Below, one piece after another: positions 1 to 33,323 of a DNA stretch of 33,323 bases. Every line of letters starts with the position of its first letter. The first letter of the stretch is position 1. Below the pieces are notes generated by a model. It ran no database searches, was not told the origin of the DNA, and was given only the letters and a program-made list of their open reading frames with translations. A program made the position numbers and the translations under genes. Source of the DNA: Sorangiineae bacterium NIC37A_2 (GTDB taxonomy: Bacteria > Myxococcota_A > Polyangia > Polyangiales > Polyangiaceae); NCBI GenBank assembly GCA_002085155.1, contig NASX01000048.1, forward strand, positions 1 to 33,323, given 5' to 3'.

Positions 1-864
1 TATACAGTCCCCGGCTTTCGGGAGCCCGTCGACTGGGACGTGGTCGGGACGAGCGAGGATATTGCTCGTCTCGACAAACTCTTGCCGAGGTACGACGGAA
101 AAAAGCCGAGCCCGAACAAGACGGTGTACCTTTATGAAGGGCGCCCGCTCGAGGTCGTGCACACTCAGCCCGGCGATTACTGGTCGAAAATCAGTGAGGT
201 TTTCGCGAACGAAAAGACCATCGATGTCCCGATCCTTGGCCGCCTCGTGCTAGCGCCCGCGCCCTTCTGTCTCATTACCAAACAAGTCGGGCTCATCTAC
301 CGGATACATCACTGGCACAAGAACCTCGAGGACGTGTACACGCTGCGAAATCAGATCCGTAGCATTCCTCCGCACATCGAGGCCCTTCTCCCGCTCGCTC
401 AAGAGCACGCGCGAAACTATTACGCTCCACGCCACAAGTTCTCTCCGGTGATCCCCGTAGCCTGTCACCCAGCGATCCCGAATCAACCGAACGCTCTGCA
501 CGGACTGCTCCATGACCGACTCCGCTTCGGGGCGCAACCTTTGGCGCACGAGAAAGACGCCTGGAGAGCATTTCCTCATCTCAAGGGCGCCGAACGCATC
601 GATCGGATGCACCGCTTGCTCGCCGAGGAAGTGATGGTCTTCGCGGCCCACACTCGTTCCGAGGAACGCGGCTTCCCGGAAGCCCGCACAGACGCTGAAC
701 TCAAGCGCTACGCGCTCCGTGAGTTTGCGATGAGTCACCTGCCCGAAGATTGGCGCTACTTCCTCGTGAACCACTATCGAGAAATCGCCAGCCTGATCCC
801 CGATGACTGGGGGAAAAAGGTAGCTGACCTCGTCGGGCCAGAGCCCGACAAGCGCGCCCCTTAG
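1..864 (+). CDS. Hypothetical protein, 5' end outside window
   Basis: The reading frame is open from the first base, and a GTG at 40 is only an internal candidate start, so the gene probably begins upstream of the window. About 287 residues are visible. I do not recognise the family. The visible part is soluble, with no signal peptide or membrane segment. Its first half has alternating hydrophobic strands (for example VPILGRLVLAP followed by FCLITKQVGLIYRIHHWH). Its second half is helical and rich in His, Arg and Glu, with several His/Asp pairs (HGLLHDRL, DRMHRLLAEE). It ends 19 bp from the end of the convergent kinase gene. The codon pattern matches the neighbours, so it is very likely a real gene, but no function can be assigned. 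Confidence 0.7.
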   Translation, partial: YTVPGFREPVDWDVVGTSEDIARLDKLLPRYDGKKPSPNKTVYLYEGRPLEVVHTQPGDYWSKISEVFANEKTIDVPILGRLVLAPAPFCLITKQVGLIYRIHHWHKNLEDVYTLRNQIRSIPPHIEALLPLAQEHARNYYAPRHKFSPVIPVACHPAIPNQPNALHGLLHDRLRFGAQPLAHEKDAWRAFPHLKGAERIDRMHRLLAEEVMVFAAHTRSEERGFPEARTDAELKRYALREFAMSHLPEDWRYFLVNHYREIASLIPDDWGKKVADLVGPEPDKRAP

Positions 865-883
865 ACCTCGTTTGGCAGAAAGC

Positions 884-2395
884 TCAAAGGGTCGTGCGGA
901 TCTTACGGCCGCTGTTCGAAGTCGGAGACGAGCTCGCCGGCTTCTCAGTGCCGGGCTGCTGGGCCGGGGCCTTCGTGGAAGTCGACGCCTTGGTCGTCGA
1001 AGTCTTCACCGCGGCTTTGGTGGCCGGGGCTTGGGCCGGCGCGGCAGCCGCCTTCTGCTCTGAAGGCGGAGCGACAGGCGCGGTCTTGTCGTCCTCCGCT
1101 TCTGCACGCACTTCGGGAACCGCAGGCGGAGGAACCTCTTTCGTCGCAGTCTCAGGCGTCTTCTCCACCGGAGAAGGGACGATGGGAGGGGGAGAAACCT
1201 CCGCCGCGCTCGATGCAGCAGGCGTCAGCGAGGTGTCCAAGCCTCCCTCTGACTCGCCGCCGCGCCCGAGGGCGAGAGCCACCACTGCCACCAGAGCAAG
1301 AACGCCCGCGCCCGCGCCGATCACAACCTTGCTCGGTCCGGACTTTCCGGGGATCTCGGGCAACGCGACGTCACCACCCTGGGTATGGGCCCAGGTTCCG
1401 AGCGTTTGAGCCTGAGGCTTCTGTTCTTTCTCTTGGACCGGCAGAGCTTCTGCGGGAACCTGAGGGAGAGCTTGGGTGGCGTCGAGGGCCCGGAGGGGGG
1501 TCCCTGCATGCGCCGTGCTCTCTTTCTGAAGCGGAGTCGCTTGATCCAAATAGGCGATGAGGTCCGCCTGGAACTCTGCGGCAGTCGAGTACCGCTGGTC
1601 CCGGTCTTTCGCCATCGCCTTCTGCACAATCTCCGAGAAGCGCGCGTCAACCTCCCGAACCTTGTCTTGAATGGGCGGCGGGTTCTCGAGAACAATCTTG
1701 AAGAGGAGCTCGTTGAAGGTGTCGGCGTCGAAGGGAACCTTCCCAGTCACAGCCTCATAGAGGATGACTCCGACCGCATAGAGATCGGCTCGGTGATCGA
1801 CGGTGCGATCGCCCTTCGCCTGTTCGGGTGACATGTAATAAGGCGTGCCCATGACGACGCCTGTCCTCGTCATGGAGAAGTCACCGCTCATGGCGGAGAA
1901 CTTCGAGATGCCAAAGTCCACGATCTTGACGAAGTCCTTCTTTCCACGGCGAGACGCGAGCAGAAACACGTTGTCCGGCTTGAGGTCGCGGTGAACAATG
2001 CCCGCTTCATGAGCTGCGCCGAGGCCCTCCAGGAGCTGGACAGCCAGCTCCGCGGTCAGGCGAGCGTCGAGCCGACCTCGGCTCGCGATACGCTCGGCGA
2101 GCGATTCCCCCTCGAGGAACTCCATGACCATGTAGCGGTCGCCATTCGGTAAGTTCCCGAGGTCGAGGACCTCAACGATGTGCTCCGAACCGATGCGGCC
2201 TGCCGCCTGAGCTTCGCGCTCGAAGCGCTCCACGGCGTCCTTCGATTGGGCGACACCGGAATGTAGGACCTTGATCGCGACGCGACGGTGGATTCTGGTG
2301 TTTTCGCCTTCGTAGACGGCGCCCATGCCGCCTTCCCCGAGGAGACGAACGATTCGGTATTTCCCGTCGATGGTATCGTTGAGCTGGAGCGACAT
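884..2395 (-). CDS. Ser/Thr protein kinase with membrane anchor (PknB-like)
   Basis: This 503-residue Hanks-type kinase phosphorylates Ser/Thr on partner proteins in the cytoplasm. The kinase domain spans about residues 13-285. It has the glycine loop GEGGMG (20-25), VAIK lysine K42, catalytic HRDLKPDN (135-142, D137), DFG (160-162) and SPE in place of APE (189-191), so all catalytic residues are present. A Pro/Gln-rich juxtamembrane stretch follows, then one membrane helix at about 356-377. The outer tail of about 125 residues is rich in Pro, Ala, Thr and Lys and contains no PASTA or other sensor domain I can recognise. The start is supported by a GAGGT ribosome site just upstream. A 23-bp dyad lies 109 bp before the start. 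The gene sits alone, so its signal and targets are unknown. Confidence 0.95.
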   Translation of the reverse strand: MSLQLNDTIDGKYRIVRLLGEGGMGAVYEGENTRIHRRVAIKVLHSGVAQSKDAVERFEREAQAAGRIGSEHIVEVLDLGNLPNGDRYMVMEFLEGESLAERIASRGRLDARLTAELAVQLLEGLGAAHEAGIVHRDLKPDNVFLLASRRGKKDFVKIVDFGISKFSAMSGDFSMTRTGVVMGTPYYMSPEQAKGDRTVDHRADLYAVGVILYEAVTGKVPFDADTFNELLFKIVLENPPPIQDKVREVDARFSEIVQKAMAKDRDQRYSTAAEFQADLIAYLDQATPLQKESTAHAGTPLRALDATQALPQVPAEALPVQEKEQKPQAQTLGTWAHTQGGDVALPEIPGKSGPSKVVIGAGAGVLALVAVVALALGRGGESEGGLDTSLTPAASSAAEVSPPPIVPSPVEKTPETATKEVPPPAVPEVRAEAEDDKTAPVAPPSEQKAAAAPAQAPATKAAVKTSTTKASTSTKAPAQQPGTEKPASSSPTSNSGRKIRTTL

Positions 2396-2503
2396 CGGAG
2401 ACCTCTACGCAAAGGAAGGGCAAATGCCTCCCAGAGCGTCCAAGCGGGCCCCTCCAGGCGACACTCACCAGTTTGCCATGCTTCACCCCCGCCGTCACGG
2501 GTT

Positions 2504-2526
2504 CCCTACATATTGCCTATGTAGGG
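2504..2526. promoter_or_regulatory. 23-bp perfect dyad upstream of the kinase gene (candidate operator)
   Basis: CCCTACATA, a 5-base spacer TTGCC, and TATGTAGGG form a perfect 9+5+9 inverted repeat. It lies 109 bp upstream of the kinase start and 102 bp beyond the end of the next minus-strand gene, in an intergenic stretch otherwise much richer in G and C. The symmetry and size fit an operator for a dimeric repressor such as a TetR-type protein. No T-tract follows on either strand, so an intrinsic terminator is less likely. The cognate regulator is not evident in the window. Confidence 0.55.
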
Positions 2527-2627
2527 CCATGTCGGTCGAGCCTCAGCGTCCGCTCTGGTCAAGCGCCTTTCGCGCGCCTTTCGCGGCGCGGGAGCTCGAG
2601 CGCCCGAAGGCCCCGGGCTCAAACCCG

Positions 2628-3254
2628 TCAATCGCCGATGCGTTCGATGATCATGCGGGCCAGATTCGATGTTGTCGTTCCAGCCGTGTTCGACGAGAGC
2701 TTAATGTGTTCATTCGCCGGATCTTCGATGCGAACGACAAGGGTATTTCGGTGGTCGGCCAGATCCGTCGTGCTGCCCGACCAGCGAGTGGCATAAAGAG
2801 GAAGACCAAAGGTCCCCACGGTCAGCGTGAGCGAGTGCGTATAAGGATTCAGCGTCTCGGGACTTCTAACGCCGATCTCAACGGAGATCCGGTAGAGACC
2901 GGGCGAGGGCACCGGCTGCGCATTGCCATTGACCACAGCTGGCCACGTTCCAGTCATTCGAACGTTCTGGCGCAACTCGAAGATCGCCTCTTCGGCAGTC
3001 TTCGTCAGGCTGAGATCGACCGCTGCAGGCGCGTTCGCCCGCAGCGCGGCTACTTCCTCTTCCAGTTCCTTCTGAGAGGCCTCGAGCGCCTCAATCTTCT
3101 CCCGGAGCGCCTCGAAGTTCTCGTTCATTTCCGAGGCTGAAATGACCTCTCCGCTCTTGAACGTGTGAGGCAGCTCGAGCGCCGCCACCACCAAACTCGG
3201 CATCAATAGACCCAGGACAATCCCCTGAACTCGGTACTTCTGGAATGTCGACAT
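2628..3254 (-). CDS. Secreted coiled-coil protein with possible C1q/TNF-like beta-sandwich
   Basis: This is a 208-residue protein starting at the ATG at 3254. A longer reading from 3311 would add a basic stretch before the signal sequence and is less likely. Residues 9-25 are a hydrophobic export signal. The motif SGEVISASEMNENF (34-47) leads into a short charged coiled coil (43-73). This arrangement is common in exported bacterial proteins that trimerise at the N-terminus. The rest (about 84-208) is beta-rich, with GLYRISVEIGV, SLTLTVGTFGLPLY and NTLVVRIEDPA as likely strands, compatible with a C1q/TNF-like jelly roll. That fold is an inference. The gene starts 14 bp after the stop of the repeat-rich lipoprotein gene, so the two probably form one transcript. 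Function unknown. Confidence 0.75.
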   Translation of the reverse strand: MSTFQKYRVQGIVLGLLMPSLVVAALELPHTFKSGEVISASEMNENFEALREKIEALEASQKELEEEVAALRANAPAAVDLSLTKTAEEAIFELRQNVRMTGTWPAVVNGNAQPVPSPGLYRISVEIGVRSPETLNPYTHSLTLTVGTFGLPLYATRWSGSTTDLADHRNTLVVRIEDPANEHIKLSSNTAGTTTSNLARMIIERIGD

Positions 3255-3268
3255 CGTTTTTCTCACTC

Positions 3269-3718
3269 TCAATCGCCAAACACGCTCTCGTTGAAGCGCC
3301 CCTTGTCCCACACGCCCGTTTTGTTTCCAGAGGCAGAAGAGCCGCCCTTACCACTCTGCGAGCCGCCAGCAGAGGAATCCCCGTCATCCCCCGATCGGGA
3401 GCCTCCATCGGACGAGCTTCCGCCGCCCTTCGAGCCGTCATCGGACGAGCTTCCGCCGCCCTTCGAGCCGTCATCGGACGAGCTTCCGCCGCCCTTCGAG
3501 CCGTCATCCTCCGTTGAGGAGGAGCTCCCTGATCCAGGCCCGTCATCCCCCGAGCTGCGCCGACCTCCAGAACCATGCTGCTGATCCTCGTCGTCGCCTC
3601 CGGCCCGGCTCCCCGAGCCGTCTCCATCTGCACTCGGCTCACCGGTACCGCACGCTGCGGGTGAAAGGAGCAGAAGCCCAAGGACCAAGAGCACCCGTCC
3701 CACAGACGCCGTACCCAT
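3269..3718 (-). CDS. Low-complexity Ser/Gly/Asp lipoprotein with 11-residue repeats
   Basis: This is a 149-residue lipoprotein read from the ATG at 3718. Upstream in-frame starts would put a long basic segment before the signal peptide and are less plausible. The N-terminus is a hydrophobic signal ending in the lipobox LSPAAC, so the protein should be lipidated at the Cys near residue 23. Almost all the remainder is Ser, Gly and Asp, including three exact-phase copies of an 11-residue unit (DDGSKGGGSSS). It ends with a short non-repetitive tail, GVWDKGRFNESVFGD. No enzymatic domain is visible. It may act as a flexible surface spacer or envelope filler. It is followed after 14 bp by the coiled-coil protein gene, which suggests the two products work at the same surface. 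It is real by its lipobox and operon position, but the function is unknown. Confidence 0.65.
   Translation of the reverse strand: MGTASVGRVLLVLGLLLLSPAACGTGEPSADGDGSGSRAGGDDEDQQHGSGGRRSSGDDGPGSGSSSSTEDDGSKGGGSSSDDGSKGGGSSSDDGSKGGGSSSDGGSRSGDDGDSSAGGSQSGKGGSSASGNKTGVWDKGRFNESVFGD
3407..3505 (-). repeat. Three in-frame 33-bp tandem repeats
   Basis: A 33-bp unit is repeated three times almost without change inside the lipoprotein gene and codes for DDGSKGGGSSS each time. The near identity at DNA level, not only at protein level, points to recent slippage or unequal recombination. Copy number is likely to vary between strains. Confidence 0.85.
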
Positions 3719-4193
3719 ATGACCCACCACTGCCCGAAAAGAGGCCCTTCCCACCATTGCTTTAGCGCAAGCCCCGCGGGCGAGGCAAGCCCACACCGTG
3801 GAAAGCTCAAACTTCTCACTTTTCGCCGGTGCGGGAGCGAACTTCTCACTTTCTCCTGCCGTGCCTGCGAGCCTCTCCCTCTTTTCTTCGGCGGGGGCGC
3901 GAGACCGGGCCCTCGGTTTTCTTCTCACTTTCTTCTGCCAAGGCGAGACAGAAGCTCGAGAACATTTTCTGCCCATCCGAGCTGCGCCCGGGTACTAACG
4001 AGGAAACACCACCTTTCCGCGCTCTTCCTTGAAGAGGCGATGATGAAGGGAAATGAGCGATAAGCACGCCGGGGAAAACAAGCTCCCCCCGCGGGTGGAA
4101 TTGTTCAGATGTGGGGAGAGAAAGGCATCGCCTTTCTCGTCAGGCTGTCAGGGCTCATGACTTGGATCAGGCTCCTTCGAGTCCACGACGACC
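3719..4193. other. Divergent intergenic region with repeated CTTCTCACTTT motif
   Basis: This 475-bp stretch separates the minus-strand lipoprotein gene from the plus-strand propeller gene. It has three copies of a CTTCTCACTTT-type motif, at 3811-3823, 3841-3852 and 3920-3931. The first two are exactly 30 bp apart, near three helical turns. It also contains a perfect 9+3+9 dyad at 4118-4138. No convincing gene was found: the short frames here are unsupported by ribosome sites or recognisable domains. It probably holds the promoters and control sites for both directions. Confidence 0.5.
4118..4138. promoter_or_regulatory. Perfect 9-3-9 inverted repeat upstream of the propeller gene
   Basis: GAGAAAGGC, loop ATC, and GCCTTTCTC form a perfect inverted repeat ending 55 bp before the ATG at 4194. 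It could be a stem-loop in the 5' leader or a protein-binding dyad. No T-tract follows, so it is not a typical terminator. Confidence 0.45.
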
Positions 4194-6032
4194 ATGACCA
4201 CTCTCGCCTTTTCGCGTCCCTTCGCCCGCACCTTCACCGCCCTCGCCTTTTTGGCATCGCTCACATGCGCGTCGGTCAGCGAGGCAGCCCCAGGTCCCGG
4301 CATCGGAAACATCGACTGCGGAGACAACGAGTACTTCAAGCCGTTCGCCTTCGTCGAAAACACCAGTGACCCGAAAGGCACCAACGTGGCCGTGATGATT
4401 CGCGGCTACTTCATGACAGTTTTCGCTCCCGACAGCGGCCGCCCTCCGGGACACATCGCGATCTACGACGTCTCGAACCCCAAGACGCCCAATCGCGTCA
4501 AACACATCACGGGCGGTGACACGAACGTCTTCCGCGAAGCGCACGCGCTCCCGATCGCGCTCATCAACGGCAAACAGTACATTGCCTTCCAGACGACAGC
4601 GGGCATGCAGATCTGGGATTTTACCGATCCGCTGAACCCGTCCAGGATCGGCAAGATTGATCTACCCGGCGTCACCGGCGGTGACTACGAGAACGTCGCT
4701 TGGCAATCGAGCTGGCAAGGGCGCTATCTCTACGTCTCCGGGGGGAACCTCGGGATCTTCGTGATCGACACGGTCGATCCGACACAGCCGAAGCTCCTCG
4801 CTCAAATCCCGACCGGCTCCACCGGTGGCTTCCGCGTGGGCCCCTTGTTCGCGCTCGGCGACTACCTCGTCATCAGCAACATGGATCAGGGCGGCGCCTA
4901 CGCGGTCCTCGACATCTCGATCCCTGACAAGCCGACCCTCCTCTCGCGCCTCACGAACCAGCCGCGCATGTACGCGATCGTCGTCGGCGCGAACGACCGC
5001 ATCTTCACGGCAGGGCGTGACGGAGACTTCCTGAACCATTCCTTCTCCGACCCTCGCAAGATCACCCTCGTGAAGAACGCGAAGATCGGCCAAGACCAGC
5101 TCTACGCTGCAACTCAGGACCACTTCGTCTTCCTCGGACGTCAGAACAACGTCGTGAAGGTCGACATGACCAACGAGAACGACCCCAAGGTCGTCGGCGA
5201 AGGAAATCTCGGCCGCGCAAACCCCGACCACGGTCAGGTCACCCCGATCGGAAACCTGATCTTCATCGGGAACGACCACGGCACCGGCAGCGCGTTCTTC
5301 TGCCACCAGCGTGGCAAAGACGCGACCCCGCTCAGCGTCCAGTCGACGTACCCGAAGGCAGACGCGACCGGCGTCGGCACGGGCGCGCGCATCAGCATCT
5401 TGATGTCCGACTTCGTCGACTTCGACAAGGTCAACCAGGACAATGTCATCGTTCGCCCGGCGGGCGGCGAGCCCATCCCTGGCATCTACACGTACGCCTT
5501 CAACACCCTCTCCTTCAGCCCCGATCAGCCCTTTGAAACGGATAAGACCTACGAGGTCGTGATCCCGGCGGGCGGTTTGTCAGACGCCATGGGCAACGCG
5601 CTCGAGGACGACTTCGTTCTCCGCTTCTCGACCGGTGATGAAATCGTTGTTCCGGACGACGAGGTGGAAGCACCGGAAGAGGAGCCGGCTACCGGGGGCG
5701 CGCCGGGCGCAGGTGGCGGACCTCTTGTGGGGGTGGGCGGTCAGATCTCTGCGGGCGGAGCGGCTAACTCGGGTGGTGCACCGAACGCCGGTACCGGCGG
5801 GAGCAGCGGAGGCGCCCTGGCGTCTTCTGGAGGCGCCCCGAGCACCGCGACCGGTGGCGCACCGGTGAGCGTGGGTGGCGGCATGGACTTCGATCCCCCG
5901 GCGGGAGACGACATGAGCGGTGGGGGATGTAGCTACCAAGGCCCCGGAAGCAGCTCGTCCGGCTGGGCGCTCCTCTCGCTCCTGTCCCTGGCTTGGGTCG
6001 GGGTTCGTCGGCTCCGCGTGAGGCGAGGATGA
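4194..6032 (+). CDS. Secreted beta-propeller (LVIVD-like) protein with Ig-like domain and GC/TM/Arg C-terminal tail
   Basis: This is a 612-residue exported protein. It begins with a signal peptide (1-31). Repeated blades at about 45-375 contain LVIVD-like strands (HIAIYDVSNPKTPNRV, GMQIWDFTDPLNPSRIG, GIFVIDTVDPTQPKLL, AYAVLDISIPDKPTLL), which indicate a beta-propeller. An SbsA-type Ig-like (Big_5) domain follows at 378-480 (YPKADATGV to FVLRFSTGD). A Gly/Ala linker (498-565) leads to GGGCS, a hydrophobic helix and an Arg-rich end (VRRLRVRRG), matching the Myxococcales GC_trans_RRR type of sorting tail. The protein is therefore probably displayed on the cell surface. Its stop overlaps the start of the cytochrome-fusion gene (ATGA), so the two are co-translated. 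No catalytic motif was seen; a binding or scaffold role is inferred. Confidence 0.85.
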   Translation: MTTLAFSRPFARTFTALAFLASLTCASVSEAAPGPGIGNIDCGDNEYFKPFAFVENTSDPKGTNVAVMIRGYFMTVFAPDSGRPPGHIAIYDVSNPKTPNRVKHITGGDTNVFREAHALPIALINGKQYIAFQTTAGMQIWDFTDPLNPSRIGKIDLPGVTGGDYENVAWQSSWQGRYLYVSGGNLGIFVIDTVDPTQPKLLAQIPTGSTGGFRVGPLFALGDYLVISNMDQGGAYAVLDISIPDKPTLLSRLTNQPRMYAIVVGANDRIFTAGRDGDFLNHSFSDPRKITLVKNAKIGQDQLYAATQDHFVFLGRQNNVVKVDMTNENDPKVVGEGNLGRANPDHGQVTPIGNLIFIGNDHGTGSAFFCHQRGKDATPLSVQSTYPKADATGVGTGARISILMSDFVDFDKVNQDNVIVRPAGGEPIPGIYTYAFNTLSFSPDQPFETDKTYEVVIPAGGLSDAMGNALEDDFVLRFSTGDEIVVPDDEVEAPEEEPATGGAPGAGGGPLVGVGGQISAGGAANSGGAPNAGTGGSSGGALASSGGAPSTATGGAPVSVGGGMDFDPPAGDDMSGGGCSYQGPGSSSSGWALLSLLSLAWVGVRRLRVRRG

Positions 6033-8479
6033 TCCGAAGCATGAAACTGGGCGCTCTCGCAAGTTTGGGCGTCACGCTCCTGGTGTCGAGCCACGCGCTC
6101 GCCATCGGGGTCGCAGCCCGGGCCAATCGGCCTTACCAGGTCGGCGTGCCGATCGAGTTCGCGGCGAACGGTGTCGGAGAGGGAGAACTCAAGTTCACCT
6201 GGGACTTCGGCGACGGCACGCAAAGTGAGCCGGACTCGAGCGGCCGGGCGACGCACACCTACGAAAAGCCGGGTCACTATTCGGTGATCGTCTTGCTCGA
6301 AGACAGCACCGGGACCCGAAGCGACAGCTTCATCCAGACGGTGCATCGCCCGCTTCCGCCTGTCGCTCCGACGTCGTCCTCGACTATCGTGCACCTTGCG
6401 GCCCAAAAGCGGGTCTGCAACGTCAACGCGGACAACGACACCATCAGCTGCGTCTCGACCGAGACCCTCGAGCTGCTCTTCGAAGCCGCCGTCGGCGACC
6501 ATCCTCGCACCCTCGCTCTTGGACCTGATGGGAATCTCTGGGTCACGAATCAAGACGACGCGACGATCTCCGTCGTGACCGGTGATGGCGCTCCCGTCGC
6601 GACCATCCCCCTGCCTCGAGCGTCGATGCCCTTCGGCATCGCGATGCACCCGACCCGAGCCGTTGCTTACGTCGCGCTCCAGGCCCGCGGTGAAATCGCC
6701 GAGATCGATATCCAAACGCGAGAAGTGAAGCGAATCGGCAAGGCGCTCCCCTTTGCGGCAGGCGTGGCCGTCGAACCCAATCAGGACCGCATCTACGTCA
6801 CGCGACTGATCTCGGCGAGCACAGGTGCTGAGGTGGTCGAGCTGGACGCTGAGACGCTCGCTCGCACGGAAACCTTCCCGCTCGCCGTCAACCCAGGACC
6901 GGACACCGAGGCTACAGCCCGCGGGGTTCCGAACTATCTCCGGGCGGTCGTGCCGAATCCCGACCTTTCGGCGCTCTGGGTTCCGTCCAAACAGGATAAC
7001 ATCCTGCGCGGTGAAGCGCGCGACGGCATTCCACTCACCTTCGAGACCACCCTTCGTTCCATCATCTCGCGCATCGATCTCACGGAACGCAAGGAGCTGC
7101 TCGACCGCCGCATCGATCTGAACAATCGCGCGCTCGGCCTCAGCCTCACGTTCTCCCCCGTAGGGGACTACGCCTTCCTCGCCTTCCTCGGGAACAACGG
7201 CGTCAACGTGATCGACACCTACAACGGCAACCAGGTCGCTGGAGCCTTTGACCAGGGCAAAGCGCCGGACGGTCTCGTTCTTGACGACGCAGGGCGCCTC
7301 TACGTAAACGCCTTCATGTCTCGGGCCGTCGATATTTTCGACGCCTCGAACGTCCTGGCCTCAAAAGAGTTTGAGCTCAAGAAGATCGCTCAGGTCGTCG
7401 TGTCGAAGGCGGAGAAACTCGCGCCGAATGTCCTGCTCGGCAAGACGATCTTCTACGACGCGAGCGACACGCGCATGAGTCGGCACGGCTACATCAGCTG
7501 CGCCTCCTGTCACCTGGATGGCTTCGAAGACGGTCAGGTCTGGGACTTTACCGATCGGGGCGAAGGTCTGCGCAACACCACGTCCCTGATGGGCAAACGT
7601 GGCAACGGTCAGGGTCCCCTGCACTGGAGCGCGAACTTCGACGAGGTCCAGGACTTCGAACACGACATCCGTGGCCCCTTCGAGGGAACGGGCTTCCTCC
7701 CTGACGAGCTCTTCAACGAGGGCACGCGCAACACGACCCTCGGAGACAAGAAAGAAGGCAAGAGCGAAGAACTCGACGCTCTCGCCGCTTACGTAACGTC
7801 CCTCGATCGCGTAAACCCGAGCCCCCACCGCGATCCCGATGGATCACTCACGGATGCTGGCTTCCGCGGCCTCGAGATCTTCCTCGCGTCCGGCTGCGCT
7901 GATTGCCACTCAGGGCCGGACTTCACTGATAGTGCCAAGGGCGTCCGCCGCGATGTGGGGACCATCACGCCGATGTCCGGGAAGCGACTGGGCGGTGAGC
8001 TCGACGGGATCGACACCCCGACCCTGCGCGGCATTTGGGAAACGGCGCCTTACCTCCATGATGGATCCGCTGCGACCTTGCTCGAGGTGATCAGCACCCG
8101 GAACCCAGACGACCGCCACGGCAAGACGTCGCACCTGAGCGCCGCCGAGCTTGCGGATCTCGAGGCCTATCTCCTGCAGATCGACAACACGCCCCTCGAG
8201 GAGGAAGCCGCTCTTGAGCCGGAAAAGCCCGGTGAACCCGGAGAGCCGGGTGAGCCTGGTGAACCCGGTGATCCTAGTGAACCCGGCGAACCTGGAGAGC
8301 CGGGAGAGCCGGGAGAGCCGAATGAACCGAAGCCCCCTGCGACGACGTCCGGAGGTGGATGTGCGGTCGGCATCGGAGCCCCGAGTCACGATGGTCTCCT
8401 GTGGCTGGTCGGGCTCTTCGCTTGGGCTCTTGGATCCCAATCGAGGAAGCGCGTGAGCGCTGTTCGCGCGCGGCGCTAG
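6029..8479 (+). CDS. PKD-propeller-dihaem cytochrome c fusion with C-terminal sorting tail
   Basis: This is an 816-residue protein. The ATG at 6029 overlaps the upstream stop and is followed directly by a signal peptide (1-26), so it is preferred over a GTG at 5993. The order is a PKD domain (about 34-108, with WDFGDGT and THTYEKPGHYSV), a YVTN/NHL-type propeller (about 115-460), then a cytochrome c peroxidase/MauG-like part with two haem sites, CASCH (491-495) and CADCH (623-627). Next comes a collagen-like run of GEP triplets (735-765), then GGGC, a hydrophobic helix and a basic end. TLRGIWETAPYLHDGS after the second haem is typical of the di-haem peroxidase family. It is likely an outer-surface electron-transfer or oxidising protein that acts with the coupled propeller protein. 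The substrate is unknown, and peroxidase activity is inferred, not shown. Confidence 0.88.
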   Translation: MIRSMKLGALASLGVTLLVSSHALAIGVAARANRPYQVGVPIEFAANGVGEGELKFTWDFGDGTQSEPDSSGRATHTYEKPGHYSVIVLLEDSTGTRSDSFIQTVHRPLPPVAPTSSSTIVHLAAQKRVCNVNADNDTISCVSTETLELLFEAAVGDHPRTLALGPDGNLWVTNQDDATISVVTGDGAPVATIPLPRASMPFGIAMHPTRAVAYVALQARGEIAEIDIQTREVKRIGKALPFAAGVAVEPNQDRIYVTRLISASTGAEVVELDAETLARTETFPLAVNPGPDTEATARGVPNYLRAVVPNPDLSALWVPSKQDNILRGEARDGIPLTFETTLRSIISRIDLTERKELLDRRIDLNNRALGLSLTFSPVGDYAFLAFLGNNGVNVIDTYNGNQVAGAFDQGKAPDGLVLDDAGRLYVNAFMSRAVDIFDASNVLASKEFELKKIAQVVVSKAEKLAPNVLLGKTIFYDASDTRMSRHGYISCASCHLDGFEDGQVWDFTDRGEGLRNTTSLMGKRGNGQGPLHWSANFDEVQDFEHDIRGPFEGTGFLPDELFNEGTRNTTLGDKKEGKSEELDALAAYVTSLDRVNPSPHRDPDGSLTDAGFRGLEIFLASGCADCHSGPDFTDSAKGVRRDVGTITPMSGKRLGGELDGIDTPTLRGIWETAPYLHDGSAATLLEVISTRNPDDRHGKTSHLSAAELADLEAYLLQIDNTPLEEEAALEPEKPGEPGEPGEPGEPGDPSEPGEPGEPGEPGEPNEPKPPATTSGGGCAVGIGAPSHDGLLWLVGLFAWALGSQSRKRVSAVRARR

Positions 8480-8549
8480 GAGCGCCTCGTCCGGGGGCGC
8501 TGGCCATAAGGAACAGCCTTGCCCGTGATCGCCATCTGACAAAGAAAAA

Positions 8550-8580
8550 ACTCCGAGGTCGCTCGCGCCGGCCTCGGAGT
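8550..8580 (-). terminator. Intrinsic terminator of the GH43 gene
   Basis: Arms 8550-8561 and 8569-8580 pair over 12 positions (one G-U) around a 7-base loop. On the minus strand the stem is followed by a run of T residues (the A-tract at 8545-8550 on the plus strand). It lies 38 bp beyond the stop of the minus-strand glycosidase gene and may also stop plus-strand readthrough from the cytochrome gene. Confidence 0.85.
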
Positions 8581-8617
8581 CCTGCTCTCTACGTCGCTCG
8601 CCGCAGAGGGCGCTCCA

Positions 8618-10300
8618 TCACTCGAGGTGCCAGGAGTCGATGCGGAAGCTCGGATTGTCCGAGAACCTCAGGCACAAGTCATGACCGCCGGAGGTCTCCA
8701 TGATGGGGCAGGAGAGCTCCTTGTACTCGTTGTTCCCGCCCGTGGCGGTGACGTCACAGGACCCTACCTGGGTCCCCTGGGCGCCCCGGATGCATCCGTC
8801 GACAACGACGTTGATCTTGCCGCCACCGTTTGCCGAAGCGACCTTCAAGACGATCTTCGTCGCGCCTTCGCGGAAGTCGACCTGAGAGTACGCGACCCAG
8901 TCGTTGTTGCTGATTTGGCCGATGTAGACGGTCTCCCCCGCCTTGCCTTCGACTTCGATGCCCTTCTCCTCGGCGATCCGCTCCGCTTGGACTTCCTGAT
9001 ACCCGTCGAGGCACTTGAGCTGGCTGACCGTGTAGTCCTCCGTGCTCATAGTGAGCGGCTTGATGGTCCCGTCTTCGTTGTAGGTGAGCTCCTGAATCGC
9101 CACGCTCCGGTTGTTGACCTTGTCGACCCCGAGCTCCTGCTCAAGCTTGCGGTTATGGTAGAAGAGATAATGCTTCCCTTTGTACTCGATGATCGAGCCG
9201 TGGTTGTTGTTGCCCCGGTTGATCGATCCGTTCGCGAGAAGAACGCCTTTGTACTGGAACCCGGACATGGGCGAATCGCTCATCAAGTACTCGAGCGCCG
9301 CCCCGTGACCCGCGGAGAAGTCTGAGGAGTAACTGAAATAGTACTTCCCTTCGTGCTTGTGCATAAAGGACGCTTCAAAGAACGCCGTCGTCGGGATCGT
9401 CGTGGCGGAAGTGTCCTTGAGGCTGATCATGTCGTCGTTCAGCCGGACGGCGCGGGCGTTTTGACCGCTCGGACCACCCCCGAAGTACAGATACGCCTGA
9501 CCATCGTCGTCGATGAAACACGCCGGGTCGAAGAGCCACGGCACGTCAGCGTTCGGGAATTGCGGCGTGATGAGCGGCTGGCCGTTGCGCGCATCCGTGA
9601 ACGGTCCCCCTGGATCGTCCGAGACCGCCACGCCGATCGCACTGCCAGAGTTCGGAATGTACATGTAGTACTTGCCGTTCTTGGCGCAGGCCCCGGGAGC
9701 GTAGAGGCGCGTGGCCCAGGGGAGCTGGTTGGCGTGAATGATCACGCCGTGGTCCTGCCAGTTGACGAGGTCGTCGGTCGAGTACACGTGGTAGTCGACC
9801 ATGTCGAAACCTTCCTGGCCGTCCTCGTCGTGGGACGTGTACATGTAGATCTTGCCGCCGTAGACGATCGCGTTGGGATCGGCGGTGAAGATCTGGGTGA
9901 CGAGCGGGTTGTGAGCTTTGGCGGTCTCCTTCGGCACACAGGTCGAGGCGGGCATGCCTCCCGTGCCCTGGTCGCCGCCCGCGCCGCCGCCGGCACCACC
10001 CGTCGCTTGAGCGCCACCGCTCGACGCCCCGCCACTCGAAGGATCCGCTCCGCCGGCTCCCGTCTGGGCGCCACCGGAGGCGACCGAGCCTCCGATCCCG
10101 ACCGCCGCGCCTCCTACGCCTCCCCCCGGCGCAGCGCCGCCGCTCGGCGCCGCAGCGCCGCCGCTCCCCGGGTTCGCCGCTCCGCCCGTACTTCCCAGGT
10201 CATCGGCGTCAACCGTCGAACTGCACGCCGATTGGAGCGCCAAGATAGCCCCGAGGGCCGTAGAGAAACGAATCAAAGGGAGGGGAGACTGTGAGAGCAT
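8618..10300 (-). CDS. GH43 glycosidase lipoprotein with CBM6-like module
   Basis: This 560-residue secreted enzyme probably removes arabinose or xylose units from plant arabinoxylan or arabinan. Residues 1-26 are a lipoprotein signal ending LQSAC (Cys26). A Gly/Ala/Ser linker spans about 36-116. The five-blade GH43 catalytic domain is at about 128-425. Likely catalytic residues are D141 (FTADPNAI), D258 (PWLFDPACF) and E309 (FFEASFMHKHEGKYYFSYS), with HGSIIEYKGKHYLFYHNR as a further family signature. The C-terminal 435-560 resembles a CBM6 carbohydrate-binding module (EVQAERIAEEKGIEVE, NNDWVAYSQVDF). This order resembles Bacillus XynD-type arabinoxylan arabinofuranohydrolases, but the exact specificity cannot be read from sequence. 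It is probably lipid-anchored at the cell surface. It lies downstream of, and in the same direction as, the alpha/beta hydrolase gene. Confidence 0.9.
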   Translation of the reverse strand: MLSQSPLPLIRFSTALGAILALQSACSSTVDADDLGSTGGAANPGSGGAAAPSGGAAPGGGVGGAAVGIGGSVASGGAQTGAGGADPSSGGASSGGAQATGGAGGGAGGDQGTGGMPASTCVPKETAKAHNPLVTQIFTADPNAIVYGGKIYMYTSHDEDGQEGFDMVDYHVYSTDDLVNWQDHGVIIHANQLPWATRLYAPGACAKNGKYYMYIPNSGSAIGVAVSDDPGGPFTDARNGQPLITPQFPNADVPWLFDPACFIDDDGQAYLYFGGGPSGQNARAVRLNDDMISLKDTSATTIPTTAFFEASFMHKHEGKYYFSYSSDFSAGHGAALEYLMSDSPMSGFQYKGVLLANGSINRGNNNHGSIIEYKGKHYLFYHNRKLEQELGVDKVNNRSVAIQELTYNEDGTIKPLTMSTEDYTVSQLKCLDGYQEVQAERIAEEKGIEVEGKAGETVYIGQISNNDWVAYSQVDFREGATKIVLKVASANGGGKINVVVDGCIRGAQGTQVGSCDVTATGGNNEYKELSCPIMETSGGHDLCLRFSDNPSFRIDSWHLE

Positions 10301-10454
10301 GGCAGGAGTTTTTCTTCGGAAGAGGACAAGGAAGACTCGAAGATTTGCTGCCGTGAAACTGAGGCAGATGGGTGCTCGGGTCCAGAGGTGGCAAGGAGCC
10401 TTGTTCTCTTGGAGAATTCAAGCGTGATGAAATCGCTCACCACGCCTGCCCTGC

Positions 10455-11561
10455 CTACTGTTCCATCCAGTTCTTGCGCTGCGGATTCTCCCAAGGCGGG
10501 CGACACAGCACACAGTCATCTCCGAAGAAGTATTTCTCCGCCCCCGTGTCGCCGTAGATCCAATAACGCATCCAGGCGACGATCGCCGGGCGCTCTTCGC
10601 CTCCGCCGTTCTGCTCGATGTAGCCGTGGGGAGCGTCCGTCAGCGTCGCAAGGAAAGTCGGCACTTTGGACCGATCGTAGGTCGCCTGCTGGAGGGGCAT
10701 CCCCACGGTGTCCTTCGTGCCCGTGGTCTGCAGCATGGTCCCTCGAAGGTCCGCCTCGGCGGTATGTCCGTGGATCGACACGACCGTCAGCACCGCAGGA
10801 TCTCCGCCCACTTGAACGGCGGCCGTCCCACCGACGGAGAAGCCCATAGATACGGCGCGATCGGCCCAAATCTTCCCTTCGTACTTGCTCCCGGCCTTGT
10901 CGTTCTCTTCGAGGATCCAGCGCAGGCCATCTTGCATCTTCATGCGGTTGCCCGCGTCGCCAGGGCCACCACTCAGCACCGGGCTGCCCACCACAACGAA
11001 ACCGTGGGAGGCGAAGTTCCTCAGCATGGTGTTGTGCACGCTCACCTGCTGGCCAATGCCAGGCCCAAAGATGATCGGGGCGTGCAAGAAGCCGTCTTTG
11101 CCAAGCTCCGTAGGACGGAACACCGTGTAACCGTTGCCCGGGCCGACGTTCTGTTCGATCACTGTCTCGAAAGGACCCGGCTGTGAGTAGTCAGTGACCG
11201 GGGGCAGACTCGGTCCCGAGCCACCACTGCCTTCAGCCCCACCTACCGCCGAGTCTCCGCCCGATCCCATGACGCTTCCGCCAGCGCCACCGCTCTCAGA
11301 GCCTCCGGAACTCGGCGCTCCCCCGCTCGCGGGGCTCCCCCCAACGCTCGCTCCCCCTGCACTCGTGGTCGGGCTTCCTCCTGCGCTCGGCGCGCCACCT
11401 GCGCTCGCGCCTCCTGCACCTTGAGTTGCTCCCCCCGAGGCCGCGATCTGTCCGCCCGCGCCCGGAGCTCCCCCTGAGAGGTCCCCAGCTCCCACGCCCG
11501 CCTCCGAGCAAGCAAGCGAAAGCGCGAAACTCCAACACCCAAAAACAATCGTCGTCCGCAT
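10455..11561 (-). CDS. Cutinase/PET-hydrolase-like alpha/beta hydrolase lipoprotein
   Basis: This is a 368-residue exported esterase-like protein. The start is the ATG at 11561, which has the ribosome site TAGAGGTG and is followed directly by a lipoprotein signal ending LSLAC (Cys18). A Gly/Ala/Ser linker covers about 29-117. The hydrolase domain (about 124-368) has the nucleophile elbow GFSVGG (S242), a candidate acid D284 (GTKDTVG) and H312 (DAPHGYI). HGF at 186-188 and an oxyanion-side GPGIGQQ segment fit the polyesterase/cutinase/dienelactone hydrolase group. Two cysteines near the end (C350, C353) could form the C-terminal disulfide typical of bacterial polyesterases, though they are unusually close. 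The natural substrate (cutin, suberin, other esters) is unknown. The gene is divergent from the DUF1592 gene. Confidence 0.85.
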   Translation of the reverse strand: MRTTIVFGCWSFALSLACSEAGVGAGDLSGGAPGAGGQIAASGGATQGAGGASAGGAPSAGGSPTTSAGGASVGGSPASGGAPSSGGSESGGAGGSVMGSGGDSAVGGAEGSGGSGPSLPPVTDYSQPGPFETVIEQNVGPGNGYTVFRPTELGKDGFLHAPIIFGPGIGQQVSVHNTMLRNFASHGFVVVGSPVLSGGPGDAGNRMKMQDGLRWILEENDKAGSKYEGKIWADRAVSMGFSVGGTAAVQVGGDPAVLTVVSIHGHTAEADLRGTMLQTTGTKDTVGMPLQQATYDRSKVPTFLATLTDAPHGYIEQNGGGEERPAIVAWMRYWIYGDTGAEKYFFGDDCVLCRPPWENPQRKNWMEQ

Positions 11562-11942
11562 CACACCTCTACCGCTGTCTCCTCCCGTAGCGCACATCAA
11601 TTCCGCCGGGGGGAGGAACATTTTCACCGCCCCAAGCCCAACACGCAAACTCCATTTTCTCCGCCATTTCCCAGGGAGAAATGGGGAACGGGCCCACATG
11701 GCGGCTGAGAGACTGCCCCCGCCAAGTCAGCTTCGACTCATCGTCCGATGATGATGTGAGCTCTCAGAGAGCGCTGAGATTCGCCCCACTCACCAGTGTT
11801 CGCGTCGAACTTGAATTTTCTGACATCGAGGGCCAGTTCAGCTCCTCTTCCGACGATCTCGCTGCACGGTAAGGTTCAAGAAAGCATCGCAAGTGTCCGG
11901 ACAAAGTCAGGACACCGGTCACCATTTTCGAGACCCGCCGTC
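11562..11942. other. Divergent intergenic region with dyads
   Basis: This 381-bp stretch lies between the divergent hydrolase and DUF1592 genes and should hold both promoters. Visible symmetry includes a 6-1-6 palindrome at 11760-11772, and GTGTCC/GGACAC arms 11 bases apart at 11893-11915 with a nested perfect 10-bp palindrome (11894-11903). The latter lies 27 bp before the DUF1592 start, so it could be an operator or leader hairpin. No gene was recognised. Confidence 0.4.
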
Positions 11943-13766
11943 ATGAAGTTTCCCCTCGAGCGCCGATCTCTTTCGCGTCGTCTTTCTCTGAGACGACAGG
12001 TTCCTCTCGCTTTGGGTCGCCCTCTGCTCCTCGGAAGCCTCGCGCTCTCGCTTGCGCTCGCTGCCTGCGGGACAGGTCCGGGTGGCGAGCTCGGCGACGG
12101 CGACGATAACCCGACCCCTGGCGACGGAACGAGCGATGGTACCGGCGGCGCTGGAGGACCCGGTCCTGCCACAGGCGGCGGACCCGCCAGCGGTGCAGGA
12201 GGCAGCGCTTGGCCGAGCGGAGGCGCGCTGAATCCCGCGGATCTGCCGCCCTACGAGCCCCCCGCTGGCCTCCTGCGGCGGCTGACGCGAGCCCAGTTCA
12301 AGAACGCAGTCTACGATCTTCTGAATGTCGAGGTCGATGCAACCGACCTCGAGGCGGACAGCTTCGACGGTGACTTCTCGACCGTCGGCGCGTCGAAAGT
12401 GGTCACCTCCGATCACGGCGCCGAGACGTACCAAGAAGCGGCGGAGGCTGCGGCCCAAGCCGCCTTCGAGAACCCGACCCTCAGAGCTCAGCTCGTCGGC
12501 TGCTCTCCTTCAGGTCTCAGCGACCCCTGTGTGGAGTCGTTCCTGAAGAAACTCGGAGAGCGCGCCTGGCGCAGGCCCCTTTCTTCGGAGGAACTCTCGG
12601 GACTCAAGAGCCTCGGAGCCTTCGTCGCCGAAGAACTCAACTCCACCGAGGAAGCCCTCAAATGGGTAACCGTCGCGATCCTCGGCTCCCCGAACTTCAT
12701 CTACCGCCCCGAGCTCGGCACCGGAGCCGGAGCTGCTCGAACTCTCGATCCCTTCGAAATCGCCGCCCGGCTCTCGTTCTTGCTCTGGAACACGCTCCCG
12801 AACGAGGAGCTCTTGGAGGACGCCCGAGCCGGCCGTCTCTCGACTCCCGCGGGCATTCGCGCCGTCGCCGAGCGACTCCTCTCTGATGACCGCGGTCGCG
12901 AGTCGGTCGGAGGCTTCGCGGAAGACTACATGCGCCTCGATCGCATCCCTCAGCAGGCCAAGGACGCGGGGCTCTTCCCCGAGTACGGTCCCGCGCTGCA
13001 GCGCGGCATGATCCAGGACATGCGAGCGACTTGGGAGAGTGTCATCTTCGATGACAAGGCGAGCGCTCTCTCACTGTTTTCGACCAACAAGGCCGTCGTC
13101 AACGCGCCGCTGGCCCGTGTGTATGGGGTCGACGCGACGGGTCTGACCGACGACACGTTCAAGACCGTCCTTTTGCCCGAGGCCGGACCTCGCATCGGCA
13201 TTCTGAGCAAGCTCGGGTTCTTGTCCCAGTTCGCGAACCAGAAGGAAGGATCGCCGACGCTCCGCGGAAAGTTCGTCCGCGAGGCCATCATGTGCACCCA
13301 CGTACAGCCTCCGCCCGGCGGCGTGGCGCTCGAGGTGCCTGAGTCGACTCCGGACAAACCCATGACGAAGCGCCAGCGCCTCGATGCACACCGGGAACAC
13401 CCCGTGTGCGCCGATTGCCACGCGCTCATGGATCCGCTGGGCCTGCCCTTCGAAAACTTCGACGCCATCGGGCGCTACCGCACGACCGATAGCGGCCTAC
13501 CGGTCGACGCCACGGGCGAGTTTGACGGAATCTTCGTTCAGGATGCCGTAGAGCTCGGCAAGGTCATGGCCTCGAGCGAGAGCGTCGCCGCCTGCCTCGT
13601 CCGCAAGTACTACACCTACGCAACAGCTCACGCTCCGCGTGACGTCGATGAGGTCAAGATCTTGGCCCTCACGAACTCCTTCAAAGCGTCAGGCTACAAG
13701 TTCCCGTCCCTCATCCTGGAGCTCGTCTCCGACGAGGCCTTCACCCAGGTCGCTCCCCAGGAATAA
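11943..13766 (+). CDS. DUF1592/DUF1588-family cytochrome c-like lipoprotein
   Basis: This 607-residue protein starts at the ATG at 11943. A frame extension to 11796 lacks support, because the signal sequence lies just after 11943. A lipobox LALAAC gives Cys42, and a Gly-rich linker covers 48-95. The body follows the standard multi-domain order of this family. These are DUF1587-like (LLRRLTRAQFKNAVYDLL, 110-127), DUF1595-like (ERAWRRPLSSEEL), DUF1592-like (PFEIAARLSFLLWNTLPNEELL, 270-291), DUF1588-like with the haem-type CADCH at 489-493 (ADCHALMDPLGLPFENFD), and DUF1585-like (YYTYATAHAPRDVDE to the end). It is paired with a DUF1552 gene 11 bp downstream, an arrangement widespread in Planctomycetes and Myxococcota. 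It is probably a surface redox partner; the reaction is unknown. Confidence 0.92.
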   Translation: MKFPLERRSLSRRLSLRRQVPLALGRPLLLGSLALSLALAACGTGPGGELGDGDDNPTPGDGTSDGTGGAGGPGPATGGGPASGAGGSAWPSGGALNPADLPPYEPPAGLLRRLTRAQFKNAVYDLLNVEVDATDLEADSFDGDFSTVGASKVVTSDHGAETYQEAAEAAAQAAFENPTLRAQLVGCSPSGLSDPCVESFLKKLGERAWRRPLSSEELSGLKSLGAFVAEELNSTEEALKWVTVAILGSPNFIYRPELGTGAGAARTLDPFEIAARLSFLLWNTLPNEELLEDARAGRLSTPAGIRAVAERLLSDDRGRESVGGFAEDYMRLDRIPQQAKDAGLFPEYGPALQRGMIQDMRATWESVIFDDKASALSLFSTNKAVVNAPLARVYGVDATGLTDDTFKTVLLPEAGPRIGILSKLGFLSQFANQKEGSPTLRGKFVREAIMCTHVQPPPGGVALEVPESTPDKPMTKRQRLDAHREHPVCADCHALMDPLGLPFENFDAIGRYRTTDSGLPVDATGEFDGIFVQDAVELGKVMASSESVAACLVRKYYTYATAHAPRDVDEVKILALTNSFKASGYKFPSLILELVSDEAFTQVAPQE

Positions 13767-13777
13767 AGGCTCACTCC

Positions 13778-15142
13778 ATGTTCAAACCTCTCGATCGTCG
13801 CACACTGCTCCGCGGGATCCTCACCACGGGCGCCACCGCCACCGTCGGACTTCCCCTGCTCGAGGCCATGCTGAACGAGAGCGGCACCGCGCTCGCTCAA
13901 ACGGGCCAGGCGCTGCCCCCTCTCTACGTCACCTGGTTCTTCGGCAACGGTACGCTGCCAGGCCTCTGGAAGCCTGCCGCGACCGGTACCGGCTCTGCTT
14001 GGTCCCTCAGTCACCAGCTCCAGCCTCTCGCGGACGTGAAGTCACACCTGACGGTGATCTCGGGCCTCGAAGGGAAGCTCGTCGTCTCAGGCCTCGAGCA
14101 CCCTACCGGCTCGGCCGCGGCGACCACAGGCTCACCCCTCAGCGGAAACGCAGTCCGCGCGCCTTCGATCGATCAGCTCGTCGCCGACAAGATCTCGGCG
14201 GGCGCGCCCTTTCGGTCCATCGAGGTCGGCGTCACCCCGGCCACTCCCGGCGGGAACCAAGACTCCCTCCACACCGTGTCGCACCGGGGCCCCAACGCTC
14301 GGAACAATCCCGAGTTCGACCCGAAGCGCGTCTTCTCGCGCCTGTTTGGCGGGTTCGAGGCTCCGAGTGGAGAAGAGAACAGCGGGGCCAAGCTCGCTCG
14401 CGTGAAGAAGAGCGTCCTCGACTCGATCCTCGAAGACGGCAATCGCCTGAAGGCGCGTCTCGGCACGACCGACAAAGCGCGTCTCGAACAACACCTCGAG
14501 GCCATCCGCGCCATCGAGCGTCGCCTCGAGGAGACGAGTGACCCGGGCCAAGCGGCTTGCACCGTGCCCGCGGCTCCCTCGGTCGGCGCTGACACACGCG
14601 CCGAAGCGCCCCCGGACGTCAACGAGGCGATGGCGGAGCTGACAGCACTGGCCCTCGCCTGCGAGCGCACCCGCGTCGCGACCTTCATGTTCTCACTCCC
14701 CGCCGCTCACGCCTACTACCGGCACCTCGGCGCGGACATGAACGCCGACTTCCACGACACGATCTGCCACACCGACCCTGGGGATTCGGCGAATCAGCCC
14801 CGCGTCGACACCGGCGTCCAATATACGATGCGCTGCCTCAATCAGTTCTTGGTGAGGCTGAAAGAAACTCCCCACGGCGACGGCTCGCTCCTCGACGCCT
14901 CGCTCGTCTACGTCACCTCCGACACCGCATGGGGTAAGGTGCACGATCGCCGGGAGTGGCCTGTCCTCTTCGCTGGAAAGGCGCGCGGCCGTTTGCGCGG
15001 CGACGCTCACCACAATTTCCCCGGAGAGAACCTCTCGCGCGCTCTTCTGACCGTCGCGCACATCATGGAGCTCGGACTCGACGCCGTAGGTGTCGACGGA
15101 GGACGAGCCACCGCGGTCCTGCCGGGCGTCATCGGGACCTAA
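13778..15142 (+). CDS. DUF1552 protein, Tat-exported
   Basis: This 454-residue protein begins 11 bp after the DUF1592 stop. The N-terminus carries a twin-arginine type signal (DRRTLLRG at 6-13, then a hydrophobic stretch and a likely cut after ALA near residue 40), so it would be exported folded, perhaps with a metal cofactor. The family signature appears in LPLLEAM near the signal, LYVTWFFGNGTLPGLWKP, HPTGSAAATTGSPL, and the later ARVATFMF-like and HTDPG-containing segments. DUF1552 proteins are related to the DUF1501/sulfatase-like fold and nearly always accompany DUF1592 cytochromes. Conserved His and Asp residues (YYRHLGADMNADFHDTICH) could bind metal, but this is inference. The function of the pair is not established. 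Confidence 0.9.
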   Translation: MFKPLDRRTLLRGILTTGATATVGLPLLEAMLNESGTALAQTGQALPPLYVTWFFGNGTLPGLWKPAATGTGSAWSLSHQLQPLADVKSHLTVISGLEGKLVVSGLEHPTGSAAATTGSPLSGNAVRAPSIDQLVADKISAGAPFRSIEVGVTPATPGGNQDSLHTVSHRGPNARNNPEFDPKRVFSRLFGGFEAPSGEENSGAKLARVKKSVLDSILEDGNRLKARLGTTDKARLEQHLEAIRAIERRLEETSDPGQAACTVPAAPSVGADTRAEAPPDVNEAMAELTALALACERTRVATFMFSLPAAHAYYRHLGADMNADFHDTICHTDPGDSANQPRVDTGVQYTMRCLNQFLVRLKETPHGDGSLLDASLVYVTSDTAWGKVHDRREWPVLFAGKARGRLRGDAHHNFPGENLSRALLTVAHIMELGLDAVGVDGGRATAVLPGVIGT

Positions 15143-15290
15143 GTAACCTCTCCCGGCCCGTCCGGGCGAGCCCTCCGCACATCGGATCCTTCTTCGGAAC
15201 GCCGCGCCCAAGACGCGCAGGCTCGAAGGACCGTGAACGCCGAAGGGGCCTCTCCCACTCACTCGAGTGGTGAGCTGCCCCCCTGGCAGA
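15143..15290. other. Region downstream of the DUF1552 gene
   Basis: This short stretch has a small GC-rich inverted repeat (GCCCG/CGGGC) soon after the DUF1552 stop, but no T-tract. No gene was recognised. It leads directly into the palindromic repeat array. Confidence 0.3.
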
Positions 15291-15780
15291 ACTGCGCAGT
15301 GGGGCTCTGCGAGCCGATTCGACCATGAACTGCGCGCCGGGGCTCTGCGAGCTCATTCGAACATGAGCTGCCCTCGTGGAAACAGCTGCGCACCGGGGGT
15401 CTGCGAGCTCATCCGAACATGAGCTGCCCTCGTCGAAACAGCTGCGCACCGGGGGTCTGCGCTCCCATTCGACTATGAGCTGCGCACCGGGGCTCCGCGA
15501 GCCGATTCGACCAAGAGCCTGCGCACCGGGGCTCTGCGAGCTCATCCGAACATGAGCCTGCGCACGGGGGCTCTGCGAGCTCATCCGAACATGAGCTGCG
15601 CACCGGGGCTCCGCGAGCTCATTCGAACATGAGCTGCCCTTCGCGAAAAACAGCCGCGCCCGGGCGCTTCGAGCCCATTCGAACATGCCCTCCTCGAAAT
15701 GGCTGCGCACCGGGCTCTGCGAGCTCATCCGAACATGCCCTCCTCGAAAACAGCTGCGCCCGGGAACTCATCGAGCTCAC
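15291..15780. repeat. Array of about eleven degenerate palindromic repeats
   Basis: A unit with the core TGCGCACCGGGGCTCTGCG followed by AGCTCATTCGAACATGAGC recurs about eleven times. Short units are 36-39 bp; longer units of about 57-60 bp carry an extra GCCCTCGTGGAAACAG-like insert. Each unit can fold: ATGAGCT pairs with AGCTCAT and the inner CGCA with TGCG, around a loop near CCGGGGCTC. The example at 15591-15622 shows this without the insert. The edges of the array are more degenerate than the middle. Because the period changes and is often not a multiple of three, the frames across it drift, so I do not regard it as coding. It is not CRISPR: there are no unique spacers. Confidence 0.85.
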
Positions 15781-15808
15781 ACGAGACGCGAGCTCGACGC
15801 TCTGTTTC

Positions 15809-15858
15809 TTTTGGCCCCGGTCCATCACATCCAGCTCAGCCCAGCCGAGCCTTCTCCT
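15809..15858 (+). repeat. Dispersed 50-bp element, copy A
   Basis: These 50 bp match the inverted copy at 22455-22504 at 44 of 50 positions. The first 24 bases are identical, starting with TTTTGGCCCCGG. It lies between the two palindromic arrays. Both copies are intergenic, which suggests a genome-wide non-coding repeat family. Confidence 0.8.
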
Positions 15859-15900
15859 CCACTCACCCGCGCCGATCAGACGCACCTCACGCGGGGAGGC

Positions 15901-16087
15901 GGCGCGCGCGCCGCTCGCTCGAAGGAGCAGGAGAATCGCGCAACGCACCCTAAGAGAGCGGCGCGCGCGCCGCTCGAAGGAGCAGGAGAATTGCGCAACG
16001 CACCCTAAGAGAGCGGCGCGCGCCGCTCGCTCGAAGGAGCAGGAGAATTGCGCAACGCACCCTAAGAGAGCGGCGCGCGCGCCGCTC
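15901..16087. repeat. Three 55-59-bp direct repeats bounded by GC-rich palindromes
   Basis: Units at 15901-15959, 15960-16014 and 16015-16071 are nearly identical and are followed by a partial fourth palindrome ending at 16087. Each junction carries a perfect palindrome built on alternating GC: 20 bp at 15956-15975, 18 bp at 16011-16028 and 20 bp at 16068-16087. The interior of each unit includes GAAGGAGCAGGAGAAT and, in units two and three, the palindrome TTGCGCAA. Unit length varies by two to four bases within the palindrome and at a GCTC duplication, which looks like slippage. The frames through it are not preserved. Confidence 0.85.
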
Positions 16088-16472
16088 TGACATATTGTTC
16101 ACCAGTCCATTTTGATGACACTGAATTGCCAGCGTCGCTCAGCCCTTGGGCTCGAAAAACCACGAAAACTCCACTAAATTTTCCGCAATTCCGCGGCTCT
16201 CGGCGCGCGCCGTCTCGCTTTCGCGATGGTTCACTCCGAAAACTCTCGAAGCGCGTCTGCGCTGCATAGATCGCGATCCGCGACGCGGTTGGACATCCGG
16301 CGGGTCGCACACTAAAACCATATTCTCGATTGAGTCGGTAACTCTCCCGTGCCCTTGGGGGGCAGGTGCAGAGCAGTTCTCGACCGCATCTCCGGATCTT
16401 TCTTCCTGACTCCGGTAGATTTCGCACGTCTTCTCCTCGGCGAGCCCCGCTCCCGAACTGAGGTATTTGGCC
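16088..16472. other. Intergenic region before the FMN reductase
   Basis: This region of about 385 bp is visibly less GC-rich than its surroundings, especially 16090-16200 and 16300-16340. It probably contains the promoter of the FMN reductase gene, but I cannot place hexamers with confidence. A small AGCCC/GGGCT inverted repeat lies near 16140. No gene was recognised. Confidence 0.35.
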
Positions 16473-17045
16473 TTGTCTGAAACACCACCCACCATCATCG
16501 CCCTCTCGGGGAGCCTGAGGCGCGCGTCGTACAACACGGCCCTGCTCCGCGCGGCGATCCGAAAGGCTCCGCCCGAGGTGCGCGTGGAACACGCCTCGAT
16601 CGAGGAAATCCCGCTTTATAACGCGGATATTGAGGCGGAACAGGGCTTTCCCGAGCCGGTCCGAGAGCTCAAAGAGCGCATCGCCAGCGCAGCGGGTCTG
16701 TTGCTCGTGAGCCCCGAGTATAACCATTCCGTCCCCGGCGTTCTGAAGAACGCGATCGACTGGGTCTCCCGACCCGGCTCCGACATACCGCGCGTGTTTG
16801 GGGGCCTCCCCGTAGCCGTCATCGGCGCAAGCCAGGGCCGCATGGGCACAGTTCTCTCACAAGCTGCTTGGCTCCCTGTGCTCCGCGCGCTCGGCACGCG
16901 CCCATGGTTCGAGGCGAAGCTCCTCGTGAGCTCCGCTCAGCAAGTGTTCACAGAAGCGGGTGAGCTCACTGACGCGCGTGTCGAAAAAGAGCTCACCGAT
17001 TTCATGACCGGCTTTGCGGCTTTTGTCGTCGAACAGGGCCGGTGA
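16473..17045 (+). CDS. NADPH-dependent FMN reductase
   Basis: This is a 190-residue flavodoxin-fold enzyme that reduces FMN or quinone/azo/chromate-type acceptors with NAD(P)H in the cytoplasm. I chose the TTG at 16473 because TGAGG lies nine bases upstream; a TTG at 16467 is too close to it. The family motifs are clear: phosphate-binding GSLRRASYN (13-21), PEYNHSVPGVLKNAIDW (81-97) and PVAVIGASQGRMGT (113-126). Length matches the family (about 180-200). The gene precedes the trehalose operon in the same direction with a 69-bp gap, so partial co-transcription is possible. The physiological acceptor cannot be told from sequence. Confidence 0.93.
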   Translation: MSETPPTIIALSGSLRRASYNTALLRAAIRKAPPEVRVEHASIEEIPLYNADIEAEQGFPEPVRELKERIASAAGLLLVSPEYNHSVPGVLKNAIDWVSRPGSDIPRVFGGLPVAVIGASQGRMGTVLSQAAWLPVLRALGTRPWFEAKLLVSSAQQVFTEAGELTDARVEKELTDFMTGFAAFVVEQGR

Positions 17046-17078
17046 CCCTCGCCTCGCCTGCTCCCACCCGGGCGATAC

Positions 17079-17090
17079 TTGGATATCCAA
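17079..17090. promoter_or_regulatory. Perfect 12-bp palindrome before otsA
   Basis: TTGGATATCCAA is a perfect palindrome, 24 bp before the otsA start. It lies between two complementary 8-mers, GGTGACCC (17041-17048, overlapping the upstream stop codon) and GGGTCACC (17105-17112). The second overlaps the otsA ribosome site. Together they could form an RNA fold that hides the ribosome site. Confidence 0.4.
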
Positions 17091-17114
17091 TCATTTTGTG
17101 GTAGGGGTCACCAC

Positions 17115-19337
17115 ATGCGCCCTGCCAAACGTTTCCTCATCGGACTTCTGGCCGGTCTCGCTCTCCTGAGCTTTCTGGCCCATTTCGTCGCTTCCCGCGT
17201 CGTGACCGGCTGGTTCGAGCAGGATCTCGCACGTCGCTCGGTTCTGCTCCTCCGTACCGTCGGGAGCTCACTTGATAGCTCGAGCGACCCAGCCACTCGG
17301 CTCCCGAGCGCCCTCGGCACGGACCCACAAAGTTCAAACTCCATCGGAGGTCTCCTCTGCTCCACCTCTGGAGACGTCCTCGCCCGAGTCGGAGCTTTTC
17401 CTGAGGATATTTCCTGCTCCTTGATCCTCTCCGGCTCCCAGCTTCCAAGTGTCGACTCACCCTTGCCCTGGACGCTTCTGGAGGAGAAAGGCGGCCGCTG
17501 GGTGCACGTTTCTGCCGCGCAGGTCAAATCTGGCAACAGCGTGCCCCTCACGCTTGCCCTCGCCGAGGACGTGAGCTTCCTCCATGACCGCATCGCTACG
17601 CTGCAACTCCTCTTCTTCACCCTCTTCGTCACGCTCGCCGTGGCGACGCTTTGGGTGAGCCTCTTGGCAACTCGAGAGGCCTTTCAACGCTGGATGGGGC
17701 TCCTCAGAGAGTCCATCAGCGGCACACCTCTCCCTCTGTTTCAGCCGATCATGCGGGAGGTACACTCGCTCGCCGAGCGGATCGTAAGCGAGCGCGAACG
17801 GGACAAAGGGGGGCTTTGGGGGCCGGAGCGTCTGCGCGCGACTCTCACCGAGCACCTCCACGGCGAGCGCATCGTCATCTTGGCGAACCGCGAACCTTAC
17901 ATTCACGAAAACGGGCCGGATGGAGTTCACGTGGTCCACCCGGCGAGCGGTCTCGTGACCGCTCTCGAACCTGTGATGAAAGCCTGCTCCGGGGTCTGGG
18001 TCGCCCACGGCGCCGGGAGCGCCGACCGGGAGACCGTGGACGGAAACGACAGGGTGCTCGTTCCGCCCGGCGAAGAGTCCTACATGGTGCGGCGGGTCTG
18101 GCTCACCGACGAAGAAGAAAATGGCTATTATTACGGATTTTCAAATGAGGGTCTGTGGCCTCTCTGCCACGTCGCTCACACTCGGCCCGTCTTCCGCGCC
18201 GAGGACTACGCCCACTACGTCCGGGTGAACCAGAAGTTCGCTGACGCGGTCTGTGAAGAGGTTGACTCCGAAGATCCGATCATCCTCGTCCAGGACTATC
18301 ACTTCGCTCTCGCCCCCGCGATGATCCGTCAGAAGCTCCCTCGAGCCACGATCATCACCTTCTGGCACATCCCTTGGCCGAACGCTGAGCGCATCGGCAT
18401 TTGCCCCTGGCACGAAGAGCTCATCACAGGATTGCTCGGGTCGAGTGTCGTCGGCTTCCATACTCAGCAGCACTGCAACAACTTCATCGACTCGGTCGGC
18501 GCGTTCCTCGAAAGCCGCATCGATCGAGAGGACAACGCGGTCATCCAAGGGACCCAAAAAACCCTCATTCGCCCCTACCCGATCTCGATCGAGTGGCCGG
18601 TACACTGGCTCGACAACATCCCGAAGGCCTCGGAAGTGCGCGGACCGGTGCGAGAAGAGCTCGGCCTCCGTCCCGACGCCCGGCTCGGCGTCGGCATCGA
18701 CCGGCTCGACTACACCAAGGGCATCGAGGAGCGCTTGCAGGCGGTCGATGAACTCCTCACGCACCACCCCGAATTCCGCGGAAACTTCAGCTTCGTGCAG
18801 CTCGCCGCCCCGAGCCGCACCAAGATCGCTCGCTACCGCGAACTCAATGAGCGCGTGGAGGCTCTGGCCCAAGAGATCAACGCCAAGTGGTCGGAAGGAA
18901 CCTATCGGCCGATCATCCTGCTCCGCTCTCACCACGAACCCGCGACGGTGTTCCGCTACTACCGAGCCGCGGACCTTTGTTACGTGAGCAGTCTCCACGA
19001 TGGCATGAACCTCGTCGCCAAGGAGTTCGTGGCGGCCCGCGACGACGAGCAGGGGGTCCTCGTCCTCAGCCAATTCACAGGCGCTGCGCGCGATCTCACC
19101 GAAGCGTTGATCGTCAACCCCTACGACTTCCGGCAGGCCGGCGATGCGCTCGCGACGGCGCTCCACATGTCCCCGGACGAACAGCGAGCCCGCATGCAGT
19201 CGATGCGCAAGGTGGTCTCAGAGTTCAACGTTTGTCGCTGGGCCGGACGCATGTTGGTCGACGCCGCCGAGCTCCGCCGCAAGGAGCGCATGAATGATCA
19301 GCTGGTGTCCTCAACGACCCGCGCCATTGCCTCATGA
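17115..19337 (+). CDS. otsA: Membrane-anchored trehalose-6-phosphate synthase (GT20) with sensor-like N-terminus
   Basis: The 740-residue protein joins glucose from an NDP-glucose to glucose-6-phosphate, giving trehalose-6-phosphate. The start is the ATG at 17115, eight bases after AGGGG. The GT20 domain spans about 250-720. It has ANREPY (257-262), ASGLVTAL (277-284), [10 protein letters not shown] (343-352), QDYHF (393-397), HIPWPNAE (418-425), GFHT (447-450), [14 protein letters not shown] (527-540, R530 and K535 binding the donor phosphates) and [11 protein letters not shown] (628-638, E637). The unusual part is residues 1-245. A membrane helix (about 6-28), an outer loop of about 130 residues with two cysteines (C82, C101), a second helix (about 163-185) and a HAMP-like stretch resemble a sensor kinase input module. 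Ordinary OtsA is soluble and about 470 residues. The stop overlaps otsB. A glucosylglycerol-phosphate synthase is an alternative, but otsB beside it favours trehalose. Confidence 0.92.
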
Positions 19338-20092
19338 AACACCTCTTCCACAACAATCACAGTGAGATCCTCCGAGCTCTCACCAAGGGGAGAGCTCTCC
19401 TCGCTTTCGACTTCGACGGCACCCTGGCCCCGATCGTCAAAGACCGGGGCAGCGCGAAGATGCGCCCGGAAACAGCCGCGTCCTTCAAGGCGCTGTGCCG
19501 GAAATTTCCCTGCGCGGTGATCTCCGGCCGCGGTCTCTCCGACCTCAAGCCACGCCTTCAGGGAGCGCGTGTCAAATACGTCATCGGCAACCACGGCATC
19601 GAGCCGAGCCCAGAACAAACCCGCTACCGAAGGGACATGCGAGAGGCCCTCGGCACCCTGAAGCGTGCCCTCGCTGACCTGGTCGGCGTCGACATCGAAG
19701 ACAAAAAGTATTCGCTCGCGATCCACTATCGACGCTCGCCGAACAAGCGCAGCGCACGTCAACAGATCAAGAAGGCGATCGAAGCCTTGCCCGTCGATGT
19801 TCGCTTGGTAACGGGCAAGCTGGTACTCAACGTGGTGCCCGAGGGTGCACCTCACAAAGGCGACGCTCTCAAGGCGCTCTGCAAGGCGGAGCGGGCTCGC
19901 GCCTGTTTGTACGTCGGGGACGACGTGACGGACGAGGACGTATTCCGTCTCACCGACCTGCCGGGTCTGATCAAACTTCGGATCGGGGCCTCCCGCTCCG
20001 GAGCGGCCGACTATTATCTGCGGGATCAACGCGCGATCGACGCGCTCCTCGCAAAGTTGCTCGACCTTGGAGATAAGGCGGCCGGACCATGA
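19334..20092 (+). CDS. otsB: Trehalose-6-phosphate phosphatase
   Basis: This 252-residue HAD-superfamily enzyme removes the phosphate from trehalose-6-phosphate to release trehalose. The nucleophile motif DFDGT has D26 and D28. Further signatures are ISGR (63-66), GNHGIE (85-90), the motif III lysine in EGAPHKGDAL (K175) and the metal-binding GDDVTDEDVF (195-204). All key residues are intact and the length fits the family. The ATG lies inside the last codons of otsA (ATGA overlap), and its own end overlaps the marR gene in the same way, so the three genes are translationally coupled. Cytoplasmic. The substrate is certain in family terms and well supported by the neighbouring otsA. Confidence 0.95.
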   Translation: MKHLFHNNHSEILRALTKGRALLAFDFDGTLAPIVKDRGSAKMRPETAASFKALCRKFPCAVISGRGLSDLKPRLQGARVKYVIGNHGIEPSPEQTRYRRDMREALGTLKRALADLVGVDIEDKKYSLAIHYRRSPNKRSARQQIKKAIEALPVDVRLVTGKLVLNVVPEGAPHKGDALKALCKAERARACLYVGDDVTDEDVFRLTDLPGLIKLRIGASRSGAADYYLRDQRAIDALLAKLLDLGDKAAGP

Positions 20093-20553
20093 GCTCCCGC
20101 CCCGACGCCGCCGAGTCCCTCGGACCCGCCCTCGCTTTCCTCGAGCGCCTGTGGGCGCTCAACCACGCCCTCGAGCAGCTCTCCGGGCAGATGGCGAAGC
20201 GCCTCGGCGTCACCGCGCAACAGCGACTCATCATTCGCTGTGTCGGAAAGTTCCCGGGGGTCCCCGCAGGACAACTGGCGTCTTTGCTTCACCTCGACCC
20301 GGGGACCATTTCCGCGAGCCTCGCGCGCCTCGAAGCGAAGGGACTCATCGAACGCAAACGCGATCAGAAAGACCAGCGGCGGACCTGGCTCGGCCTCACC
20401 GACGCCGGACGCGCCCTCGACTGCAGCACTCCGGGCACCGTCGAGTGCGCTGTCGAAGCGCTCCTCGCAGGAACCCACGTTTCTGACATTGAGGCCACCG
20501 CCCGCGTGCTCTCGAGCCTCCGGGCCCACCTCGAGCAGCAGCTCGAACCCTAA
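20089..20553 (+). CDS. MarR-family transcriptional regulator coupled to otsB
   Basis: This 154-residue winged-helix protein starts at an ATGA overlap with otsB. The helix-turn-helix runs through PAGQLASLLHLDPGTISASLARLEAKGLIER (about 59-89). The wing follows in RKRDQKDQRRTWLGLTDAGRAL (89-110), both typical of MarR. The N-terminal and C-terminal helices should form the dimer. Position and coupling suggest that it controls the trehalose operon itself or responds to the same stress, but no second copy of an operator was found to prove this. MarR proteins often bind small molecules or respond to oxidation. Cysteines at 51, 112 and 120 are present, with no evidence for redox sensing. Confidence 0.9.
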   Translation: MSSRPDAAESLGPALAFLERLWALNHALEQLSGQMAKRLGVTAQQRLIIRCVGKFPGVPAGQLASLLHLDPGTISASLARLEAKGLIERKRDQKDQRRTWLGLTDAGRALDCSTPGTVECAVEALLAGTHVSDIEATARVLSSLRAHLEQQLEP

Positions 20554-20574
20554 GAGCCGGTAAGTAGCCCTTTT

Positions 20575-21459
20575 TTAGCCGCCCTCCGCCTCGTCGATCG
20601 TCTTCGGCCAATCCTTCCGGAGCAGGCGGGAGAGCGCGCGATCCGCGAGAAGGCGTCCGCCTGTTTGGCACCTGGGGCAATAGTTCGCCTCGTTCTCCGC
20701 GTAGACGATGCGCGCGATCTTCGTTCCACAGACCAGGCACGGCTCTTTGTAGCGGCCATGCACCGCCATCTCCGGGCGAAAGGCCGTCACCTTCTCGGGG
20801 AACTGCTCACCTGTCGTCTCGTCGAGAAAACGAATCCACGCCCGGAGAGTGTGACGGATCGCAACGAACAGCCGCTCAATCTCCGAATCGCTCAGAGACT
20901 GCGTGCGCGCCATCGGACTCAGCTCCGCCCAGAACAAGATCTCGTCGCTGTAGGCGTTTCCGATGCCGGCAATTCGCCGTGGATCCGTCAGGAACCGCTT
21001 GAGAGTGCGGTTTTCGAGGGTGAGCAGAGAGCGCAGCTCCTCGAGAGATCCTGCGAGCGGATCCATGCCACCCCGATCGAGGGCGCTCGCCTCCTTGGGA
21101 CTTCGAAGAACGTGCAAGCTGGCCCGCTTCTTCTTGCTCACCTCGGTCAAAAAGAGCGCTTCATCTCCGAACTCGAGACACATGAGCTCCCCGAAGCGGA
21201 CGGCCCCCGGCGGGCCGAGCCTGAGCCGGCCCGCGATCATGAGATGGAGCACGAGGACCAAAGGTCCTTCGAACTCGAGCGCGATCCGCTTGCCGATGTG
21301 ACGCACGCCCTCGAGCGCACGCCCTTCGACCTCTCCGAGGGGTGGATCATACGTGCGGAGTAAAAAGGGGCTCGACAGCCGGACGCAGGTGACCTTGCGA
21401 CCCAGTAAATGGGAGCGCAGACGGTCCACGTAGAGCGCGATATCGGGCAGCTCCGGCAC
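20575..21459 (-). CDS. Formamidopyrimidine-DNA glycosylase / endonuclease VIII family (Fpg/Nei)
   Basis: This is a 294-residue base-excision repair enzyme that removes oxidised bases and cuts the abasic strand. The N-terminus MPELPD supplies the catalytic Pro2 and Glu3. K57 (HIGKRIALEF) is the conserved lysine. GIGNAYSDEILF (165-176) contains the conserved Asn of the H2TH segment. The zinc finger is complete at the C-terminus (C241, C244, C261, C264) and its beta-turn reaches the DNA. It has ARTQSLSDSEIERL where Fpg proteins often have PxxxAxxLs, and a 30-residue tail after the finger. Whether it prefers 8-oxoguanine (MutM) or oxidised pyrimidines (Nei) cannot be decided. It ends 21 bp from the convergent marR gene and lies 27 bp downstream of cysH, on the same strand, so co-transcription with cysH is possible. 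Confidence 0.93.
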   Translation of the reverse strand: MPELPDIALYVDRLRSHLLGRKVTCVRLSSPFLLRTYDPPLGEVEGRALEGVRHIGKRIALEFEGPLVLVLHLMIAGRLRLGPPGAVRFGELMCLEFGDEALFLTEVSKKKRASLHVLRSPKEASALDRGGMDPLAGSLEELRSLLTLENRTLKRFLTDPRRIAGIGNAYSDEILFWAELSPMARTQSLSDSEIERLFVAIRHTLRAWIRFLDETTGEQFPEKVTAFRPEMAVHGRYKEPCLVCGTKIARIVYAENEANYCPRCQTGGRLLADRALSRLLRKDWPKTIDEAEGG

Positions 21460-21486
21460 CGCTCGCGCCCTACTCCTAGACCGCCA

Positions 21487-22245
21487 TCAAAGTCCCGAAG
21501 CGCTCAGGCTCGTGTTCTCTTCGGCGGAGAGATGTAAACCACATTCCTTCTTCGCGCCGAGGAATCGTCCCGCCCGATCGTCGTCATCGGGACCAACGGG
21601 GATCGTCGAATGGACGTCACCGATGCTCCGGTACCCTTCGTGGAACAGGGGGTGACGGGGGAGCTTGTGCTCTTGGAAGTAGTTTTCGACGTCCGCCTTC
21701 GTCCAATGCAGGATCGGATGGATCTTCATGCGCCCATCTTGATCGGTCACGCGGCTGAGGGCCTGGCGATGTTCGGTCTGGTTCGCGCGGAGTCCGGCGA
21801 TCCACCCGGTAATTCCGAGCTCTTCGAGAGCACGGCGCATCGGCTCGACCTTGTTCATCTTCAGGTAGCGCTGCACCCCGGCGTCACCCTGCTCCCAGAG
21901 GCGTCCGTAGAGAGCCTCCTGGCGAGCGGCGGTCATCTTAGCGCTGTAGACGTGGAGGTTCAAAGAGAAGCGCTCCTTGAGCTCTTCGGCGAACTTGTAG
22001 GTCTCAGGGAAGAGGTACCCGGTGTCGATGAAGATGACCTTGATGTCGGGAATGACCGAGGTCACAAGGTGCAACATGAGCGCGGCGTCCGCGCCGAAGC
22101 TGGAGGAGAGAGCTAACTTGTCGCCGTGCAGCCGGTAGGCCCAGGCAACAATTTCGGACGCGGAGGCGTCCTCGGGAGGCTCGGCAACTGCGAGGCGACG
22201 GACGGGACGGCCGGTGCCGTGCAAGGCAGCGAACTCTGAGTTCAT
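21487..22245 (-). CDS. cysH: Phosphoadenylylsulfate (PAPS) reductase
   Basis: This is a 252-residue cytoplasmic enzyme that reduces PAPS to sulfite with thioredoxin in assimilatory sulfur metabolism. The nucleotide loop is SSSFGAD (47-53), followed by IDTGYLFPETY (73-83). The active-site cysteine lies in ECGLH (C235). The cysteine pairs that bind the iron-sulfur cluster in APS reductases are absent: NKVEPM (131-136) has no preceding CC, and RSIGDVHST has no Cys pair. The enzyme should therefore use PAPS, as in E. coli, not APS. No other cys gene is nearby, and the PAPS-forming kinase must be elsewhere. An AT-rich operator-like array lies 28 bp upstream of the start, so sulfur-responsive control is likely. 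Confidence 0.93.
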   Translation of the reverse strand: MNSEFAALHGTGRPVRRLAVAEPPEDASASEIVAWAYRLHGDKLALSSSFGADAALMLHLVTSVIPDIKVIFIDTGYLFPETYKFAEELKERFSLNLHVYSAKMTAARQEALYGRLWEQGDAGVQRYLKMNKVEPMRRALEELGITGWIAGLRANQTEHRQALSRVTDQDGRMKIHPILHWTKADVENYFQEHKLPRHPLFHEGYRSIGDVHSTIPVGPDDDDRAGRFLGAKKECGLHLSAEENTSLSASGL

Positions 22246-22273
22246 GGCTCCCGTGATCTAAGCCCCGCGCCCC

Positions 22274-22309
22274 ATTCTGTAAAAGAATAAAACATTCTTT
22301 ATAGAGAAT
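22274..22309. promoter_or_regulatory. Operator-like array of four ATTCT/AGAAT half-sites upstream of cysH
   Basis: Four half-sites alternate: ATTCT (22274), AGAAT (22284), ATTCT (22294) and AGAAT (22305), with spacers of 5, 5 and 6 bases. They form two dyads, 15 and 16 bp long, centred about 20.5 bp apart, roughly two helical turns. The whole sits in an AT-rich island within GC-rich DNA, starting 29 bases upstream of the minus-strand cysH. Each dyad also fits the T-N11-A pattern of LysR-type sites, so a CysB-like regulator is one candidate; an Rrf2-type protein is another. Confidence 0.6.
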
Positions 22310-22454
22310 ATTTGGTTATATTGCCCTGGAGCCCGGCTCGGATACAATGTCGTTGGAATCTAGCCGAGCTGCCCGGGCCACGAACGTCCGGGAGAGCTGG
22401 CGTCGCCCGAGAGTCCCCCTCGACTCGGCCGCGTTCGCTGGCGGGGCCGAGGAC

Positions 22455-22504
22455 AGGAGAAGGCTCTGTCGGGCTCAGGAGGATGTGATGGACCGGGGCC
22501 AAAA
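22455..22504 (-). repeat. Dispersed 50-bp element, copy B (inverted)
   Basis: Read on the minus strand, this matches copy A (15809-15858) at 44 of 50 positions. It lies between cysH and the ABC-F gene and ends 36 bp before the ABC-F start, so it may be part of that gene's leader. The surrounding 22310-22454 shows no gene. Confidence 0.8.
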
Positions 22505-22540
22505 AGACTTGGGGGGCTGTGCTAAGAGGCCGGTCGCTCC

Positions 22541-24406
22541 ATGCCGATTCTCGACGCCCAAGCCATCTCGAAGCGGATCGGCACTCGCACCCTGCTCTCC
22601 AACGTTTTTCTCACAGTCCGCCGCAGCGAGCGCGTCGGGATCGTGGGCGCGAACGGCTCGGGAAAGAGCACCCTCGCGAACATCCTCGCCGGGGTCGCTG
22701 AGCCCGACACGGGAACCATCCATCGGCGGCGTGACGCGCGCATCGAATACTTGGCGCAAGATCCGCCGCTTCCGCCGGAGGCGACGGCAGAACAAGTCGT
22801 GTTCGGAGGGCGGCCCGAGTGGGATCGCTTTCGAAGACAAATCGCCGCTCACCCTGGGGATACTGAGGCCACTGTCCAGTTCGACGAGCTCGGAGGTTAC
22901 GCGCTCGAGCTCTTGGCGCTGAAGCTGCTCTCGCGCCTCGGCTTGTCCGACCCGAATGCAGTCGTGGGCCCCATGAGCGGCGGCGAGAAGCGACGCATCG
23001 CGCTCGCGCGCGTGCTCTTTGCAGCGCCCGATCTCGCGATCCTCGACGAACCGACGAACCACCTCGACGCCGAAGCGATCGAGTGGCTCGAAGAGTACCT
23101 CACCCTAGAGTATCAGGGCGGGCTCATCCTCATCACCCACGATCGCTTCCTCCTCAATCGCACAGTGAGCCGCACCCTCGAGGTCGAAGGGGGCCAGGTC
23201 TTCTCCTACGAGGGTGGATGGGAGGAGTATCTCGAAGCGCGCGAGGAGCGCCGCGCTCAAGAGGCGAGCCGCGAAGCCAACCGCCAGAATTTTCTTCGTC
23301 GCGAGCTCGAGTGGCTCCGCCGCCAGCCGAAGGCGCGCACCGGAAAGCAGAAAGCTCGCATCCAGCGCGCCGAGTCCGCCATCTCCGCTCCAGCTCCGAC
23401 CGAGACGAAGAGCCTGGCCCTCGAGCTCAAGGAGTCGCGGCTCGGCTCGATGGTTCTCGAGGTGGAAGGGCTCAAGCTGTCGATCCTCGGCCGCGAGCTC
23501 GTCCGTGACCTTACGTTCCGCGTCGAGAAGGGCATGCGCCTCGGCATCGTGGGACCGAGCGGTTCCGGAAAAACGACGCTGATCCGGACCCTCCTCGGAG
23601 AGCGCCCCATCGAGTCCGGCACGATCCGGCAGGGCACCACGGTCCGCTACGCCTACCTCGATCAGATGAAGGAGGACCTCGATCGGGACGCGACGGTCTT
23701 CGACGCCATCACGGACGGGCGCACGAAACTCCGCTTCGGGGACCAAGATCTAAGCGCTTATTCCTATCTTGAGCGTTTCGGGTTCCGAGGAGAAGCGGCT
23801 CGCCAGCAAGTGTCAGTCCTTTCAGGCGGAGAGCGGGCCCGGGCCTCTCTCGCGCGACTGCTGCTCACTGAGGCCAACGTGATCGTGCTCGACGAACCGA
23901 CGAACGATCTCGATGTCATGACTCTAGGAGCGCTCGAGGACCTGTTGATGGACTTCTCCGGAGCCGCGCTCATCGTAAGTCACGATCGTTATTTCCTGGA
24001 CCGGGTCGCGACCCATGTCCTCGGCCTCGATGGACGGGGAGCTTGGGAGCTTTCGGCAGGCGGCTTCAGCGCCCACATAGAGCGAAAGAAAGAGCTCGCA
24101 CGACAGGCCCAGGCCCAAAAGCCAGTCGAGAGCTCGGCGCCTGCTCCCGAGCCCGCGGTCAAGAAGCTCACCTACGCCGAGGAGAAAGAGCTCTCGGGCC
24201 TGCTCGAACGCATCGAGGCGCAAGGCGAGCTTGTCCAAGCCCTCGAAGCAAAGCTCGCGAACCCCGAAGCCATGCCCGAAAAGCCCGAGGATTTTGCCAC
24301 CCTGGTCAAGGCCCTCAGCGCTGAGAAACAAGCCCTCGAAGCCCTCGAGGAGCGCTGGTTGGTTCTCGAGGAACGCCGCCTCGCTGCCCAAAAACCGAAA
24401 CGGTAA
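22541..24406 (+). CDS. uup: ABC-F ATPase, Uup type
   Basis: This 621-residue protein with two fused ABC ATPase domains and no membrane part belongs to the ABC-F group, which acts on ribosomes or nucleic-acid processing. Domain 1 has Walker A GANGSGKS (36-43), signature SGGEK (146-150) and LAILDE (165-170). Domain 2 has GPSGSGKT (338-345), SGGER (428-432) and VIVLDE (447-452). The linker between them contains WLRRQPKARTGKQKAR (258-273), typical of Uup. The C-terminus (about 540-621) is a charged coiled coil, as in the DNA-binding tail of Uup. The start is the ATG at 22541. The gene stands alone. Symbol by resemblance; other ABC-F subtypes are possible but fit less well. Confidence 0.9.
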   Translation: MPILDAQAISKRIGTRTLLSNVFLTVRRSERVGIVGANGSGKSTLANILAGVAEPDTGTIHRRRDARIEYLAQDPPLPPEATAEQVVFGGRPEWDRFRRQIAAHPGDTEATVQFDELGGYALELLALKLLSRLGLSDPNAVVGPMSGGEKRRIALARVLFAAPDLAILDEPTNHLDAEAIEWLEEYLTLEYQGGLILITHDRFLLNRTVSRTLEVEGGQVFSYEGGWEEYLEAREERRAQEASREANRQNFLRRELEWLRRQPKARTGKQKARIQRAESAISAPAPTETKSLALELKESRLGSMVLEVEGLKLSILGRELVRDLTFRVEKGMRLGIVGPSGSGKTTLIRTLLGERPIESGTIRQGTTVRYAYLDQMKEDLDRDATVFDAITDGRTKLRFGDQDLSAYSYLERFGFRGEAARQQVSVLSGGERARASLARLLLTEANVIVLDEPTNDLDVMTLGALEDLLMDFSGAALIVSHDRYFLDRVATHVLGLDGRGAWELSAGGFSAHIERKKELARQAQAQKPVESSAPAPEPAVKKLTYAEEKELSGLLERIEAQGELVQALEAKLANPEAMPEKPEDFATLVKALSAEKQALEALEERWLVLEERRLAAQKPKR

Positions 24407-24543
24407 CGTTCCGGGGAGAGGCGCCCCCGCTCATCAATCCCTCCCCCCCGAAAGCCCTCCGTTTCCGACCTAGGGCGCCCCGGGCCCGTTCCTCGTCGAT
24501 CGCGCTTGGAGAGTCGAAAGGAACGGTCGTATCATCCCGGGTT

Positions 24544-25914
24544 ATGCGCGCTCGCACTCTCCTGCTCCTCGCCGGCCTCCCCCTCGCCTTCGCAGCCTGT
24601 AGCTCCGGATCGGAAGACGAGGGCACCGATGACTCGAGCACCCAAGACGACGGCAGCGGAAGCGGTGGCCGCCGGGGCGGCACGGGTGGGCGCTCGTCCG
24701 GGACCGGAAGTCGGAACAATGGCGACGGTGGCGATCTGGACGGACAAGACGATGGCGCAGGCGCGGGGCAGTCGGGGGGTGGTAGCAGTGGCGGGCGCTC
24801 CGGCAGCGGTGGTCGTTCAGGCAGCGGTGGCCGCTCCGGCAGCGGCGGTCGTTCAGGAGACCTCTCCCCTGCCGCCGACGTCGCCGCGCGCCTCGACCGG
24901 GGCCACTTTCTGATCGGGATGGGCAACGACCTCGGTGAGTCAGGCCCCTCTGGAGCCTTCACTCTGAGCAAGCCCCTCGATCTGCACTACGTGTACCTCG
25001 TCGGCCTTCGAGGCCAAGGCGGCTGGCCTGACTGGAACTACGACGAAAACGGTGACGGCGCCTTCGCGACCTACTTGGCTCTCGAGGCGATCGAATACGA
25101 CACCGTTCCGATGTTCACGCTCTATTCGATGGCGTCGGCCGGTGAAGGGAGCGTCTCCGCCCTCACAACTGACTCCTATATGAAAGCTTACTGGGAAGGG
25201 GCGCGCCTCTTGTTCGAGCGCCTCGGAGCCCTCGACACTCCAGCCGTGGTCCATCTCGAGCCGGATTTCTGGGGCTTCATGCAGCAATCCGGCACCCCTT
25301 CCGAGCTCCGAGCGATCGTGAGCAAGTACGCAGACGAATGCAGCGGGTTGCCCGACGATCTGAGCGGGATGGGCAAGTGTTTGATCGAGCTCTGCCGGAC
25401 CTACGCCCCGAAGACGCTCATCGGCTTCCACGCCTCGACCTGGGGCGCGCCGAGAGCCGCTGCGGTTGCAGACTATCTGTTCGAGCTCGGCGCGGGGGAG
25501 GCCGACCTCGTCTTCACCGATATGCTCGATCGGGACGCCGGATGCTTCGAAGCCCAGGCTCCCGAGTGCCAGCGACAGGACGGGCCCTGGTATCTCGACG
25601 AGACCAACAAGACGAGCCCGAACTTCCACGAGCTTCAAGACTTCGCGAAAACCATCACCGATCGCCTCGGAGTTCCGATGATGTGGTGGCAGGTCCCGTT
25701 CGGAGTTCCGAGCGACACGCCCGGAGGAACACCGGGCCACTACCGGGACAACAAGGTCAAGTACGTCTTCGAGCACATCGAAGAGTTCGTCGACGCGGGC
25801 GGCGTGGGCGTGGCGTTCGGAGTCGGCGCGGGAAACCAGACCTACATCACGACGGACGGGGGACAGTTCGACGCGGCCATCTCGGCCTACTACGACGATC
25901 CTTACCTCTTCTGA
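24544..25914 (+). CDS. Lipoprotein with unrecognised, possibly TIM-barrel glycosidase-like domain
   Basis: This 456-residue exported protein starts with a lipoprotein signal ending LAFAAC (Cys19). A low-complexity linker (about 20-106) contains four GRSGSG-type repeats. Residues 110-456 form a compact domain I do not recognise. Alternating strand-helix blocks include HYVYLVGLRGQGGW, VPMFTLYSMASAGEG, PAVVHLEPDFWGF (238-245), TLIGFHASTWG, DLVFTDMLDRD and VPMMWWQVPFG. With acidic residues at strand ends (E239, D241, D326, D329) and several tryptophans, it looks like a TIM-barrel carbohydrate enzyme. This is inference by pattern only. The gene stands alone, upstream of a strong stem-loop and convergent to rodA. 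Likely attached to the outer surface by lipid. Confidence 0.8.
   Translation: MRARTLLLLAGLPLAFAACSSGSEDEGTDDSSTQDDGSGSGGRRGGTGGRSSGTGSRNNGDGGDLDGQDDGAGAGQSGGGSSGGRSGSGGRSGSGGRSGSGGRSGDLSPAADVAARLDRGHFLIGMGNDLGESGPSGAFTLSKPLDLHYVYLVGLRGQGGWPDWNYDENGDGAFATYLALEAIEYDTVPMFTLYSMASAGEGSVSALTTDSYMKAYWEGARLLFERLGALDTPAVVHLEPDFWGFMQQSGTPSELRAIVSKYADECSGLPDDLSGMGKCLIELCRTYAPKTLIGFHASTWGAPRAAAVADYLFELGAGEADLVFTDMLDRDAGCFEAQAPECQRQDGPWYLDETNKTSPNFHELQDFAKTITDRLGVPMMWWQVPFGVPSDTPGGTPGHYRDNKVKYVFEHIEEFVDAGGVGVAFGVGAGNQTYITTDGGQFDAAISAYYDDPYLF
24790..24859 (+). repeat. In-frame GRSGSG tandem repeat
   Basis: A unit of about 18 bp encoding GRSGSG is repeated nearly four times inside the lipoprotein linker. 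Alternate copies share silent differences (CGCTCC versus CGTTCA), so the ancestral step may have been a 36-bp double unit. The copy number probably varies between strains. Confidence 0.75.
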
Positions 25915-25936
25915 CAATAACGCCGACACGCGTCCC

Positions 25937-25963
25937 GAAGCGCGCTCTCGAAGAGCGCGCTTC
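25937..25963. terminator. 12-bp perfect stem-loop between convergent genes
   Basis: GAAGCGCGCTCT, loop CGA, and AGAGCGCGCTTC form a perfect hairpin 22 bp after the stop of the plus-strand lipoprotein gene. It has no following T-tract but is very stable and sits where the convergent lipoprotein and rodA transcripts would meet, so it probably acts as a terminator or RNA-end stabiliser. Confidence 0.6.
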
Positions 25964-25998
25964 CTCGTCTCGCCGGGCCACGAGAGCCTTCAGAGGTC

Positions 25999-26022
25999 GC
26001 GCCGCACCAAGGGGTGCGCCGC
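25999..26022 (+). terminator. Second candidate terminator, with ATTTTC downstream
   Basis: Arms 25999-26008 and 26013-26022 pair at nine of ten positions around a 4-base loop. An ATTTTC stretch follows after eight bases on the plus strand. It is weaker than the upstream hairpin; the two could act in series. Confidence 0.4.
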
Positions 26023-26072
26023 TCGGGGCATTTTCTACACGCGTCTCGCGCGCCGGGAGCGCGTCCGTTGTC

Positions 26073-27191
26073 TCAGCGTCGCATCGATACGCTCATCAGA
26101 AGTCCGAGCGAAATGAGCATCGTCACCAAACTGCTGCCTCCGTAAGAGAAGAGCGGCAGGGTGATGCCGACCACGGGCAAGATCCCCATGGACATGCCCA
26201 TGTTGAAGAAGGCTTGGAAGAAGATGATGCCGCCGGTTCCGACCGCAAGCGCCGCACCAAAGCGATCTTTGGCCTGAGACGCGATGTGCAAGGACCAGAT
26301 CGAAAGAAAACAATAGAGACCGATCAGGACCAAGCAGCCCACGAAGCCGAACTCCTCGGCGAAAACCGAGAAGGGGAAATCCGAGTGCTGATCCGGGAGG
26401 AAGCCGAACTGATTCTGGGTGCCCTGCATGAAGCCCTCCCCGAACAGCCCGCCGTTACCGATAGCCGTTTGACTCTGGATGGCGTGCCATGCGGTGCCCG
26501 TCGCGTCCTTTTCGGGATTCAAAAAGCTTGTGACGCGCCCCCTCTGGTAAGCCTTGAGCCCGAAGTTCCACATGAGGATGGTCGACACGACGAACCCTCC
26601 GGCCATCCAAGCCAAAGTGGCGGTCCGAATGCGCGTGATCGAGAGCATGGCCGCCGTGGACGTCAGATAGATGAGCGAGGTCCCGAGGTCCGGCTGCAGC
26701 ATGACGAGCGCAGCGGGGACAGCCGCGATCCCGATCGGCACAATCAGGTCGAAGAAAGAGCGCGCCTCAGTCTTCGTGTCATTTTGGATGTGCCGCGCCA
26801 CCATGAGCACGACGAGAGGTTTCATGAACTCGCTCGGCTGGTAGCTGAAGCTTCCGAGCTGGATCCAACGCGCCGATCCGCGGACGTCCGTGGCGAGCAC
26901 GAACACGAGCCCGAGCGAAATCAGCCCGCCAAAGTAGAGGATCGGTGCGAGGCGCTCGAAATGTCGGTAGTCGATCACCGCCGTCAACATGGCGAGCAAG
27001 AGACCGATCACGAACCAGTAGATCTGGGTCACGTAGACGTCAGCCAGGGCGCTCCGCTGCGTTGCGTCGACGTACGCGCTCGTCGCGCTGTAAAGATTGA
27101 TGATCCCGATCGAGGCGATGGCCACAACCGTGATCAGGAGCGGCATGTCGACCTCGGGTCCCGAGCGGAAGGACTTGGTGGAGCGGGCCAT
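26073..27191 (-). CDS. rodA: Peptidoglycan glycosyltransferase RodA
   Basis: This 372-residue polytopic inner-membrane SEDS protein polymerises lipid II glycan strands during cell elongation, together with PBP2. Ten hydrophobic segments are visible. Characteristic SEDS motifs include DYRHFERLAP (74-83), SARWIQLGSFSYQPSEFMKP (106-125), MLQPDLGTSLIYL (164-176), GEGFMQGTQNQFGFLPDQHSDFPFS in the large loop (catalytic-type Asp D271), and FFNMGMSMGILPVVGITLPLFSYGGSS near the end. Length and order are normal. It is the last gene of the mre-mrd cluster, starting 35 bp after the PBP2 stop. Its 3' end faces the lipoprotein gene across two stem-loops. Confidence 0.95.
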   Translation of the reverse strand: MARSTKSFRSGPEVDMPLLITVVAIASIGIINLYSATSAYVDATQRSALADVYVTQIYWFVIGLLLAMLTAVIDYRHFERLAPILYFGGLISLGLVFVLATDVRGSARWIQLGSFSYQPSEFMKPLVVLMVARHIQNDTKTEARSFFDLIVPIGIAAVPAALVMLQPDLGTSLIYLTSTAAMLSITRIRTATLAWMAGGFVVSTILMWNFGLKAYQRGRVTSFLNPEKDATGTAWHAIQSQTAIGNGGLFGEGFMQGTQNQFGFLPDQHSDFPFSVFAEEFGFVGCLVLIGLYCFLSIWSLHIASQAKDRFGAALAVGTGGIIFFQAFFNMGMSMGILPVVGITLPLFSYGGSSLVTMLISLGLLMSVSMRR

Positions 27192-27226
27192 CTAAAGGGG
27201 CCTCCTTGGAGCAGAGCACCTCGACA

Positions 27227-29149
27227 TCACGGGAAATCTCGCTTCTGGACGGCGGGGGCCTGCTTGGCCGCAGCCAGGCGTTCCCGCTTGAGGCGCTCGT
27301 AGTCACGCACGATGCGCATGGCGACGGGCACAGCGTTCTTACCGCCACCGCCGCCGTGCTCGATGAGCACCACGACAGCAATCTCGGGCGAAACGGTGGG
27401 CGAATATCCGGCAAACCAGGCGTGGTCGCGGTTAAAATAGGCGACGTCACTCTGATCCGAACCGCGCGGAGCGAGCGGGCTCACCTGAGCCGTACCGGTC
27501 TTACCGGCCATATCGACCCCCTCGATGCGCGCTCCGTGGGCCGTACCGCGCTTCTCGGTCACCACCCCCACCATCGCGGCCTGGACCCGGCTCAGATCGC
27601 CCTGGTCGAGCTCGATGACCCGTCGCACGCGAGGGGGGAAGTCTTGGACGACGGTGCCGTCGGCGGTCTCGATGCTGCGGACGAGCTGGGGCCGGTACAG
27701 GGTTCCGCCGTTGGCGAGCGCGGCATAGGCGAGAGTGAGCTGGAGCACGTTCACCGTCGTAGCACCCTGACCGATCGCGGCGAGCAGGGTGAAACCACCG
27801 CGGAATGCCCCGCGGTATTGCCGCGTGTACCAGGCGCGGGTCGGCATACGCCCCCTCGCCTCCGGGTTGATGCCGATGCCCGTCTTCACACCGAACCCGA
27901 AACGCGCGCCGATTTCCGCGAGATCATCGATCTTCACGCGACTGCCGAGCTCGTAGAAGTAGGTGTTACAGGACTGTACGAGCGCCTCATGCAGGTTGAC
28001 GTGCCGATGCACGCCGGTACAGCGGAAGTAACGCTTTCCGTACTCGTAGCCGCCGCGACAATCGACCTGCTCCGCGGGGCGGACGATGTCCTTCTCGAGG
28101 GCCGTGAGCGCGGAGAATGGCTTGAATGTGGAGCCCGGAGGGTACGCCGCTGACACCGTGCGATCGAGCGTCGGGGTCATCGGGTCGCTATAATAGCTCT
28201 GGAAGGCCTCCTTGACCGCTTCTTGGCCGCTCGCCCCCGAGGCAACGTTCGGGTCAAAGCCGGGCTTCGAGTGAGCGGCGAGGATGCGTCCGGTGCGCAC
28301 GTCGACGACGACCACGGCCCCCGCGAGTTGTCCGCGCATGGCGCGCTCGGCGGACTCGACGAGATCCATGTCGAGGGTCAGCGAGATATCTCGCCCTGGC
28401 GCCGGCTCGCGCAGACGGTCTTCGCCGAGATATCGCTCTTCGAGATCTTCCACGCGCTCGCGCATCGCGCGCTTGCGAATGAACTTTCGGAAGCCTCGTT
28501 GCCCCCGCAGGTAACTCTCCCAGCGCCGCTCGACCCCGACCGCGCCGATCCGATCCCCCGCACGAAATCCCGCTTCGGGCTGCTCAGCGAGCACCTCGGC
28601 ATCGACCTCCCGCATGTAGCCGAGCAGATGGGCCCCGAGGGTTCCGTAGGGATAGGAACGAACCGACGAGGAAAGCACGCTCACACCCGGGAGCTCCTCA
28701 GCGAAGGTCTTGAGCGACGCGACGACGTCGCGATTCAGGTCCACGAGCAGGAGCGCCTGCTGGTCGCGCTTGCGCTCATGTTCCTTGAGTTTCAGGAGCT
28801 GTTCTTTGGTGCGTGCAGCCTCACTTTCGGACAGGCGCGCGAGCTCGACCAGGCGCGGCCAGGTCTTGTCGAGATCGAGCGCAGCCGGAACGACGTAGAG
28901 ATTGTAGGAGGGACGGTTGGCCGCAAGAACTTTTCCGTGACTGTCACGGATCACTCCTCGCGTGGTGGCGAGCCGCCTCTCTCCAATGATGTTACGGCGG
29001 GCTTTGGCGTCATAAACGTCGCTGTGGAGCACCTGGAGATAAAAGAGGCGCACCACACACGCTCCGAAGGCGCACAGAATGAACAGGACAAGCCAGCGGT
29101 AGCGTTTGCGAAACTCAGAGGCGTCGGAGCGCTGGAGTAACGTTGCCAT
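27227..29149 (-). CDS. mrdA: Penicillin-binding protein 2 (elongation transpeptidase)
   Basis: This is a 640-residue class B PBP that crosslinks peptidoglycan during elongation, as partner of RodA. A single membrane helix (about 18-40) follows a short cytoplasmic end. The PBP dimerisation/pedestal domain covers about 60-245 (TTRGVIRDSHGKVLAANRPSY). The transpeptidase domain has the active-site SxxK STFK (S340, K343), SCN (393-395) and KTG (550-552), all intact. GTAQVSPLAPRG and HAWFAGYSP after KTG are typical. The start at 29149 lies 5 bp after the mreD stop. No odd features apart from a slightly long basic C-terminal tail. Confidence 0.96.
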   Translation of the reverse strand: MATLLQRSDASEFRKRYRWLVLFILCAFGACVVRLFYLQVLHSDVYDAKARRNIIGERRLATTRGVIRDSHGKVLAANRPSYNLYVVPAALDLDKTWPRLVELARLSESEAARTKEQLLKLKEHERKRDQQALLLVDLNRDVVASLKTFAEELPGVSVLSSSVRSYPYGTLGAHLLGYMREVDAEVLAEQPEAGFRAGDRIGAVGVERRWESYLRGQRGFRKFIRKRAMRERVEDLEERYLGEDRLREPAPGRDISLTLDMDLVESAERAMRGQLAGAVVVVDVRTGRILAAHSKPGFDPNVASGASGQEAVKEAFQSYYSDPMTPTLDRTVSAAYPPGSTFKPFSALTALEKDIVRPAEQVDCRGGYEYGKRYFRCTGVHRHVNLHEALVQSCNTYFYELGSRVKIDDLAEIGARFGFGVKTGIGINPEARGRMPTRAWYTRQYRGAFRGGFTLLAAIGQGATTVNVLQLTLAYAALANGGTLYRPQLVRSIETADGTVVQDFPPRVRRVIELDQGDLSRVQAAMVGVVTEKRGTAHGARIEGVDMAGKTGTAQVSPLAPRGSDQSDVAYFNRDHAWFAGYSPTVSPEIAVVVLIEHGGGGGKNAVPVAMRIVRDYERLKRERLAAAKQAPAVQKRDFP

Positions 29150-29154
29150 ACCGC

Positions 29155-29709
29155 TCAGCTCGTCTGGCTACTCGCCTGAGGGCGGCTCTCGAGCTGAATC
29201 CGCGCGGCGAGGGAGAAAATCAAAGGGGCGAAGAGGGTCGTTGTGATCGCTCGAGGCAAGACCTGGACGCTGAGCTCGACGGGCCTCTGAGCGTCCGGGC
29301 CAAAGATGGCGAGCAGCGTCAGGACAATGAAACTCTCGAGCAGCGATCCAACAAAGGCGAGCGGAATGCGCGAGGCGAGCGTCTGCATGCTGACGCGCGC
29401 CGAAACCATGCGCGTGAACCACCAGACCGCCACCATCGTAAAACGGTAAAGATAAGCGGGGCCGCCGCCGATCACGTCGATGCCCCATCCGAGACAAAAG
29501 GAGAGCAACGAGCCTCGAGCGAGCGAAGGTTCCTGAACGGCCAAGAAGAGGACCAACGGCAGGACGAGGTTCGGAGTGATGCCGAGAGTCAACCTCGAGA
29601 GCGGGAAGCCGAAGGGCTGAAGAGGAACGAGAGGAGCCCAAAACCGATAGAGAATCGACTGGAGAAGGACGAGCAAGAAGCCGACCAGGACGTACGCCGC
29701 GCTCCGCAT
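29155..29709 (-). CDS. mreD: Rod shape-determining protein MreD
   Basis: This 184-residue inner-membrane protein has about five hydrophobic segments (for example AYVLVGFLLVLLQSILYRF at 5-23, PNLVLPLVLFLAV, SLLSFCLGWGIDVIGGGPAYLYRFTMVAVWWF). It links MreC to the elongasome. MreD sequences diverge strongly, so the call depends on hydrophobic pattern, size and position. It lies between mreC (3 bp away) and mrdA (5 bp away). LGWGIDVIGGGPAYLYRF fits the conserved G-x-x-x-D segment of the family. Confidence 0.92.
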   Translation of the reverse strand: MRSAAYVLVGFLLVLLQSILYRFWAPLVPLQPFGFPLSRLTLGITPNLVLPLVLFLAVQEPSLARGSLLSFCLGWGIDVIGGGPAYLYRFTMVAVWWFTRMVSARVSMQTLASRIPLAFVGSLLESFIVLTLLAIFGPDAQRPVELSVQVLPRAITTTLFAPLIFSLAARIQLESRPQASSQTS

Positions 29710-29712
29710 GAC

Positions 29713-30567
29713 TCACTTCCTCGGGGTCGCCTCGCAGTCGCGCGGCTCCCCGGTGATGATGAGGACCTCCTCGAGTCGTGAGAAATCCACCGTGGGCTGG
29801 GCCAAGACCTCTTGGTAGCTCCCGAAGTCCCGCTTGACGACCTCGGTCACCTTCGCGACAGCGATATCTTTCGGGAAACGACAGCCAGCGCCACTCGTCA
29901 CGAGCAGATCGCCGACTTCGACATCGTCCGTACGGTCGACATCCTGCACGCGGACGATGTAGCGCGCTTCGTCCCCGATTCCTCGCGCGAAGCCGCGCGC
30001 CCGGGTTCGACTGACCACGACGTCCACGCCGAATCCTGCATCCACCACGAGTTGGACCGTGGCGGTATCGCCCGTGACCACCTTGAGCAAACCGACCACT
30101 CCCCCCAGCGCGATCACCGGCATGTTCTTTTTCAGCTCGGTGCCGGGCGCGTCCACAGCGAGATGGGCAACGCGGAAGAACTCGGTCGGAGCCTTGGTCG
30201 TCACGACAGCGCTCGCTGTCTGGATCCCGAGGGATTCGCGGAGGCCCAGCAGCTTCCTGAGGCGCTCATTTTCCCCTTCGAGGGAGGCGAGCCGGCGCAC
30301 CTCATTCTCCAGACGCGTCACCTCCCGCGACAGGCGATCGTTGTCCTTTCCCACGTCCACCCACGCGAAGTAGTCGCTGAGAACCCCGGACACCGTCCGT
30401 GCCGCCGCCGAAGCGGCGAATTGGATCGGGCTCGCGATCGTCGTCAGGGCGCGATCGACGGCGTTGAGATCTTCTGGTCGGCTGATGGCGGTTCGCAGGA
30501 AGAAGAAAGGGACCGCGAGCAGCAGAATGACCAAGAAGATGTCACGGTAGCGCTTGTAGAAGCTCAT
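29713..30567 (-). CDS. mreC: Rod shape-determining protein MreC
   Basis: This 284-residue bitopic protein has one membrane helix near residues 9-27. A periplasmic coiled coil (about 70-110, DNDRLSREVTRLENEVRRLASLEGENERLRKLLGL) follows. The two-lobed beta domain is at about 115-275, with VIALGGVVGLLKVVTGDTATVQLVVDAGFGVDVVV and DLLVTSGAGCRFPKDIAVAKVTEV as family signatures. It scaffolds PBP2 and RodA in the periplasm under MreB control. It follows mreB by 83 bp, a larger gap than those between the later genes, which could hold an internal promoter or RNA processing site. Confidence 0.95.
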   Translation of the reverse strand: MSFYKRYRDIFLVILLLAVPFFFLRTAISRPEDLNAVDRALTTIASPIQFAASAAARTVSGVLSDYFAWVDVGKDNDRLSREVTRLENEVRRLASLEGENERLRKLLGLRESLGIQTASAVVTTKAPTEFFRVAHLAVDAPGTELKKNMPVIALGGVVGLLKVVTGDTATVQLVVDAGFGVDVVVSRTRARGFARGIGDEARYIVRVQDVDRTDDVEVGDLLVTSGAGCRFPKDIAVAKVTEVVKRDFGSYQEVLAQPTVDFSRLEEVLIITGEPRDCEATPRK

Positions 30568-30650
30568 GCTGGCCCGCTCTTAGGCCTTTGCGAGGAGTAC
30601 ATCGTCCAAACGTCGAGCGGAGGGCGATTCGAGCGCAAAGGCAACCTCCC

Positions 30651-32007
<1,357 letters not shown>

Positions 32008-32844
32008 TCATTCATCGTCGTCGTCCCACTTCTGCCAGCTACCGCCGCCTCCGCGCTCACGACGCTGACCTCGCTGAGGAGCCAGGTTCGAGCGCCTCGG
32101 CTTCTCCGCCTTCTTCGGGGCGGGGCGACGCTCTTCAGCGCGGAAAGGCGCTCCCCCACCCAAACGGGACGGGGGCGGAACGCTATCGGACTCGAAGGGC
32201 GCCGGCCCTCCAAAGCCGCCGGGCGCGGGACCCGCCCCCCGGTACCGGTTGCCGGATCCGGAGAAATCCGAACGACCATCGTTCGACCTCGAGCCCTTCG
32301 CCTGGGCTCGGCTGACCACGATGGCGCGGCCCTTGAGCGTCAGGTCGGTGAGCTTTTCGACCGCCGCCTCGGCGGCCGCTTCGCTCTCGATGGACGCGAA
32401 ACCAAAACCGCGCGGCCGCCCATCGGGCCCGAGCGGCAGCGTCACGCGCGTCACCGTCACGCCGCGCGACGCGAACAGATCAGTGATCTCTTCAGGCGTC
32501 GCGTCGTAAGGCAGCTTACCAAGGAACAGGGACGCTTCCGGAGCTCGCCGAGGCCGATCTTCTCCGCCTCGCTTCGCGGGGCCATCCTGCGAAAACGGAC
32601 GAATTCGAAGCGGCCGGCCGCCACAAACCGCGTTATTCAAGGCCTCAGAGGCACGCGCCGCGTCAGCCTCCGAGGCCAGCGTCACGAACCCAAAGCCACG
32701 CGGTCGACCGGTCTCGCGGTCTCTCGGGACAGCCACGTGCTCTACAGCAAAGTCGGCGGCCTCGAAGAACGCTCTCAGCTCGGCGTCGCCAACCGACTCG
32801 GCCAGGCCTCCCACAAACAACTTGCGTGCGTCATCCGCACTCAT
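32008..32844 (-). CDS. RNA-binding protein with two RRM domains
   Basis: This is a 278-residue protein starting at the ATG at 32844. AGGGA lies seven bases upstream of it, whereas the ATG at 32850 touches the same site and is too close. RRM1 (about 8-85) has RNP2 LFVGGL (9-14) and RNP1 RGFGFVTL (49-56). RRM2 (about 105-182) has LFLGKL (106-111) and RGFGFASI (145-152). Aromatic RNA-stacking positions are present in both RNP1 motifs. The tail (183-278) is Gly/Arg/Pro-rich and ends in SWQKWDDDDE, an acidic end after a basic stretch. Two RRMs in one bacterial protein are less common than the single-RRM Rbp type of cyanobacteria. It probably binds single-stranded RNA as a chaperone or post-transcriptional regulator. 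Autoregulation through the long structured leader is plausible. Confidence 0.93.
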   Translation of the reverse strand: MSADDARKLFVGGLAESVGDAELRAFFEAADFAVEHVAVPRDRETGRPRGFGFVTLASEADAARASEALNNAVCGGRPLRIRPFSQDGPAKRGGEDRPRRAPEASLFLGKLPYDATPEEITDLFASRGVTVTRVTLPLGPDGRPRGFGFASIESEAAAEAAVEKLTDLTLKGRAIVVSRAQAKGSRSNDGRSDFSGSGNRYRGAGPAPGGFGGPAPFESDSVPPPSRLGGGAPFRAEERRPAPKKAEKPRRSNLAPQRGQRRERGGGGSWQKWDDDDE

Positions 32845-33323
32845 GTTCATTCCCTAACAACTGCTCTTACGTACGATTCAAGGATGGTGAGTTGATTGAG
32901 TTAGCAGCACGCCGAGCTCCGCACTGCTTCCACGCGGTGCGGGCGAATCCCGCTGGTCTTTTTCCGCAGCTCTGACGATATCCGCGTCTTGTCAGCTCAT
33001 CAAGCCTCCTTTCTCGGCTCCTCGGGCCGGGGTTCAGGCGACAACCGGACGTAAGGTCGCCCCTCCCGAAGGGTGGCCCTCCACGCCGCGCCCCGGAAGT
33101 CGAGGCACTTCCTCAGCCGGCGGCCGGCTGAACGCCAGAAGGACATGGGCCCCGGGGTCCACATTTCGAAAGACGCGGGCTCTCACGGCACTTTACCCAA
33201 AGCTATCCGAGCCATTCCGCGCGCAGCTCGGGCTGCACCTCCCCCTCACAATCGGGGGAGATACCTCGCCGCCCACGGGCGGGTCAGACCCGACGCGCGC
33301 GCCCTCACAATCGGCAGCTCGGG
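32845..33323 (-). other. ORF-free, hairpin-rich region upstream of the RRM gene (candidate leader or ncRNA)
   Basis: No frame of 60 codons crosses this 479-bp stretch, unusual for such GC-rich DNA. Several stems are visible. GCGGG/CCCGC has loop CGAAT near 32940-32953. There is a 6-bp stem with a 13-base loop at 33037-33061, a perfect 7-bp stem at 33114-33130, and CTCCCCC/GGGGGAG with an 8-base loop near 33239-33260. The loop sequence TCACAATCGG recurs near 33306-33315, preceded by CCC in both places. No match to tmRNA, RNase P RNA or SRP RNA signatures was found. It may be a long 5' leader of the RRM gene or a separate RNA. Confidence 0.4.

Follow-up and report, generated by a model that had tools for sequence, protein, structure and literature searches.

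The window, i.e., the whole 33,323-nt stretch of Sorangiineae bacterium NIC37A_2 DNA that was analysed, contains a three-gene trehalose synthesis operon preceded by two inverted repeats, with the following features:

17079..17090, no strand: TTGGATATCCAA, a perfect 12-bp palindrome and candidate operator for MarR, 24 bp ahead of otsA
17097..17115, no strand: the other inverted repeat, TGTGGT-N7-ACCACA, its last base shared with the otsA start codon
17115..19337, + strand: otsA (working name), trehalose-6-phosphate synthase, GT20, membrane-anchored, with a sensor-like N-terminal module, 740 aa
17133..17189, + strand: TM1, residues ~7-25, the helix running on to ~54 (hydropathy, structure model)
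17283..17573, + strand: PDC/Cache-like core of the outer part (residues 57-153), containing Cys82 and Cys101 (model, fold matches)
17607..17663, + strand: TM2, residues ~165-183 (hydropathy, structure model)
17664..17855, + strand: helical linker, residues 184-247 (helices to 201, 207-231 and 237-247; model)
17871..19262, + strand: GT20 catalytic domain, residues 253-716 (PF00982)
19334..20092, + strand: otsB, trehalose-6-phosphate phosphatase, 252 aa, 4 bp shared with otsA
20089..20553, + strand: marR, MarR-family regulator gene, 154 aa, 4 bp shared with otsB

The otsA frame was open from the ATG at 17115 to a stop codon ending at 19337; an in-frame TTG at 17079 is an alternative start that would add 12 residues, and the alignment of relatives favours the ATG. 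Both junctions, otsA/otsB and otsB/marR, are ATGA-type overlaps of 4 bp, as the preliminary description had stated. The otsB product scored above the T6PP cut-off (105.7 vs 68.05), a MarR domain was found in the marR product (PF01047, 48.7 bits vs cut-off 24.6), and comparable MarR genes adjoin otsAB in relatives. The earlier reading of an operon with its own MarR is borne out by the gene overlaps, to which a candidate operator can now be added.

GT20 was the only domain that Pfam found in OtsA, with neither HisKA nor HATPase (PF00982, residues 253-716, E 1.9e-112, 376.9 bits vs cut-off 32.5). The catalytic motifs of E. coli OtsA, with the residue roles that we assume for that enzyme, were kept at the aligned places when the alignment was read by eye; together with the score and the GT20 fold, this agrees with the earlier claim of an intact domain. 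In 56 of 56 aligned rows (set of 59), serine stands where the GG loop of the E. coli enzyme has its first glycine. As the score against the NCBIfam OtsA equivalog TIGR02400 did not reach the cut-off (409.4 vs 564.85 bits), the protein was classed as GT20 and "OtsA" is used as a working name; trehalose-6-phosphate synthase activity is predicted from the sequence.

About 250 residues precede the GT20 domain, close to the extension of ~245 residues described previously. Hydropathy peaks at residues ~7-25 and ~165-183 leave ~130-140 residues between them, in keeping with the helix, outer loop of ~130 residues and second helix first proposed, and the two loop cysteines are indeed exactly two, Cys82 and Cys101. 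In the predicted model of the extension, which was confident and leans on the alignment of relatives, long helices (2-54 and 154-201) flank an alpha/beta core; the prediction includes both a second membrane helix and an outer domain that folds, the lack of either having been named beforehand as refuting. Full-length OtsA was also modelled, linker residues 201-230 being the lowest-confidence part. Pfam at E<=1 left residues 1-252 without a match, the protein as a whole matched none of its sensor or HAMP models, and NCBIfam gave a single irrelevant row (E 0.078) for the N-terminal region. The module is thus unnamed in both collections, and its sensor part is therefore easily missed in annotation. 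PDB matches of the module were mostly sensor domains, among them the WalK integrative model 9a5d (E 3.1e-6, 261 columns) and crystal domains of WalK, KinD and CzcS (E ~4e-4 to 1e-3). Fold comparison returned 4zr7 (Z 11.6), CpxA 8uk7 (Z 9.5), CHASE4 8z6n (Z 9.2) and PhoQ 3bq8 (Z 8.4), in a list that also holds HBXIP, an unrelated protein of like topology (Z 8.2). The predicted model and the structure matches together gave a PDC-type alpha/beta fold flanked by two membrane helices, and in the model the outer part of the extension matches PDC/Cache-type sensor domains, the class to which we take the outer domains of WalK, CpxA, PhoQ, KinD and CzcS to belong. With the GT20 fold behind it, this outer domain reproduces the layout that had been suggested, like that of a sensor kinase but with GT20 in place of the kinase. 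Pfam CHASE4 was seen weakly in 5 of 77 relatives' modules (best E 0.0027) and was not seen for NIC37A_2 OtsA; such weak sensor rows mean little because the commonest weak row among these modules (27/77) was an irrelevant membrane-protein model.

The linker had been called HAMP-like, of which the helical character and a weak in-register resemblance stood, whereas identity as a HAMP was not established by Pfam or by a HAMP profile. PF00672 was not matched in NIC37A_2 OtsA, and HAMP was absent among the 25 families listed of 30 Pfam families for the 77 modules (E<=0.1). When compared by hhalign with a profile built from 28 real HAMPs of the same genome and relatives (33 tabulated, 5 omitted as short loci), the linker aligned in register at 9% probability (E 0.0036, one comparison), vs 99.6% for a positive control and 0.3-0.4% for two other regions. 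In hmmsearch of the 77 modules with this profile, one relative reached an i-E of 8.7e-4 and a second 0.019, all others being >=0.096. The HAMP label was thus not retained.

The sensor-GT20 architecture was found across eight phyla. The two-hydrophobic-helix test was passed by 75 of 78 relatives and the Cys pair was retained in 77 of 78, and four residues close to where the chain is predicted to leave the membrane, W33, D37, D152 and R159, were invariant in 77 sequences. In a midpoint-rooted GT20 tree, 31 sensor rows and one sensor-less row formed one clade with support 100/99. Among the labels of the tree, L040, which has a very long open frame ahead of GT20, perhaps by chance, was counted as sensor-less on the absence of a Pfam domain from that part. 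In a sample of 282 genomes across phyla, 83 matched the full-length OtsA profile, and the module preceded GT20 in 7 of the 81 with a match to the GT20 part, a count that scored three candidates per genome and may be too low; a common inert anchor of GT20 proteins in general, the outcome that the preliminary description had named as refuting, is thus not supported. The other two of the 83 (G148 and G178), matched at the N-terminus alone, were histidine kinases with borderline per-genome E values (4.3e-4 and 9.8e-4 in a search of 282), which give mild support. A search with the module alone also found 7/282 genomes. Within the family of NIC37A_2, GT20 occurred in 63 of 98 genomes, and at least 18 of the GT20 loci read were sensor-type (NIC37A_2 and 17 others), with two cut at contig ends. 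Among the 40 plasmid matches listed of 359 records there was no copy of the sensor form; all were to the GT20 part, and none of those listed spans 80% of the query.

The sensor core of NIC37A_2 is unusually diverged, sharing 16-28% identity with 15 relatives vs 66-82% in the GT part; for L034, at similar GT identity, the core shares 25-67% with 14 others. The near-invariant D-E-R motif is missing (D73/E74/R75 replaced), and 14 of 49 conserved columns are changed (median 3), three rows departing more. Judging by this divergence, sensing could be altered or lost in NIC37A_2.

Two readings without outside control of the NIC37A_2 enzyme were weighed. The extension may merely fix OtsA at the inner membrane, for instance close to envelope machinery or a mechanosensitive channel, with the outer domain as a scaffold. 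This would suit the diverged core, the MscS-type genes nearby (3 of 61 neighbour proteins scanned), and an Aminobacter plasmid relative that has GT20 and a single hydrophobic stretch at the N-terminus but lacks the sensor. However, anchoring alone does not require a folded domain of PDC type, and the retained Cys pair and the invariant residues near the membrane exits argue for more than attachment, so that we regard pure localisation as improbable, with perhaps one chance in four. Slightly less probable still is that the family comprises sensor-enzymes of which the NIC37A_2 copy has lost its tuning from outside and is now governed mainly through MarR. The core identities and changed columns given above would fit such a loss, but Cys82, Cys101, P96, D152, R159, W33 and D37 are all kept, the frame is open, the model is confident (though leaning on the relatives' alignment), and a changed ligand would give an identical picture.

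In its exact form, the palindrome TTGGATATCCAA occurred once in the draft genome of 5.0 Mb. The pattern TTGGN4CCAA was located before otsA in 8 of 14 MarR-linked loci vs 1 of 75 others (Fisher 3.6e-7, relatedness ignored; L033 and L041 are 94% identical), leaving six MarR-linked loci without an exact site. In 10 of the 11 loci listed, the site ended 23-25 bp ahead of the start. When the helix motifs of the MarR proteins were compared by eye, the site accompanied 8 of 11 of the D type (DPGT/DRGT) and none of three of the H type (L049, L090 and L093). A second TTGGN4CCAA lies at 10232-10243 of the window; two or more copies arose in 5 of 100 shuffles. A consensus scan found no sigma-70-like promoter ahead of otsA; by eye, the left half of TTGGATATCCAA is a possible -35 element, 17 bp before TAGGGG. 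This possible overlap, and a locus (L155/L198) having the site but no MarR within ~3 kb downstream, would suit a palindrome that is part of the promoter or serves another regulator while MarR controls something else, which we consider unlikely in view of the bias towards MarR-linked loci and the absence of the site from the three loci with a differing helix motif. Most likely, to judge from these sequences, MarR binds TTGGATATCCAA and represses the operon; the predicted operator offers a specific and cheaply testable handle on this transcriptional layer.

From the computed architecture, predicted fold, conservation, gene overlaps and palindrome association, we infer, with a slight leaning in its favour, that OtsA is a one-protein membrane receptor-enzyme, its trehalose-6-phosphate synthesis being tuned by the outer domain, and that MarR represses its promoter. 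The PDC/Cache-type domain would sit on the outer side of the inner membrane, probably stabilised by a disulfide between Cys82 and Cys101, and be coupled via TM2 and the helical linker to the cytoplasmic synthase. A signal from outside, with osmotic or envelope state as a guess at its nature, would displace the helices and alter GT20 activity or oligomeric state, and OtsB would then make trehalose; as a second layer, MarR, encoded by the last gene, would act at the operator. The original interpretation is thus supported in part, for layout, catalytic motifs and own-MarR operon, though not for HAMP. More tentatively, with the balance just short of even, at least eight phyla may harbour a hitherto undescribed class of transmembrane receptor-enzymes, with a PDC/Cache sensor in direct control of a compatible-solute glycosyltransferase and neither phosphorelay nor second messenger in between, in some lineages as part of an operon that MarR represses and whose operator is conserved.

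In the usual account, bacteria control trehalose synthesis via gene expression and allostery of soluble enzymes. If the receptor-enzyme reading is true, sensing and osmoprotectant synthesis are joined in one protein, a receptor fused to the first enzyme, and trehalose production may follow conditions outside the cell membrane directly. Among the literature matches listed, titles and abstract openings described no membrane or sensor-fused OtsA, subscription papers being mostly beyond reach, and the word "transmembrane" did not occur in the accessible part of PMC11046441. In the part available of PMC5685639, Arthrobacter OtsA is likewise tied to osmotic stress sensing; it differs in being a self-assembling morphogenetic protein, and "transmembrane" is absent from that text. 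The Thermoproteus tenax TPSP operon, according to the portion available of PMC3634074, includes a mechanosensitive channel and likewise links trehalose synthesis and a regulated synthase with a membrane protein; there the proteins are separate, the enzyme is a TPS-TPP fusion and activation is by a glycosyltransferase partner. The kinases WalK, CpxA, PhoQ, KinD and CzcS share with NIC37A_2 OtsA the outer fold and the order of TM, outer alpha/beta domain, TM and helical linker, whereas OtsA has no recognised HAMP and no HisKA/HATPase, its output being a glycosyltransferase, which, if the reading is true, would be added to the known outputs of Cache/PDC receptors. With soluble OtsA (E. coli 1gz5 and M. 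thermoresistibile 5jio) it has the GT20 fold in common, with the E. coli catalytic motifs aligned; it differs from the E. coli enzyme by the GG-loop serine and its score below TIGR02400, and from the soluble enzymes by its N-terminal extension of ~250 residues, which carries two membrane helices.

In the window, otsA, otsB and marR follow one another on the same strand with an ATGA overlap at each of the two junctions, as the preliminary description had proposed, and lie downstream of an FMN-reductase gene:

ending at 17045, + strand, FMN-reductase gene upstream of otsA
17115-19337, + strand, otsA, first gene of the series
19334-20092, + strand, otsB, directly after otsA
20089-20553, + strand, marR, directly after otsB

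The host draft genome (5.0 Mb) contained one GT20 gene. Two GC-rich tandem arrays precede the FMN-reductase gene, at 15271-15764 (a 37-39-bp unit in 10-11 degenerate copies at a spacing of 38-56) and 15904-16087 (3.3 copies of a 57-bp unit, 94% match). A pair of 65-nt inverted repeats (15809-15873 and 22440-22504, 82% complementary), located outside the larger genes, flanks the otsAB-marR region and is possibly an interspersed element.

Pfam placed GT20 at OtsA residues 253-716, and the extension of residues 1-252 matched no Pfam model at E ≤ 1 and a single, irrelevant NCBIfam row. An AlphaFold2 model of this extension, built with 77 aligned modules, had a mean pLDDT of 85.9, with helices at residues 2-54, 59-67, 101-107, 154-201, 207-231 and 237-247 and strands at 77-82, 88-92, 119-125, 128-138 and 144-152. 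The top Foldseek match, covering nearly the whole module, was WalK in an integrative rather than a crystal model (E 3.1e-6, TM-score 0.52, rmsd 7.3); two chimeric LOV-kinase chains ranked next, ahead of crystal structures of the WalK, KinD and CzcS sensor domains (E 4e-4 to 1e-3). VIA-align returned 4zr7 (Z 11.6, 2.8 A, 107 aligned), CpxA (Z 9.5, 2.6 A, 99 aligned) and, at Z 8-10, a run of sensor domains from chemoreceptors and kinases, in a list that also held the unrelated HBXIP of similar topology (Z 8.2). The module was retained in the full-length model (pLDDT 85.9), in which the GT20 part matched OtsA structures and residues 201-230 were the least certain (block means 53-59). The prediction for the membrane and outer-domain extension claimed before GT20 is that it folds as a sensor-like module. 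A true HAMP domain, by contrast with the HAMP-like stretch suggested earlier, was not established: Pfam HAMP was absent from the family lists shown for the modules, the HAMP profile match, in register, reached 9%, and L132 was alone among the 77 modules in matching that profile at i-E 8.7e-4.

The joining of the sensor module to GT20 recurs in other genomes. Among named genome contigs, a scan confirmed at least 580 GT20 relatives, and the module was looked for in the best 80; incomplete rows L086 and L089 and duplicates L071 (= L034), L073 (= L045) and L157 were removed and the phylum loci L154 and L155 added, giving 78 relatives. Among these, 77 had a cysteine pair 17-21 residues apart (exception L084) and 75 passed the two-helix hydropathy test (exceptions L087, L090 and L123). 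The module was present in 7 of 282 sampled genomes of the host's own phylum, where it is a minority form. The tree carried organism labels, many from metagenome-assembled genomes, of Myxococcota, Acidobacteriota, Planctomycetota, Pseudomonadota, Thermodesulfobacteriota, Nitrospirota, Bdellovibrionota and Gemmatimonadota. In that GT20-only tree (46 rows, midpoint-rooted, with a tool warning on long branches; seven more chosen sensor-less rows were left out for a missing start motif), 31 sensor rows formed one 100/99 group containing one sensor-less row, and sensor-less L194 and L040 branched just outside it. The row inside is an Aminobacter plasmid protein (L193 3782-5596) that starts with a hydrophobic stretch, possibly a bare anchor, and has no sensor domain; it offers a natural sensor-less comparison within the sensor clade. 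In two same-family genomes, fusions placed the phosphatase (OtsB) domain ahead of GT20 (L051 4191-6374 and L057 3984-6380), opposite to the GT20-first order suggested for other fusions.

Across the window's own sensor core (residues 57-153), identity to the 15 full-length family relatives was only 16-28%, compared with 66-82% for the GT parts; the L034 core showed 25-67% identity to the 14 others in the same comparison. Of 49 conserved columns, the window departed at 14, against a median of 3 and with three rows higher; the columns concerned include D73 (present in 72 of 76 others), E74 (68), R75 (75), G128, G145 and H151. These results speak against the sensing interpretation. Either the input of this core has changed or the sensor is decaying.

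MarR genes adjoining otsAB scored 77-162 bits, whereas MarR genes elsewhere in these loci scored 23-42 bits; the former came from 17 rows, among them the window and two duplicates, with L199 added later. With a looser pattern, the palindrome before otsA (17079-17090 in the window) was found in 10 of 15 MarR loci versus 2 of 82 others. The strict TTGGN4CCAA, required within 150 bp after removal of three duplicates and five short-flank loci and with L154 (= L199) placed among the MarR loci, occurred in 8/14 versus 1/75 (Fisher 3.6e-7, a value that overstates independence as the rows are related), against a background in the loci of 0.0024 per 150 bp; L038 and L047, which have MarR and a cut otsA, lie outside this count. 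In 10 of the 11 displayed loci with an exact or degenerate site, it ended 23-25 bp before the start codon (43 bp in L037). The exact 12-mer was single-copy in the host genome, and the less specific TTGGN4CCAA also occurred at 10232-10243 in the window (0.26 expected there by chance; two or more in 5 of 100 shuffles). By eye, where the MarR helix motif is of the D-type (DPGT/DRGT), the exact site was present in 8 of 11 cases, and where it is of the H-type (L049, L090, L093), in none of three; the D-type loci lacking it were L044 and L048, with degenerate sites, and L154. We take this motif to be the recognition helix, and the palindrome presumably resembles operators of other MarR proteins. Read by eye, TTGGA has a TA 17 bp further on, often with a preceding TG, which suggests that the palindrome overlaps a promoter, but a consensus promoter scan found none. 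The palindrome is a good candidate for the MarR operator. A second inverted repeat (TGTGGT-N7-ACCACA, 17097-17115) extends to the otsA start codon.

Of 93 rows with a module match (duplicates counted), 74 carried a flagged otsB-like frame downstream. The 61 neighbouring frames obtained with a simple caller from 41 of 80 loci included 17 GH15, 17 trehalase-like N-domain, 6 MGH1-like hydrolase (which may coincide with GH15 frames), 3 MscS channels and 2 MarR. The reference GH15 gene was:

L072 3161-4984, GH15 trehalase-like gene adjoining a sensor-type otsA; similar in L074, L076, L078, L098, L101, L107, L111, L114, L115 and L122

Ten other upstream frames were 40-62% identical to it, and the loci in which GH15 genes stood beside sensor-type otsA came from several phyla. 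In 8 of the 11 loci (L072 and those ten), GH15 was on the strand opposite otsA, so that the two genes could share an operator lying between them. TREH_N had no match in the host genome.

The domain combination is real and recurrent, with a well-supported prediction of a sensor fold; no description of it was found in the literature searched. The best explanation, an inference, is that the protein senses and sets trehalose-6-phosphate output. OtsA is kept as a working name because the protein scored 409.4, below the NCBIfam OtsA equivalog cut-off of 564.85. An alignment with E. coli OtsA, read by eye, revealed that the motifs SNR/ANR, YY..FSN..LWP, DYH, HIP.P, RLDY.KG, SR and DGMNLVAKE are retained, in support of the intact GT20 domain claimed previously, and on these motifs the enzyme part looks intact. 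It differs from E. coli OtsA in the GG-loop, the first glycine of which is replaced by serine in all 56 aligned rows (of a set of 59).
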